Source: Methanolobus sp.
GTDB lineage: Archaea > Halobacteriota > Methanosarcinia > Methanosarcinales > Methanosarcinaceae
Length of the DNA stretch: 64,000 bases
Direction: 5' to 3'
Assembly: GCA_029762595.1 (NCBI GenBank)
Contig: JARVGJ010000006.1
Location: 47,897 to 111,896 of the forward strand
The notes below the pieces were generated by a model. That model ran no database searches. It worked only from the letters and a program-made list of their open reading frames with translations, and was not told the DNA's origin. Positions 1 through 64,000 of the stretch are shown here, one piece after another. How positions within the stretch are numbered: position 1 is the first letter of the stretch; each line of letters opens with the position of its first letter. The translations under genes and the position numbers were made by a program.

Positions 1-393
1 CTTGCCTATCCTTCCGATAGGCACTTCCCTGATATGTGACAGTCCGAGCCTGTTTGCCAGGGCATCGTTTATTCCACCTTTTGCCTTATCGAAATTGGTG
101 TGCATTGAATAGAGTGATATGCCGTTATCAAGTGCTATCTTAAGACTGTCTGCCAGTTCCTTACTGATACAGCTCACAGCATGGAATATCAGGGTGTGAT
201 GTGTGATAAGCAGATCCGCACCGATCATCGCAGCTCTGTTAAGCACATAGTCTGTAGGGTCAAGAGCCACTGCTATCTTCTTGACATCATTTTTAAGGTC
301 CAGTGCAAGGCCTATTCTTCCAACATCGAAATCTTCGGCAAGTTCAGGAGGTGCTATCTCTTCAAGTACGGTAACGATCTCTTCTAATTGCAT
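1..393 (-). CDS. Nif3-like dinuclear metal center hexameric protein (C-terminus runs off the window edge)
   Basis: Manual minus-strand translation from ATG at 393: MQLEEIVTVLEEIAPPELAEDFDVGRIGLAL...LLITHHTLIFHAV...SLYSMHTNFDKAKGGINDALANRLGL; ITHH and HTNFD motifs typical of Nif3. Confidence 0.85.
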   Translation of the reverse strand, partial: MQLEEIVTVLEEIAPPELAEDFDVGRIGLALDLKNDVKKIAVALDPTDYVLNRAAMIGADLLITHHTLIFHAVSCISKELADSLKIALDNGISLYSMHTNFDKAKGGINDALANRLGLSHIREVPIGRIGK

Positions 394-595
394 AAAAATG
401 AATTATTTTGAACGGATTTGAACCTGTCGGGATATTTGTTTTTACTTGTTTGGCGCTATTTATGCCTGAATAATAGCTTATGTGAATGCCTTTTCATTTT
501 TTTATAGTTCAAAAATTAATCAATTATATTTATTTTAAACACAAAAAGCAAAAATTAAGTACTAATCAAATATTTCTGACCTAAAACTCAGGAAA

Positions 596-1957
596 ATGAT
601 GATGAGTATGTTTACAGATGTTCCTTTCTGGACATTTTTTATATCGGTGCTTGCAGGCTATCTTCTTGGTGTGGTCTCCGGACTTGTTCCAGGCATTCAT
701 ACCAACAACTTTGCGTTGATATTGCTTGCTTTATCGCCCGTCCTCTCTGATTACGGATTCCCCCTTGTCTGCATTGCCGCCATGATTCTGTCAAATGCTA
801 TCTCACATACTTTCCACGACATAATACCATCCATATTTCTTGGTGCGCCAAGTTCTGATATGGCCCTGGCGGTCCTTCCCGGCCATGCATTGCTGCTTGA
901 GGGGCGTGGGGCCGAAGCCATAAGGCTGTCGGCACTGGGCAGTGCCGGTTCCGTAGCCCTTGCCCTTTTCATTGCAGTACCTATGTCTTTGTTGTTCATG
1001 ATGGCATATCCATTCATCCAGAGCCACATTTCCTGGATATTGTTATTGATAGTGTTCATCATGATCATGACTGAAAGAGGGGAACATGTTCCCGGACAGG
1101 GCTCTCTTGCACACTGGAAAGGAAGGTTCTATGCATTGTTGATCTTCCTTTTATGTGGTTTTCTTGGAATGTTCGCGTTCAGTATGGAGCACCTGATGAG
1201 ACCCTTTATAGACTTTGGAGAACCCTCTATCCTTCTTCCACTCCTGAGCGGTCTTTTTGGCTCATCCCAGCTTATTATCAGTCTGATGTCCAGCTCGGCA
1301 ATACCGGTACAGCTAGCTTCCCGCATGGAACTTGACAGTAAAAGGATAATCAGGGGTATTATCATTGGTGGTACTTCGGGGTCTCTTGTTGCCTGGATAC
1401 CAGGTATCTCTTCCTCAGTAGCTACGGTCTTTGCCCGCCTGTTCATAAAAGAAGATTTCGATAAAGGAGGCAGCAAATATAACGGATATTACTATGAAGA
1501 TGACACCGTGATTGATTCTGCAAAGGAATTCATAGTCTCGGTTTCAGGGGTCAACACGTGCAACGCCATCTTTGCTTTGCTGGCCCTGGCGGTCATTGGC
1601 AGGACCCGCAGCGGGGCAATGGTGGCTATAGACGGGCTTCTTGGGGATGTATGGTTCGATCCATCGGTCATTTTACTTTTCCTGTGTGCAATGTCATTGA
1701 CAGCCATACTGTCGTATTATTCCACGGTCTTTCTGGGAGACAGTATACATCACAGGCTTTCACGGATCGACTATCCTCTCATGTGTTACACAGTCCTGGG
1801 TCTGCTTTTCATCATGTGCCTTTTATTTACAGGAACTTTCGGACTGTTGATCTTTGTTATTGCAACGCCCATGGGAATGATAGCATCATTTCTGAAAATA
1901 AGAAAATCCCATGCAATGGGTGTTATAATGTTGCCTGTGATCCTTTACTTTTTATGA
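596..1957 (+). CDS. TctA-family (DUF112) multi-pass membrane permease, archaeal type
   Basis: 453 aa hydrophobic ORF, LGVVSGLVPGIHTNNFALILLALSP and GSLVAWIPGISSS glycine/proline motifs typical of TctA. Confidence 0.75.
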   Translation: MMMSMFTDVPFWTFFISVLAGYLLGVVSGLVPGIHTNNFALILLALSPVLSDYGFPLVCIAAMILSNAISHTFHDIIPSIFLGAPSSDMALAVLPGHALLLEGRGAEAIRLSALGSAGSVALALFIAVPMSLLFMMAYPFIQSHISWILLLIVFIMIMTERGEHVPGQGSLAHWKGRFYALLIFLLCGFLGMFAFSMEHLMRPFIDFGEPSILLPLLSGLFGSSQLIISLMSSSAIPVQLASRMELDSKRIIRGIIIGGTSGSLVAWIPGISSSVATVFARLFIKEDFDKGGSKYNGYYYEDDTVIDSAKEFIVSVSGVNTCNAIFALLALAVIGRTRSGAMVAIDGLLGDVWFDPSVILLFLCAMSLTAILSYYSTVFLGDSIHHRLSRIDYPLMCYTVLGLLFIMCLLFTGTFGLLIFVIATPMGMIASFLKIRKSHAMGVIMLPVILYFL

Positions 1958-2010
1958 TATGATGACACAGGCAAGTCTGTTTTCATTCAGGAATGTCTTT
2001 AATTTCCGCA

Positions 2011-2376
2011 TCAATCCAGTATTTGTGTATCTTCATGTGAATATGCAGGTGTGCAGCAGCAAAGGACTACAAGATCGTATGTCCCCGTATTTTTTATATT
2101 GTGGGGGGTTTTGGGTGGAATGCATACAGAGTCACCTGTCTGTACAATGATATCCTCCTCTCCTAATGTGAGAAGGCCTGTGCCGGATATAACATGGTAT
2201 ATTTCCTCGGTAAGATCATGGATATGTAAAAGGGTGGAACCTCCTGCAGGCACTGTTGCCTCAGCAAGGCTCTGGGCAGTGTTACTGTGTACCAGTGGAT
2301 GGATGAGTTCCTTTATAGATGAGCCGTCCTTTGTTATGTAGGCCTCAACATTCCTTTTACAAGTCCTTATGGCCAT
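2011..2376 (-). CDS. cupin domain protein
   Basis: 121 aa; LLHIHDLTEEIYHVISGTGLLTLGEEDIIVQTGDSVCIPPKTPHNIKNTG cupin motifs. Confidence 0.85.
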   Translation of the reverse strand: MAIRTCKRNVEAYITKDGSSIKELIHPLVHSNTAQSLAEATVPAGGSTLLHIHDLTEEIYHVISGTGLLTLGEEDIIVQTGDSVCIPPKTPHNIKNTGTYDLVVLCCCTPAYSHEDTQILD

Positions 2377-2381
2377 GGGAA

Positions 2382-3158
2382 TCAGTTCTGCTCCTCTTTC
2401 TCAAAGCCTGCTATCATCTCAAGCATTCTTTCCTTTATCCCGGTGACAGAATCCACCCACTTACCACCAACATCTATAGGGGCAAGGCCATTGAGGTCAG
2501 CTTCAACAAGGTCTGGGTCGTATGGTACTTCCCCCAGTACCGGAATTCCCATCTCTTCCAGCTTTGGCTTTATATTTGCAGAATTACCTTTGTTTATCAC
2601 AGCAGCAAGATGCTTTATGTCGATACCTTCAGAAAGTTGCCTGATCCTCTGGGCAGTTTCGATTGAGCGCATTCCAGGCTCAACGACTATTATCATAAGA
2701 TCGATACCCCGGGTAGTACCCCTGCCCAGGTGCTCTATCCCTGCTTCCATATCCAGTATCACAGCACTGGTATCCTTCAAAACAGCATGTCTTAAAAAAG
2801 CTTTCAAAAAAGCAGAAGCCGGACACATGCAGCCACTTCCTCCTCTTTCGATGGTGCCCATGACCAGCATCTTCACGCCATCAGGTCCAACAACTCCAAA
2901 CCTGTCGACAATGTCATCAACCTTTGGATTGAATTTGAACATGCCTCCCTTTTCCCCTGCTCTCTCCTCAATAAGATCCTGGTAGTCAGTAAGGGGGTCT
3001 GGAGCCTTCTCTACTCCCAACGATGAAGCAAGGTTCATATCTGCATCTGCATCAATAGCAAGTACATCATATCCATCCCTTGCCAGCATTCTTGCAAGGG
3101 TACCGCAAAGTGTTGTCTTGCCTACTCCGCCTTTTCCTGTGACTGCGATTTTGACCAT
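2382..3158 (-). CDS. CooC/MinD-like P-loop ATPase (nickel-insertion/CODH-accessory type)
   Basis: MVKIAVTGKGGVGKTTLCGTLARML deviant Walker A; CMCPAS CxC motif; DADADMNLA. Confidence 0.85.
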   Translation of the reverse strand: MVKIAVTGKGGVGKTTLCGTLARMLARDGYDVLAIDADADMNLASSLGVEKAPDPLTDYQDLIEERAGEKGGMFKFNPKVDDIVDRFGVVGPDGVKMLVMGTIERGGSGCMCPASAFLKAFLRHAVLKDTSAVILDMEAGIEHLGRGTTRGIDLMIIVVEPGMRSIETAQRIRQLSEGIDIKHLAAVINKGNSANIKPKLEEMGIPVLGEVPYDPDLVEADLNGLAPIDVGGKWVDSVTGIKERMLEMIAGFEKEEQN

Positions 3159-3422
3159 GTTCTGAACTGATAATTTATGGGAATTATATCTTCCGGTCGT
3201 AATGAACTTTGTCAGGCCCTTATTCTAAGGTGGTTTATCCGGTCTTTTTAGCATATATGGACAGCATGTAGAAATTGCTGAAATCTATTACGTGCCTGAA
3301 GTCTTTGTATAGAATTAAATATAGTATCGACATATTTAGTGTCTGGTGACTGTATATGTTTGACTTTTCCTCCGGGAAATGGTTATTCATGCCAGCCACA
3401 CAAATAAAAGGAAAAGATCAGG

Positions 3423-3977
3423 ATGAAAGTTGTAGGTTTTGTAGGAAGTCCGAGAAAGCAGGGAAACACTGATGTGCTTGTCCAGCAGGTCCTGAACGGT
3501 GCAGCACTATCCGGTGTTGAAGTGGAAAAATTCAATCTGAATGAAATGAATATCATGGGCTGCCAGGGATGTAATTACTGCAGGGCAGTTGAAGGTTGCA
3601 AACTCAAAGATGATATGACCAAGGCTTATGAAGCTCTAAGGAGTGCAGATGGTTTTGTGTTTGGTTCCCCTATTTACTTCTTCCAGTTCACCGGCCAGAT
3701 GAGACTATTCATTGATCGCTGGTTTGCACTTCTCAATCCTGATTTCACTCCGCGCATTAAAGAGGGTAAAAAAGCTGTTATAGTAGGTGCACAAGGTGCC
3801 CCGGAGCCGGAAGCTTTTAAATCGGTCTATGAAGAGTTTTCCAGAATATTACAGATGTTCGGGATGGATGTAAAAGACACCTTAATTGATGTAGGGCATC
3901 ATGCGCCGGGTGAAGTGAGGGAAAATACAGTTCTTATGGAGCGGGCACAAAGTTCCGGTTCCCGCATCTTTGAATGA
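3423..3977 (+). CDS. flavodoxin-fold iron-sulfur flavoprotein / NADPH-dependent FMN reductase family
   Basis: VGFVGSPRKQGNTDVLVQ FMN-binding motif and compact CQGCNYCRAVEGC cysteine motif. Confidence 0.85.
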   Translation: MKVVGFVGSPRKQGNTDVLVQQVLNGAALSGVEVEKFNLNEMNIMGCQGCNYCRAVEGCKLKDDMTKAYEALRSADGFVFGSPIYFFQFTGQMRLFIDRWFALLNPDFTPRIKEGKKAVIVGAQGAPEPEAFKSVYEEFSRILQMFGMDVKDTLIDVGHHAPGEVRENTVLMERAQSSGSRIFE

Positions 3978-3992
3978 TAAGCTGTTAGGTAC

Positions 3993-4008
3993 ATGTGTAT
4001 AAACACAT
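3993..4008 (+). terminator. short hairpin followed by T-rich tract after the flavoprotein gene
   Basis: ATGTGT-ATAA-ACACAT then CTCCTTTATTTTTTG. Confidence 0.3.
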
Positions 4009-4223
4009 CTCCTTTATTTTTTGTATTTTTTACTTTCCGTGTACTTTGCATGTATCTCTATTGTGATCTTTTTAATTATTTAAAAGTTCAGGAGCCACTT
4101 AACAGTATTTACGTATCTTATTATATCGGGGGCAATCCCATATAAAGGATTAAATATTCAGGAAAATAGTTTCTTATTTTAATATATCCCATTATCGATA
4201 TAACCTTACATGGAGGTGTAAGA

Positions 4224-4505
4224 ATGGAGCCCAATGAGATACTTGCCCTTGTTGCAATGGCAGGTGCATTGTGGTATATGGTGCAAGGCTACTGGACCAA
4301 TCGGATAAACGATCCGGACACAAAGTTTGATCCTGCATATCTCACTCAGACTCTAATTGCCATGCTTGTTTCTGGGTTTGCTTTCCATGAAGTGAGTGTT
4401 GAAAAAGTAGATCTTTTCTCTGTCATCGCTGCCCTTTTAATGGGGATGGGCGGAAATTCGGTTGTCAGCAAGGCGAAAAGGGTTACTTTCAGGGATAAAA
4501 TGTAA
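4224..4505 (+). CDS. hypothetical small membrane protein
   Basis: 93 aa, RBS GGAGGTG upstream of ATG, two hydrophobic segments. Confidence 0.7.
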   Translation: MEPNEILALVAMAGALWYMVQGYWTNRINDPDTKFDPAYLTQTLIAMLVSGFAFHEVSVEKVDLFSVIAALLMGMGGNSVVSKAKRVTFRDKM

Positions 4506-4640
4506 ATAAGTATAGGCATGAATACTTTTTATATAAACCAAATGATGCGAAGGCACTGAATGGAACTGCATTGATGAATATATGTTCGCTTAATAAAAAG
4601 GCGCTATTTACGACCTTTTCATTGTAAAAGAGCATTGTTA

Positions 4641-4868
4641 TCAGCTTATGTTCGTATCCTGCATGTCTTTTGATATATCCGTGATGCTGCTGATGAATGG
4701 ACATTCTTTAAGCACACCATCATCATCTTCCTGGATTATTGGGACGGGATTCATCATTTCGGGATGTCCGCAATAATAAGCTGTACCTACCCTGTTTCTT
4801 CCTGTTATTCCTGCACATTTCGAGTAAAGTGGAATGTGTTTTTTATAGATGCATGTTAAACAATTCAT
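4641..4868 (-). CDS. hypothetical cysteine-rich small protein
   Basis: 75 aa MNCLTCIYKKHIPLYSKCAG...YYCGHPEMM...KECPF; regularly spaced cysteines. Confidence 0.6.
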   Translation of the reverse strand: MNCLTCIYKKHIPLYSKCAGITGRNRVGTAYYCGHPEMMNPVPIIQEDDDGVLKECPFISSITDISKDMQDTNIS

Positions 4869-5223
4869 TTGTATCCTCCATATTCTATTTTCTCAACTGG
4901 GGATATATAAATAGTATTGTAATATATATGTTTTATATTATATTTTTATTATTTAGTCAACGTTTCTATTTATATGCGCAAGTATCTTTTATATATTGGG
5001 TCGAATACCTAATTTCATATATATCGTGACAATAATCCTACGATAAAGTCTTAAGATAATAGGCAACCACTATACAAGCAAGATCTCATTACCTGTCATA
5101 TCAATCAATTTTATCTGTTTAAGACAAGAGGCTTCCAGTATGTTTTCATTTTGTTGATCCTTTGTTCTGCTGAAGCAACAATAAGAAATCAAATGTATGC
5201 ATTGGGGTATGTGGAGTAATATA

Positions 5224-5664
5224 ATGAATAAGGATCTTTCTTATGGTTTGTTCATCATTGTTGCTATTGTTGTGATAGGTTTGGCAGGGAACATGTGGTC
5301 ATGCGGGCCCGTACAGGTAGAAGGTCTGCTTCTTGTTGATGGTGTGTCTTCAATTGGTTCTTCTGATGTGAATGCTCCCGGTGACATTTACAGATATGAG
5401 TTCACACTTTACAATAGTGGCAGGGATGACATTTTCATAACCACAGTTGAGCCTGTTCTTATCCAAAGTCCCTATATTGTCAGTTCGCAGGACTCTGTCA
5501 AAGAAGAGATCAACAGTCTTGTAGCTGCAGGCTCTTATGTCACTGTTAAAGGAAACATAGAACTTGATACAGCTGATCTGTCAAAGGAAGAGGTAAGTGG
5601 TCTTGAACCTATACTTTATGTTAATGTCTCATCCACACAATCAATACCATTTTTCAGGCATTGA
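5224..5664 (+). CDS. hypothetical single-TM exported protein
   Basis: N-terminal TM segment then beta-rich domain; the longer ORF starts at 5197. Confidence 0.6.
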   Translation: MNKDLSYGLFIIVAIVVIGLAGNMWSCGPVQVEGLLLVDGVSSIGSSDVNAPGDIYRYEFTLYNSGRDDIFITTVEPVLIQSPYIVSSQDSVKEEINSLVAAGSYVTVKGNIELDTADLSKEEVSGLEPILYVNVSSTQSIPFFRH

Positions 5665-5744
5665 TTTTTTGATAGAAGCAGATGATACCGTTACCAAGTA
5701 TAATATTAAATGTCATAAGGCTATAATAGGCAGCAGGTGTTAAA

Positions 5745-6200
5745 ATGAAGCTTGAACCTAAAGATAAGGACAAGATCGTATCAATTGTAGCGTCACGCTA
5801 TTTTTCAGATCAGGGGTGGAGATGTATCGATCTTAATAATGAGTTTTCCAGGATACTCAGGGCATACGATGAACTAAGGGACCAGTATGATGCTTACCCT
5901 TACATGAGCAGGGATTGGTATGTGAGCAATTCGGCAACCAAAAGTGTGCATATGTGTGAGAACTGGACTGAACTGAGCGAACTTGTTGAGTTTCTCAATG
6001 CCTATGGACAGCACTTTGATTTTCTTGTAAAGGATACAAAGAAATCATTATGTATAGCAAGCACTGACGGCTACCTCACATCAGAACAGAAAACAGCTAT
6101 ATCTGCTGCCCGCCGGTCCCGGTACAATGTTTTTGTTTTCAGGGTGGATGTGCCGGATAACATCGATTTTGAGCTTATGAATATAGGCGGCGGGATTTAA
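5745..6200 (+). CDS. hypothetical protein, possible degenerate restriction-endonuclease-like fold
   Basis: 151 aa; C-terminal FDFLVKDTKKSLCIASTDGYLTSEQKTAISAARRSRYNVFVFRVDV resembles nuclease-fold pattern. Confidence 0.6.
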   Translation: MKLEPKDKDKIVSIVASRYFSDQGWRCIDLNNEFSRILRAYDELRDQYDAYPYMSRDWYVSNSATKSVHMCENWTELSELVEFLNAYGQHFDFLVKDTKKSLCIASTDGYLTSEQKTAISAARRSRYNVFVFRVDVPDNIDFELMNIGGGI

Positions 6201-6400
6201 TACTGACGCTGTCTATCGAAACATTCATATTGTGTGTATTCCATTTCAGCCTACTTTTATATAGTATATATCTGTATTATACCCGAAGTGCTTATGACCA
6301 TGTAGCTGGTCTTTCTCTAATGACCACTACTTAATTAATATTTATAAAAAAACAGAGTAAAAATTACGTTTAAACAAATTATATTGAGAGGAGTTTTAAT

Positions 6401-8422
6401 ATGGAAGCTTTAATTTATCTTGCCCCTCTTGCCGGTCTTATTAGTTTGATATTTGCCGGCTTCTTTGCACGCAGTGTTCTTAAAGAGGATGCAGGTTCTG
6501 CAAAGATGCAGGAAATAGCAGGTGCCATCCAGGAGGGTGCGATGGCATATTTGAATCGCCAGTATAAAACAATCGCTGTAGTAGCTGTGATCCTTGCTGC
6601 TCTGATCTTTGTCCTTCTTGCAGATGGTGGGAAGATAGCGTTCGGATTCCTTGTTGGTGCAATCAGTTCCGCAGCAGCAGGATACATTGGTATGAACGTG
6701 TCAGTCCGGGCAAACGTCAGAACTGCCAGTGCAGCATCAAAAGGCTTGCAAAAAGCAATGTCAGTTGCTTTCCGTGGTGGTGCTGTAACAGGTCTTGCTG
6801 TGGTTGGTCTTGCCCTGCTTGGTACAAGTGGTTTCTACATAGTTTACGGTGATGTGGACCTTGTAATAGGATTTGCTTTCGGTGCCAGTCTTATAAGTCT
6901 TTTTGCAAGGGTTGGCGGTGGTATTTTCACCAAGGCTGCAGATGTGGGAGCAGATCTTGTAGGTAAGATCGAAGCCGGGATTCCGGAGGATGACCCACGC
7001 AATGCAGGTGTGATTGCCGACAACGTGGGTGACAATGTGGGTGACTGTGCCGGTATGGGTGCTGATCTGTTTGAAACATATGTAGTAACCGTTCTTGCGT
7101 CTATGCTTCTTGGTTCACTTATCCTTGATACGTACGCCAATGCAATTCTTTATCCGCTCATCCTTGGTTCAGTAGCGATTTTCGCTTCTATCATTTCCGT
7201 ATTCTTTGTGAAGGTCGGTAGTGATGGAAAGATAATGAAGGCTTTGTATAAGGGTGTAGCAGTGTCTGCAATCCTTTGTCTTATCGCTTTCTACTTCGTT
7301 ACAACTTCCCTTATGGGGGACATCAGATTCTACTATGCAGCTTTAGTAGGTGTTGCCATCATGGTTCTGATGGTGGTTTTCACGGAATATTACACTTCCA
7401 CATCTTTCCGTCCGGTGAAGACAATAGCAGCAGCATCTGAAACAGGTGCAGGTACCAACGTTATTTCAGGTCTTGCAATCGGTTTTGAGAGTACCGCACT
7501 TCCTGTAATCGTTATTATTGCAGGTATTCTGTCATCCTACTTCATTGTAGGTGGTGCGGCAGCCCCTGCGATTGGTCTTTATGGTATTGCAATTGCAGCA
7601 GCTGCAATGCTCTCGACTACCGGAATGATCGTAGCACTTGATTCATACGGTCCTATAACTGATAATGCAGGTGGCATTGCAGAAATGGCAGGAATGCCAT
7701 CCGAAGTACGTAAGATCACCGATGCACTGGATGCTGTAGGTAATACTACAAAGGCTGTTACAAAGGGATATGCAATAGGTTCTGCAGCTCTTGGTGCACT
7801 GGCCCTGTTCGCAGATTACAGGCACAAGGTAAGTCCGGAGGGAACTACGCTTAACCTTAGCCTTGATGATCCTGTGGTCCTTGTGGGACTGTTTATCGGA
7901 GGACTTCTTCCTTTTGTATTCAGTGCTGTGACAATGAGGGCTGTAGGTAAGGCGGCTTTTGAGATAGTCAATGAGGTTCGCCGTCAGTTCCGTGAGATTC
8001 CCGGTATCATGGAGGGGACCACAAAGCCTGAATATGGGAAATGTGTTGACATCGTAACTGCAGCAGCAATTCGTGAAATGGCCATACCTGGTGCCCTTGC
8101 TATCTTCGTACCTCTCCTTGTAGGACTGGTGCTTGGACCTGAAGCTCTTGGTGGTCTGCTTATCGGTATCATTATCTGTGGTCTCTTGCTTGCGCTCACA
8201 ATGGACAACGGTGGCGGTGCATGGGACAATGCAAAGAAGCTCATAGAAGATGGTAAATATGGTGGAAAAGGCTCCGAGGCCCACAAGGCAGCTATCGTCG
8301 GTGACACTGTAGGTGACCCTTTCAAGGACACATCAGGACCTGCTCTGAATGCCCTGATAAAAGTTGTGAACATGGTTGCTATCCTGTTCTCTTCACTATT
8401 TATCGGTGCAGGTATCTTCTAA
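6401..8422 (+). CDS. hppA: membrane-bound ion-translocating pyrophosphatase
   Basis: 673 aa; [56 protein letters not shown] and [20 protein letters not shown] signatures. Confidence 0.98.
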
Positions 8423-8438
8423 AAAAAGGTAAAATTCT

Positions 8439-8458
8439 TTTCCGGCAAAAGCCGGAAA
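8439..8458 (+). terminator. hairpin downstream of hppA
   Basis: TTTCCGGC-AAAA-GCCGGAAA perfect 8-bp stem followed by a T-rich tract. Confidence 0.65.
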
Positions 8459-8618
8459 TCTTTCTATTTTTTACTTCTATTTCCGGACTTTATTGTGGTG
8501 CAGGGCCATGATTTACCAGCTTATTCTGGTTTTAAAACTAAAAATATACATTTTATATGTTGTCATAGTTCCGGCTTAAAAAAATAAACAGTATCTTTGG
8601 TATTGTTGTGTGAAAATC

Positions 8619-8798
8619 TTATTTCTTTCCAAGGAAATAGTAAGCTATAGCCCCAAGAACACCAAAAATGATTGCAATAATTATCCAGAGAGCTTTCTTT
8701 ATTGGTTCAAGTCCTTTGTTCCGAACCATCACATCATATATAACCCAGACAACAGATACCAGGGTTATCAATCCCCATATGTTGTATGCCATAGACAT
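8619..8798 (-). CDS. small membrane protein, PLDc_N-like
   Basis: Not in the ORF track (59 aa). Manual translation MSMAYNIWGLITLVSVVWVIYDVMVRNKGLEPIKKALWIIIAIIFGVLGAIAYYFLGKK*, GGTG upstream of the start. Confidence 0.8.
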   Translation of the reverse strand: MSMAYNIWGLITLVSVVWVIYDVMVRNKGLEPIKKALWIIIAIIFGVLGAIAYYFLGKK

Positions 8799-8924
8799 AA
8801 TTTACACCTCAAAAAAGATAGCTTGCAGCACCTATATATGTTTATCTGAATTTTTCACCATTAATAGCATTGTCTTTTCCCAGGCTATATAACTTGACTA
8901 ATATTATCTAATGATTCAACTTTT

Positions 8925-9080
8925 AAAAAAGCCCTGAATTTAAAACAGAACATAAGGATAAATTCTCCCGGATCTAAGAACAAAACATATTTCGCACGGG
9001 TGGTTTGGTTTATATATTTGGGGAGTGGGGTTTAAGTGTGGGAGTGGGTTTTGTGTATGAAATGAGCCACCCGTGCAAAA
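8925..9080 (-). ncRNA. candidate structured small RNA A (C-rich loop)
   Basis: Intergenic. Minus-strand TATAAATA at 9111-9104, 10-bp perfect stem GCACGGGTGG/CCACCCGTGC (9076-9067 / 9003-8994) around a loop with CCCACTCCC...CCCCACTCCCC, GGGAG downstream, 7-bp hairpin GAATTTA/TAAATTC, poly-T6. Confidence 0.5.
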
Positions 9081-9239
9081 ACAAACCCTAAATGTAATCA
9101 TGGTATTTATACTTTCCTATTTTGGATTGCGCATTGACATATATATCTTATTCTTCACTAATTCATATTCATATAATGCCATTGTGGGATGCAAATAAAT
9201 ATGAGTGATACATAGAATGGCAATATCGTCGGAGTTATT

Positions 9240-10151
9240 TTGATGGTTGAAGAGATTGGAACAGTTATTCGTAAAGGTTTTGGAACCTGGACAAGGAATC
9301 TTAACATATGTTTACCTTTTATACTTGAGGTTGTAACAGCTATGTTGTTCTTTGTACTTGCGATGTTGATATTCACTGCTTTATTCATTGTTCCAATCGT
9401 TTCGCAACAAAACATAGATCCTGCAAATATTACTCCTGATCAAATGCTTGGCATATTCATTTCCGTTTTTTCGGAAAGCATGTGGCTTATCATTATTGTA
9501 GGGCTCATCCTCCTTCTACTTTACATGTTGTTCCAGTCCTTCTTTGCAGCAGGAGCTATAAGAATGGCAAGTGAAGCTTCAGAAAAAGGAAACACTGGCC
9601 TTGGTGATATGTTCCGGGGCGGAAAGGAGAATTTCATTAATCTTTTCCTTACAAACATACTCGTTTTATTGCTTGCAGTTGCAGGCCTGGTGTTCCTGGT
9701 CCCTGGCATAATTTCGATAGGTGATCTGGATCTTTTCCTTTCAAATCCGCAGAGTTCGGTTGCAGGTGCATCTTTGCTAATTGCAGGCCTGCTTTTATGG
9801 GTGTTATATATCTTTGCTCTGAGCATCATCTTTCTGCTTGTGGACTATGCTCTTGTGATCGATAGGCTGGATCCGATCACAGCAATAGAAAAGGGTATTA
9901 ATGTTTTCAGACAGAATATGTTCCCTGTCTTTATTATGTGGGTTCTGGTAATAGGTATTAGTTTTATGCTTAGGCTTTTAGGGGAAGCAACATCCTATCT
10001 GGATATGATTGCTCAGCTCTGGTCTTTTGCGGAATTCATTCTCAATATAATTGTTATACAGCCTCTGATAACCGTGTGGCTGACGCGTTTCTACCTTAAC
10101 AGGGAAGACCGGAAGCTCTACTCCTTTGATGATTATATGCTGGATTACTGA
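9240..10151 (+). CDS. multi-pass membrane protein (DUF7847 / GDPD-membrane-domain-like)
   Basis: 303 aa, about 6 TM segments; MVEEIGTVIRKGFGTWTRNLNICLPFIL typical start; the ATG at 9240 is followed by a second ATG at 9243. Confidence 0.7.
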   Translation: MMVEEIGTVIRKGFGTWTRNLNICLPFILEVVTAMLFFVLAMLIFTALFIVPIVSQQNIDPANITPDQMLGIFISVFSESMWLIIIVGLILLLLYMLFQSFFAAGAIRMASEASEKGNTGLGDMFRGGKENFINLFLTNILVLLLAVAGLVFLVPGIISIGDLDLFLSNPQSSVAGASLLIAGLLLWVLYIFALSIIFLLVDYALVIDRLDPITAIEKGINVFRQNMFPVFIMWVLVIGISFMLRLLGEATSYLDMIAQLWSFAEFILNIIVIQPLITVWLTRFYLNREDRKLYSFDDYMLDY

Positions 10152-11065
10152 TCACGTTTTAATAACTTGCATGCCTGGCATATGTCGTCTGTACATGCCT
10201 GTTTGCATATGGTACACTTTGATAGGCCTTCCTGTGGGAATTCTCGCCCCAGGATACCTGAGATCTTGTCAAAACCACTCAGCAAGGCATATTTTGTGCC
10301 CGGATGCCTTACTTCGAATTCATTGAGCATGACTCTTATTTCCTGTCTCATTGCTTCATGCGCATAAGGACATCCGCCAAAACCCAATGGCAGATCGTGA
10401 AGGTAGGCATAGAGCGCAACTTCTTTCTCTGGAATATTCCTCAGAGGTTTCATCCTTAATACAAGTCCTTCCAACTCTTTTGGTGGGGCTAACCTTACCA
10501 TGCGTGATACATCACCTTTAAGGTGATTCAAAAGGATGGTTTGGGCCTCATCGTCAAGATTATGGCCTATAGCTAGTTTTGTAGCTCCGATTTCCAGTGC
10601 TATTTTGTTCAGCAGGGATTTGCGCAGCACTCCACAATAACTGCAAGCTCCCTTTTCCCTTTGCATTGGTGCTATCTTATCCATAGTGGTGCCATATTCA
10701 TCCCTGAATGAGCGTACAATGTGCCTGATTCCAAGTCTTTCGGTGAGTTCCTTTGCAGAACTGATCGTATCAGGCCTATAGCCGTCAATCCCCTCATCAA
10801 TGGAAATTCCCACAAGTTGTATATCTGGTCTCTTGCCAAATATTTTGTCCAATATGTGAAGAGTGGTACTGCTATCCTTTCCACCACTAAGCCCCACTGC
10901 AATGACTTCGTTCCTTTTGATCCTGTAATGCTTCCTTATGGTATGTTTTATCTTTCGCTCCACATCTTCTATGAAATGTTTTTTGCATAGGTGCATGCCT
11001 GAATATTTCTGGAAGATTATGGCATCACTGTTACATTTATTGCATTTTATCGTTTTTGTTCCCAT
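10145..11065 (-). CDS. TtcA/NcsA-type tRNA thiolation ATPase (TIGR00269-like)
   Basis: CNKCNSDAIIF...C zinc ribbon, VGLSGGKDSSTTLHIL PP-loop, CSYCGVLRKSLLN, C-terminal CTICKQACTDDICQAC. Confidence 0.9.
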   Translation of the reverse strand: MGTKTIKCNKCNSDAIIFQKYSGMHLCKKHFIEDVERKIKHTIRKHYRIKRNEVIAVGLSGGKDSSTTLHILDKIFGKRPDIQLVGISIDEGIDGYRPDTISSAKELTERLGIRHIVRSFRDEYGTTMDKIAPMQREKGACSYCGVLRKSLLNKIALEIGATKLAIGHNLDDEAQTILLNHLKGDVSRMVRLAPPKELEGLVLRMKPLRNIPEKEVALYAYLHDLPLGFGGCPYAHEAMRQEIRVMLNEFEVRHPGTKYALLSGFDKISGILGREFPQEGLSKCTICKQACTDDICQACKLLKRDQ

Positions 11066-11197
11066 TAACGTAAGGACATGGGATATTATTATTTAAAATT
11101 GTCCTGTTTCTGTGGAGTATAAGTTCAATCTTATTCTTTTTTCAAGTAGCATTGAATAAATCAGGATCATTTATAAAAACTTAAATATCATTTGAAT

Positions 11198-11309
11198 TAT
11201 TAATTGAATGGGGCACGGTGGTACACTTAAAGTGTGCCTTTGGCATTAACTCAATTATCAACAACCAACCAACCAACCACTTTTTACTGAGGTATGCACG
11301 TGCCTTTTT
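11198..11309 (+). ncRNA. candidate structured RNA C (weaker)
   Basis: TTTATAAA at 11170-11177, GGCACG/CGTGCC closing pair (11212-11217/11299-11304) with GTGG/CCAC inside, (AACC)n loop, followed by T5. Confidence 0.3.
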
Positions 11310-11585
11310 GATAATTGTATATATAGTTTTTCTAGTTATATTGTTTTTTGTATTTATATTATCTTTTGTAGTTGTATCATATTGGCTATCATCATAGTGA
11401 CACATCAAGTTCATTGTTTTATGCCTATAATGGGAAAACGTGGCCATGTTACTATTATATATCTACATAAATATGCTTTTTCAGGTCTATTTGATTTAAA
11501 TGGAAATTTACATGCATATATGGCTTAATGAACTTGATAGACAGCACAACATCACAAGCCTTTAAAATAAAATAGAAGTAATACT

Positions 11586-12437
11586 ATGAGTGAAGAACTC
11601 TTTTACCAGAACCAGCTTCAGAATCTTGAAGACATAAAAGCAAAATATTTCATTCAGCTTGATGAGATAGAGAAACAGCGCGCAGAGATTGCTTTAAAAA
11701 AGGAACAGATAAAATCTGACGAATCCATGCTCATTGGAGAGTATCGCAAGATCCATGAGGCTAAAAAGCTAATTTCCGAGGAATATGAAAAGCTTGAGCG
11801 TGAAAATGAGTTATTGAAAGTCACAAAAAATGAATTTGAGAGGAAGAAATGTATATTTTCGGAAGAATTAAAGCAATTGGAATCACTTATCAAAAGATAT
11901 GAGCTGGATAATGAGTCTCTTCAAAAAAGAAAATCAGAACATTACAGGATACTTCGTTATCAATACGAAGAGGAAGTTGTCCTTGCTAAAAGGCAAAAGA
12001 GAATTTCAAGGAGTAGATCTCGCCTGGATAAACAAATGAAAGATATGCTCGCACAGAAAGAGGAACTTGCTTCTTATGAAATGGATATAGAAATAGGAAA
12101 CGAAAAGATAGCACGCAAACGTGAATATTTGAAACATCTTAACGATGATCTCTCTTCAATGGAAAAAGATATCCAATCCAGGGAAAAGGAACTCTCCGAG
12201 ATGGAGATAAGAACCGAGAATGAGATTGGGAAGCATGTAACTATTCATAAACAGCATCTTAATATAATCAATAAGGATTCCAGAATTGAGCAACAACTGG
12301 CTTATATCAAAGTCCTTGAAGAGGATATCTTTGAACTTAAATACAAACTTAAAATAACATCCGATGAGCTTGCACATTTGAAGCTATGTTCCAGAATATT
12401 TAAACAAACCATTGAACTTCTTTCAACTAAAGCCTAA
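11586..12437 (+). CDS. long coiled-coil protein
   Basis: 283 aa, nearly continuous heptad-like E/K/L pattern. Confidence 0.75.
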   Translation: MSEELFYQNQLQNLEDIKAKYFIQLDEIEKQRAEIALKKEQIKSDESMLIGEYRKIHEAKKLISEEYEKLERENELLKVTKNEFERKKCIFSEELKQLESLIKRYELDNESLQKRKSEHYRILRYQYEEEVVLAKRQKRISRSRSRLDKQMKDMLAQKEELASYEMDIEIGNEKIARKREYLKHLNDDLSSMEKDIQSREKELSEMEIRTENEIGKHVTIHKQHLNIINKDSRIEQQLAYIKVLEEDIFELKYKLKITSDELAHLKLCSRIFKQTIELLSTKA

Positions 12438-12510
12438 AGGGTATATATAATACAGGCAGCAAACTTTGATGATTTTTTATTTCTGATCGGTATATTGTTT
12501 GTGCGTACCT

Positions 12511-15141
12511 TTACTCTATTGTTAATTGATTCTGTTTGCCGATTGTAAAAGTAAAAGTACTCCCAGTTCCTTCTTCACTCCTGACACTTATATTTCCGTC
12601 ATGCATTTCCACAAATTGTTTAACAAGAGTAAGTCCGAGTCCGGTGCCACCGTATTTTCTTTTATTCGATGCATCGACCTGTGTGAAAGGGCTGAATATA
12701 TCTTGCAGCATATGTGCAGGGATCCCGATACCCGTATCAGATACAGAGATATGGACATGGTCATTTGTTCTGCTGGCAATAACAGAGATATTTCCTCTCT
12801 GGGGAGTGAATTTTATGGCATTGCTCAGCAAATTGAACAATATCTGTTTGAACTTAAGACGGTCTGCAAATATCTCATTTGTCCCTGTATTATTCACTAT
12901 TTCCATTTTTATATCCTTTTTGTCGGCAAGCGGGGACATGTATGTACGTAACTCATCAAATACTTCGGACAATGGGAACTTTACGCAGTCCAGCTCCATT
13001 TTACCTGCCTCCAGCTTGGACAGGTCCAGTACGTCATTTATAACGTCAAGCAGATGAGTGCCACCTTTGTTAATATGATTGACATATTCAAGCTGCTTCT
13101 CATTAAGATCTCCGAACATACCCGTACTCAGCAGGTCTGAAAATCCAATAATTGCTGTTAGTGGGGTGCGCAGTTCATGGCTCATGTTTGCAAGGAACTC
13201 TGATTTTATACGACTGTTCTCTTCAGCAAGCATCTTGGCCTGGACCAAAGAATACTCTACATTCTTTTTATCAGTAATATCACTTGCAAAGATGATAAAA
13301 ATGGTTTCGGAAAGTTTTGCAGCATCCATCTTCATCCAGAATTCTTTTCCGTTTTTTTGTATGCAAAGCAGCTCAGTACTTGCAAAACCTTTATGTTTTA
13401 CTTCATGATAGCAATGTCTTGCCCTGTTCCTTGAATCCGGAGCTACTATATCGATCGTGTTTGACCCAATTAATTCTATTTCCTGATATCCTGTGATAAT
13501 AGATGCAGTCTTGTTAACCTCCAAACAATTGCCATGCTCGTCTATTATAAAGATGCCATGTGGTGCATTTTCAATATAATTCCTGAATTTTCCCTCATTC
13601 TCTTTCAAAGCATCTTCAGCTTGTTTGCGTTCAGTGATATCATGATAATTCAGCAAAATACCTCTGATGGAAGTTTCTTCCTGAAGATTGGTACCTGTGT
13701 ATTCGATCCACTTGTAACTGCCATCCTTACAAAGATAACGCGCTTCAGAGGTAACTGTAGCTTTTTTTCTTTCAATGATTGCTGTAAATATCTCTTGTGT
13801 ACGTTTCAGATCATCTGGGTGTATATTTTCCCATAAAGGAGTACCAATGATCTCTTCTGCTTTCCAGCCAAACCATTTTTCTATGTTCGGACTTTTGAAC
13901 ATGATGTTCCAGTCCTTGTCTACAATGGCAATCACGTCGGCTATGTTTGCTATCATGGCACTCTGCTTTGCCTCGTTTTTTCTCAGAGCTTCTTCTGATT
14001 GTTTCTGTTCGGTAATATCCCTTAGCTCGACAACCCTTGCCTTTCTTCCTTTATATGGGATGTTCTTTGCCTGGATCCTTGCGGGATAAGTCGTGCCATT
14101 TTTGCGTTTTCCCATTATATCATATGGCTCTTCATTTCCTGAACTCATCTTGTTGAGGACCATACTTCGGTAATCTTCAGCGATAAGCAACAGACCTTGC
14201 ATTCCGATAAGCTCGTTATTTGGGTAGCCTGTAACTTTTGAGAGACCTTTGTTGCAGTCTATTATCGTTCCCTTGTCGTGGATGACGATCCCACCAAAGG
14301 AAGCATCGTGCAGAGTTTTAAATCTCTCTTCACTTTCTTTTAATTCATTTTTTGCCTGCTGGCGGAAAATAGCTTCTCCAATACCGTCAGCAACGACCCT
14401 GAGGAGGTTTATGTCATCTTCTTTCCATCCGCGGGCTTTCTGGCAATCATCAAATCCTACAAAACCCCACAGCTGTTGACCGACATATATCGGCAAGATC
14501 AGTATCGAAATAATTCCCTGCTCCGCAAGGATTGTCCTGTCAGGTTCCTGAAGGTCTTCAACAATATGTGCATAATGTTGTCTTGATAGCAAAAGAGGAT
14601 ACAGGCTCTGTGCTCCTTCAGTGTATGGCAGAAGTTTCAGGTCAGGATTATCTATTTGAGGTTCAATACCATCAGCAACAACTTCGTATATCTGCGACAT
14701 ACATAACCCAAATTTTGGATCATCGACATTCCTGAATATATATGATCTGCTATTGTCCACAGCTTTATGCAGTACTTTGAGTATCCGGGATAGGGTATCT
14801 TCTACATTTTCCGCCTCGAGTAAAAAACGCATACATTCAACAGTTGCAAGCTCATAGGCCAATCTGTCCCTGAGGAGTCTTTCAGCATCAATAAGTTGTT
14901 CCTGTGACTCTTTCAATTCTCTGATGCGAGGTTTTAGGTATGTGTAAAGAAGAGTGCCTGTGACCAGAACAAAGGCCCAGCCCTTATATGTCTGCAGCCT
15001 CATATATGTGTCAAGATCAGGGACAAACCATTTCAGCACAGAATCCGAAGATATTATCCAGATGCTGGCCAGAAGTAAATACAATGCAGTGGTTTTAAGA
15101 ACCAGATACCTGTCCATTTTCATATCGGAGCTTGTATTCAT
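12511..15141 (-). CDS. membrane-associated GAF/multi-PAS sensor histidine kinase
   Basis: 876 aa; TM segments at the N-terminus, GAF, PAS repeats, FLANMSHELRTPLTAIIGFSDLL H-box, DTGIGIPAHMLQDIFSPFTQ G-box. Confidence 0.95.
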   Translation of the reverse strand: MNTSSDMKMDRYLVLKTTALYLLLASIWIISSDSVLKWFVPDLDTYMRLQTYKGWAFVLVTGTLLYTYLKPRIRELKESQEQLIDAERLLRDRLAYELATVECMRFLLEAENVEDTLSRILKVLHKAVDNSRSYIFRNVDDPKFGLCMSQIYEVVADGIEPQIDNPDLKLLPYTEGAQSLYPLLLSRQHYAHIVEDLQEPDRTILAEQGIISILILPIYVGQQLWGFVGFDDCQKARGWKEDDINLLRVVADGIGEAIFRQQAKNELKESEERFKTLHDASFGGIVIHDKGTIIDCNKGLSKVTGYPNNELIGMQGLLLIAEDYRSMVLNKMSSGNEEPYDIMGKRKNGTTYPARIQAKNIPYKGRKARVVELRDITEQKQSEEALRKNEAKQSAMIANIADVIAIVDKDWNIMFKSPNIEKWFGWKAEEIIGTPLWENIHPDDLKRTQEIFTAIIERKKATVTSEARYLCKDGSYKWIEYTGTNLQEETSIRGILLNYHDITERKQAEDALKENEGKFRNYIENAPHGIFIIDEHGNCLEVNKTASIITGYQEIELIGSNTIDIVAPDSRNRARHCYHEVKHKGFASTELLCIQKNGKEFWMKMDAAKLSETIFIIFASDITDKKNVEYSLVQAKMLAEENSRIKSEFLANMSHELRTPLTAIIGFSDLLSTGMFGDLNEKQLEYVNHINKGGTHLLDVINDVLDLSKLEAGKMELDCVKFPLSEVFDELRTYMSPLADKKDIKMEIVNNTGTNEIFADRLKFKQILFNLLSNAIKFTPQRGNISVIASRTNDHVHISVSDTGIGIPAHMLQDIFSPFTQVDASNKRKYGGTGLGLTLVKQFVEMHDGNISVRSEEGTGSTFTFTIGKQNQLTIE

Positions 15142-15607
15142 TTCTCTATTTTTTCCTGATCATATGAACCCTATGCCCATTCTGGATGTTATTTGTTAAC
15201 CTATTATTGTCAGACATTTGTCTATATTCTTCTTAAGAACCTATTACTGCTATTCTTTATCTCTATGTCTTTCTTTATGTATTTTGTTTTTATGGCCGGT
15301 ATCCTGGACCTTGTCCGATTGGCCTGGTAAGTTCCATGAATATAATTGGTTTTAAGTGGTTATTGATATTTGTATATTATTCTTTGTTTTTTGATTCACT
15401 TTCTTATTTTTTAATACTGTTTCTTCTTATGTCCAATCTTACAATCCAGGATGATAATACATAAATTGATACTTAAATATATTTTATTATATGGTCAATT
15501 ATTATATATATTTGCATGGTGCTGTATACCTGTCAATATCTATATTAATTCAGTTTATCCCGTTATCAAAACCTTTATGCCCGCCCGATGAATAAGTGGA
15601 ACTAAAC

Positions 15608-16237
15608 ATGCCTGAAATCACTGAGTTTCTGTTATCGGGTATTTTCCTCGGTCTTGCTGCAGGTATCTCTCCCGGACCACTTTTGGCCATGACAGTTTCC
15701 CAAACCCTGCAGCATGGTTCAGGAGAGGGTATCAAGGTTGCATTATCTCCTTTATTAACGGACTTCTTCATTGTTTCATCGGTTTTACTGGTTCTGGTCC
15801 ATTTTGAAAGCCAGGGGTTTGCACTTGCAATTATAAGTCTGGCAGGGGCAGCTTACCTTATCCATCTTGCAATAGGCTCATTCAGAATCAGAGTTGATGC
15901 CATTAACCTCTGTCGGGAAGACAGGAATTCATTAAAAAAGGGTGTAATGGTCAATTTCCTGAGTCCCCATCCATACCTTTTCTGGATTGCCATTGGTACT
16001 CCCATACTTTTCAGGGCTATGGAAAAAGATATGGTGGAAGCAGCACTTTTCATTGTAGGTTTTTACTCCCTTCTTGTTGGTTCAAAGGTCCTTGTGGCAA
16101 TAATTGTGGGCAGGTCACGATCATTTCTAAGTAGCGATTATTATCTCTGCACAATTCGCATCATGGGACTTGTGTATATTGTATTTGCCTTATTTTTCAT
16201 AGCAGAAGGTATGAAGCAGCTAGCTTCTGATCTTTGA
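15608..16237 (+). CDS. LysE-family transporter
   Basis: FLGLAAGISPGPLLAMTVSQTLQHGSGEGIKVALSPLLTD motif; ATG at 15608 chosen over 15596. Confidence 0.85.
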   Translation: MPEITEFLLSGIFLGLAAGISPGPLLAMTVSQTLQHGSGEGIKVALSPLLTDFFIVSSVLLVLVHFESQGFALAIISLAGAAYLIHLAIGSFRIRVDAINLCREDRNSLKKGVMVNFLSPHPYLFWIAIGTPILFRAMEKDMVEAALFIVGFYSLLVGSKVLVAIIVGRSRSFLSSDYYLCTIRIMGLVYIVFALFFIAEGMKQLASDL

Positions 16238-16324
16238 GCTTTCATGGAAAACAATATAGTGGATATGATTCTGTTGATTCTGCGGTGTTTTTTTGCGTAG
16301 AAGGTTACGATTGTAATAATTCCC

Positions 16325-17041
16325 TCACTCTATTGTGCTCACAAGTTCCAACATCTCGTTTATCTCTTTGTTCCCATCAATATAGAACAGTGTACCATTC
16401 ACCGGCCCCAGCTCAACATGGTATTCACCATCCGGTACAAAGCCCATTACAATAGTGCTTGATCCATCATTCACAAAGGCCGTGACAAATCCCATAATTC
16501 TCATTCCCGAGTCTGTTGAGTTGCCGGATGCGGAGAATATTCTGACAATCGTTTCAGTACCATCGGAAAGTCTTATTTTCCTGGTAGTGCTTTCCTGCAT
16601 ATCCTCCACATTGTTATCCGCTTCTATCTCATCTATCTTTTTTTCCATTATTTTGTTTACAATTCCTGTGGGCAGTTTTACACCAGAAGGAAAAGAAAGG
16701 CGATATGTGACAATACTGGCACTCATACTCTCAGGCAAGTCTATGGAAACAGGCATATTGTTATTTTCCTTAAATTCAATGATCTGTTCATTGATCTCGG
16801 ATACCAGCCTTTCATTATGGTACTTTACAGTTGCGGAATTGAGGACCACACTTGTAGAATTGCTTATGTTTTGTTCAAACGATCTCTCTTCAAGTGATAC
16901 CTGGGTCCATCCATTGGCTAATAATGCATTCTCATCAATTGTTGCAGGTGATACAACGGGAGTTTCAAGACATCCAAAACCGGTGCAAATTACGACCAAT
17001 ACTGAGATAATGAATGAAATGTTCTTTATATACTGTAGCAA
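16325..17041 (-). CDS. hypothetical lipoprotein
   Basis: 238 aa; signal segment with lipobox-like CTGFGCLETP. Confidence 0.7.
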   Translation of the reverse strand: MLQYIKNISFIISVLVVICTGFGCLETPVVSPATIDENALLANGWTQVSLEERSFEQNISNSTSVVLNSATVKYHNERLVSEINEQIIEFKENNNMPVSIDLPESMSASIVTYRLSFPSGVKLPTGIVNKIMEKKIDEIEADNNVEDMQESTTRKIRLSDGTETIVRIFSASGNSTDSGMRIMGFVTAFVNDGSSTIVMGFVPDGEYHVELGPVNGTLFYIDGNKEINEMLELVSTIE

Positions 17042-17090
17042 GACCTCACCATGTTATCTTATGTATCTATTTATATATTAAGTCACTTGA

Positions 17091-17145
17091 AGTTAATCCT
17101 ATTAGCTTAATGCTATTGGGTTAATGCCTGTTAGGTTAATGATTA
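17091..17145. repeat. imperfect short tandem repeat (about 14-15 bp unit, ~4 copies) upstream of the CDF transporter
   Basis: AGTTAATCCTATT / AGCTTAATGCTATT / GGGTTAATGCCTGTT / AGGTTAATGATTATT. Confidence 0.6.
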
Positions 17146-17213
17146 TTGGTTCTCCTTCTTTTTTTAGATATAAAAATCATATAGTTTATATTGCTAAGGT
17201 TCAATAGTCCTAA

Positions 17214-18098
17214 TTGATGTACGACATGGATGCACGTTTCAGGAAAATCAGAAGTGTGATGATCTATGTGCTTTTCCTGAACCTGGCCGTATCCTTTGCA
17301 AAGATCGGATACGGTTATTATACAAACGTACTTAGTATGCAGTCAGATGGTTTCCATTCTCTGTTCGATGGTGTTTCCAACATTGTTGGGCTCATCGGTA
17401 TTTATATAGCAGCTAAACCCCCGGATAAAGAACATCCATACGGCCACCGAAAATTTGAAACATTTGCATCTATCATGATTGCCATGTTACTGGCATTGGT
17501 GGCATTTGAGATCGTCCACTCTGCTTTTGAACGCTTAGGGAACGACCATGTTCCGCAGGTAACTGTAATTAGCTTTGCAGTGATGCTTGGGACCATGGCA
17601 ATCAACTACGGAGTTACCACCTATGAGCGCAGGGTTGGTGAGGAAATGAGCAGTGAAGTGCTTCTGGCCGATTCAGCACACACTAAAAGTGATATATATG
17701 TCTCGATCTCTGTAATCATTGGTCTGATAGCTATCACTCTTGGCTATCCTGTTATCGATCCGCTTATCTCTATATTGATCGCCCTGGTCATATTGCGTGC
17801 AGGGGCTGAAATAATATTCCGCAGTATTTCCATCCTTTGTGATGAATCCCGTATCGATACCGATGATATCGAACAGCTTGTCTGTAGTATCGAAGGTGTG
17901 GTAGATTGCCATAATATACGCACACGTGGTCCCCCTGGCAGTGTCTATGTAGATCTGCACGTTGAAGTGGACCCTGAGATGAGCACCTATAAGTCGCATA
18001 CTATTTCTCACATTGTCCAGTATCGCATCAAGGAGAATTTTGATGGGATCGAGGATGTACTGGTGCATATAGAACCAGCCCACACGCGGTCCATATAA
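17214..18098 (+). CDS. cation diffusion facilitator family transporter
   Basis: [47 protein letters not shown] motifs; the first ATG at 17217/17223 is also possible. Confidence 0.93.
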
Positions 18099-18123
18099 AT
18101 ATTATCAGGGAATGTATACGATT

Positions 18124-19221
18124 ATGCCAGGAAATACATTCGGATATTCTTTCAGGGTAACTACCTGGGGCGAATCTCACGGTAAAGCCCTGGGAGTAGT
18201 TGTTGACGGGGTGCCTGCAGGACTTCGCCTATGTGAAACCGATATTCAGAAAGACCTCGACCGGCGGCGTCCGGGACAGAGTGAAGTATCAACCCCCCGC
18301 TCTGAATCAGACACTGTTGAGATCCTGTCCGGTGTACTGGAAGGCATTACAACAGGAATGCCTGTGTCCATGATCGTACGCAACAGCAATGCAAGGTCTG
18401 ATGCATATGATTACATTAAACATATACCTCGTCCGGGTCATGCAGACCTTTCCTACTCAGAGAAATATGGCATCCGTGACCATAGAGGCGGAGGCAGATC
18501 ATCAGGCAGGGAAACCATTGGTAGGGTTGCCGGTGGAGCCGTTGCAAGAAAACTATTGTCGCTTTCAGGTATTGAGGTCTTTGCCCATGTGACAGAACTT
18601 GGAGGAGTAAAGGCAAAAAGACTTTCCTTTGATGATATTCGCACGAATGTCCATAGGAATGTTGTGCGTTGTGCCGACCCGGAGGCTTCGGAGCTGATGC
18701 TTGAGAAGGTCAATGCCGCCCGGCTTGAAGGAGACAGTATTGGCGGGGTTGTGGAAATAATTGCCACTGGTGTTCCCGTGGGTCTTGGAGAACCTGTGTT
18801 CTCAAAACTCGATGCTGATATCGCATGTGCAATGATGGGAATAGGAGCTGTAAAAGGTGTGGAGATAGGCGCAGGTTTTGCATGCTCCGGCCTGAAGGGC
18901 AGCCAGATGAACGATCCTTTCGTACTCATGGACGGTCAGGTCATTCCCGGGATGAACAATGCCGGCGGTATCCTTGGTGGTATATCCACAGGGCTACCGA
19001 TAATCTGCAGAATAGCTGTAAAACCGACTCCTTCCATTTCAAAAACCCAGAACAGTGTTGACATGGCTGTGATGGAAGAGATAGATGTCGAAATACACGG
19101 TCGTCATGATCCCACTATCCCTCCAAGAATGGTCCCTGTGGCAGAGTCCATGATGGCACTGGTGCTTGCAGACCATATGATAAGGAGCGGGAGGATAGGT
19201 TCTGATTTCCTGAAGGGATGA
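18124..19221 (+). CDS. aroC: chorismate synthase
   Basis: [34 protein letters not shown]...[56 protein letters not shown]. Confidence 0.98.
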
Positions 19222-19234
19222 TCATTCCGGTATT

Positions 19235-20161
19235 TCAGTTGACAGGCAGATATCCCACATCAGCAATGATTTGTTGTCCCTCTTCACTCAGCACAAAGCC
19301 AATAAAGTCTTTTGTGTTTTCTTCGGTATCTTTATTCGCATAATAATATAAAGATCTGGAAAGAGGATATTCTCCTTTCCTGATGGAATCAGCTTCCGGA
19401 TAGAACACTTCTCCTTCCATGACAAGACCTGCCATCTTCACACTATCATCCATGTAGGCCAGGCCAATATACCCTACAGCTGAACTATCTGATGCCACAT
19501 CCCTGACAACGGCCTCAGTGTTTGGCTCTGTGGTTGCGTATATTGTGTATTCTTTATCCAAAAGCACATGTTCCTTGAAGAATCCATATGTTCCTGAGCT
19601 GCTATCCCTTATCAGGACCTTTATGTTTTCATCACTGCCACCGACTTCCTTCCAGTTTGTGATCTCTCCGGTATAGATCATCCTGAGTTGATCCATGCTT
19701 AAGCTTTCCAGGAGATTGTCCTTATTGATGATCACTGATATTCCATCCCATGCAATTATGGTTTCGACGGGTTCAATGCCATTGCTAACAGCAGCTTTAT
19801 ATTCTGACTCTTTCATCTTGCGTGAGGCCATTGCAATCTCAACTTCGCCTTCTATAAAACTTGCAATGCCTAAAGACGACCCCCCTCCGATGACAACAAT
19901 GTTCTTCTCAGGATGCAGTTTCGTATAAGCTTCAGACTCGGCCATGGATACTGGAAGGACAGTATCAGAACCTTTAATGAATAAGGTACTTTTGACAGTA
20001 CCTGTATATGGGGTATTATCTTCTTCTGAGGGCGTAAATGAATTCATTTTTGTGTGGTCTGTAAGCACATCTTCGTCCACAGTATCTGGTTGAACGGCAA
20101 CTATTATAATTGAAATCAAGATGACTATAAAAGTAAGAAGTACTACATATTTCCGAGTCAA
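19235..20161 (-). CDS. PstS-like phosphate ABC transporter substrate-binding protein
   Basis: FIKGSDTVLPVSMAESEAYTK, VIGGGSSLGIASFIEGEVEIAMASRKMKESE, IRDSSSGTYGFFKEHVL. Confidence 0.9.
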   Translation of the reverse strand: MTRKYVVLLTFIVILISIIIVAVQPDTVDEDVLTDHTKMNSFTPSEEDNTPYTGTVKSTLFIKGSDTVLPVSMAESEAYTKLHPEKNIVVIGGGSSLGIASFIEGEVEIAMASRKMKESEYKAAVSNGIEPVETIIAWDGISVIINKDNLLESLSMDQLRMIYTGEITNWKEVGGSDENIKVLIRDSSSGTYGFFKEHVLLDKEYTIYATTEPNTEAVVRDVASDSSAVGYIGLAYMDDSVKMAGLVMEGEVFYPEADSIRKGEYPLSRSLYYYANKDTEENTKDFIGFVLSEEGQQIIADVGYLPVN

Positions 20162-20344
20162 TGAATTGAAACCCTCCTTCGGTATATTAAATGAATTTAT
20201 TATATATATAATTGCTCTACTTTAATATTAATGTGTATTATTATGGGATATATACCATTATATTTATTATTATGCAGATGTATTTAAATATAAACAGAGA
20301 AATTGTGAGGCATATACAAATTATAAATTGAAAACGGTGCATTT

Positions 20345-21280
20345 GTGAGACAAAGAATGACTATTTCTTATATGAATTCCAGATTCTATCTGCTATTTGC
20401 TTCTCTGCTTCTTTCAATTTTAATGATCACTTTCTCAAGCGGATGTTTTGAAGGAGAAGAGGCCTTAGAAGTTTCCCTAGAAGTAACAGAGATCCCAAAA
20501 AATCAGATCACTGATGAAAGGCCTGTACGTATAGGGGTTTTTTCCATGGCCTCACCAAAAACAACCATGGAATTCTACCAGGGTTTCCTTAGTTATCTCT
20601 CTGAGGATAATGGCCTTGATTTTGAACTTGTCCAGAGGGATAATCCTGCAGAGATTAACTATTTGCTTAAAAACAGATACCTTGATGCTGCTTTTGTGAG
20701 AGAGAATGATTACATGGAAGGACACGGGGATTTTGGTATGGAGGTAATGGCGGTTCCTGTTATCCATGGTGATCTGTTCTATTCCTCATATGTGATAGTT
20801 CGGTCAGATGGGAACATCAATTCACTTGAGGATTTGCATAACAAGAGGTTTGCATTCAACGCTTACCGGTTTAACAAGGGTGAGATCGTTCCCGAATACA
20901 TGAAGCCTGTGATAAATGAATCTCCGGAATCGTTTTTTTCAAGTTATATTTATAGCAACAGCCAGGACAATTTCATCGACATGGTCCTGCAGGGTTCAAT
21001 TGAAGGTGCAGAAGTTGATTGCATAATGTGGGCGTATATTGTTGAGAATTCGGCGGATCACTCATCGAACCTGAAAATCATCGATTCTTCACACCCGCAG
21101 CTTGTACCTGTTATAGCTGTCCATCCGGATATCGATAAAGAACTGAAGGGAAAGATACAGAGCTCTCTTTTAAGGATGCATGATGATCCGGAAGGAAGGG
21201 TGGTTCTGGATGACATGCATTTCAATATGTTCGTTGAAATGGAACATAGTACATATGCGTCATTTGGCAATGAATTATGA
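20345..21280 (+). CDS. PhnD/PtxB-like phosphate/phosphonate-type substrate-binding protein
   Basis: RPVRIGVFSMASPKTTMEFYQGFLSYLSEDNGLDFELVQRD, IVRSDGNINSLEDLHNKRFAF; N-terminal lipobox-like SSGCFEG. Confidence 0.85.
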   Translation: MRQRMTISYMNSRFYLLFASLLLSILMITFSSGCFEGEEALEVSLEVTEIPKNQITDERPVRIGVFSMASPKTTMEFYQGFLSYLSEDNGLDFELVQRDNPAEINYLLKNRYLDAAFVRENDYMEGHGDFGMEVMAVPVIHGDLFYSSYVIVRSDGNINSLEDLHNKRFAFNAYRFNKGEIVPEYMKPVINESPESFFSSYIYSNSQDNFIDMVLQGSIEGAEVDCIMWAYIVENSADHSSNLKIIDSSHPQLVPVIAVHPDIDKELKGKIQSSLLRMHDDPEGRVVLDDMHFNMFVEMEHSTYASFGNEL

Positions 21281-23121
21281 GGAATGGGATGCACATGGAT
21301 AAAATATTTAATGCAACCATCTCGTATTTTGATAACTTCAGTATCAGAACAAAGATGACGCTTACTGTAGTGGGTATTATTCTGCTTTTGGGAATCATGA
21401 TGGGATCTTACCTCAATGTCGTACAGGCAAACATGATGACCTCAGAACTTAATGAAAAAGGTATTTCGATCACCCGCAATCTGGCTGAGAATAGTGTGAA
21501 TCCGATCCTTACGGATAACCAGGTTCGTCTTCAATGGCTTGTGGAAACGATAAAAGAGAGTGAACCTGAAGTATCATACGTTTTCATAGTTGATGAATAC
21601 GGTGATGTTATCGTCCATACTTTTAAAAAGGGTTTCCCTGCAGATCTAAAAGGGCTCAATCCTGCCCAAAGCGGGGCAAATGCTTTGCTTCTTGATACTG
21701 AAGAGGGCTACATAAGGGATATATCATATCCGATACTTGATGGAAATGCAGGTGAGGTCCATGTAGGGATGTCCCAGACAAGTATACGCTCCACTGTAGA
21801 CAAATATACTATTTCCCTTGCATTTTTCGTTCTTTTGCTCATTCTTGTTGGTTCCAATGTTGCATATTTTGCAGGCTCTGTGGTTTCCCGTCCTATAATG
21901 GAACTAAAGTCAGGTGTGGAAACATTTGGTAAAGGCGATTTTGATCACAAGGTCAATATTCGATCCATGAATGAAATAGGGCAACTGGCAAATTCTTTTA
22001 ATGATATGGCAGAACATATTTCTTATCTTATCAGGGAGAAGGGAAAAGCTACAAAGGAAGTCCTGGATACGAGGAACTATCTTATTAAAATAGTGTCCGG
22101 AAGTCTCGATGGGATTGTTGTAATTAACGATAAAGGTAAAATAGAGTTTGCAAATCAGGCATTTATGGAGATCTCAGAATCAGTAAAAGAAGAAATAATC
22201 GGGCACGATATACATTCTTTCTTTCAAGAAACACATGAGGATCTCAGGTCGGTTCTCAGTAAAGATGAAAGAAATACAGTTGCTTTTATGCATGAGCTGA
22301 TCTTCATGACCCCCGGGGGTAAACTGAAATCGGTCATATTAAGCATGGGGGGTGTGGAATATATGAACGAGGTAAAATATGTTGCTGTTGTTAAAGATAT
22401 TTCGGAACTAAAGAAAATAGAACAAATGAAACACAACATCATTGCAAATATCTCGCATGAATTACGTACCCCTCTAAACATTATGAAAGGATACGTTGAG
22501 CTATCCATGGAAGAACAAAATGCAGATAAGAGGAATACTTACCTGCATCAATCATTAAAAGCCCTTGAAAAACAGAATTGGATGATCCAAGATCTCCTTG
22601 AGGTTGCCAGAGGTGAAACTGATTCCCAGGAACTGGATATTGTCAAGACCAGCATTAACAGTGTTATAGAGATTGCATTCAAAAGTTTCAATGGAAGATT
22701 TGAAACTTCAGGTGTTGATGTTGCAAAGCAAATCAATAACGATGTATTTGTTAATGCTGACCCTGAAAAATTGGCATATGCGCTGACTAAGCTCATAGAC
22801 AATGCTTTAAAATTCACATCTAAAGGCAGTTATATTGAAATTGGTACTATGCTTGAAGATTATGGGGCCGTTGTATATGTAAAGGACACCGGAATAGGTA
22901 TCCCTGATGAGAATTTGGAGCATATATTCGAAAAATTCTATCAGGCTGATGGAAGCTCAACGCGTAGGTTCGGAGGGAATGGACTCGGGCTTAGCATAGC
23001 GAAACAAATTATAGAAAAGCATGGTGGACAATTATGGGTGGAATCTGAACCGGACAAAGGCAGTACATTTTTCTTATCGATTCCTTATTTTAATGGGCAG
23101 AGTACATATGTATCTGAATAA
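21277..23121 (+). CDS. Cache/HAMP/PAS sensor histidine kinase
   Basis: ATG overlaps the preceding stop (ATGA); two TMs flanking a sensor domain, HAMP, PAS, NIISNISHELRTPLNIMKG-type H-box (IIANISHELRTPLNIMKGY), DTGIGIPDENLEHIFEKFYQ. Confidence 0.95.
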   Translation: MRNGMHMDKIFNATISYFDNFSIRTKMTLTVVGIILLLGIMMGSYLNVVQANMMTSELNEKGISITRNLAENSVNPILTDNQVRLQWLVETIKESEPEVSYVFIVDEYGDVIVHTFKKGFPADLKGLNPAQSGANALLLDTEEGYIRDISYPILDGNAGEVHVGMSQTSIRSTVDKYTISLAFFVLLLILVGSNVAYFAGSVVSRPIMELKSGVETFGKGDFDHKVNIRSMNEIGQLANSFNDMAEHISYLIREKGKATKEVLDTRNYLIKIVSGSLDGIVVINDKGKIEFANQAFMEISESVKEEIIGHDIHSFFQETHEDLRSVLSKDERNTVAFMHELIFMTPGGKLKSVILSMGGVEYMNEVKYVAVVKDISELKKIEQMKHNIIANISHELRTPLNIMKGYVELSMEEQNADKRNTYLHQSLKALEKQNWMIQDLLEVARGETDSQELDIVKTSINSVIEIAFKSFNGRFETSGVDVAKQINNDVFVNADPEKLAYALTKLIDNALKFTSKGSYIEIGTMLEDYGAVVYVKDTGIGIPDENLEHIFEKFYQADGSSTRRFGGNGLGLSIAKQIIEKHGGQLWVESEPDKGSTFFLSIPYFNGQSTYVSE

Positions 23122-23281
23122 ATGCAGGTCACGAATGCAAAGATTAAAGACCTTTGTTGTGATTTTTCATATTTTTGTTCTAAATATATAGTATACATAC
23201 ATTCTACCAATCTATAAAGATAAACTTTATAGGCAAACTCAGGTGCAATAGTTCTGAGTTCTTTTTAGGTTGTGAGGACAG

Positions 23282-24244
23282 ATGGATACAAGAAAAGTGC
23301 AGATTACGGGTAAATCCACATATGTGCTTACCCTGCCTAAAAAATGGGCCAGTCGTTCCAGGCTTGAAGCGGGGTCGCATATATCTATATTCTATCAGGA
23401 AGATGGCTCTTTGATCTTAAAACCACCCGGTTTAAAGGTTCCAAAGAAAACGAAGAAACTGAAATTCAACAAAGAGCTAGAACATATCAAAAGAGATATA
23501 GTGGGCTTGTATATCATTAGCGATTACCAGGCAATAGAGCTGACCGGTAATCCCATTCCTTATGAGGCACACAAGGAAATAAAAGAATTATGCCAAAGGC
23601 TTGTGGGCCTTGAGATAGTTGAGAGCAGTGAGGGGAAAATAATGTTGAAGAATTTCCTTGACGCTGAGGATTTCACCATAGAGAAAGGCCTGAAAAGGAT
23701 GTCCTCCCTTGTCTATCTTATGCTGGATGAGCTTGCAAGTGCATTTGAGGGGAATGATCGGGATATCTGCAGTCATATCATAGCCCGTGATGATGATCTT
23801 GACCGTATGTTCCTGCTGGTATCAAAACAGCATGTTGAACGTCTGAACCTGAAAAAGGTCTCAAGACACGATAATCTAAGCCTTGTGGAATCTTTCTATT
23901 ACCGGCTTGTGGCTAATGAGGTGGAACGCATTGGAGACCATATATCTAAAATATCATTGCATTTCTCTTATATCAAGCTTCCATATGAGGTCCTTTCCAT
24001 ACTGGTGGAGCTATGCAGGGACTGCCAGTCTCTCTTTATGGATAGCACCGAGGCACTCCGTGAATCAAACAGCGAGCTGGCAAACGATGTTCTTGGGAGG
24101 GAGGATGTGTTCAACCAGAAATTGATCATGGCCAGCCAGTTGCCCACAGAAGAGTCCATTGAACTTATTATTGACAGTTTCAGCAGGATAAAGGATTATG
24201 CATCAAATATTGCAGAGTCTGCGATCGATCTATCACAATTATAG
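23282..24244 (+). CDS. AbrB-type DNA-binding domain fused to PhoU-like domain
   Basis: N-terminal MDTRKVQITGKSTYVLTLPKKWASRSRLEAGSHISIFYQEDGSLILKP swapped-hairpin domain, then PhoU-like helical repeats (ANEVERIGDHISKIS). Confidence 0.92.
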   Translation: MDTRKVQITGKSTYVLTLPKKWASRSRLEAGSHISIFYQEDGSLILKPPGLKVPKKTKKLKFNKELEHIKRDIVGLYIISDYQAIELTGNPIPYEAHKEIKELCQRLVGLEIVESSEGKIMLKNFLDAEDFTIEKGLKRMSSLVYLMLDELASAFEGNDRDICSHIIARDDDLDRMFLLVSKQHVERLNLKKVSRHDNLSLVESFYYRLVANEVERIGDHISKISLHFSYIKLPYEVLSILVELCRDCQSLFMDSTEALRESNSELANDVLGREDVFNQKLIMASQLPTEESIELIIDSFSRIKDYASNIAESAIDLSQL

Positions 24245-24632
24245 GGTAATCCCCTTCTTTCTCTGCGTTTCGGTAGTCATCGACTATTCCCTTACCTTCT
24301 ATTTCGCAGATAGTATGGAAATGATACTCGCACATGAGTTCAGCCCCACGCTGCTGTTTGCAATAAGGAACGATATCGTGCTTCCCTACCTGGCAGCTAC
24401 CGTCGTGTTCTATTATTTGATGGGCTACACCATTCTTAAATTCCTTTTTGAAGAGGATATCTATCCCATAGGTGTCTTTATTATCCTGCTTATGAGCGTC
24501 ACGCATGTACTGGGCGGCCTGTCATGGTTTGTTCTCAGTGAAGCATATTCCAACATGGTCTTCATGCTTTCCATGACCTCGATAATTATCGCGATATCCG
24601 TTTTCGGCTATGAGGTGCTGAAAAGGGAATGA
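24198..24632 (+). CDS. hypothetical membrane protein (DUF5658-like), overlapping the PhoU gene
   Basis: 144 aa with 4 predicted TMs; start uncertain because the first ~15 codons lie inside the upstream CDS. Confidence 0.6.
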   Translation: MHQILQSLRSIYHNYRVIPFFLCVSVVIDYSLTFYFADSMEMILAHEFSPTLLFAIRNDIVLPYLAATVVFYYLMGYTILKFLFEEDIYPIGVFIILLMSVTHVLGGLSWFVLSEAYSNMVFMLSMTSIIIAISVFGYEVLKRE

Positions 24633-24769
24633 TTTTCACATATATCAGGATACCTGGATCTGTAATCACTTAACCAGCGTGAGCAATATCTTTCTATATG
24701 CTCTATGTATTTCCAGAGTTTTCTCAATAGTGTGAATTAGGGTACATATTTCCTTTGTGCAAGGGATAT

Positions 24770-24973
24770 ATGTTAACAGATGAATTTCACGCTATGAAGA
24801 GAATGCTCAGTTTGCTTGCTGCAGTGATACTTTCCCTATACACTTTCTATTCTACATGCTGGTACGCACCATCATCTTTTTTCAATATGGCTGTACCTTT
24901 TGCTTTTGTCACATTGTCAGGGTATGCCCTGCTTGCATATCTTCTGTCCAGCAGATTGTCTGAAAAGTTGTGA
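24770..24973 (+). CDS. hypothetical small membrane protein
   Basis: Two TM segments; ATG choice between 24755 and 24770 uncertain. Confidence 0.5.
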   Translation: MLTDEFHAMKRMLSLLAAVILSLYTFYSTCWYAPSSFFNMAVPFAFVTLSGYALLAYLLSSRLSEKL

Positions 24974-25032
24974 CAGTGCTAAAGAGGCATCCTGGATATA
25001 TAGGACCGAAAGCTCAGAATATGAATATTAAT

Positions 25033-25104
25033 AGCCTCCGGGGGGATTTGAACCCCCGACCTGCTGATTACGAATCAGCCGCTATACCGCTAAGCCACAG
25101 AGGC
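25033..25104 (-). tRNA. tRNA-Thr(CGT)
   Basis: GCCTCTGTGGCTTAGCGGTATAGCGGCTGATTCGTAATCAGCAGGTCGGGGGTTCAAATCCCCCCGGAGGC-T; full cloverleaf, anticodon loop TTCGTAA, discriminator T. Confidence 0.97.
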
Positions 25105-25173
25105 AATGTGGACGACACTATAATTCTATATAATGATTTAATGATTTCGCTTATATTTGGATTATTCGGCCTT

Positions 25174-26181
25174 TCAGAGCACTTTTACTTCTATGCAGAC
25201 ATTGAACTGATGGGGGGCATAGGAGCGGACTATTTTTGTCTCTGTAACCTCGATGCTTCTGCCTTCTCTTCTTGCGGCTTCATCTATCAGGTTCAGGGAG
25301 CTGTTGAAAAGGTCCTCCTCTGGTGTGATGTCATAATAATGGATGATAGCACCGGGGGCGCAGAGTTTGATGGCTGCATCCAGGAAATGGTGTGCGTTGT
25401 GGGGCAGGTTCATGATGACATGGTCGGCCATTGATGCAAACTTTTCAGCTTCAAGGTTTGCATCACCTTCTATTGCTTCTACATTGCTGACTGCGTTAAG
25501 TTCTATATTGCGGCGCAGGAAAAGGATAGCATCAGGGTTTTTGTCAATCGCTATAACTCGGATATGGGAACTTTTCTTTCCGATCATGATACTGAAAGGG
25601 CCAACACCGGCAAACATATCCACAACGGTCTGCCCATTTTCAACCTGCGGGAGGATGCGTGCCCGTTCTGTGGCCAGGCGGGGAGTGAAGTAAGCTCTTT
25701 CAAGATCTATATAGTACCTGCAACCATACTCTTTGTGGATCGTGGACATCCTGTCTTCTCCTGCGATGGTCCTGAACCTGCGTGTCCTGAACTCTCCTTC
25801 CACAGGTCCCAGGGATGCAAGTACCGTCATGACGTTCTTTTTCACCTTCATTATAGCCCCGGCTACCTTCTCAGCTTCCAGGACGCCGTCCTCTATCACT
25901 GCGATATCCCCGATAAGCTCAAAATGCGGGACCTCATCAAGGAGGTCCTCAAGTTTCAGCTGCCCCTTCTGCTCCTCGAATTCATGTTCTGTAAGCTTTA
26001 GATCCCCTGGAAGGTCACGAATTTCGTATTCCTGTGGCTCTCTGGTCAGGGGCAGATACAGATAATCCCCCTGACAGATGATCTTTGCGGAATTGTCCAG
26101 AAGCTCTGCTTCCAGCAATTCCCTGCGCAGAGGTTCGCCATTATTCTTCAAGACCTTTATGCAACTTTTTTTCATTTTCAC
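25174..26181 (-). CDS. trm5: tRNA (guanine37-N1)-methyltransferase, Trm5 family
   Basis: YFTPRLATERARI, VVDMFAGVGPFSIMIGK, MNLPHNAHHFLDAA. Confidence 0.93.
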   Translation of the reverse strand: MKMKKSCIKVLKNNGEPLRRELLEAELLDNSAKIICQGDYLYLPLTREPQEYEIRDLPGDLKLTEHEFEEQKGQLKLEDLLDEVPHFELIGDIAVIEDGVLEAEKVAGAIMKVKKNVMTVLASLGPVEGEFRTRRFRTIAGEDRMSTIHKEYGCRYYIDLERAYFTPRLATERARILPQVENGQTVVDMFAGVGPFSIMIGKKSSHIRVIAIDKNPDAILFLRRNIELNAVSNVEAIEGDANLEAEKFASMADHVIMNLPHNAHHFLDAAIKLCAPGAIIHYYDITPEEDLFNSSLNLIDEAARREGRSIEVTETKIVRSYAPHQFNVCIEVKVL

Positions 26182-26602
26182 TTACCCGATATAAGCTAAC
26201 CTGTTATCTGCATACCGATGAACCATGAGCCAAATTATAGATTCGGCAGAACACACAAGATCCTGCCTATAAGTTTGCTTATAAGTTCAGTCTATATATA
26301 GTACAGATTATTTTGTTATACTGATCATTAATTATTATACCTTTTGATGTTTTTTATTTTTGTGTTCTTATCTCAATTTTCATTTTCTTATCTCAAAGTA
26401 TTATATTTGCATATAATTCTTATTATGTAAAACCAACTAGTTAAACAATTAACAAATGCTATCATAATCGACCATTTTAGGCGTAATGACATCGCATTCC
26501 TTAAAACTCAAACCTCATACTCTACAGCATCCCACATTCCTCAGGAACACCATTTTCAATAAACACATGGTCATGAAACGATTCCATCGAGATCAAGTAA
26601 AT

Positions 26603-27238
26603 TCAATTCTTCTCATCTTTGAATTCAACATCGCGGTGAGTGCCGTCACAGAATGGTTTGTTTCGGGAGGCTCCACATCTGCAAAGAGAATAATGGTCAT
26701 GGGTCTCTGGTTCTGAATCATCGGGGTCATCAAGTCTTATTCCTGTTACATTGTAAGGTCCGTCCTTAAGAACAAATATCTCCGATTCACGTGAATACTC
26801 CTTATGCAATTCTCCGTTGATAGTGTAGCTCAATGCGCCAGAAGGACATGTCCTGATGAGTTGTGCTATCTCTTGCGGATCTACAGCATCAGGATCTGCC
26901 CAGGGATCTTGACCCTTTTTGAAAACTGAAGGTAGATTGCGAACACAGTGGCCCACATGGCAACATATATCTTTGTTGCGGTGGATGCTGATATCTTTCC
27001 CTACGTAAGTCTCAACTCTACCGGTAACTGGTCCTTTTTCATTTTCCCCGGAAAAACCGTTATTTGCATGTGTTCCGTCACAAAATGGCATCTTAGACGA
27101 GCCTCCGCATCTGCAAAGTGTTATAACAGGTTTTGTGTCGATGAAAACACCCTTTGAATTCCTGAGCGTTTTTACATTTTTAGCAATGTAGGGACCGTTC
27201 TTTGATACCTTTATTGAAGGCTTGACCTCTTTATCCAC
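26603..27238 (-). CDS. CDGSH iron-sulfur domain protein with central Fer4-like (DUF1271) domain
   Basis: Two CDGSH cores RCGGSSKMPFCDGTHAN and RCGASRNKPFCDGTHRD around CCHVGHCVRNLPSVF...CPSGALSY. Confidence 0.92.
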   Translation of the reverse strand: MDKEVKPSIKVSKNGPYIAKNVKTLRNSKGVFIDTKPVITLCRCGGSSKMPFCDGTHANNGFSGENEKGPVTGRVETYVGKDISIHRNKDICCHVGHCVRNLPSVFKKGQDPWADPDAVDPQEIAQLIRTCPSGALSYTINGELHKEYSRESEIFVLKDGPYNVTGIRLDDPDDSEPETHDHYSLCRCGASRNKPFCDGTHRDVEFKDEKN

Positions 27239-27321
27239 TGGAACACCTCTATTATATATGCTCTGTATGCATCAGATTTCTAGTTTTTGCAGGGAGCATC
27301 CTGGGGTTTTCCTCCATGAAC

Positions 27322-27633
27322 TTATGTTTCCGGATTTCCGGCGGTCCAGGCTTTGTCGATCTCTTCCATGTCTAGGTTCAGATCAAGCCATTCCTTTATT
27401 ATAGAAGAGGGTGAGTACCAATATAATGGTTGCTGGTAAATAATGACATTATGATCTTCACAGAGACTTTGCTCTCTTTTGACATCTATCCGAAAATCAG
27501 GATAGTTTGCATAGAGATCATTGATGGTTACATTTTCAATATCTTCAACAGCAGCAAGAAGAGCACTATTGATCTTGGAACGTGTTCTTGCCGGATGGGC
27601 GAAGTTTATGAGAATTCTGTTCATGGTTTTCAT
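27322..27633 (-). pseudogene. truncated NAD(P)H quinone oxidoreductase (flavodoxin-like fold)
   Basis: MNRILINFAHPARTRSKINSALLAAVEDIENVTINDLYANYPDFRIDVKREQ...IIYQQPLYWYSPSSIIKEWLDL is the family N-terminus; homology stops after EWLDL and the C-terminal half is absent. Confidence 0.75.
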
Positions 27634-27798
27634 TCCGGGATGATGGTTTCAGCGATTGCAGAATACTGGAAGTAAAAGGGATAAGTTTTAGTATCTCATA
27701 ATTTTCAGAGTACAAAAAAGTTCATGTTGTTTTTAAGAAACAGACACCGTGGGTGATGTTTTGGGAAATTCCTGCAAATAGCTTGGCATTTTAAATAA

Positions 27799-27820
27799 AG
27801 GTGTGAGTTGAATCACACCT
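27799..27820. terminator. perfect hairpin
   Basis: AGGTGTGA-GTTGAA-TCACACCT. Confidence 0.4.
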
Positions 27821-27939
27821 GGTCCATCCACGGCCAACACAGTGCCTGCAGCCATCTGATTGTCTTATATGATCGCCGTCAACTACTACGTTTGATTCAT
27901 CGAAATTTCCCGCAGACTGCAAGAAGCTAAAGAAAAGGT

Positions 27940-27965
27940 AGCGTTTCAGACTATGTTGAAACGCT
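27940..27965 (-). terminator. perfect hairpin downstream of katG
   Basis: AGCGTTTCA-8 nt-TGAAACGCT, then TTTTCTTT on the minus strand. Confidence 0.5.
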
Positions 27966-28041
27966 GTGTTCATATGTTGTTAATAGCCTTTGTGAGCGTC
28001 CACAATATGTTTTGGAGGCTCTTTAGATGTCGATGCTACTA

Positions 28042-30267
<2,226 letters not shown>

Positions 30268-30852
30268 TTATATCGACTGATCTTGTTGACATTGGGGACT
30301 TTAAGGATTGCTAGAAGAAGGTCGTACCATTTTTTGAGTGTAAGATCCAAGGCCGCCTTTCAGGCAATTCTTATCATAAGCGACCAGGATTCCAAATGCG
30401 GTATTTAAGACCATTGGAAGTTTATTTTGAATAATGAAATCCACTCATATTCTTGAAGATAGGACATAATGAATGGATTATCAAATTTTAATTTAAGTTC
30501 ATTTTTGATTATACCCCAAACTCAAAGAGTAAGAATGATTTTTGATTATAAATAATTTAGCATATTTTGGTTACATATTGAATATAATATCATTGTATAT
30601 GTATATTTAACTTGTAAGTATATATTTTTATTTAAATTAATGTAATTATGATAATTGTTCTTGAAATAGTTAGGCTTTGAGTTTTATCTATAACTCAAAT
30701 ATAGTGTTTGTGGTGGCAGGTAAGCATATGTTCTAACTGCCAAACATCTTCTCTTTTTCAAAGATGCATATCCATATAACTTAAAATTTAATGATGGGCA
30801 GGCCAGGCACAAATGCTTTTTATTATATGCAAATAGTCATTCTGTTGTTAAT

Positions 30853-32031
30853 ATGCGACCAGCTGACCAGAACGAACCACACAAAGGGAATACTGCTCCT
30901 GAAGCTATAGCAGAGAAACTGCAGGAAATACTGAACGGTATGGCCAGGGTACGATATGCCAATCATGCTGTTCTGGCAATTGAGAGTATGGATGGATCCT
31001 TCCATTGGTCCGGTGCAACAGGAATAGCACATCCGGATGGAACAGCCATGAGGACAAGTACTCCTTTCTGGATAGCCAGTGTAACTAAATTGTATATAGC
31101 AACAGCAGTACTCAAGTTGCATGAACAGGGTCACCTTAGTATCTATGAGAAAATGACATCATATTTGCCCAGGAGTTTAACAGAAGGGCTTAACAGGACA
31201 AAAGATGGTGTTGACCTGTCTGGTGAGATAACACTGCTGCATTTGTTACACCATTCCTCAGGCATTCCTGATTATCTTGAGATCCATCAAAAAGGCAAGA
31301 AACGCTTGTGGGACAGCATTCTTGAAGATGGCGACAGATCATGGTCCATCGAGGACAGCATGCAACTTGTCAGGAATGCGGATCGTCCTCTGTTCAGGCC
31401 TCAGGCAATGGGTGCAAAAAACAGGAAGTCCCGTTATTCTGACACTAATTTCCAGTTGCTTATTGCGATAATTGAAAATGTTACCGGAAAGTCTCTTCAG
31501 GAGGTTTTTGAAGGGATGTTCTACAGGCCCCTTAATCTGGAAAAGACCTATCTTCCCTCAACATCAGCTTTCAAAAACTTTACTGCATCTGCTACTGTCT
31601 GGTACAAGGACCAGGCTCTGAACATCCCATACGCCATGGGGTCTGCCCGGGATCTTATCAGCACAGCAGATGAACTTATAATTTTTATGAGGGCACTTAT
31701 CAGAGGTGATATCTTTGATGATCCTGCAACAGCCGGTCTAATGCAAAGTAACTGGAACAGGTTTGGTTTCCTGCTCAGTCCTGTTGCTCCCGGATGGCCA
31801 ATTGAGTATGGTCTGGGCATGATGCGCTTTCAAGTGCCTCCGGTATTTTCCCTCTTCCGCTCATTCCCGGAGCTTCGTGGACACACGGGAGTTTCCAGCG
31901 CATGGTTATTCTACTGTCCGGAGATAGACATGATAATAACGGGCACTGTAAGCCAGCTCACTGCTGTAGCTGTACCATTTAAAACGGTTCCAAAGATAGC
32001 AGGCTTTATCTCCAGGGAGCTTAAGGCCTGA
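30853..32031 (+). CDS. serine hydrolase / class C beta-lactamase-like
   Basis: FWIASVTKLYIATAVLKLHEQG (SxxK), YSDTNF (YxN-like), GHTGVSSAWLF. Confidence 0.9.
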   Translation: MRPADQNEPHKGNTAPEAIAEKLQEILNGMARVRYANHAVLAIESMDGSFHWSGATGIAHPDGTAMRTSTPFWIASVTKLYIATAVLKLHEQGHLSIYEKMTSYLPRSLTEGLNRTKDGVDLSGEITLLHLLHHSSGIPDYLEIHQKGKKRLWDSILEDGDRSWSIEDSMQLVRNADRPLFRPQAMGAKNRKSRYSDTNFQLLIAIIENVTGKSLQEVFEGMFYRPLNLEKTYLPSTSAFKNFTASATVWYKDQALNIPYAMGSARDLISTADELIIFMRALIRGDIFDDPATAGLMQSNWNRFGFLLSPVAPGWPIEYGLGMMRFQVPPVFSLFRSFPELRGHTGVSSAWLFYCPEIDMIITGTVSQLTAVAVPFKTVPKIAGFISRELKA

Positions 32032-32185
32032 CATTGTTCCGATAATGGCGCTGTGTTATAATATTTATAGCTGTTAGAAGGATAGTATTGGATTGGTGGA
32101 GTATGTATATACTGATCTTACCAGTAAACCCGGCTTAACACTAAAAAAGATATGTAATGGAAAACGAGCTGTAAAAAATATATTC

Positions 32186-32219
32186 AACAAAGGAAGTCAT
32201 ATTGTGCCCTTCCTTTGTT
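32186..32219. terminator. bidirectional hairpin between convergent genes
   Basis: AACAAAGGAAG-12 nt-CTTCCTTTGTT perfect 11-bp inverted repeat. Confidence 0.65.
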
Positions 32220-32247
32220 TCATTGGATTTTGTTCTGGCTTGTATTC

Positions 32248-33261
32248 TTAGAGGATGATCTCGATATCAAGCTCTTCTGCAAGTTCTTTGTACCGGTTGC
32301 GGATGGTAACCTCGGTAACGCCTGCAACATCAGCGACCTCACGCTGTGTACGGCGCTCACCACAAAGGATGGATGCAATGTAAATTGCTGCCGCTGCAAC
32401 ACCTGTTGGTCCGCGTCCACTTGTTAGTTCCTTCTCGGAAGCCTGCCTTAGGATCTCCACCCCACGGGATTGGACCTCTCCTTTAAGGTTAAGTCCTGAG
32501 CAGAACCTTGGAACATAGTCTATCGGGGAAGTGGGCATGAGTTTCAGGGACAGTTCCCTGGAAATGAAACGGTATGTCCTTCCAATCTCTTTCCTGCTTA
32601 CCCTTGATACTTCTCCTATCTCATCCAGTGTTCTTGGCACGCTGCACTGGCGGCATGCTGCATACAGGGCTGCTGCTGCAACACCTTCAATGCTCCTTCC
32701 ACGGATGAGGTTCTTGTCAACTGCCTTCCTGTAGACAACCGCAGCGGTCTCACGTACAGTCCTTGGCAGGCCAAGTGCTGAAGCCATACGGTCCAGTTCG
32801 GACAATGCAAAAGCAAGGTTCCTTTCCGTAGCATTGCTTACACGTATCCTACGTTGCCATTTTCTCAGCCTGTACAGCTGGGCCCTGTTCTTTGAAGAGA
32901 TGGATTTACCGTACGAATCACGGTTCCTCCAGTCTATCATGGTGGAAAGACCTTTGTCATGGATGGTATAGGTCATCGGTGCACCCACACGGGAACGCTT
33001 CATCCTCTGGTCATGGTCAAAAGCACGCCATTCCGGTCCTTCGTCTACAAACTCGGCATCAACCACAAGCCCGCAGTCAGAACATACAAGTTCTGCTCGC
33101 TCATAATCCTGTACAAGGTTACGGCTGCCACACTCGGGACACTGGACCTTTGCTTTTTCAACTTCTGTGCTTTTATCTTTCTCTTTACGTGCCTTGATCA
33201 TTGCACGTATCTTCTCCCTTTCGGAAGTATCGGAATATCGTACCCTTTCAACTTCGACCAT
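32248..33261 (-). CDS. tfb: transcription initiation factor IIB
   Basis: [26 protein letters not shown] zinc ribbon and two cyclin-like repeats. Confidence 0.98.
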
Positions 33262-33366
33262 TCAAATCACCTTTAATAATAATATATGAAAATATATTTG
33301 GCAAGTATATTTTTCGTCATTCACGGCTCACAGCATAAATATCAATTAATAATCTACTTCAATCCA

Positions 33367-33627
33367 TCATTGAATGTAAACCCGTTCGTTTACAAGTTTT
33401 TCCAATCCGGACGCTATAACTCTCTTTTCAGGTTTCAAAGTAAAATAAGGCTGGTCAACAGGACCAAATATGCAGGAAATCTTTCCTATGGGTTTTATGG
33501 ACTTGTCAAGAACAAAAGAGTTAATTCTTGGCAATTCTTTCATTGACCCGGAAAACTCCTTCATGTCGCCTCTGACAACAATTTCGTTTTGCCTTGAAAT
33601 ATGGAGGATCTGACCTAATCTTTTCAT
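33367..33627 (-). CDS. H/ACA RNP component Gar1-like
   Basis: MKRLGQILHISRQNEIVVRG...PIGKISCIFGPVDQPYFTLKP; adjacent to tfb as in many archaea. Confidence 0.85.
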   Translation of the reverse strand: MKRLGQILHISRQNEIVVRGDMKEFSGSMKELPRINSFVLDKSIKPIGKISCIFGPVDQPYFTLKPEKRVIASGLEKLVNERVYIQ

Positions 33628-33862
33628 ATTTATTCTTTCATTATATTTAGGTTTTGTACTATATGGTACACTTATATTATATATACTTATCGTAAGCATT
33701 TTAATATTAGTTTTTTTCAGTACAAAAATATATCTGTTCTTTTTCAGTCTGTGTCAGTCGTTTGCAGACCACAACCTTAAAGAGATAAAAGAACAATTGT
33801 GGCACGACTTAATACTAATTAATGAATGTCCATCATATATTCTTATGCATGGAGGAAATTCG

Positions 33863-36523
33863 GTGGCAGATAAGAAATTTGTATATTTTTTCGGGAACGA
33901 AGAAACAGAAGGTAAAAATAGCATGAAAGATCTGCTGGGTGGCAAAGGGGCCAACCTGGCGGAAATGGCCAATCTGGGGATCCCTGTCCCACCAGGATTT
34001 ACCATAACAACTGAAGTTTGTTTGCTTTATCTTGAAAAGGGGTCTTATCCCACTGAGGTTATCGACCAGATAAATGACACAATATCAAAGCTTGAGAAGG
34101 TGAGTGGTAAAAAGTTCGGTGATAACGATAATCCCTTGCTTCTTTCTGTCAGGTCCGGTGCAAGGGTCTCCATGCCTGGTATGATGGATACTGTTCTGAA
34201 CCTGGGTCTTAATGATGATACTGTAGCAGGCCTGGCAAAAAAGACGGGAAATGAAAGATTCGCTTATGACAGTTACCGCAGGTTCCTTACAATGTTTGGT
34301 GATGTTGTGCTTGGGATCGAACATGAAAGGTTTGAATCAGTGTTGAGTGATAAGAAGAAGGAACTTGGTGTTACACTTGATACTGAGCTCAATGCAGATG
34401 TTCTCCGGGAACTTGTTAGCACATTCAAAGGCATAATAAGGGATAGTACGGGTGATGTCTTCCCCCAGGATCCACGCACTCAGCTCCAGATGGCAATAGA
34501 TGCAGTATTCAATTCCTGGAACAATCAGCGCGCAATCACTTACAGGCGTCTGAATGATATTCCGGGTGAATGGGGCACGGCTGTAAATGTGCAGTCCATG
34601 GTCTACGGTAACATGGGCGAGACATCAGGGACCGGAGTGGCATTCACAAGGGATCCTGCAACAGGCGAAAAGTGTTTCTTCGGTGAGTATCTCATAAACG
34701 CCCAGGGCGAGGATGTGGTTGCAGGTACAAGGACTCCTGAGCCAATATCAACTCTTGAAAAGACAATGCCTCAGGCCTATGTACAACTTGAAGAGATATA
34801 CAACAAACTGGAAACACACTTCAAGGATATGCAGGATATAGAGTTCACTATTGAGGAAGGCCAATTATACATGTTGCAGACAAGGTCAGGTAAACGGACC
34901 GCTGCAGCAGCTCTTAAAATTGCTGTTGACATGGTCGAAGAAGGCCTGATCGACAAAAGGACCGCTATCATGCGTGTCTCGCCTGGACAAATTGATCGCC
35001 TTTTGCATCCAACTATTGATTCTGACGCTAAATATGAAGTTGTTGCCACTGGCCTTCCAGCATCCCCCGGAGCTGCTGTTGGCAAAGTAGTTTTCACTGC
35101 AGAACATGCAGAAGCCATGGCAAAGAACAATGAAAAGGTCATTCTTGTTCGAACGGAAACATCTCCTGAGGACATTGGTGGAATGGATGCAGCACAGGGA
35201 ATACTTACTGTCAGAGGTGGTATGACCTCCCATGCAGCAGTGGTTGCAAGAGGTATGGGTAAACCATGTGTCGCAGGATGTGGTGCTGTCAGTATTGATA
35301 TGGGCAGCCGGACATTCAATGTTTCCGATATTACTGTCAAAGAAGGGGATTTTGTAACAATAGACGGCACAACCGGTAGCCTGATCATAGGAGAGGTCGG
35401 GCTGGTAACGCCGGGAGTGAGCGGTGAACTTGAGGTGCTTCTTAGGTGGGCTGATGAAATAAGGGAAATGGGTGTCCGCACCAACGCAGACACGCCCCAT
35501 GATGCACAGGTAGCAAGGGATTTTGGTGCAGAAGGCATCGGCCTTTGCAGGACCGAGCACATGTTCTTCGGAGAGGATCGCATTCCTGCAGTAAGGGATA
35601 TGATCCTGGCGGAAGATTCCGATGCAAGGAAAGCCGCACTTGAAAAACTTCTTCCTATGCAGAAAGAGGATTTCATTGGCCTTTTCACTGTGATGGCTGG
35701 CCTTCCAGTAACAATTCGTCTGTTAGATCCTCCTTTGCATGAGTTCCTGCCAAAACATGAGGAGCTTGCAGACAGATTGAGGGCACTTGAATCAGAAGGC
35801 GCTAATGCAGGAGAAATAGGGCGTATAAGGAAACTGATGGAGCGCGTAGATTCCATGCTGGAGATAAACCCCATGCTTGGCCACAGAGGTTGCCGTCTTG
35901 GGATCACATATCCTGAGATATATGATATGCAGGTCAGGGCCATCATCGAAGCTGCATGTGAATTAAAGGCAGGGGGAATGGATATCGTTCCTGAGATCAT
36001 GATTCCTCTGATATCTGATGTAAGTGAACTTAGTTCTGTCAAGAAGAATGTTGTAGCAATTGCAGAATCCGTTATGGTTCAGAAGGGAGTCAAATTGGAT
36101 TATCTTGTGGGGACCATGATAGAACTTCCAAGAGCGGCCCTGACAGCAGACAAGATTGCCCGGGAAGCAGAGTTCTTCTCATTTGGTACCAATGACCTTA
36201 CACAGACGACATTTGGTTTCAGCAGGGATGACGCAGGAAAGTTCCTACCCTTCTATATAGAGAAGTCCTTGCTTTCAAACGATCCTTTTGCCGTACTGGA
36301 CCAGGAAGGTGTTGGTGAGCTTGTGAAGATAGGTATCAAAAAAGGGCGCTCCACAAGACCAGACATTAAGATAGGCATCTGCGGCGAGCATGGGGGAGAA
36401 CCAAGCTCAGTGAAATTCGGTTACAACATAGGATTGAACTATGTAAGCTGTTCACCTTTCCGTGTACCTATAGCAAGACTTGCAGCAGCACAGGCAGTAA
36501 TTGAAAAGCAGGACAATTCCTGA
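33863..36523 (+). CDS. ppdK: pyruvate, phosphate dikinase
   Basis: GTG start after GGAGG; KFVYFFGNEETEGKNSMKDLLGGKGANLAEM, GGMTSHAAVVARGMGKPCVAGCG. Confidence 0.97.
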   Translation: MADKKFVYFFGNEETEGKNSMKDLLGGKGANLAEMANLGIPVPPGFTITTEVCLLYLEKGSYPTEVIDQINDTISKLEKVSGKKFGDNDNPLLLSVRSGARVSMPGMMDTVLNLGLNDDTVAGLAKKTGNERFAYDSYRRFLTMFGDVVLGIEHERFESVLSDKKKELGVTLDTELNADVLRELVSTFKGIIRDSTGDVFPQDPRTQLQMAIDAVFNSWNNQRAITYRRLNDIPGEWGTAVNVQSMVYGNMGETSGTGVAFTRDPATGEKCFFGEYLINAQGEDVVAGTRTPEPISTLEKTMPQAYVQLEEIYNKLETHFKDMQDIEFTIEEGQLYMLQTRSGKRTAAAALKIAVDMVEEGLIDKRTAIMRVSPGQIDRLLHPTIDSDAKYEVVATGLPASPGAAVGKVVFTAEHAEAMAKNNEKVILVRTETSPEDIGGMDAAQGILTVRGGMTSHAAVVARGMGKPCVAGCGAVSIDMGSRTFNVSDITVKEGDFVTIDGTTGSLIIGEVGLVTPGVSGELEVLLRWADEIREMGVRTNADTPHDAQVARDFGAEGIGLCRTEHMFFGEDRIPAVRDMILAEDSDARKAALEKLLPMQKEDFIGLFTVMAGLPVTIRLLDPPLHEFLPKHEELADRLRALESEGANAGEIGRIRKLMERVDSMLEINPMLGHRGCRLGITYPEIYDMQVRAIIEAACELKAGGMDIVPEIMIPLISDVSELSSVKKNVVAIAESVMVQKGVKLDYLVGTMIELPRAALTADKIAREAEFFSFGTNDLTQTTFGFSRDDAGKFLPFYIEKSLLSNDPFAVLDQEGVGELVKIGIKKGRSTRPDIKIGICGEHGGEPSSVKFGYNIGLNYVSCSPFRVPIARLAAAQAVIEKQDNS

Positions 36524-36546
36524 TATCTCTAAAATATTTTAAAACA

Positions 36547-36569
36547 CCTTGCAGCATCCTGTTGTAAGG
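36547..36569 (+). terminator. hairpin after ppdK
   Basis: CCTTGCA / TGTAAGG (one G.U pair in plus-strand RNA) then T-rich tract. Confidence 0.45.
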
Positions 36570-36852
36570 AGTATGTTTTTCTTTTTCAGATTGCTATTAG
36601 CGTTGATGATCTTTTTTTTGCATTGGTGATGTGTTTTGTATTCCTGGTCATTGTTGCCGACTTAATAGGTCTGATATACCTGCCCCGCACAGTTCCCTTG
36701 ATTGTATCTGTGATTATCATCAGTACTCTACAATAAAGAAAGTGAATGTTATCATTATGTAAAAAAGAATATGAAGGATGATTTCCTCCAAACATATAAT
36801 ACATATATTTAAGAATGCATATATTTTAAAATGTCAAAAAGTTGAAGGCAGA

Positions 36853-37818
36853 TCAATATGATCTTGTGATCATATAATCTGCAACAGCCAGAAGAATGTT
36901 CTTTGCCTCAGAATCTTCTACCACATCAAGAAGCTCTTTTCCTTTTGCCACATAGGACAAAGCAAGATCCCTTACATAATCTATGGACCCTGCATCTTCA
37001 AGCTGGCGTACAGCTTCATTTATCTCTTCTGTGGTGGCTTCCCCTTTGCCGAATATCTTAAGGTCTACACCTTTGTTCAGTGCGTGTATGGCAATAAGGG
37101 TCTTCTTACCTTCCATAAGGTCACTGCCTCTGACCTTTCCAAGCACCTCTTCGGGTGTTGTCATGTCGATGACATCATCATATATCTGGAAAGCGATACC
37201 TATCAGTCTTCCGGATTCATAGAATGCATCAGCAACCTCATCGGATGCTCCTCCCATAATGGCACCTATCTTCATGGAAGCAGCGTAGAGGACCCCTGTT
37301 TTCTTCTCGATCATATCGAGATATTCTTCCTGGGTGACATTGGTAAGTTCCTCAAACTCCACATCCATCCACTGTCCTTCACATATGTCTCTGCATGTTT
37401 TGGAGAGTATGTCAATGCATTTCAGGATGCGCTCAGGCTCCCCGGGTGTATGTGTGAGTATCTCAAAGGCTTTGGAGTAAAGTGTGTCACCTGCAAGTAT
37501 TGCTCCGGCTTCTCCCCATTTGACATGTACTGCAGGCATTCCGCGGCGTATGTCGTCCCTGTCCATAATATCATCATGCACAAGTGTGAAATTATGTACC
37601 AGTTCGACTGCCACTGCAGCCGGAAGGACAGTTTCAAGGTCTGAGCCAACAGCTTCTGCAGCAAGTATGACAGTTGCCGGACGCAGCCTTTTACCACCTG
37701 CGTCCGGGAGGTATCTGGCTGCCCTGTAAAGTTCATATGGTTTGTCGATGGGGAGATATTCCTCGATCCCTTTGTCAACATACACAGAACGCTTTTTAAT
37801 CTCCTCGATAAGATCCAT
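36853..37818 (-). CDS. idsA: short-chain polyprenyl (geranylgeranyl/farnesyl) diphosphate synthase
   Basis: GKRLRPATVILAAEAVG, LVHDDIMDRD, YDDVIDMT; downstream ATG chosen to avoid overlap with the RNase J gene. Confidence 0.95.
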   Translation of the reverse strand: MDLIEEIKKRSVYVDKGIEEYLPIDKPYELYRAARYLPDAGGKRLRPATVILAAEAVGSDLETVLPAAVAVELVHNFTLVHDDIMDRDDIRRGMPAVHVKWGEAGAILAGDTLYSKAFEILTHTPGEPERILKCIDILSKTCRDICEGQWMDVEFEELTNVTQEEYLDMIEKKTGVLYAASMKIGAIMGGASDEVADAFYESGRLIGIAFQIYDDVIDMTTPEEVLGKVRGSDLMEGKKTLIAIHALNKGVDLKIFGKGEATTEEINEAVRQLEDAGSIDYVRDLALSYVAKGKELLDVVEDSEAKNILLAVADYMITRSY

Positions 37819-37837
37819 AAACATCCCCGTTAATGCA

Positions 37838-39184
37838 TTACTCTTCTTCAATGTAGAGTTCTTCCCCGTTCCTCAGCAAGTGCAGGGTGTCTCCAAGTAC
37901 ATATCCTGCATCTTCTGCCATCTGGATGTACTCACTGTGCATCTGGATGGTGCCGTGTGCCGGTATGACATGTTCCGGTTTGAGCATCCTGAGCAATTCC
38001 CAGTGATCCTCGCGGTATGCATGTCCTGACACATGCACATTGTCATATATCCTTGCTCCTCGCATTTTCAGTTTAGTCTCTAAAGAATAGCGGTTTGCCT
38101 GTGTCATCGGATTTGGTATCACATTGGCTGAGAATATAACCCTGTCACCTCTGTCTATCTTATAGGGTGTCTCGCCACTTGCAATCCTTCCAAGGACTGC
38201 ACCGGGTTCTCCCTGATGGCCTGTGACCACCGGCAGGTACTTGTCCTTCCCGGATTCCATGATCCTGGCAAGTGCCTTATCGATCTCTCTGCGGTTACCA
38301 TATATCTCAGCTGTTTCGGGGAGCTCGATATATCCCATCTGGTGTGCGGTTGCAATATATCTTTCCATGGAATTTCCCATCAGTACGGGTATTCTCCCCA
38401 TCTCTTCTGCGAATTTAACAATGGAATTCACACGGGCCACATGTGATGCAAATGTTGTTACGATCATACCAACATCCGCTTCTTCAGTTTCAATAAGCAC
38501 ATCCCTGAGCATGGAGTGTGCTATCATTTCCGAAGGGGTTTTTCCATTACGTCCTGCATTGGTACTCTCTGTGATCACTGCGATGACCCCTTCTTCGCCA
38601 AGTTGTTTCAATCGTTTAAAATCAGGTGCATTTCCCAATGTGGGAGTTCTGTCAAGTTTGAAGTCACATGCATATACAATGGCACCACTTGTTGTATGGA
38701 TCACCAGGAACACAGTATCTATTATGCTGTGCTGCGTGTTGACAAACTCTATTGATATGTCCTTTGTGATCTCCATTGTATTCCCTGCATTCATGGATAC
38801 GATGTTGTTCTTTACTCCAAATTTCCTTTCTGACTCTATCTGGTGCTTGATAAGGGTTGTTGTATAAGGGGTCCCTATAATAGGGGCTGTATACCTGTGT
38901 GCAAGTTTTGATATGGCACCGATGTGGTCAAGGTGTCCGTGTGTACAGACGATAGCACGTACATTGCCATTTACCTCTTTCATAATAGTGTCATCAGGAA
39001 TGGCTCCCATCTCAATTAGCTCAAGTGAGTGCATCTTGTCTATCTCTACGTCCTCGTGGATCTGGACCCTGTCCAGGCGCAGGCCCATATCAACAATGAT
39101 GATGTCATCATTGATCCTTATAGCAGTCATGTTACGGCCCATTTCATTATAGCCGCCAACTGCAATGATTCCTATTTCTGTCAT
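37838..39184 (-). CDS. ribonuclease J
   Basis: VCTHGHLDHIGAI, VNTQHSIIDTVFL, HVSGHAYREDHWELLRMLKPEHVIPAHG beta-CASP motifs. Confidence 0.93.
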   Translation of the reverse strand: MTEIGIIAVGGYNEMGRNMTAIRINDDIIIVDMGLRLDRVQIHEDVEIDKMHSLELIEMGAIPDDTIMKEVNGNVRAIVCTHGHLDHIGAISKLAHRYTAPIIGTPYTTTLIKHQIESERKFGVKNNIVSMNAGNTMEITKDISIEFVNTQHSIIDTVFLVIHTTSGAIVYACDFKLDRTPTLGNAPDFKRLKQLGEEGVIAVITESTNAGRNGKTPSEMIAHSMLRDVLIETEEADVGMIVTTFASHVARVNSIVKFAEEMGRIPVLMGNSMERYIATAHQMGYIELPETAEIYGNRREIDKALARIMESGKDKYLPVVTGHQGEPGAVLGRIASGETPYKIDRGDRVIFSANVIPNPMTQANRYSLETKLKMRGARIYDNVHVSGHAYREDHWELLRMLKPEHVIPAHGTIQMHSEYIQMAEDAGYVLGDTLHLLRNGEELYIEEE

Positions 39185-39286
39185 ATAAATTACTCACTAT
39201 GTATTATATTATTCTACTCATTTTATTCAATATACTCTGTCAATGTAAAATTGGTTTATTTGATTTATTCCGTTACTAGATGAATA

Positions 39287-40390
39287 TCATACTCTCTGGA
39301 ATTCGGTATTCTTTGAACGAAGGGCCAGATCTTTCACATTAAATCCACGCAGTTCAAGATATTCCCGTGTCCAGCCACTTACAACAACCGGTGCCATGTG
39401 AAGATCATTGATATTCCTGCATCCGCAAAGGAACATTGCCACTTTCAGCTCACCGAGCATATGCACGATGCTGTTTACGACTTCCTCTTTTCCCTTCAAT
39501 GCAGGTGCGACAAAAGGAAGTGCAGCACTTCCAACAGATGCACCCAATGCAATCGATTTAGCAATATCCAGGCCACTTCTCAGTCCGCCTGTTGCAATAA
39601 CGGGCAGGGAAACACTGCATTCAACTATGCTTGGCGCGGTGGGTATTCCAAAATCCCAGAAAAGCTCACCTAACATCTCATATGTGGTATCTTTCCTTTC
39701 CCTTGCACGGTAAACTTCCACACCCGACCAGCTGGTGCCACCTACGCCACCTACATCTATGGCAGATACGCCCGCTTCCTTGAGCAGGAACGCATCTTCA
39801 TGTGATATGCCTGCACCGGTCTCTTTGACTATAACAGGCACTGCCAGTGAACATATCTCTTTAATAACATCCAGGACACCGCAAGCTTCCCTGTCACCTT
39901 CTGGCTGTATGGCTTCCTGCAGGAAGTTCAGATGAATTGCCATGGCATCGGCATCTATCATCTCGATCATCTTCTCGACCCCTTCAACACCATATTCCCG
40001 TATCTGTGCTGCACCTATGTTCCCGTAAATGAATGCATTGGGTGCCTTCTCTCTTACTATACGGAAAGAATCTTCCTGTGAAGGTTCCTCTATGGCAGCC
40101 CTCTGGCTTCCAACGCCAATACCTATGCCAAGTTCCTCGGCAGCTCCTGCAAGTGCTGCATTGACAGGTATTGTTTCCGGATGTCCGCCTGTTATGGATG
40201 CTATCATGAAAGGCGCGTTCATGTCCTTATCCAGGAAACGTACGGAAAGGTCCGTATCTTCCATATCCATCTCCGGAAGGGCTCTGTGCACTAACATCAC
40301 GTCATTGAATCCCGGCATGATGTTCCTTGATTCTACCGGACTGGCTGCGCATAGCTCAAGATGCTCTATCTTTCTCCTGGAAGTGCTCAT
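39287..40390 (-). CDS. fni: type 2 isopentenyl-diphosphate delta-isomerase
   Basis: PFMIASITGGHPE, IGVGSQRAA, VGGVGGTSW, VIATGGLRSGLDIAKSIALGA. Confidence 0.97.
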   Translation of the reverse strand: MSTSRRKIEHLELCAASPVESRNIMPGFNDVMLVHRALPEMDMEDTDLSVRFLDKDMNAPFMIASITGGHPETIPVNAALAGAAEELGIGIGVGSQRAAIEEPSQEDSFRIVREKAPNAFIYGNIGAAQIREYGVEGVEKMIEMIDADAMAIHLNFLQEAIQPEGDREACGVLDVIKEICSLAVPVIVKETGAGISHEDAFLLKEAGVSAIDVGGVGGTSWSGVEVYRARERKDTTYEMLGELFWDFGIPTAPSIVECSVSLPVIATGGLRSGLDIAKSIALGASVGSAALPFVAPALKGKEEVVNSIVHMLGELKVAMFLCGCRNINDLHMAPVVVSGWTREYLELRGFNVKDLALRSKNTEFQRV

Positions 40391-40399
40391 GATAATACC

Positions 40400-41194
40400 T
40401 TAAGACAAATCTGATCCGTATTTTCCGACACCGCAGACAGCGGTACCAATGTTCTCACCTTTCAGGAAACATGATACGTTTCCTGCATTTCCTGCATTGA
40501 ATATATAAGAAGTACTGTTTGACTGCTCACTTAGTTCTAAAAGCTCAAGTACTTTTCCCAGCATACCGCCAGTAACATCAGTGTTTGTCGAACCTCCAAG
40601 GCAAGCTTTTATTCTTTCAAAGTTGTCCTTGCTTATCGCAGGTAGCACTTCCCCGTCATTGTCAAGCACCCCCTCCTCAGCACTACCGATGCCTATGCGT
40701 GCTGCTTTCATTTTAATTGCAAGGTAGGGTACTATCTGGTCTCCTGAAAGGACGGAGGTACCAAGTTCAGTGTCCATCACCATGTCCCCATGAAGCACGG
40801 GTACGAAACCGTTATTAAGCATTTCTTTTATGGGCTCAAGGAACATGCTCCGGATGCGTCCGTTTTCCGATACTGCACATGCCATGGGATGCAGAGGTAA
40901 TGCATTTACTCCTGCAGAGTTCAGGGTTTTAACAACCATTGTGTTAAGCTTCCTTACTGACATATGTGTTATTATCGAGCCGGTATGGTCGAACTTTCCC
41001 TGAAGTCCGAAACGTTTTACTTGTGGATGCCCGAATGATCCTGCTCCGTGCACAATGATGAGCTTTCCTTGAAAACCTGCAATTTCGCAGGAAATTCGCT
41101 CTATGGCATTCATCCTTGCTGCACCTTCATCAGCACTCTTGTCGGTGATGACGCTGCCGCCGATCTTAAGGATAGTGATCTTATCTTTATCCAT
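40400..41194 (-). CDS. isopentenyl phosphate kinase
   Basis: ITILKIGGSVITDK, IVHGAGSFGHPQVK, GGSTNTDVTGGMLGKVLELLEL; sits between fni and mvk. Confidence 0.95.
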   Translation of the reverse strand: MDKDKITILKIGGSVITDKSADEGAARMNAIERISCEIAGFQGKLIIVHGAGSFGHPQVKRFGLQGKFDHTGSIITHMSVRKLNTMVVKTLNSAGVNALPLHPMACAVSENGRIRSMFLEPIKEMLNNGFVPVLHGDMVMDTELGTSVLSGDQIVPYLAIKMKAARIGIGSAEEGVLDNDGEVLPAISKDNFERIKACLGGSTNTDVTGGMLGKVLELLELSEQSNSTSYIFNAGNAGNVSCFLKGENIGTAVCGVGKYGSDLS

Positions 41195-42104
41195 TAAATG
41201 ACTCCAGTCTTACGCCTTCTTCAGTATTTTTCGTTATGATGGCTTCTCCGCCGGCATCCTCTATGGCTTTTGCAATACCTTTTGTGTCCTTGTGCTCTGC
41301 GATCGCCACAATGCACCCTCCACCACCTGCACCTGTTATCTTGGCACAGATGGCACCGCAGTTACGTGCTGCATAAACAAGGTCCCAGAGCTTTGAACTT
41401 CCTACACCTATGGCATCAAGGAGTCCCTGGTTCACATTCATGAGTTTACCGATAGCCATGTAGTCATTCTTAATGATAAGTCCTTCTGCAAGCATGGACA
41501 TCTGGCCAATGTTTGAAAGTATAGGGTCTATAACAGAAGGGAATTCGCTGCGAAGATTTGCAACATTGCCTACAAGTTCCTTTGTAGAGGAGAATTCTTT
41601 AGTGTTGCCGATTATGACAGGACACTTAAGCAGTGGAAGTTTCTTTCTCTGTGGCATCATCACAACACCACCCATAGTGCTTACATATGTGTCAGTGGCA
41701 CTTGCATTGCCCTGAACTATCATTTCGATCTTGTGGGCATTCTTTGCAACATCTTCCCTGGAAAGGCCGCAGTTGTATAGGTGATTCAATGCCTGGATGC
41801 TGGCCACGGTAACAGCAGCAGATGAACCAAGTCCTGAACCCACAGGAAGATCTGATTCTATTTTTAACCTTACCCCTTTCAGGTCTGTAAGGGATTTTAT
41901 CATTTCTATGGCATGGGTTACATATGGATGAACCTTTATATCCGGTCCGGTGGTTCCTAGTGAGGATTCTATTATCACATCATCGTTCTTTTCCACATGG
42001 ACCCTTGTCCGTAGTTCAACTGCACAGCAGATGGCACTTTCTCCGTATACAACTGCATGCTCACCAAAAAGATAGACTTTTCCGGGTGCAGAACATGTGA
42101 TCAT
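41187..42104 (-). CDS. mvk: mevalonate kinase
   Basis: APGKVYLFGEHAVVYGE, LPVGSGLGSSAAVTVA, AKITGAGGGGCIVA. Confidence 0.97.
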   Translation of the reverse strand: MITCSAPGKVYLFGEHAVVYGESAICCAVELRTRVHVEKNDDVIIESSLGTTGPDIKVHPYVTHAIEMIKSLTDLKGVRLKIESDLPVGSGLGSSAAVTVASIQALNHLYNCGLSREDVAKNAHKIEMIVQGNASATDTYVSTMGGVVMMPQRKKLPLLKCPVIIGNTKEFSSTKELVGNVANLRSEFPSVIDPILSNIGQMSMLAEGLIIKNDYMAIGKLMNVNQGLLDAIGVGSSKLWDLVYAARNCGAICAKITGAGGGGCIVAIAEHKDTKGIAKAIEDAGGEAIITKNTEEGVRLESFNG

Positions 42105-42128
42105 AGAATTCCTTCTTTTGTATTTCCT

Positions 42129-42926
42129 TTATTCCACCGTGATAGCTGCGTATCCTACAACCCCTGACATGTCTCCGGTCACATCACCACTGGTGGCGTA
42201 CCTTATCAATGATGCGTGCGTTGCACCAAACTCTTTTGTGGCTGAGAGCATTGCTGCGATAGGACCAAAGCCACATGCTGAGATATTCCTTTCCTCCCTG
42301 CGCCTGTAAAATCCGGAAATGTCCATTCTGATTATGGGTTCAATGAGAAAATGGTCATTCTCCCTGGCAATACTGGCTGACTGATAGTGAGTGAAATCAC
42401 TTGATGCAATGAACACAACTTTCTTTCCTGATTCCCTGACAGCTCTGGCAACTTCCCTGCCTACCTCTATTGCAGTCTCCTCATCCTGAAGTCCCATGCA
42501 TATGGGAAGTATTTTGAAATCCGTGCCAAACCTGTGCTGTAAAAAGGGCATCTGGACTTCAATAGAATGTTCGAAATGGTGTGCAAGCTCGTCAAAGTCT
42601 ATGATAGTTCCGGCAAGAAGCTTTCCAACATCCCTGTCTGTTTCTATAACTCCCAGGGGAGTGTTCCATGTGTCCTGTGACAATGCCACAGGAGAGCCAT
42701 AACCTGTGTGGTTGGGTCCGAAGAGCACATAGGTATCTGCTTTTGGAAGCAGTGCATATGCATGCGCTGCCACCTCACCCGAATATATATACCCGGCATG
42801 AGGTACGACAGCACCAAGGAGTGGCTTTTCAGATATAGCAACTTCCTTAAAGCATCTGCCTAGTTCCTTCTTCAGATCCTTAGGATTTAGTGGATAGAAC
42901 TGACCGGCAACGGTAGTCTGTCTCAT
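42129..42926 (-). CDS. MEMO1 family / AmmeMemoRadiSam system protein B
   Basis: MRQTTVAGQFYP, GAVVPHAGYIYSGEVAAHAY, FIASSDFTHYQ. Confidence 0.93.
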   Translation of the reverse strand: MRQTTVAGQFYPLNPKDLKKELGRCFKEVAISEKPLLGAVVPHAGYIYSGEVAAHAYALLPKADTYVLFGPNHTGYGSPVALSQDTWNTPLGVIETDRDVGKLLAGTIIDFDELAHHFEHSIEVQMPFLQHRFGTDFKILPICMGLQDEETAIEVGREVARAVRESGKKVVFIASSDFTHYQSASIARENDHFLIEPIIRMDISGFYRRREERNISACGFGPIAAMLSATKEFGATHASLIRYATSGDVTGDMSGVVGYAAITVE

Positions 42927-42996
42927 ACTACTGATCACCCCATTATTCTATAAGGGTTCTTGATATATGTAGTATGCTTCATGCGGTGCTGTCAGT

Positions 42997-43656
42997 TCAG
43001 ACTCCGGATTCGAAATCCTCAAGTTCGTAATTGAACATTGAATCATTTGCCTTTGATATCTCCCTTGCAAGCAACCAGTAAACAAGGGACAGTGCCTTTC
43101 TTCCTTTGTTGTTGGTAGGGATAACAAGGTCTACGTTGGATGTCATGTTATTTGTATCACAGAGTGCTACAACAGGTACTCCGATATTAACCGTTTCCTT
43201 GATTACCTGTGCATCTCCTGTTGGGTCAGTAACAATGACTACATCAGGTTCATAGAAATTCTCTATCTTAGGGTTTGTGAGTATTCCTGGAATGAACCTT
43301 CCGACCATGGATTTTGCACCGATGGCCTTTGCGAACATCTTTGCAGGGAATTGTCCGTATTGCCTTGCAGATACTACAAGTATCCTTTTTGGATCATAGC
43401 TTGAAAGGAATGCTGCTGCAAGCTTTATTCTGTCATCGGTTGCCTGGATGTCAAGGACATAAAGACCGTCTGTCCTTACACGGTAGACGAACTTCATCAT
43501 GTTCTCTGTCTTCTGTTGTGTGCCGATGTGTACACCTGCTGCAAGATATTCGTCTATTGGGACTAAAGATGTTGTTTTTGTCTCTTCATCCAAATCTCCT
43601 GTAACTTCAGTTGATGTAGTAACTTCATTAATTGTAGTTTCTTCTGTAGGATCCAT
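42997..43656 (-). CDS. rpsB: 30S ribosomal protein S2
   Basis: [17 protein letters not shown]..., [46 protein letters not shown]. Confidence 0.96.
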
Positions 43657-43660
43657 ATAA

Positions 43661-43846
43661 TCACCTGGTAACAATATTTCTTTTAACAGTAATCGGGATG
43701 ACCCCGAGTTCAAATTCTCTCTTGGCAAGATATAATGAATTCATGCTTTGATCATCGATGAGCACCGGAGCTCCCATTGATATCTGCAGTGCCCTTGCAC
43801 CAACGATCCTTGCCTTTTCATACCTGGTATAGTGTTCTGTAATCAA
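43661..43846 (-). CDS. rpoK: DNA-directed RNA polymerase subunit K
   Basis: [25 protein letters not shown]...[16 protein letters not shown]. Confidence 0.95.
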
Positions 43847-43980
43847 TAGATCACCTAATTAAAATCACGTGGAAATATCACAGCTCATTTATTGATAGCT
43901 ACCCCTATTGCTTCCAAAAATTAATCCTGTATGAATAGCCATTAATGCGGTCAATGATAACTATATATTAAACAATGTTA

Positions 43981-43997
43981 TTCGGAATCCCTCCGAA
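43981..43997 (-). other. hairpin in the tRNA-Pro / rpoK spacer
   Basis: TTCGGA-5 nt-TCCGAA. Confidence 0.4.
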
Positions 43998-44024
43998 CGA
44001 GGTCGTAAACAATTCTTTTCCAGC

Positions 44025-44045
44025 ATGCCCTATTAAATAGGGCAT
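44025..44045 (-). other. perfect hairpin abutting the tRNA-Pro 3' end
   Basis: ATGCCCTAT-TAA-ATAGGGCAT, 9-bp stem; its first base is the tRNA discriminator position. Confidence 0.6.
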
Positions 44046-44143
44046 GGGACCGCTGAGATTTGAACTCAGGTTCCGGCGTGTTTCGCATAGAAGATACATA
44101 TGTCCCGAACGCCGAAGGATGGTCCAGGCTACCCTACGGTCCC
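44045..44143 (-). tRNA. tRNA-Pro(CGG) with 24-nt BHB intron at 37/38
   Basis: GGGACCGTAGGGTAGCCTGGACCATCCTTCGGCGTTCGGG[ACATATGTATCTTCTATGCGAAAC]ACGCCGGAACCTGAGTTCAAATCTCAGCGGTCCC-A; canonical bulge-helix-bulge. Confidence 0.95.
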
Positions 44144-44332
44144 TTACTGGTATGGGGCAAGCGTATCTACTAGCTCGACATGTGAAAGGATCATCCTTCT
44201 GCAGCAATACCTTGTAATTCCAAGGTCATTGAGCACTGCTGCCGGATCTTCTCCTTCCTTTACACGCTGTTTGAACTCTTCCCAATGATTTGAGACAACT
44301 TTTCCACAGCTGAAGCATCGAACTGGTATCAT
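44144..44332 (-). CDS. rpoN: DNA-directed RNA polymerase subunit N
   Basis: [20 protein letters not shown]...[18 protein letters not shown]. Confidence 0.98.
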
Positions 44333-44342
44333 ATTTCATTGC

Positions 44343-44747
44343 CTACCTGTATGACTTCTGATATCTGGCACGTGCACCTGGTCCACCAAACTTCTTGGTT
44401 TCCTTCTGTCTGGAGTCGTTGACCAGGAGATTACGGTCATATGTCATGTAAGTGTCTCTGAGGTTTGTGTCACTACTCCAGTCCACGATACCTCTGGCAA
44501 TTGCGGTTCTTGCAGCATTTGCCTGACCAATGATGCCGCCACCTTTCACAACAACATCTATGTCTATATTTTCAGCGACATCTCCTGCAAGCATGACTGC
44601 CTCGATGATCTTAAGTTTTGCGAATTCAGGATCATATATCTCAAGTGGCTTTTTGTTTATACGCACTTTTCCGGTTCCCTTCTTCACAGTTGCACGTGCA
44701 ATAGCTGTTTTCTTCTTACCTGATGAGGTTACAACTTTAACGGACAT
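44343..44747 (-). CDS. rpsI: 30S ribosomal protein S9
   Basis: [28 protein letters not shown]...[14 protein letters not shown]. Confidence 0.98.
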
Positions 44748-44764
44748 TATAATCTTCCTCCTTT

Positions 44765-45193
44765 TTAGAACTTAGCACCCAGTTTCTTACTGACATCGCC
44801 AAGTTTGAGGTATTTGTTTGAGCTCAGACGATCCATGCTTGCCTCTTCTACCTTTGCGGCTTCTTTATTGCTGAGTTCCATCGGGACACCAACATACACC
44901 TTCAGGCGGGACATTGCATCTTTTCCTCTTGCACGCTTATAAGGTAACATTCCTCTGATCGTTCTTTTGAGGATCCTGTCAGGTCTTTTTGGGAAATATG
45001 GTCCGAATTCAGGCTTGCCTATTTGCATAGTTTCTTTATATTCCCTTAGTGTGGTGAACTTTGAACCCGAAATCACTGCCTTTTCAGCATTGATGATATC
45101 AATCTTCTCTCCGGAAAGCAACTTCTTTGCCACTGTACTTGCAAGCCTTCCCATAATGAGTCCTTCTGCATCGATAACTGTCATCTTCTTCAC
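44765..45193 (-). CDS. rplM: 50S ribosomal protein L13
   Basis: [38 protein letters not shown]. Confidence 0.97.
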
Positions 45194-45574
45194 CTACTGT
45201 AAGATCCTGATCCCTGACCCTTTTGGGTTCTCTTCCAATATCTGCTCGATAGTCAGGCATTTGCCGCCAAGGCCTGTGATCTTTTCCATTGCAGTTGCAC
45301 TGAAATTGTATGCTGCTACAGTGATCGCTTTCTCAAGTGATCCTGATCCGAGGACCTTGCCTGCAACAAGTACCGTCTCTCCATCATTTGCATACCTGTT
45401 GATCTTACTAAGGTTTACCTGTGCGTAGTTCCTTCCAGGTTTTTCCAACCTTTTAGCCACATCTCTCCAGATTGCGACTTCATTCTGACGTGCTCCTTCC
45501 TTCAGTGCTGTTATAAGCACAGGAGTACGGGGATTTGTCTTCCTTTCGATTTTTACGTTTGTATTCTTGCTCAT
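45194..45574 (-). CDS. 50S ribosomal protein L18e
   Basis: NPRTPVLITALKEGARQNEVAIWRDVAKRLEKPGRNYAQVNLSKI. Confidence 0.96.
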   Translation of the reverse strand: MSKNTNVKIERKTNPRTPVLITALKEGARQNEVAIWRDVAKRLEKPGRNYAQVNLSKINRYANDGETVLVAGKVLGSGSLEKAITVAAYNFSATAMEKITGLGGKCLTIEQILEENPKGSGIRILQ

Positions 45575-45753
45575 AATGTTCCTCCGCAAGAGTATGTCTC
45601 ACTCACGCATGCAATGCGTTCGAACATCCTTATGGTGCCAGTTAAGTAAGAACATGAATGCCTGTATAATCAGACTGCTGTGTGAATGACATTAATAGTA
45701 CATAAAGATTATGAAGGACAGAAAGAATATAATGACGGAAAGGGACAGAATGA

Positions 45754-46233
45754 TCATGAAGGCTCATCTGCTTTGAGGAATATACTTCCATAAACCTTTT
45801 CATATATTGTTTTTATGTTGCACCCCATCTCCTTTGCAATCAGCAACCCGGCAATTTCTATGTCCACCAGATCTCCAAGTTGTTCCTGTTTATTATTGAT
45901 GAGGGCTGTTGCCTCCCTTGCATTTTTACCACTTTTTGCTACTATCAGGGCTATTATATCCTCAATGGTCGACCTTTCGCTGAATATTGCATCAGAAGGT
46001 CTGAATCCATGGGGTATCTCTATTTTACTGATGTCAAAAATGGGGGCCAGCATATTGCCATCGAATCTTAACAGATGTGCTCCTATTGCCCTGTCCCTTA
46101 TCTTTGATGCAAGGTCAGGTGCCATCCATTTAAGGTCAAAGGAAAGTGTGAATTCAAAATCCTTGATGGACAGGGAATCCTTATTATTTCTTTTGAAAGG
46201 GGTTGCAGTCACAAGTATCAGTTCATCCATCAT
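45754..46233 (-). CDS. DUF2240 family protein
   Basis: 159 aa; MDELILVTATPFKRNNKDSLSIKDFEFTLSFDLKWMAPDLASKIRDRAIGAHLLRFDG. Confidence 0.7.
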   Translation of the reverse strand: MMDELILVTATPFKRNNKDSLSIKDFEFTLSFDLKWMAPDLASKIRDRAIGAHLLRFDGNMLAPIFDISKIEIPHGFRPSDAIFSERSTIEDIIALIVAKSGKNAREATALINNKQEQLGDLVDIEIAGLLIAKEMGCNIKTIYEKVYGSIFLKADEPS

Positions 46234-46718
46234 GAACCTCTGCGAAGCTCATCAATGATCGTATCGGCAACCCTGCCGCATTCGGTTCTCTTAGGGCCGT
46301 CTATATGGTTTATCTGAAGTACCAGCAATTCGTTCTCAAGAATAGCTCTCACAAGATAGATGTCGCCTCTGAAAGGGACACGATTATACTTCCCGTCAAG
46401 ATAGCTATATCTGAGGTGAATCCGGAAATCCATTATCCCTTCTTTTTCAAGGGTCTCTGCTACATCATTGACATTATCGTAGTTCAGCGGGGAAAAATCA
46501 ATGCCATTGGTAACAACTTCCACAGCAATCTCTCTTTTTGCCTGTATCCTGTGACCTCTCTGGGTAACAGATTCGGTAACGAACATCCCAAACTTACCAT
46601 CCATATTCGCCATGACCTTCACAAAAAAAGGAAGGTCGGAATGGTAGCGATATTTCTGTTCAAATTCCACATTTCTGTGTGGAAACCGATGATATATGCG
46701 TTTTCGCATCATGTTCAA
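46230..46718 (-). CDS. conserved hypothetical protein
   Basis: 162 aa; 4-nt overlap with the DUF2240 gene. Confidence 0.75.
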   Translation of the reverse strand: MNMMRKRIYHRFPHRNVEFEQKYRYHSDLPFFVKVMANMDGKFGMFVTESVTQRGHRIQAKREIAVEVVTNGIDFSPLNYDNVNDVAETLEKEGIMDFRIHLRYSYLDGKYNRVPFRGDIYLVRAILENELLVLQINHIDGPKRTECGRVADTIIDELRRGS

Positions 46719-46759
46719 TTGCTACCATCCCTTTTTTAATAGAAAATTTGTTGCAGGTC

Positions 46760-48331
46760 TTAAAGCTTGATAAGCTTTGCATCTATTATTCCTTCAACTG
46801 CTCTCATTTCTTCCAGAATAGGCTCAGGTACCTCTGAATCCACGTTAAGGACCATTATAGTAGCTCCTCCTATCTCTGCTCTTCCTACCTGCATGCCGGA
46901 TATGTTGATGTTGTTCTTACCAAGCACCAGGCAGCAAGGTCCGATCACATTGGGTTTGTTAATATGATTTGCCACTATAAGATAGCCTGATGTTATCATA
47001 TCAACACGTTCATCATTGACTGCGATGATCTTTCCTTTTCCACCTACTACTGTACCCACAATGGATGCCTTATCCTGGCCCTTTATAATTTCGACTTTTA
47101 TTGTTGAGCTGAACTCTTCGGTTGTCTCTGATTTACTTTCAACGACATCTACCTTTCTTGACTTTGCCAGGGCCCCTGCATTTACATAGTTGACTGCTGA
47201 TCCCAGTGCAAATTGCAGCATCCCTTTTATTGCAGCAATGGTTACCGGACGTATGTCTTTCTCTGCAATATCGCCATTGTATGAAATTTCCATTTTCTCA
47301 TAGTTCTTGCCAAGAAGCTGTGCACACGCATTGCTCATCTTTTCAGCAAGCTGTATATAAGGTGAAAGCATGGTCATCAACTCTGGCTTGACCGATGGTA
47401 TGTTTATGGCGTTCTTTGCAGTTCCTCCTTCAAGTACGGAAACTACTTCTTCGGCAACTGAAACAGCCACATTTATCTGAGCTTCTTGTGTAGAAGCGCC
47501 AAGATGCGGTGTAACTATAAGGTTTTTGCATTCAAGCAGAGGACTGTCAAAAGGTGGTTCGTTGACAAATACATCTATTGCAGCACCAGCTATTTTTTTA
47601 CTGTTCAGTGCATCGGCAAGTGCTTGCTCATTGATAATGCCTCCACGTGCGCAATTGATAATTCTGGCATTGCTTTTCATCATTGCGAACTCTTCTGCAT
47701 CTATGATGTTCTTTGTCTCTTTTGTGAGGGGGGTGTGGACTGTGATAAAGTCTGCCTGCTTTACGATATCATGTACAGACATCATCCTGACTCCCATCTC
47801 TTTTGCCCTTTCCTCTGAAACAAAGGGATCATATGCCAGGATGGACATGTTAAGTCCCTGTGCCCTTTTGGACACTTCTGCACCGATGCGGCCAAGGCCG
47901 ATAACACCCAGTATCTTCCCATTGACCTCAACACCCATGAACTTGTTGCGCTCCCACTTTTTAGACTTCAGCGACTCGTTTGCCTGTGGGATGTTCCTGG
48001 CAAGGGACATCATCATTGCAATTGTGTGCTCGGCAGCGGAGAGCATGTTACCTTCGGGTGCATTTACAACGATTATTCCTTTTTCCGTGGCAGCTTCCAC
48101 ATCCACGTTATCGACGCCCACACCCGCCCTTCCAATGATCATCATCCTGTCGGCGGCCTCTATGACCTTTCTTGTAACCTGGGTTCCGCTTCTTATCACA
48201 AGCGCATCGTATTCGTTTATCTTTTCAGCGAGTTCCTCTTCTGAAAGCCCTGTAAGGACATCAACTGTGAAATGCTGCTGAAGTATCGTTAATCCCTGCT
48301 CTGATAATGGATCACTAACTAGTACTTTCAT
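46760..48331 (-). CDS. serA: D-3-phosphoglycerate dehydrogenase
   Basis: MKVLVSDPLSEQGL, GRAGVGVDNVDVEAATEKGIIVVNAPEGN, VIGLGRIGAEVSKRA, C-terminal ACT domain. Confidence 0.98.
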   Translation of the reverse strand: MKVLVSDPLSEQGLTILQQHFTVDVLTGLSEEELAEKINEYDALVIRSGTQVTRKVIEAADRMMIIGRAGVGVDNVDVEAATEKGIIVVNAPEGNMLSAAEHTIAMMMSLARNIPQANESLKSKKWERNKFMGVEVNGKILGVIGLGRIGAEVSKRAQGLNMSILAYDPFVSEERAKEMGVRMMSVHDIVKQADFITVHTPLTKETKNIIDAEEFAMMKSNARIINCARGGIINEQALADALNSKKIAGAAIDVFVNEPPFDSPLLECKNLIVTPHLGASTQEAQINVAVSVAEEVVSVLEGGTAKNAINIPSVKPELMTMLSPYIQLAEKMSNACAQLLGKNYEKMEISYNGDIAEKDIRPVTIAAIKGMLQFALGSAVNYVNAGALAKSRKVDVVESKSETTEEFSSTIKVEIIKGQDKASIVGTVVGGKGKIIAVNDERVDMITSGYLIVANHINKPNVIGPCCLVLGKNNINISGMQVGRAEIGGATIMVLNVDSEVPEPILEEMRAVEGIIDAKLIKL

Positions 48332-48687
48332 TTTATATGTCTCCGCAGATAAGTGCAATATTAAGTGCAATATAGATGAATTGCGTATATTGGTTTATAT
48401 GGTTAAGGGCTAATGCGGTTATATCTTTTTCTACATATGGCTCAATGCCTGCATAGCCCCTTTCAAACTATTTCAACCTGCTTTTCAAATGCACCATTTT
48501 ACATATACTTGTCTCTTCAAAAACTTAAATACTTGGTACTATTTAATTCAATAGTCCTTCATTTTGCCTATTTTCCCGGAATAGATGGGAACATATATAT
48601 AAAATACCCCATATTGGCCTTAAATATAGGTAAAAATCAAATCCCCCTCTTATAATCGCCACAATACAGTTTTTTTTCATAGCAGGG

Positions 48688-51078
48688 TTGTATATGAGAA
48701 AAGATATAATAATAGTGTCACTATCAACATCTTTTGCTATCCTGTTCTGGATTGCAGATACATATATAGTACATACAGTATTTACAGCCAGTATACTACC
48801 CTTTTCCCCTGTACAGCAGGAATTTTTCCATGGTGTATACTTGAGATTCGTTGTTTTTGTAGGCTTAGTTCTCTTTGGTATGACTGTCTCAAAGATGGCT
48901 CAAAAATGTCAGTCTGCCGAAATTGAGCTTCTATCCCAGTTAAGATTTGAGAGCATTGTTGCAGAGATCTCCTCCCATTTCATCGGGAAAAAGTCAAAAG
49001 ATATAGATAAGGGGATTAACTTTTCCCTCAAAAAGATAGCTGAGTTCGCAGATGCAGATTGCAGCTATCTGGTAATTTTCTCCCATGACTCCTTTCAAAA
49101 GGATACAATATATCAATGGCACTCCGCAGACGTTGGATATGAGGGAACAGATGTCTATCCTGGCAGGGATTTCCCATGGTGGATGGATAAATTGAACTCT
49201 CCGGATATCGTCCATATATACGATGTGTCAAAACTTCCTCCATCTGCAGGCAAGGAAAAGGATTCTTTAGAAAATGCAGGTGTCATGTCCGTACTTTCCA
49301 TTCCATTGCAGTCCAACGGACAACTTATTGGTGCTATAGGATTTGATTCCATAGGCCGCAAAAAAAAGTGGTCTCCTAATTACATTAAACTGATGAGGAT
49401 AATCGGCGATATATTCCTTGACAGTATAGAAAGGAAAAAAGCTGAAGAATCTGTGGAAAAACACAGGGAAAGGCTGGCAAGGGCCCAGGCAATATCACAT
49501 ACTGGAAGCTGGGAGGTTGATCTGCGCACAAAAAAGCACTTCTGGTCAGAGGAAATGTACTATCTCATGGGTTTTTTGCCAGATGGGATCAGTATTAACA
49601 GGAACACCTATATGGAGCTGATACATCCTGATGACAGGGCTTTATTCAATTCATGCGTTAGAAACGCACTTTCCATTCCTGGTTATAAATTTGACGTAAA
49701 GACCAGGGTTATCAGAAAGACCGGTTCTATCTGTATCCTTCATTCTCTTGGTGAAGTAACGTGGGACAATGAAGGAAAACAACTACTTTTCCAGGGTACA
49801 ACCCAGGACATTACCGACCTGTCAATTGCCGAGGAAGATCTTCATAGAAAGAATCGCAATCTACTCATTCTCCAGTCTACTGCTTTGATAGCTGCAAGCT
49901 CAATGGAAATGCAGGACCTTCTGAGGGATGTCCTGAAGGAGATAAACTCTTACGTAGAATGTGACTTTGGCTGCATATATCTTCTCTCTCCAAAGGACAA
50001 CTGTTTCCGACTCTGTTCCTCAAATGGTATCAATGATCATATGAAAGATAAAATTAACAACATACCCGGCGATGATCCCCTGTTCCAAACAATGCCGGAT
50101 ATGAAAAGTACATGGATGGCAGGAACGATCGATAATTTACCGGGAATTCTTAATGACTTCATGTCAAAAGAAGGTATTGAAAACATAGTTTACATTCCTA
50201 TTGTCTCCCGCGAAGAACTTGTCGGGATTATATTGCTGTTCTCTGGACAGGATACTTATATATCAGGTGCTGATCTTGAAATACTGGGAAATGTGGGTCA
50301 CCAGGTCGGTATAACCGTTGAGAACATACGTCTTCTGGATGAGACTCGAAAAGCCTATGAAGAGCTCAAATCACTGGACAGGATGAAAGATGAGTTTGTA
50401 GCAAACATCACTCATGAACTTAAAACTCCACTTATATCCATCAAAGGATACAGTGAGGTCATTTATGAGGGACTTTTGGGTGAGCTCGATGAAAAGCAAA
50501 AACAGTGTATGAAAATAATTGTATCCAATTCTGAGCGCCTGGAGCATCTGATCGAATCCCTCCTTAATATGAATTCTCTCTATTTTGAAAAATATCATGT
50601 GTTCTCCCCCATCCATTTGAAAGATGTGCTTGATGGTGCTATAAACAGTCTTTCCATGAGGATGGAGGAAAAGAAAATAAGTATAAATAAAGTCTATCCT
50701 CAGGAACTCTCTCTTGTGTATGGGAACTGTGAGTTTCTGAAATGTCTCTTTGTCTATGTTCTGGATAATTCCATTAAATTCTCGCCACAGGATTCTGAGA
50801 TATTGATATCAATACGCCAGACTGAAAGATGTCTATATGTAGACATCAGTGATCACGGCATAGGCATTCCAGAAAACTGTATGGACCGTATATTTGAAAG
50901 GTTCTACCAGGTAGACGGGTCAGCAACACGCATCTACGGAGGCAACGGGCTGGGTCTGTATCTGGCAAAGAACATCGCTGAACTGCATTCAGGAACAATA
51001 GAGGTTGAAAGCGAGGAAGGCGCAGGCACTGTGGTACATATCTCTGTTCCGCTCTTCAACCCTAAAATTCACACATAG
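48688..51078 (+). CDS. membrane GAF/PAS sensor histidine kinase
   Basis: 796 aa; two TMs, GAF, PAS, GAF, FVANITHELKTPLISIKGYSEVI, DHGIGIPENCMDRIFERFYQ. Confidence 0.95.
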   Translation: MYMRKDIIIVSLSTSFAILFWIADTYIVHTVFTASILPFSPVQQEFFHGVYLRFVVFVGLVLFGMTVSKMAQKCQSAEIELLSQLRFESIVAEISSHFIGKKSKDIDKGINFSLKKIAEFADADCSYLVIFSHDSFQKDTIYQWHSADVGYEGTDVYPGRDFPWWMDKLNSPDIVHIYDVSKLPPSAGKEKDSLENAGVMSVLSIPLQSNGQLIGAIGFDSIGRKKKWSPNYIKLMRIIGDIFLDSIERKKAEESVEKHRERLARAQAISHTGSWEVDLRTKKHFWSEEMYYLMGFLPDGISINRNTYMELIHPDDRALFNSCVRNALSIPGYKFDVKTRVIRKTGSICILHSLGEVTWDNEGKQLLFQGTTQDITDLSIAEEDLHRKNRNLLILQSTALIAASSMEMQDLLRDVLKEINSYVECDFGCIYLLSPKDNCFRLCSSNGINDHMKDKINNIPGDDPLFQTMPDMKSTWMAGTIDNLPGILNDFMSKEGIENIVYIPIVSREELVGIILLFSGQDTYISGADLEILGNVGHQVGITVENIRLLDETRKAYEELKSLDRMKDEFVANITHELKTPLISIKGYSEVIYEGLLGELDEKQKQCMKIIVSNSERLEHLIESLLNMNSLYFEKYHVFSPIHLKDVLDGAINSLSMRMEEKKISINKVYPQELSLVYGNCEFLKCLFVYVLDNSIKFSPQDSEILISIRQTERCLYVDISDHGIGIPENCMDRIFERFYQVDGSATRIYGGNGLGLYLAKNIAELHSGTIEVESEEGAGTVVHISVPLFNPKIHT

Positions 51079-51084
51079 TTATCT

Positions 51085-51801
51085 TTAATCTTCTCTGAAA
51101 CGGAAATAAACTCTCCTGTTGTTCTTACCCTTATTCTCTGCCTTGATTATCTCTATGTGAGGTATCTCTGCTGTATTTGCTATATGGGTACCGCCACAGG
51201 CCTGGATGTCAACTTCAGGGATATTTATTATTCTGATCTCATCTATTTCAGGAGGGAACGCTCCCATGAGTTTTACCACAGAAGGTATCTTCAATGCTTC
51301 TCCTCTTGGCATGCTCTCAATGCTAACAGGTAAATTGCGGTCGATTATTTCATTTACCTTTATCTCATAGGATTTGATAAGCTCCCTGTCAAAATCTTCA
51401 AGGTTAAAATCCACACGTGTCTTATCTTCTCCCAGCTGGTTGCCTGATATTTTTGCTCCTGTCTCGTTGTGTATGATGGCACTTAGTATATGGCAGGCTG
51501 TATGGTACTGCATGAACAGGTGCCTTCTGTCCCAGTCGATGATCCCTTTGACCCTATCACCGGCCTTCAATCCCGGCCCTGAAACCTCATGGCTGATATT
51601 ACCTTGGAGTTTAGATACATAGCTAACAGGGAATTCAGTCCCATCTTCCTCCTTCACAAGCATTCCAGTATCATGGGGCTGACCACCGGAATTGGGATAG
51701 AATGCAGTTCTGTCAAGTATTACGAACTTATCATCCTTGACATTTTCAACAGTTGCTTCGAATTCTTTGAGATAACAGTTAGTAAGATACAGTTCTTTCA
51801 T
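51085..51801 (-). CDS. alanyl-tRNA editing protein AlaX
   Basis: LDRTAFYPNSGGQPHDTG, MQYHTACHILSAII, QACGGTHIANTAEI. Confidence 0.96.
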   Translation of the reverse strand: MKELYLTNCYLKEFEATVENVKDDKFVILDRTAFYPNSGGQPHDTGMLVKEEDGTEFPVSYVSKLQGNISHEVSGPGLKAGDRVKGIIDWDRRHLFMQYHTACHILSAIIHNETGAKISGNQLGEDKTRVDFNLEDFDRELIKSYEIKVNEIIDRNLPVSIESMPRGEALKIPSVVKLMGAFPPEIDEIRIINIPEVDIQACGGTHIANTAEIPHIEIIKAENKGKNNRRVYFRFRED

Positions 51802-51904
51802 GAATGTAGTTTAATGTCCTTATCAAAATTAATCGTTTGCATATTATTATCTGCAAAGATTACAATAATATCAAATAGTATCTGCACCCACAAAAGATTC
51901 ATAA

Positions 51905-53209
51905 ATGACCGGTAAGATAAAAAAAGAAATATCGATATATCCGCTTCTTCTAGTGAACTTTATAGGCACCATGGGGCTAAGCTTAGTCCTTCCTTTTCTA
52001 ATTTTTCTTGTTGAGCGATTTGGTGGCAACGCGCTTATATATGGTCTAATTTCCTCAATGTATCCTTTCTTTCAGTTGATAGGTTCACCTTTGCTGGGGA
52101 GATGGTCGGACATATATGGTCGGAAAAAGGTACTATTTCTCAGTCAGACAGGCACTCTTATCTCATGGATCGTTTTTTTCATTGCTCTTTTTGTGCCGGT
52201 GGTCGCACTGGCAGATGTAAGTTCCCATACATTGGGCAGTTTCGTAATTACGGTACCACTGCTTCTTCTTTTTGCTGCAAGGGCATTTGACGGACTGACC
52301 GGGGGCAATGTTTCTGTTTCAAATGCCTATATTGCTGATATAACCGAGGAAAAGGACAGGAGTAAGAACTTTGGAAAAATGTCGATCTCCACAAATATGG
52401 GTTTCATAGTAGGCCCTGCACTTGCCGGTATTCTCAGTGTGACAATATATGGTGAAGCCCTTCCTGTGCTTGCTGCCATTCTCATATCCCTGGCGGGTAC
52501 TATCCTTATAGCATTCTATGTACCTGAATCCCGCAGATGTGACAAACAGGGACATGCAGACATGTACGTGGAGAAACCATCTATAAGCCCTGAAAAACCC
52601 GGAAGTTGTCCTGATATTACATTGGTAAGAAAACAGAAATTCAGGGATGTGCTGCAAATGAAGCATATACCCTACATGTTCCTTATATACTTCCTCCTCT
52701 TTCTTGGGTTTAATACATTCTATGCGGCCTTCCCGGTACATGCAGCAAATGACCTGCAGTGGACCATTGCAGAACTGGGTTTCTTCTTTTCTTTCCTTAG
52801 CATAATGCTTGTGATAGTCCAGGGCCCGGTACTATCATACGTTTCTAAAAGATATCCGGATACATCTTTGGTAATATTTGGAAGTTTTGTGCTTGGAAGC
52901 AACTTTGTACTGCTTTCATTTTCAAATACATATGTCACATATGCAGCAGCAGTACTTTTTGCAGTTGGCAATGGTTTCATGTGGCCATCGATCCAATCGA
53001 TGCTATCAAAGCTGGCAGGTAAGGAGAATCAGGGGATTGTCCAGGGAGTCTCAGGCAGTTTCATGAGCATTGCCAGCATTCTGGGACTCATAGGTGGAGG
53101 TTTTATCTATGAGCTTCTTGGAAGCCGGGTTTTCATAGTCTCAGCGATCATCGTCTTCATTGTGTCCATGTTATCCCTGCGGCTTCGTTCTTTCAATATA
53201 TATAAATAG
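51905..53209 (+). CDS. MFS transporter (drug/tetracycline-type)
   Basis: 434 aa, ~12 TM; SPLLGRWSDIYGRKKVLFLSQTGTLI. Confidence 0.93.
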   Translation: MTGKIKKEISIYPLLLVNFIGTMGLSLVLPFLIFLVERFGGNALIYGLISSMYPFFQLIGSPLLGRWSDIYGRKKVLFLSQTGTLISWIVFFIALFVPVVALADVSSHTLGSFVITVPLLLLFAARAFDGLTGGNVSVSNAYIADITEEKDRSKNFGKMSISTNMGFIVGPALAGILSVTIYGEALPVLAAILISLAGTILIAFYVPESRRCDKQGHADMYVEKPSISPEKPGSCPDITLVRKQKFRDVLQMKHIPYMFLIYFLLFLGFNTFYAAFPVHAANDLQWTIAELGFFFSFLSIMLVIVQGPVLSYVSKRYPDTSLVIFGSFVLGSNFVLLSFSNTYVTYAAAVLFAVGNGFMWPSIQSMLSKLAGKENQGIVQGVSGSFMSIASILGLIGGGFIYELLGSRVFIVSAIIVFIVSMLSLRLRSFNIYK

Positions 53210-53272
53210 GTCCGCAGAGACCACAATAGGTTAAAACGAACGTTAAATGAAGAAAACGGAATGAACATGTGT

Positions 53273-54619
53273 TCATTTGAGCATATATCTTACATCATAG
53301 CTACTTGCAGGATATGCGTACATGGCTTTTTTCACCTGCTCTGCGGTAAGTCCGGCCCCGATAGCCAGTGCAAAGAGATTGATGGTATCTTCGGCATCCG
53401 GCCCTATCAGGTGCGCTCCCACTACCTTCCCGGTATCTTTCTCAATGATCACTTTGGATGCGGCATGTTTAAGGTTCGTTCTTCTGGATGAATAGAAACC
53501 GCTCATGTCATTGAATATCACAGTGTGCCTCTCAGTTGCCTCTTTTTCTGCTATTCCCACTGCTGCAAGGGTTGGTATGGTAAATACGGCTGAAGCTATT
53601 CCCGTGTAGTCTGCTGTGTATTTGTTCCCTTCAAGTATATTGGATACAACAACATTTGCCTGGAGGCTTGCAGTGGGAGTAAGTGCCGGTCCGGGTAGTA
53701 TACAGTCGCCTGCGGCATATACGGCAGGATTTGAAACACTTTGGAGATACTCGTTCACAGCTATACTGCCTTCTTCAATATCCAGCTTTCCTTTTTCAGG
53801 CTCAAGATCATCAATGGCAGCAACCCTTCCCATTCCGTGGACTATCATATCACATTCATATATGACATCACTATTACTTTTCCGGTCAAAGGCTGTAATT
53901 GTAAGAGAGTCCCGGTTCTTTTCTATTCTTAGCAATTCCTGCTCTGTATGTATCCCGATGCCTGCTTTTTCAGAGGCATCTGTCAGTATGTTTGTCAGGT
54001 CGGGATCAAAGTTATTAAGAACATTCTCTCCCCTGTGGATAATAGTAACATCTGCCCCGGCCCTTGCAGCTATGTGCGCAAATTCAAAAGAGATGTAGCC
54101 GCCACCTGCAAAGATGATCTTTTCGGGAAGAGCTTTCAGGTCAAGGAACTCATCACTGGTTGTGAGATGATCCGCTCCCGGTATGTCAATGGTCCTTGGC
54201 CTTGAACCTACAGTGGCGATGATATATTTTGCAGATATCAGTTTACCATCAACTGCCAGTGTATTACTGCCATGGAAACTCACTTTCCCATGATATGTGT
54301 CTATTCCTGCCTCCCTGAATGTTTTCTCTTTTGGATCGGTCAGGGAATTTACAATCTCATCCTTTAACTCAATGATCGATGGCCATTCAAGTCTTTGGTG
54401 GCTTTCTGTGCCACTACCTACCATCCTGTTGCAGGCATCAACGATATCAGCTGCTCCGGTTAGTATCTTTTTTGGTACGCATCCGTGGAGTGCACATGTT
54501 CCGCCATATCTCCCTTTATCAGCTACAGCAACTTTCATACCGCTGTTCATAAGCTTGTATGCAACTGAAGAACCTGCCACTCCGGTACCTATCACAAAGG
54601 CATCATAATCCATTTTCAT
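53273..54619 (-). CDS. pyridine nucleotide-disulfide oxidoreductase (dihydrolipoyl dehydrogenase/mercuric-reductase-like)
   Basis: VIGTGVAGSSVAYKL, GGTCALHGCVPKKIL redox-active CxxxxC variant, VYAAGDCI. Confidence 0.93.
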   Translation of the reverse strand: MKMDYDAFVIGTGVAGSSVAYKLMNSGMKVAVADKGRYGGTCALHGCVPKKILTGAADIVDACNRMVGSGTESHQRLEWPSIIELKDEIVNSLTDPKEKTFREAGIDTYHGKVSFHGSNTLAVDGKLISAKYIIATVGSRPRTIDIPGADHLTTSDEFLDLKALPEKIIFAGGGYISFEFAHIAARAGADVTIIHRGENVLNNFDPDLTNILTDASEKAGIGIHTEQELLRIEKNRDSLTITAFDRKSNSDVIYECDMIVHGMGRVAAIDDLEPEKGKLDIEEGSIAVNEYLQSVSNPAVYAAGDCILPGPALTPTASLQANVVVSNILEGNKYTADYTGIASAVFTIPTLAAVGIAEKEATERHTVIFNDMSGFYSSRRTNLKHAASKVIIEKDTGKVVGAHLIGPDAEDTINLFALAIGAGLTAEQVKKAMYAYPASSYDVRYMLK

Positions 54620-54722
54620 TATTCATCACATCACTTTTCAAATATGGCTTTTGATCTCCCAAAGTGAAAACAGGAGCTTTCAATGCTGCCAGCTTGCACC
54701 ATTGTTATGCATTATAGGTGCT

Positions 54723-54902
54723 CTAATCTTTCTGTATCGTGATTATCTTACTGATGGATATATGTGAATAACGCTTGTCTGTTATTTCAAGTGTAAGTAC
54801 TCCGTCGGTACATGCTTTCACATTTCCCCTGAATGTAAGTATTCCTCCGCAATACACAGCAACATCTTTACCCAGGAAATTCTTAACAATAAAAGATTGC
54901 AT
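54723..54902 (-). CDS. small Sm-fold-like protein (MM0924-family-like)
   Basis: Not in the ORF track (59 aa). Manual translation MQSFIVKNFLGKDVAVYCGGILTFRGNVKACTDGVLTLEITDKRYSHISISKIITIQKD*. Confidence 0.75.
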   Translation of the reverse strand: MQSFIVKNFLGKDVAVYCGGILTFRGNVKACTDGVLTLEITDKRYSHISISKIITIQKD

Positions 54903-55083
54903 TTATATTCTGCCACTCACTTACAATAATTGTATTAAACTATCATTGATCACTTTAATATAAGTATTGATTGGCAATGCTCCCTCATAAATAGTTAATC
55001 TAATTCGATGATGCAAAAGAATGAAATAGTTGCCAAAAGATAAATAGTGCCAATCCCATTACCTAGCAAAGCGGAGTTTACCA

Positions 55084-55629
55084 ATGGCTGATAAAAGGAA
55101 AAAGCGAGGATTTTTTGAAGATATCTTTGATGAAGGTAGCTTTACAGACATAGAAGATATCATAGAGCATATGATGGACAGGTTTGGGGTCAACCTTGGT
55201 GATATTGAAAAACAACCCTTCTTCTATGGTTTTTCGGTAACCAGACGTCTGGGAGAAGAACCTGAGATCCGGGAGTTTGGGAACATTTTCCCGGAAGGTG
55301 AAGAAGATGATGAATTCGAGTCCTCTATGCAGCAGTTCAGGGTAAATGAAAGAAAACCTCTGATAGATGTCTTTGAAATCGATGATAAGGTACACGTGAC
55401 TGCAGAGCTGCCGGGTGTGGAAAAAAAGGATATTGTCCTGAATGTGACTGAGACTTTACTTACATTTAAAGCAAAGAATGATGATGATGATCTATCCTAC
55501 TCAGAGGATGTCGAACTTCCTTCAAGCATCGATCCGGATACTGCAAAGGCAACTTATCTCAATGGTGTCCTTGAAGTGGTCATGGATATAAAGGAGCTGG
55601 GTGTATCCCGTTCTGTTAATATAGAATGA
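55084..55629 (+). CDS. Hsp20/alpha-crystallin family protein
   Basis: PLIDVFEIDDKVHVTAELPGVEKKDIVLNVTETLLTFKAK...YLNGVLEVVM. Confidence 0.92.
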   Translation: MADKRKKRGFFEDIFDEGSFTDIEDIIEHMMDRFGVNLGDIEKQPFFYGFSVTRRLGEEPEIREFGNIFPEGEEDDEFESSMQQFRVNERKPLIDVFEIDDKVHVTAELPGVEKKDIVLNVTETLLTFKAKNDDDDLSYSEDVELPSSIDPDTAKATYLNGVLEVVMDIKELGVSRSVNIE

Positions 55630-55797
55630 CTGTGATCAATATTTTATTTTCCTTACTAAATATTTGGCAGTCTTTGCTAAATAGGGCAGATACAACAGGA
55701 ACAGATGGCCGGCAATTCCATATCACATCACAGGGGATTATCATAAGTAATATATAGGGATACCAAAAATTACATTTTATGGCTCAGAGGTAATCGA

Positions 55798-57300
55798 ATG
55801 GTAAAAAAATCAATTCATGATATCAACAGTAAAATACGGGACGGAAGTGTCAATGTAGTCACTGCTGAGGACATGGTTCACATTGTTGGTGAACTTGGTG
55901 CAGAAGAAGCTGCAAAGGAAGTTGATGTGGTAACTACCGGTACCTTCGGTGCTATGTGTTCATCAGGTGTCTGGTTGAATTTTGGTCATTCGGAACCTCC
56001 CATAAAGATGCAGAAAGTTTTCCTCAACGATGTGGAAGCCTATACAGGTGTTGCTGCTGTGGATGCTTTCATAGGTGCGACCCAGTTATCTGAGTCACAG
56101 GGTATGGACTATGGTGGTGCACATGTAATAGAGGACCTTATAAGGGGCAAGTCTGTGCATCTTCGCGCAGTTTCCCACGGCACTGACTGTTATCCTCGTA
56201 AGATAATTGATACTAATCTTAGTCTTGATGACATGAACCAGGCCATAATGATGAACCCCCGTAACGCATACCAGAAGTACAATGCTGCAACCAACAGCAC
56301 AAAAAGTACTATGCACACTTACATGGGGACTTTGCTTCCTTCTTTTGGCAATGTGACTTATTCAGGAGCTGGTGTCCTTTCTCCCCTTTCAAATGATCCG
56401 GATTATCTGACCATCGGTACAGGAACAAGGATATTCCTGGGTGGTGCCCAGGGATACATCGTAGGTCAGGGTACCCAGCATTCTTCCGGAGGTGGCTTTG
56501 GGACCCTTATGCTACAGGGGGACCTTAAGCATATGAGCCCTGACTATATCCGGGCTGCCAACTTCACAGGTTATGGTACTTCCCTATATGTTGGAATGGG
56601 TGTGCCGATACCAATACTCAACGAGCAGATCGCACAGGCTACTGCCATAAGTGATGCTGGTGTCACTACGAAGATCCTTGATTATGGTATCCCAAGCAGG
56701 GACAGGCCGGCACTTCGTGATGTGACATATGCACAGCTACGCAGTGGATGTGTTGATATCAACGGGAATGATGTACCAACATCGTCCCTGTCAAGTTTTA
56801 AAAGATCCAGGCAGATAGCGTCCGAGCTGAAGGAATGGATCTTAAGGGGGGAGTTCTTTGTTTCAATGCCAGTTGAAAGACTTCCAAAGGATGTGTCTGC
56901 AAAACCTATGAAGCAGACAGAAGGCATAGCCCTGGTTTCCGATATAATGGCAGTGAATATTATAACTATTTCAAAGGATGCAAGTGTCTATGATGCAGCA
57001 AAGACCATTATGGATACTGAATTTAATCATCTTCCTGTTGTCAGTTCCGGCAACACTCTTGTAGGGATAGTTACTGCATGGGACATCTCAAAGGCAGTTT
57101 CCCAGAACAAGTTCGATCTTGTGGAGGGTATAATGACCCGCAAGGTCATAACTGCCAGTGCTGATGAGCGTGTGGCTGTGGTTGCAAGAAGGATGGACCA
57201 GAATTCTGTTTCTGCAATGCCGGTTATTGACAGGGAAGGACATGTCATAGGTATGATCACAAGTGATGATATTAGTAAGCTGTTTGCCAGGAGGTCATAA
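55798..57300 (+). CDS. L-aspartate semialdehyde sulfurtransferase / homocysteine biosynthesis protein (DUF39) with CBS domains
   Basis: VVTTGTFGAMCSSGVWLNFGHSEPPIKM, GAQGYIVGQGTQHSSGGGFGTLMLQGDLK, two C-terminal CBS motifs. Confidence 0.93.
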   Translation: MVKKSIHDINSKIRDGSVNVVTAEDMVHIVGELGAEEAAKEVDVVTTGTFGAMCSSGVWLNFGHSEPPIKMQKVFLNDVEAYTGVAAVDAFIGATQLSESQGMDYGGAHVIEDLIRGKSVHLRAVSHGTDCYPRKIIDTNLSLDDMNQAIMMNPRNAYQKYNAATNSTKSTMHTYMGTLLPSFGNVTYSGAGVLSPLSNDPDYLTIGTGTRIFLGGAQGYIVGQGTQHSSGGGFGTLMLQGDLKHMSPDYIRAANFTGYGTSLYVGMGVPIPILNEQIAQATAISDAGVTTKILDYGIPSRDRPALRDVTYAQLRSGCVDINGNDVPTSSLSSFKRSRQIASELKEWILRGEFFVSMPVERLPKDVSAKPMKQTEGIALVSDIMAVNIITISKDASVYDAAKTIMDTEFNHLPVVSSGNTLVGIVTAWDISKAVSQNKFDLVEGIMTRKVITASADERVAVVARRMDQNSVSAMPVIDREGHVIGMITSDDISKLFARRS

Positions 57301-57302
57301 GT

Positions 57303-57695
57303 TTGAAGATCAAGATCAGCATTTCAAGTGACGTCGTCACAAAACCCATCATGGCGGAATCTATACTTGAGACCGGAATTCTGCTTAACATCTCTCAGGC
57401 ACATTTTGACCGTTCCCACGGAGAGGTAGTTGCTGATGTGGACGAGGATAGATTTGATATAATGTGCAAGTCCCTTACTAATAAAGGTGCAAAGGTCACA
57501 AAACTCGATACTCCTATCATGTGGGACGAGAACGAGTGTGTTGAATGCAGTGCATGCGTTTCTGTGTGCCCGACAAAGGTCTTCTCCCTGGATGATGATT
57601 TCAGTTTACAGGTTGACGAATCCAAATGTATCCAGTGCGGCACATGTGTTGATATGTGCCCACACCATGCCCTTTCCCTTGGCAACAACAGTTGA
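57303..57695 (+). CDS. NIL domain plus 2x[4Fe-4S] ferredoxin partner of the sulfurtransferase
   Basis: NIL domain, then CVECSACVSVCPTKVF and CIQCGTCVDMCPHHAL. Confidence 0.93.
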   Translation: MKIKISISSDVVTKPIMAESILETGILLNISQAHFDRSHGEVVADVDEDRFDIMCKSLTNKGAKVTKLDTPIMWDENECVECSACVSVCPTKVFSLDDDFSLQVDESKCIQCGTCVDMCPHHALSLGNNS

Positions 57696-57725
57696 TATCC
57701 GGTCAGACTCCTTTTTATTTTTACC

Positions 57726-58439
57726 ATGAAAGAACAATTCAGGTTGAAAGAGACCATCGTCACCATCCAGGCTGACGATCCTCTTTATATCGAAGCTGCC
57801 AGGCAGTCAATAATAAAGAATAGAAGAGAGCTTGAAAACTTCATATCTTCCGATCCATTCTTTCGCACCACTCTGGATCCTTACGATCTAAGTGCCGATT
57901 TCCCGGAAGTTGTTCGCAGGATGGCAGAAGCCGGGAATACCATGGGTTTGGGTCCAATGAGTGCTGTTGCAGGTACGATCTCGGCGCTTGCGGTGGAAGC
58001 TATGGTGGATTCAGGTGCATGTTTTGCGATAGTGGATAATGGTGGGGACATAGCTATAATAAATGACCGTCCGGTAATGGTAGGCGTCTATGCAGGTAAT
58101 TCTCCTTTGAAGGACGTTGGTTTTGTTATTCCTGCCGGCAATTCCATTACCGGAGTCTGCACTTCTTCCGGAAGTGTAGGTCCCTCTATAAGTTTTGGTA
58201 TGGCCGACGCAGCGATTGTATTTTCTGATAATGTATCACTTGCTGATGCAGCGGCCACCGCTCTGGGAAATGCTACAGGTATTGGGAAAGAAGCTGTTGA
58301 GCAATCATTTGATGTGCTGAAGAACATCCATGATATAAAAGGTGCGATTGTCATCCAGGGTGAATACATGGGCCTGTGGGGTGAGTTTCCTGAGCTTTGC
58401 AGGGCTTCTGTCAGTTACGAGTGTATCACAAAAGGATAA
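57726..58439 (+). CDS. UPF0280 (COG2122) protein
   Basis: [46 protein letters not shown]. Confidence 0.92.
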
Positions 58440-58469
58440 AGATAAAAAAGAAATGCTAAAAAAATGTTA

Positions 58470-58679
58470 TTATGCCACCGGGGTAGCATAGGGTATTTCC
58501 TCAAATGGCTGTATAACAATAAAACCTTCTCCAATGAAGGCCATCTGAATGCTTTCTCCACTTGACAAGCCTACGAATGTCTTCAGTGAGATGTCTGTTT
58601 TGGGTTCTGGCATCAGGTTTCCGGACCATGCAACGGTTGCATTGGGATCTGTGAAGGCCGGTCTGTCCTTTGTGACCAT
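58470..58679 (-). pseudogene. C-terminal remnant of an AIM24/TIGR00266-like protein
   Basis: DPNATVAWSGNLMPEPKTDISLKTFVGLSSGESIQMAFIGEGFIVIQPFEE is the family C-terminus only; no upstream coding continuation in frame. Confidence 0.65.
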
Positions 58680-58852
58680 AAGGTTCAGGGGTCATAGTGT
58701 GTTGTAATGGCAACTTTCATGAGAAAAGATCACTGATATAGTCGCTGAAATGTACTGTCAGCGCCCTGAGGTACGAACCCCGCCCCAAATTCTTAATGAC
58801 AACACATCAATTTATTTTGAAATACATATGGCTGAATAAAAAACATTGTTAC

Positions 58853-59101
58853 TTATCGTAATGCCAGGCAGGGACACCTGCGGGCTATATTTAGTGTTTT
58901 ATAACCTTCGGGAGCAGTAATAGGTTGCTCGGCTGCGCCTCGCCCGGTCGCCAGTTTCGCTGCCTCCCAATCTGCTCTCGAAAACATTTTGGTAATGAAT
59001 CCACATAAAGGGCAATAATTGATAATATAACCGTCACTCAGTTTTTTCTGTTCCAATGAATAATCACATTTTATGCAGGAATGCTTTGAACCGGTTTTCA
59101 T
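58853..59101 (-). CDS. hypothetical zinc-ribbon-like small protein
   Basis: 82 aa, CIKCDYSLEQ...YCPLCG; coding status of the second half uncertain. Confidence 0.4.
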   Translation of the reverse strand: MKTGSKHSCIKCDYSLEQKKLSDGYIINYCPLCGFITKMFSRADWEAAKLATGRGAAEQPITAPEGYKTLNIARRCPCLALR

Positions 59102-59902
59102 TTCTATCTCCTGATCTTATCATAAATGGCAGAAGGATGGTTATCACTATCTGAATAGCACCACCCTTTATGATATAAGGCTATAAGGCTCTCCACAAGC
59201 CTCATAGCAATTCCACTCCCCGGATTGGGTCTAATCTACCTCTTTTTTTTATACCTTGCTCGAAAACCCCCCAGTTTCCTTTTCCAAGGTATATTTGTGC
59301 GGGATTTCAATCCCCGACATCATAATGAAATTCTAATGATATATAGTTAATCCGTTGAAATAAATCATATGGTGCTGAATTATAATGCCATTGTAATTTT
59401 TAATCTCGCTTTCATGAATAAGACCTATACAATTCTGGTCTTGTTGCTCTTTGCGTAGGGGCGAGGAGCGGGATAACTCAGTGGTATTGGTGATGATCGT
59501 ATTGACCGGGATATATGCTTCTCAGGAGCTGTTCTTGAAAGAATAGAACAGGTTCTTAGTATATACAGCTCTGACAATAATACAGGCAGGGCCACTGTGG
59601 AATAATATCTTATGGTTCAGAGAGCTCCACAGGTTGCCTGCCTGTCTGTTTGGGGGATATAATAAGTTGGGTTCGATGCATCATTAAAGTTCAAGCCCAT
59701 CATAGCACCAAAGAGTCGGTAGTTTATTTAGCCACTATTAATATTCAGTTCTTGAAATATATATAACTTGCCGACAGCCATGTAGCAGGTAGCTTTTGTA
59801 TACTAAGGTGCTGGAGTCTTTTTTGAGTAAAAAACATGATAAATATGCTGGAGGGATACATTGCAGAGCTTTATCCAAGTGAGTTAAGGCTGCTGAGATG
59901 AA

Positions 59903-60318
59903 TTAAACATAAAAGGGGGAATGATTATTTTTCACAAGGAACCTGACAAATTCAGGGCTGAGTCTTGTTTCCTGTATCATCTTGTCTTCTATTTCCTCGT
60001 CTGAAATACCGTCTTGTTTTTATTGTGCGATACGGTCATAAACGCTCTGGGAAACGTCGGAGTATTCGTTTATATCTTTTCTGTGTCCCCATACTTCGCC
60101 TTCAAGGAGTTCGATTCCCTGCACCCTGGGAACATCTTTGCAGATGTTGAGATGGTTCTCTTGTAGGAACTGGGTATGTGGAGTGCTTTTACAGTGGGGC
60201 ATTTTTGGACAAGTGCGAAGATATCCGTGTTTGAAGGCCTGAATGCGAGGTGGACGATTTGCTCATTTGGACCAAGCGTTTCTATCTCATCTTTTGAACT
60301 TACAACTCTTATTTTCAT
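59903..60318 (-). pseudogene. DUF1699 family protein, frameshifted and with an in-frame stop
   Basis: Frame 1 MKIRVVSSKDEIETLGPNEQIVHLAFRPSNTDIFALVQKCPTVKALHIPSSYKRTISTSAKMF, shift to QGIELLEGEVWGHRKDINEYSDVSQSVYDRIAQ, TAA, then KQDGISDEEIEDKMIQETRLSPEFVRFLVKNNHSPFYV*. Confidence 0.85.
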
Positions 60319-60573
60319 TCATACCACCTTATTATATTTATATGAGCTACGGTAATTTGTGGCTATGTTTCGAATATATTTAAAGTTCTTGTATATACAG
60401 TATTACTTGGAAATGACAGTTTACTATCATTAGAACACGAGTATTTCTTGGGGATAAATGCAATCGTAGCACTGAAGGTAGGCGATTAGAATATTATAAA
60501 GAATATAATGTTTTTATTATTTGATTACATCTATAGCGAAGTGTTTATATGTTAACGGCTTTAACTATGTTTA

Positions 60574-60769
60574 GGTGAGGTGTGCGGTCTAATTTTACCA
60601 CCCCCCAACCCCCACTTATTCCTTCCGCACACCTCTTATATGTATTTGATATGGGGGAAACGGCATAGTCTGGTATTTGTGTTATACTAGGCTGTGAAAA
60701 AAAGATCAGGTTCACCAGGAGAAATTAGGAGTATATCGTAGAACGCATTAGTAGAACCTGTTTTTTTTT
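60574..60769 (+). ncRNA. candidate structured small RNA B (C-rich loop)
   Basis: TATA-like TTTATATG 60544-60551; perfect 11-bp stem GAGGTGTGCGG/CCGCACACCTC (60577-60587/60625-60635); GGGGG at 60653-60657; 13-bp hairpin 60664-60676/60684-60696; 7-bp stem 60707-60713/60754-60760 followed by T9. Confidence 0.6.
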
Positions 60770-61087
60770 GTTGTGCATCTGATATAATCAATATTGTTTT
60801 AAGAACACATGCACTTATCACATTATTTCAAGTAGTTATGGTGTTCCTGTGCTGTATTCTTTGAAACTATAAGATACCATGAAGGGTTAGATTCTCACAA
60901 TACAGGCAGGGCAACTGTGGAGGCTTTTGCAAGCTATTTTTGTCCTCTTACTTTGTGTGTAGGTAAGGTCATGAACACCGCAGGGGTGTTTCATGAACGC
61001 GATAGGGCGGCGATGCACCAGGGGATTTTTGCGGGTGTTCCCGTGCTGGGGATATTTTGGTTTATATAATGGATAGAGTAAAATCAC

Positions 61088-61663
61088 TTATAAGGAAATC
61101 TGTATCTTCAAAGCCAGTACTTCATCTATTTTTTTCTTTAGCCCTTCATATTTTACAGGGTCACAGAATTCCTGTATTCTGGACAAAGCAATACCCTTTT
61201 GATTATCAAACCGAATGTTCAATTCATCAGTTGGAATCACATAAAAATCCCATGCTTTTAGATTGGTGGGATCTGCGTTGTCGTAATTCTTTTCGGTATA
61301 AACGCAGAAAACATAACAGTCTGAGCATCGAATAGGGTTTGCCTTGTATTCATTAGTTAATGCATCCCAACCTCTTTTCTTAGCAATGTCAAAACGTATT
61401 GTAGAATGCTTTTTTTGTTCCCAGCTTTGCACATATGCTGCAGATTTCACTTCTATTTTAAAATCCTTGTACCTAAGGTCAAATGCATCCCATTCTATGC
61501 GTGAATCCCCTATCACCTCAAGTGCAGCACCAACAATGAATTCTGCAAATATTGACCTGTTGCGGTTGTTTAATATGTCTGAATAAGCCCATGTCCAGAA
61601 GTCACAGATAGTAACTCCCTCAAGGCCTTCTATCTTTTGATTATGATCGAGTTTTTGGACCAT
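61088..61663 (-). CDS. PD-(D/E)XK-like nuclease-fold hypothetical protein
   Basis: 191 aa; EFIVGAALEV...EWDAFDLRYKDFKIEVKSAAYVQSW gives E-D-ExK arrangement. Confidence 0.75.
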   Translation of the reverse strand: MVQKLDHNQKIEGLEGVTICDFWTWAYSDILNNRNRSIFAEFIVGAALEVIGDSRIEWDAFDLRYKDFKIEVKSAAYVQSWEQKKHSTIRFDIAKKRGWDALTNEYKANPIRCSDCYVFCVYTEKNYDNADPTNLKAWDFYVIPTDELNIRFDNQKGIALSRIQEFCDPVKYEGLKKKIDEVLALKIQISL

Positions 61664-61955
61664 GATAAAAAATAATATCTGATTATATAATAAGGGGATT
61701 GCTTAGGTATTGTATAAGTTGAAATAGCTATTGTGTATAGGTATAATGCGTTTAATATTTGGTAATAATTTCATAGTAAGTGGTATGCTACATAAGAATA
61801 GAAGGTTATGTACAAAATGTGGTAAATCTACTGTTTACTGCAAAGCAGGAAAAGTGCTTGTCATAACTGTGGAAAGAGTGAATGTAAAAATGCTGATTAC
61901 AGCTTTTTCTTTTAATCTTCATCAATTGAGAACATTGAAAAGGAAGGGAACTATC

Positions 61956-61977
61956 TAGGATAGCGTAAGCTGTCCTA
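61956..61977 (+). other. RNA-type hairpin with GNRA loop
   Basis: TAGGATAGC-GTAA-GCTGTCCTA, 9 bp including one U.G pair in plus-strand RNA. Confidence 0.4.
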
Positions 61978-62224
61978 AGATTAAGGTGAGAAGGAACAAA
62001 AACATAAAAATCTTGGATGAAGTTGACGAGTACTAAATTGGATTTATCAGATACTTAAAAAAAGAGAGGTTAATCTGAATCCTCAAAGGAATAAATGTGT
62101 ATACAGTACCCTTTGGATATCTTTATCAATTCTCCATCCATGTTAAAAGTGAATCCCTTGCAAAGGTTTTAGTTGAGATCGGAATCACAGGAAATACCTT
62201 ATCAACAAGTTCGGGAATGAAAAA

Positions 62225-62794
62225 ATGAAAATCAGAGAAAGTGGAATGCCTGATGAATATGTATGGAATGGATTTTTTGAACCGGATAAGATTCTTAAAA
62301 AGCTTGGCTTGAATGATAAGATCACAAATGTGGCAGATTTTGGTTGTGGCTATGGAACCTTTACGATTCCTGTTGCAAAGATGATAGCCGGAAAGGTCTA
62401 CGCTATCGACATAGAACAGGAAATGATAGAGATTACAACGCAAAAAGCAAAAGCTGAGAACCTAAACAATGTTGAATCCGTGCTCCTTGATTTTATATCA
62501 GAAGGCAGCGGACTTGAAGATGAAAGTGTGGATTATGCTATCCTCGCTAATATTTTACACTTGGAGGAACCTGAAAAATTGCTTAGGGAAGCTTACAGAA
62601 TTCTGAGACAAAAGGGAAAAGTAGTGATTATTCATTGGAACTACGACCCGGCAACTCCAAGAGGCCCACCAATGGAAATCCGGCCTACACCGGAAAAATG
62701 CATTGAATGGGCTATTTCTTCAGGATTCAGCAATCCAGATAAATATGATTTAAAACCATATCATTATGGAATTGTTCTTAATAAAGAAAAATGA
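62225..62794 (+). CDS. class I SAM-dependent methyltransferase
   Basis: VADFGCGYGTFTIPVAKMIAGKVYAIDIEQEMIEIT. Confidence 0.93.
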   Translation: MKIRESGMPDEYVWNGFFEPDKILKKLGLNDKITNVADFGCGYGTFTIPVAKMIAGKVYAIDIEQEMIEITTQKAKAENLNNVESVLLDFISEGSGLEDESVDYAILANILHLEEPEKLLREAYRILRQKGKVVIIHWNYDPATPRGPPMEIRPTPEKCIEWAISSGFSNPDKYDLKPYHYGIVLNKEK

Positions 62795-63030
62795 TAAAAT
62801 CAATCTGAAGTCGTCTGAAACATTTCAGATTTGAAGTCACGCCACTGAAAGTGGACCATGAAGTAAAGGTTTTTTTTCTTGATAGAAAGTTAAAATTTGG
62901 CTCTGTAGAAAATCTAGCAAAATCATAATCTATAGATTGAAGCGGGTAACTCTGTTCAATAATGAGTAGTACTTTTACAATTAGTTTTAACTACATTTTT
63001 CACTAGAGCCCTGAAGTTCTTCATGCTTGA

Positions 63031-63738
63031 TTATGAATCCCCTTTTGCGATTTCTTCATCCCAGTACTGATTAGCTCCTGCCATATACTCATCATCGCTG
63101 ATCAGTTCAGCATGAATACTTTTAATGATGGCTTCAGAAACCTGTCCTTTTGTAACCATTTCCTTGCCGGCCTCTCGCAGCGCATCATAAAATTCGTTTA
63201 TTCTTTTTTTGACACTCTCTTCAGGCCAATCCTCTAATACTCCTCCGCAATTTCGGTAGACTTCCAGTACGGGATCCTGAAGGGACATATATGCCTTAAA
63301 TAAGTCAAAATTATGTTCTCCTGGAAATCCTGCATTGGCAATCATAAAGAAACGGGGGTAGTGCATTCTTTCCTCGTGATAACAGCTTCCATCTTCATTT
63401 TTGTGAATATGAGGTGTTGCTGTAGGAAGCAATCTTTCATTGAATTTCTTTAGTATTGAGGTCATGAACATGCCATAGACGGGGGTGGCCATTCCCACAT
63501 AATCCGATTCAAAAAAAAGATCTATGAGATTAGACATATCGTCATTGATCACACATTTTCCGGGAGTTTTAGTCCAGCAACTAAAACAACCACAACAATG
63601 GTTGATATTATGCTCTACTAAGAATACTTCTTCTGTCTGAGCACCTGCTTGTCTGGCCCCCTCCAGTAAAGGATCAACGATTCGGTGGGTATTGCTTTTT
63701 CTTCCTCTGGGACTTCCATTAAAAACAGTTACTTTCAT
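63031..63738 (-). CDS. flavodoxin-fold NADPH-dependent FMN reductase / iron-sulfur flavoprotein family
   Basis: MKVTVFNGSPRGRKSNTHRIVDPLLEGA, CCGCFSCWTKTPGKC, ATPVYGMFMTS. Confidence 0.92.
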   Translation of the reverse strand: MKVTVFNGSPRGRKSNTHRIVDPLLEGARQAGAQTEEVFLVEHNINHCCGCFSCWTKTPGKCVINDDMSNLIDLFFESDYVGMATPVYGMFMTSILKKFNERLLPTATPHIHKNEDGSCYHEERMHYPRFFMIANAGFPGEHNFDLFKAYMSLQDPVLEVYRNCGGVLEDWPEESVKKRINEFYDALREAGKEMVTKGQVSEAIIKSIHAELISDDEYMAGANQYWDEEIAKGDS

Positions 63739-64000
63739 ACTAATTCTCCTATTTTGCTTTTGTATTGCTCATTATTAGAAGATTTTGATTAAATGCTCTG
63801 TAGAAATCCTCTGTAATAGGTATTTATCCAAGCTGATGAAAGAATAGAAGCATAAACCTTGATATGCTTAAACCGATTCTTGTATTTTACAGTAGAGAAT
63901 TTCGACAAACCCAGTCAACATTACACTAAAATATAAATAATAGGCAAATAAATTAAGTATCATGGATGATTTAACTGATTTTGCCCTTAATGAAGAATAC

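Follow-up and report, generated by a model that had tools for sequence, protein, structure and literature searches.

The minus strand between hppA and the DUF7847 gene raises the question of whether a TATA box, a perfect stem and a C-rich loop found there in succession mark a small RNA (sRNA) gene, and whether such a gene belongs to a family. The first-pass annotation of the window, i.e. the whole 64-kb stretch of DNA that was analysed, had proposed this because a second locus near position 60574 has the same layout and a different primary sequence. The elements listed there for the first locus are all present, letter for letter and in place. Based on the comparative evidence given below, 8991-9079 (-) is very probably a real, independently transcribed member of an sRNA family, with expression predicted from sequence features. 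The locus and its surroundings comprise the following features:

9104..9111 (-): TATA box (box A) TATAAATA, 32 nt 5' of where the model match starts
8991..9079 (-): predicted sRNA core, a hairpin with a C-rich loop, matched by the covariance models R1, R2 and R3
9067..9076 (-): 5' arm GCACGGGTGG, whose pairs covary
8994..9003 (-): 3' arm CCACCCGTGC, read from the sequence
9004..9066 (-): single-stranded loop of 63 nt, 97% mean column identity in 16 Methanolobus loci
9040..9048 (-): loop motif copy 1, CCCACTCCC, read from the sequence
9020..9030 (-): loop motif copy 2, CCCCACTCCCC, the class-wide motif (11-mer)
8926..8993 (-): tail containing U-runs (TTTTGTTCTT; GGGCTTTTTT), perhaps where the RNA ends; its sequence drifts
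6401..8422 (+): hppA, membrane pyrophosphatase, conserved neighbour in Methanolobus and Methanosarcina
9240..10151 (+): DUF7847 gene, conserved divergent neighbour in Methanolobus
8619..8798 (-): ORF of 59 aa with a PLDc_N domain, downstream on the sRNA strand

The perfect 10-bp stem (9076-9067 with 9003-8994) encloses a 63-nt loop containing CCCACUCCC and CCCCACUCCCC, the latter at 9030-9020, and the core 8991-9079 (-) has no ATG. Further along the minus strand, GGGAG lies at 8969-8965 and GGGCTTTTTT near 8935-8926. No other perfect 10-bp GC-rich stem with a loop of 45-80 nt occurs in the 64-kb window; block shuffles (n=40) contained a mean of 0.2 such stems, though the maximum was 6. The folding energy of the locus is unremarkable (z -1.70). 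Since plain folding energy is not special here, the case for the locus rests on comparative evidence.

Within the genus, the element is found at the same place between hppA and the DUF7847 gene in about 20 Methanolobus genomes, and BLASTN detected the element or the loop motif in congeners and in none of the genomes outside the genus. Across 16 aligned Methanolobus loci, conservation covers the TATA box, stem and loop, and all sequence beyond GCAAA drifts; mean identity is 0.97 for the loop, 0.93 and 0.97 for the two arms and 0.62 downstream. The tail features on which the first-pass annotation had built part of its argument do not share this conservation. GGGAG, which was thought to pair with CUCCC in the loop, is not conserved in the 15 aligned orthologues, and this pairing has a probability of 0 in the fold ensemble, so that a 'compensated' loop-tail pairing was rejected as a family trait. 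Likewise, the terminal GAATTTA hairpin is not kept among the 15 aligned orthologues, and the GGGC-U6 tail is not retained in the aligned Methanolobus orthologues.

The taxonomic range was assessed with the covariance model R2, built from 37 sequences, which scores 90.3 bits at 8991-9079 (-), the window sequence being among its training rows. R2 matches 101 of the 112 genomes of the family Methanosarcinaceae, usually one to five times per genome, and 84 of the 86 near-complete ones. At the level of the class (Methanosarcinia), 128 of 151 near-complete genomes in the sample are matched. Each of the five families sampled from the order has matches, with 1-8 copies, and one further family of the class scores more weakly (E about 3e-4 to 5e-3). 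In the phylum sample, the matches listed all lie inside the class, and about 160 other genomes had none. The groups named in the records are Methanolobus, Methanosarcina, Methanomethylovorans and Methanococcoides; the labels ANME-type and Methanothrix-type are our own inferences. Judged by these model matches, almost all Methanosarcinia archaea that make or consume methane carry the predicted family, the methane oxidisers being assigned by taxonomy.

Covariation and promoter position support a transcribed hairpin. In the alignment of 82 class-wide matches, which was fitted to the model and therefore favours structure, 12 of 12 stem pairs carry changes on both sides, 97.2% of the cells are paired compared to 81.1% in shuffles, and the covariation score is 0.378 compared to 0.124, a value reached by 0 of 500 shuffles; slid controls stay under 0.08. 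The signal points the same way but is weaker in an unfitted MAFFT alignment of the 16 Methanolobus loci (double changes at two pairs, 98.8% paired, score 0.114 versus 0.091). Without further guidance, RNAalifold recovers the same single hairpin and predicts nothing inside the loop. A strict box A lies 26-40 nt ahead of the stem in 34 of 78 loci versus 27 of 915 control windows (Fisher p about 4e-25, for loci that are not independent), and the box A at 9111-9104, 32 nt upstream, falls inside this range. Runs of T5 within 45 nt downstream are modestly enriched (30/78 loci, 165/924 controls). A chance frequency of such arrangements, the outcome that had been named as speaking against a family, can be excluded because phylum-mates outside the class have no matches, the stem covaries and the TATA box is enriched.

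The same loop motif recurs in other stems elsewhere (types B, E and others), and the loop is retained by copies whose stems differ so greatly as to be unrelated. In the window genome, the 11-mer CCCCACTCCCC or its complement occurs at three family loci only; type B has a GTGAGCGGGT stem (C15:28321-28382), and type E, with ATGAGCGGGT (C58:59449-59503), has a single motif copy. Among 79 class-wide members, 65 carry CCCCACTCCCC and 77 a run of T4 or longer in the loop region. Types A-C have two motif copies per loop, Methanosarcina copies have more C-tracts, and some members (type E, Methanothrix-like) have one copy only. In other species, type C stands at the hppA/DUF7847 position where type A is found and is its orthologue, not the paralogue it first looked. 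The Methanosarcina copies also adjoin hppA, and type E is flanked by rfcL on one side and AsnC/top6B on the other (rfcL-sRNA-AsnC-top6B) in Methanolobus and two further genera. This synteny across genera indicates that at least two family loci are old and syntenic.

Tandem pairs of sRNA genes, each with its own TATA boxes, were observed at L254, L255, L262, L282, L278 and L279, most of them spaced by 120-210 nt and those at L278/L279 by about 280-670 nt. Divergent Methanosarcina-type copies with the stem GGGCATCCGG/CCGGGTGCCC were seen at L323 (G036:C1:2616339-2617554). As these were caught by the loop motif and are absent from the listed model matches, the family is probably larger than counted.

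The second locus of the window has the following features:

60544..60551 (+): TATA box TTTATATG
60551-60565 (+): imperfect palindrome GTTAACGGCTTTAAC after the TATA box
60577..60635 (+): stem GAGGTGTGCGG/CCGCACACCTC with a C-rich loop, R3 22.4 bits, E 0.013

The model R3 was trained class-wide with the 60574 locus left out and with 8991-9079 as a training sequence. With E values up to 5, it finds exactly two matches in the window, 8991-9079 (-) with 72.2 bits (E 5.7e-14) and 60579-60633 (+). These are the two loci that the first-pass annotation had combined into a structured family; the grouping of the two is supported, with the second as a distant and borderline partner. Two further copies of the second locus occur in its own genome and one in another Methanolobus; this relative in the other species reaches 29.9 bits with R3 (E 2.6e-4) and carries CCCACTCCC. 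The 60574 locus is likely a distant, borderline family member by these scores, and convergence is possible.

A palindrome resembling GTTAAC-N3-GTTAAC follows the TATA box in the 60574-family copies (window 60551-60565, L179-L182) and is a possible repressor site. A separate repeat of about 300 nt, with the stems GGGTGGTG/CACCACCC and TATAAGGCT/AGCCTTATA, has three copies in the genome, around position 1501 of L042, L047 and L054 (C9:43708, C11:146551 and C22:32229), two of which lie 1-3 kb from 60574-family copies. Another repeat, with GAATTCCCACTCCCCAAACCGCATA, is found at three places in the window genome (L036, L038, L039) and resembles a mobile element's coding end.

The best full explanation, which we consider fairly likely on balance, is a family of TATA-driven hairpin sRNAs whose C-rich loop acts in trans. 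Each gene would have its own TATA box, with transcription starting a few bases before the GC-rich stem and presumably ending soon after it, at U-runs. The stem would be a holder, free to change its sequence, that displays a single-stranded loop of 25-65 nt with a U-tract and at least one motif (ACACUAA)CCCCCACUCCCC. The family is probably a regulator with this loop as its working part; a trans-acting RNA agrees with the conserved loop, the holder-like stem, the separate promoters and the multiple copies. Most likely it would act after transcription: the C-rich motif would pair with short G-rich stretches in several mRNAs and alter their translation or stability, perhaps with SmAP/Lsm as a putative partner on the U-tract.

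That the family acts by base pairing is the more tentative part of this explanation and is given slightly less than even weight. In the window genome, no perfect complement of the 11-mer motif was found outside family loci. Pairing with 16S rRNA was rejected because 30 of 60 shuffled loops pair as well; the 16S gene is absent from the window's own assembly. The first-pass annotation had suggested checking the C-rich loop for pairing with 5'UTRs. At 46 start sites, pairing with ribosome binding sites (RBS) is at the level of shuffled loops, 70 of 100 being as good, and a generic anti-Shine-Dalgarno action was rejected accordingly. Sites with GGGGAGTG before ATG number 57 compared to 29 in the reversed control, counts that include general G-richness before ATG; three of the 57 fall inside a family locus, and among the sites read no gene recurs between species as a shared mRNA. 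In the ACDS operon, one cistron start is in the top 0.7-4% of windows and the others are not, a mixed result, and the operon was not kept as a likely target. In addition, the near-invariance of the 63-nt loop exceeds the needs of a short seed and counts against pairing.

Because the 16S, RBS and shared-target tests were negative, a protein partner stays a serious rival, although we regard it as rather unlikely overall. Here, the repeated C-rich loop motif would titrate a conserved C-rich-RNA-binding protein, or be stabilised by it, in the manner of CsrB/RsmZ. Such a role would suit the repeated motif copies in one loop, the several genes per genome, the class-wide conservation of the loop including its A/U spacers, the interchangeable stems and the missing pairing partner in the 11-mer complement, 16S and RBS tests. 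It is weakened by those members that have one motif copy (type E, Methanothrix-like), and no protein candidate is known. In its full form, with several independently controlled hairpin RNAs that offer a conserved protein one shared C-rich loop in methanogens and ANME across the class, this reading is slightly less probable still.

In the window, the 59-aa PLDc_N ORF follows about 190 nt downstream of the element in the same orientation, and the element could instead be a cis-acting leader or terminator of a neighbouring gene rather than a free sRNA. This is very improbable. A TATA-like box (TATATA near 8833) and an RBS (GAGGTG ahead of the ATG) precede the ORF, which suggests a promoter of its own. 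Moreover, the downstream sequence is unconserved, the neighbours vary between family loci while the RNA stays the same, and tandem copies each have their own promoters. Least probable of all is a DNA element (a regulatory inverted repeat, a G-quadruplex/i-motif or a mobile repeat). The four G-tracts on the plus strand of the loop could form a G-quadruplex, but the TATA box keeps a fixed distance on the C strand, the stem covaries, class-wide members exist with only two long loop G-tracts, and inheritance is syntenic, not scattered. Matches of the DNA pattern in bacteria (cyanobacteria, Treponema) were discarded since the four cases inspected look like tandem CCACTCCC repeats without the hairpin.

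The putative trans-acting sRNA family is absent from Rfam 15, where no family reached E 0.5 for the sRNA at the Methanolobus, Methanosarcina, ANME-type and Methanothrix-type loci searched; in the window, tRNA alone reaches the gathering threshold. Two other matches were noted in related genomes. In a Methanosarcinaceae genome of 2,138,444 bp in one contig (G031), a strong M-box magnesium riboswitch match on an archaeal chromosome (L271:2838-3001 (-), 122.7 bits, E 1.7e-27) runs off the end of the stretch, and a HEARO RNA match (L294:170-409 (-), genome G036, 106.2 bits) lies near a Methanosarcina-type sRNA locus. In the literature searched, which covered sources other than the transcriptome tables of M. 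mazei and M. psychrophilus, no description of a class-wide family was found. The family appears to be previously uncatalogued, given the lack of an Rfam 15 match, and single members may be contained in the M. mazei and M. psychrophilus transcriptome lists (PMC5378194). Its class-wide range, near-invariant loop and absence from Rfam recommend it strongly as a candidate core regulator at the post-transcriptional level, in a class that contains methylotrophic as well as aceticlastic methanogens and, going by taxonomy, also anaerobic oxidisers of methane. To our knowledge, few archaeal sRNAs have been characterised, and most of these are confined to one genus. Members of the present family occur in the genetically tractable Methanosarcina.

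Among known systems, Firmicutes sRNAs of the RsaE/IsrR type have C-rich single-stranded hairpin loops whose motifs match the Shine-Dalgarno sequence. The present family resembles them in its C-rich loops, whereas its RBS complementarity is not above that of shuffled loops. Of what might mark a CsrB-like protein sponge, the repeated loop motif is what the sequence shows. Genome G026, presumably that of Methanolobus psychrophilus R15, has three R2 matches compared to nine conserved R15 sRNAs. For this strain, 195 mapped intergenic sRNA starts are reported, nine of them conserved and cold-induced (PMC5378194). For M. mazei sRNA162, sRNA154 and sRNA41, action by pairing is reported (PMC5867862, PMC3510493). 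Of these, sRNA41 (Buddeweg et al. 2018, via PMC5867862) is reported to be intergenic and to cover the ribosome binding sites of polycistronic mRNAs. The present family is likewise intergenic and occurs in the same archaeal family, one member adjoining hppA in Methanosarcina; of the ACDS ribosome binding sites, one alone pairs well with its loop. M. mazei sRNA162 and sRNA171 are independently transcribed from a duplicated locus and pair through a single-stranded region, and sRNA162 is 191 nt long, has three stem-loops and a variable 39-nt linker, and is restricted to Methanosarcina (PMC3510493). In contrast, the present family has one conserved hairpin, is most conserved in its loop and is class-wide. 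As with sRNA162/sRNA171 (PMC3510493), its genes are duplicated and predicted to be independently transcribed, and its candidate pairing part is single-stranded.

Follow-up and report, generated by a model that had tools for sequence, protein, structure and literature searches.

To our knowledge, structure and covariation have been used to define very few archaeal small RNA (sRNA) families, and targets are known for only a handful of archaeal sRNAs. Nine highly conserved intergenic sRNAs, induced by cold (8 °C) and sharing a "cold box" motif that precedes their promoters, have been described in Methanolobus psychrophilus R15 (Li et al. 2015, PMC5378194). In M. mazei, sRNA162 and sRNA171 are ~190 nt long, with stable 5' fragments of 55 to 65 nt (PMC3510493). 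sRNA154 of the same organism has an operator for NrpR (GGTA-N6-TACC), and its nt 4-66 form a leaderless ORF (PMC3177094, PMC11456600). M. mazei sRNA41 masks the ribosome binding sites of several mRNAs. Two bacterial systems use C-rich sequence in a related way: Xanthomonas sX13, whose C-rich loops act on G-rich mRNA sites (PMC3771888), and Listeria LhrC, a multi-copy, G-poor RNA whose C-rich sites pair with G-rich mRNA sites (PMC4132741).

Here we describe an RNA locus in a 64,000-nt stretch of Methanolobus sp. DNA ("the window"; GenBank assembly GCA_029762595.1, contig JARVGJ010000006.1, positions 47,897 to 111,896). The hairpin at this locus is almost certainly one copy of a multi-copy, uncatalogued family of structured RNAs found in most Methanosarcinales, among both the methanogens and their methane-oxidising relatives. 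By computation it is a real structured small-RNA gene, and the function set out below is a proposal. The elements named in the original prediction were all present on direct reading (Table 1); the near-palindrome, the broken DUF1699 gene and the second family member had gone unremarked there.

Table 1. Features of the RNA locus, its divergent neighbour and a second family member in the window
Feature	Position	Strand	Remark
TATA box TTTATATG	60544-60551	+	Read directly
Near-palindrome GTTAACGGCTTTAAC, 15 bp	60551-60565	+	Directly 3' of TATA box, before start site
Conserved RNA core (5' hairpin)	60574-60636	+	Start site inferred from TATA distance
Stem of 5' hairpin, GAGGTGTGCGG with CCGCACACCTC	60577-60587 with 60625-60635	+	Read directly
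Loop, 37 nt, U-rich then C-rich, contains ACCACCCCCCAACCCCCAC	60588-60624	+	Read directly
GGGGG tract, proposed pseudoknot partner	60653-60657	+	Read directly
Second hairpin, 13 bp, CATAGTCTGGTAT with ATACTAGGCTGTG	60664-60676 with 60684-60696	+	
Weak 3' hairpin, CAGGTTC with GAACCTG	60707-60713 with 60754-60760	+	
T9	60761-60769	+	Read directly
DUF1699 (PF08004) gene, divergent, broken by frameshift and in-frame stop	59925-60318	-	Lower boundary approximate
Second family member	9111-8990	-	TATA 9111-9104; 14-bp stem 9080-9067/9003-8990

Folded alone and compared with shuffled sequences, the 5' hairpin (60574-60638; z = -5.59) and the second hairpin (60660-60702; z = -5.91) were each more stable than all shuffles (0/200 as stable), and the full 196 nt reached z = -1.85 only. 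The second hairpin has a minimum free energy of -16.6 kcal/mol on the plus strand versus -2.8 kcal/mol on the minus strand; its three wobbles are G.U on the plus strand only, as had been predicted. Polarity is not given by the 5' hairpin alone; it follows from the TATA box, from the order of the U-rich and C-rich halves of the loop, and from the relatives. The terminator-like sequence of the original prediction is present, but its hairpin is weak (z = -1.82) and missing from the paralogues; positions 60707-60769 are a possible transcript end of the window copy. The first 63 nt fold as a single hairpin with a 37-nt loop. This differs from sRNA162, which has three stem loops and a target site in the linker (nt 63-88), with two small stem loops at nt 1-62 and then a 39-nt unstructured target-binding linker (PMC3510493). 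It also differs from sRNA154: the operator-like element of the window copy reads GTTAACnnnTTTAAC, and the hairpin has no ATG after the inferred start. A short ORF 3' of the hairpin was rejected as a conserved gene (by eye, it is not conserved between the window and its paralogue C9).

Two paralogues were identified by BLAST in the same genome (2.43 Mb, 58 contigs), at C9:46394 (E = 9.6e-17) and C11:147689 (E = 2.4e-8), with matches spanning the promoter and 5' hairpin and nothing more downstream. A homologue in another genome of the genus (G015) was found by BLAST, before any model was built (E = 4e-7). A covariance model of the window copy and these three (R1) picked up additional members across most genomes of the genus and also beyond it, in other genera. 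A model of 45 members (R2; cut-off E <= 0.05 per genome) matched 163 of 186 Methanosarcinales genomes, with at most 11 matches per genome and ~9 genomes expected by chance; among the matched genomes are Methanosarcina, an ANME-2 archaeon (MZXQ01000014) and other Methanosarcinales. Against Rfam 15, the window had no match at the gathering score and nothing credible at E <= 10, and 38 loci, nearly all with other members, matched nothing but tRNAs and a single unrelated C/D box; the window sequence had no match in phage records. The family is thus new to Rfam and previously uncatalogued, and the original prediction is not refuted by this search. Its reading of the locus as a plus-strand structured RNA that starts near 60574 and exposes a C-rich loop is supported. 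The spread, which includes cultivable Methanosarcina and Methanolobus, makes the family testable in genetically tractable hosts and would extend it to uncultivated ANME archaea, and the covariance model is ready for annotating archaeal genomes where such genes are now blank. When the R2 search was widened to the class, genomes of another taxonomic family (f7) showed weak matches, roughly one each; these might represent an ancient member present in single copy.

Members were defined by a TATA box, ~27 nt, a stem of at least 7 bp and a G-poor loop of ~30 to 68 nt, U-rich then C-rich; the window copy has a TATA distance of 29, an 11-bp stem and a 37-nt loop without G. Among the 45 model members, a TATA-like octamer lies 13 to 43 nt before the stem (median, 29). 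In a set of 80 members, for which counts are approximate because a few rows (L088, L109, L187 and one L079) were mis-registered by script, the octamer lies 15 to 39 nt before the stem (median, ~27), stems are 7 to 15 bp and loops 29 to 68 nt, and loops contain 2.2% G, with 38% U in the first half and 54% C in the second. The loop motif CCCACUCC (CCCACTCC) occurs in 58 of these 80 members and twice in 11 of them, and is common rather than defining; the window copy carries CCCCCACUUAUUCC in its place.

Two main branches were recognized, type I with GAGGTG stems (as in the window) and type II with GAGCGGG stems. Type II includes a near-invariant copy in the genus, located between the genes for topoisomerase VI-B and an RFC-like ATPase. 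A third kind has a longer loop with two motifs. Between TATA box and start, the palindrome GTTAACnnnGTTAAC (at least 9 of 12 positions) was found in 23/30 type I members versus 1/15 of type II; across ~0.86 Mb of the same genome, other copies that are perfect or off by one position are rare. The corresponding window sequence, GTTAACGGCTTTAAC, has one mismatch and is a probable operator of a shared transcription regulator. Downstream of the hairpin the paralogues diverge, and the 13-bp hairpin and the terminator hairpin are both missing from C9 and C11; T-runs 3' of members lie scarcely nearer than those on the antisense side. The conserved RNA is thus ~63 nt. The 13-bp hairpin and the originally proposed 195-nt extent are confined to the window copy and not supported as elements of the family design, and that length is itself unproven. 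The pseudoknot is likewise at most a feature of the window copy, because a GGGG tract follows the hairpin within 45 nt in just 3 of the 80 members.

The stem is maintained despite heavy sequence change, with strong compensatory evolution. Standard pairs fill 93.6% of pair cells in alignment A6 versus 68.6% when shuffled, although A6 was fitted to the structure, which favours the signal. Two-sided changes were counted in 104 cells versus 22.9 in shuffles (0/500 shuffles reach this number), and the signal was lost once the partner was shifted by one to three columns. Covariation was seen in 11/11 pairs of alignment A5 and 10/11 of A6, and stem words differ while each keeps its own complement (GAGGTGTGTG/CACACACCTC, GAGCGGG/CCCGCTC, GCACGGGTGG/CCACCCGTGC and GGGCATCTGA/TCAGATGCCC). 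Conservation of the stem with compensatory changes in relatives, which bears directly on the original prediction, therefore also leaves it unrefuted. Compensatory changes alone fit RNA or DNA hairpins, and a multi-copy, hairpin-shaped sequence could in principle be a DNA element, such as a cruciform or a mobile repeat, instead of an RNA gene. We consider this very improbable: nearly all members have a TATA box at fixed spacing before the stem, an operator is in place, and the loop is polarised (U first, C second, no G). Moreover, homology among the window, C9 and C11 extends upstream towards the DUF1699 gene, so these loci were duplicated rather than inserted.

The window copy and both paralogues are divergent to a DUF1699 gene, which is intact at C9 and C11; in the window, PF08004 was matched in two frames (E = 6.6e-31 and 7.4e-12). 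The G015 copy is divergent to two genes for FilR1-like regulators (PF08350). Overall, the divergent neighbour is DUF1699 in 5 members and FilR1-like in at least 6, either kind lies nearby in others, and numerous members have neighbours unrelated to both. DUF1699 itself is a highly conserved, multi-copy family (as many as about a dozen copies in one genome, or more), present in 56 of 60 Methanosarcinales-centred genomes versus 1 of 14 control genomes (M. acetivorans); a sequence search against solved structures gave no credible relative. No C-rich hairpin of the family type was found beside 30 DUF1699 genes in three Methanosarcina genomes.

sRNA162 has a comparable layout, being divergent from a conserved protein gene and next to a regulator of the ArsR family (PMC3510493), and the window RNA might be a divergent antisense regulator of its own neighbour, as sRNA162 is for MM2442. 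The word GGGAGTG, a complement of the loop motif, occurs in four leaders of FilR1-like genes that neighbour type I RNAs (L080, L098, L097 and L010), which amount to two independent cases spotted after many words had been inspected; as a candidate loop target it is only suggestive. Self-targeting of the neighbour's leader was rejected as a rule, with no clear preference of the loop for that leader (mean, -11.4 versus -10.7 kcal/mol), and the numerous members with unrelated neighbours point the same way. The cis target of sRNA162 overlaps the RNA by 65 nt (PMC3510493), whereas no transcript overlap is predicted in the window because the DUF1699 promoter, placed from sequence, lies ~200 bp from the RNA start. 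Regulation of the neighbour is therefore improbable.

The window copy may itself be decaying, because the canonical CCCACTCC is absent, the operator has a mismatch and the DUF1699 neighbour is broken. That it is a paralogue without function in an otherwise functional family is nevertheless unlikely, given an intact TATA box and a perfect 11-bp stem, longer than those of C9 and C11.

The family probably regulates other genes. The best explanation of the locus, to which we give slightly better than even chances, is a small-RNA gene at 60574-60636 (possibly to 60769) whose product acts in trans as an antisense RNA, through its C-rich loop, on specific G-rich mRNAs. The RNA would be transcribed from the conserved archaeal promoter, with the hairpin beginning at the expected start site. 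The stem would keep the loop accessible as a reading head for G-rich sites (of the GGGAGUG/GUGGGGG type) in particular mRNAs, and pairing there would lower their translation or stability. A possible ligand of the U-rich half of the loop is an Sm-like or TRAM protein. In type I, the operator-like palindrome and the DUF1699/FilR1-type neighbours suggest that several copies could be switched together.

Specific antisense targets are preferred because the analogous sX13 and LhrC pair C-rich sites with G-rich mRNA sites; we regard mRNA pairing as the mechanism with about equal chances for and against. The likeness lies in exposed C-rich, G-poor sites, pairing near starts and, for LhrC, several copies. 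sX13 and LhrC are bacterial, however, and their motifs lie in several stem loops or single-stranded stretches, whereas the archaeal family has a single hairpin whose very large loop is free of G; no sequence relation is claimed.

Binding was assessed by duplex energy and exact k-mers at 713 gene starts from ~0.86 Mb of the same genome. The generic pairing with Shine-Dalgarno sequence suggested originally was not supported: five of six loops from this genome bound starts worse than or like shuffled loops, and C9 slightly better. Complements of the motif (7-mers) were found in 2.4% of start regions versus 0.5% of coding windows, a result equalled by 6 of 60 shuffled motifs. Outside family members, AACCCCCACTCCCC has no perfect complement in this genome. 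Four AATTCCCACTCCCC matches belong to a different repeat, without a matching GC-rich stem around them. This repeat, GAGAATTCCCACTCCCCAA...CTCAATC (L256, L257, L263 and L264; C3, C37 and C44 of the same genome), has a C-rich motif like that of the RNA loops and is perhaps a separate repeat family.

The missing generic complementarity to start regions and the lack of a perfect partner for AACCCCCACTCCCC would also fit a sponge-like, protein-binding RNA, in which the repeated single-stranded ACCCCCACUCCC is a protein recognition site and the copies set the level of free protein. Across families the loop motif hardly varies, in contrast to the freely changing stems, and it is doubled in some loops. 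Against this reading, no candidate protein emerged, the loops of type I are variable and the exact motif is missing from the window copy; we hold this reading to be possible, if on the unlikely side.

Genome G026 (3,072,769 bp), which we take to be M. psychrophilus R15, holds five type I members and three others (~1.2 Mb read directly plus a genome-wide search). Three of the type I copies have a nearly identical AAAATATTTATAGCGACAA, AAAATA(T/G)TTATA..GACAA, before the TATA box, and the type I copies share an upstream element in the alignment; TATAGCGAAGTG, upstream of the window TATA box, resembles TTTATAGCGACAA, the element that precedes many of them. The published sRNAs come from a methanogen of the same family and have a common motif upstream of their promoters (PMC5378194). 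They number nine, versus five type I or eight members in total in G026, and the main text of that paper describes no structure, loop motif or order-wide spread (PMC5378194). The family may overlap with these sRNAs, and the chances that the nine include type I members appear evenly balanced. More speculatively, and with considerable doubt, the paralogous hairpins could form an order-wide regulon in methanogens and ANME archaea, with one C-rich motif, a shared operator in one branch and a single partner (an RNA-binding protein or a class of mRNA sites), linking regulators of temperature or methyl-substrate use (FilR1-like, DUF1699) to translation.

One type II member (L093, G061:C40) is found 125 nt 3' of cdhD. 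This gene belongs to the acetyl-CoA decarbonylase/synthase complex, which is a target of M. mazei sRNA41.

The second member in the window belongs to the third kind, with two CCCACUCCC motifs in its loop, and its hairpin is stable against shuffles (z = -5.01). Because R2 alone gives it only E = 0.5, the family is undercounted; this genome has at least seven members. It is kept in 16 of 27 genomes of the genus at 79 to 93% identity and adjoins the gene of a 673-aa membrane protein resembling H+-pyrophosphatase.
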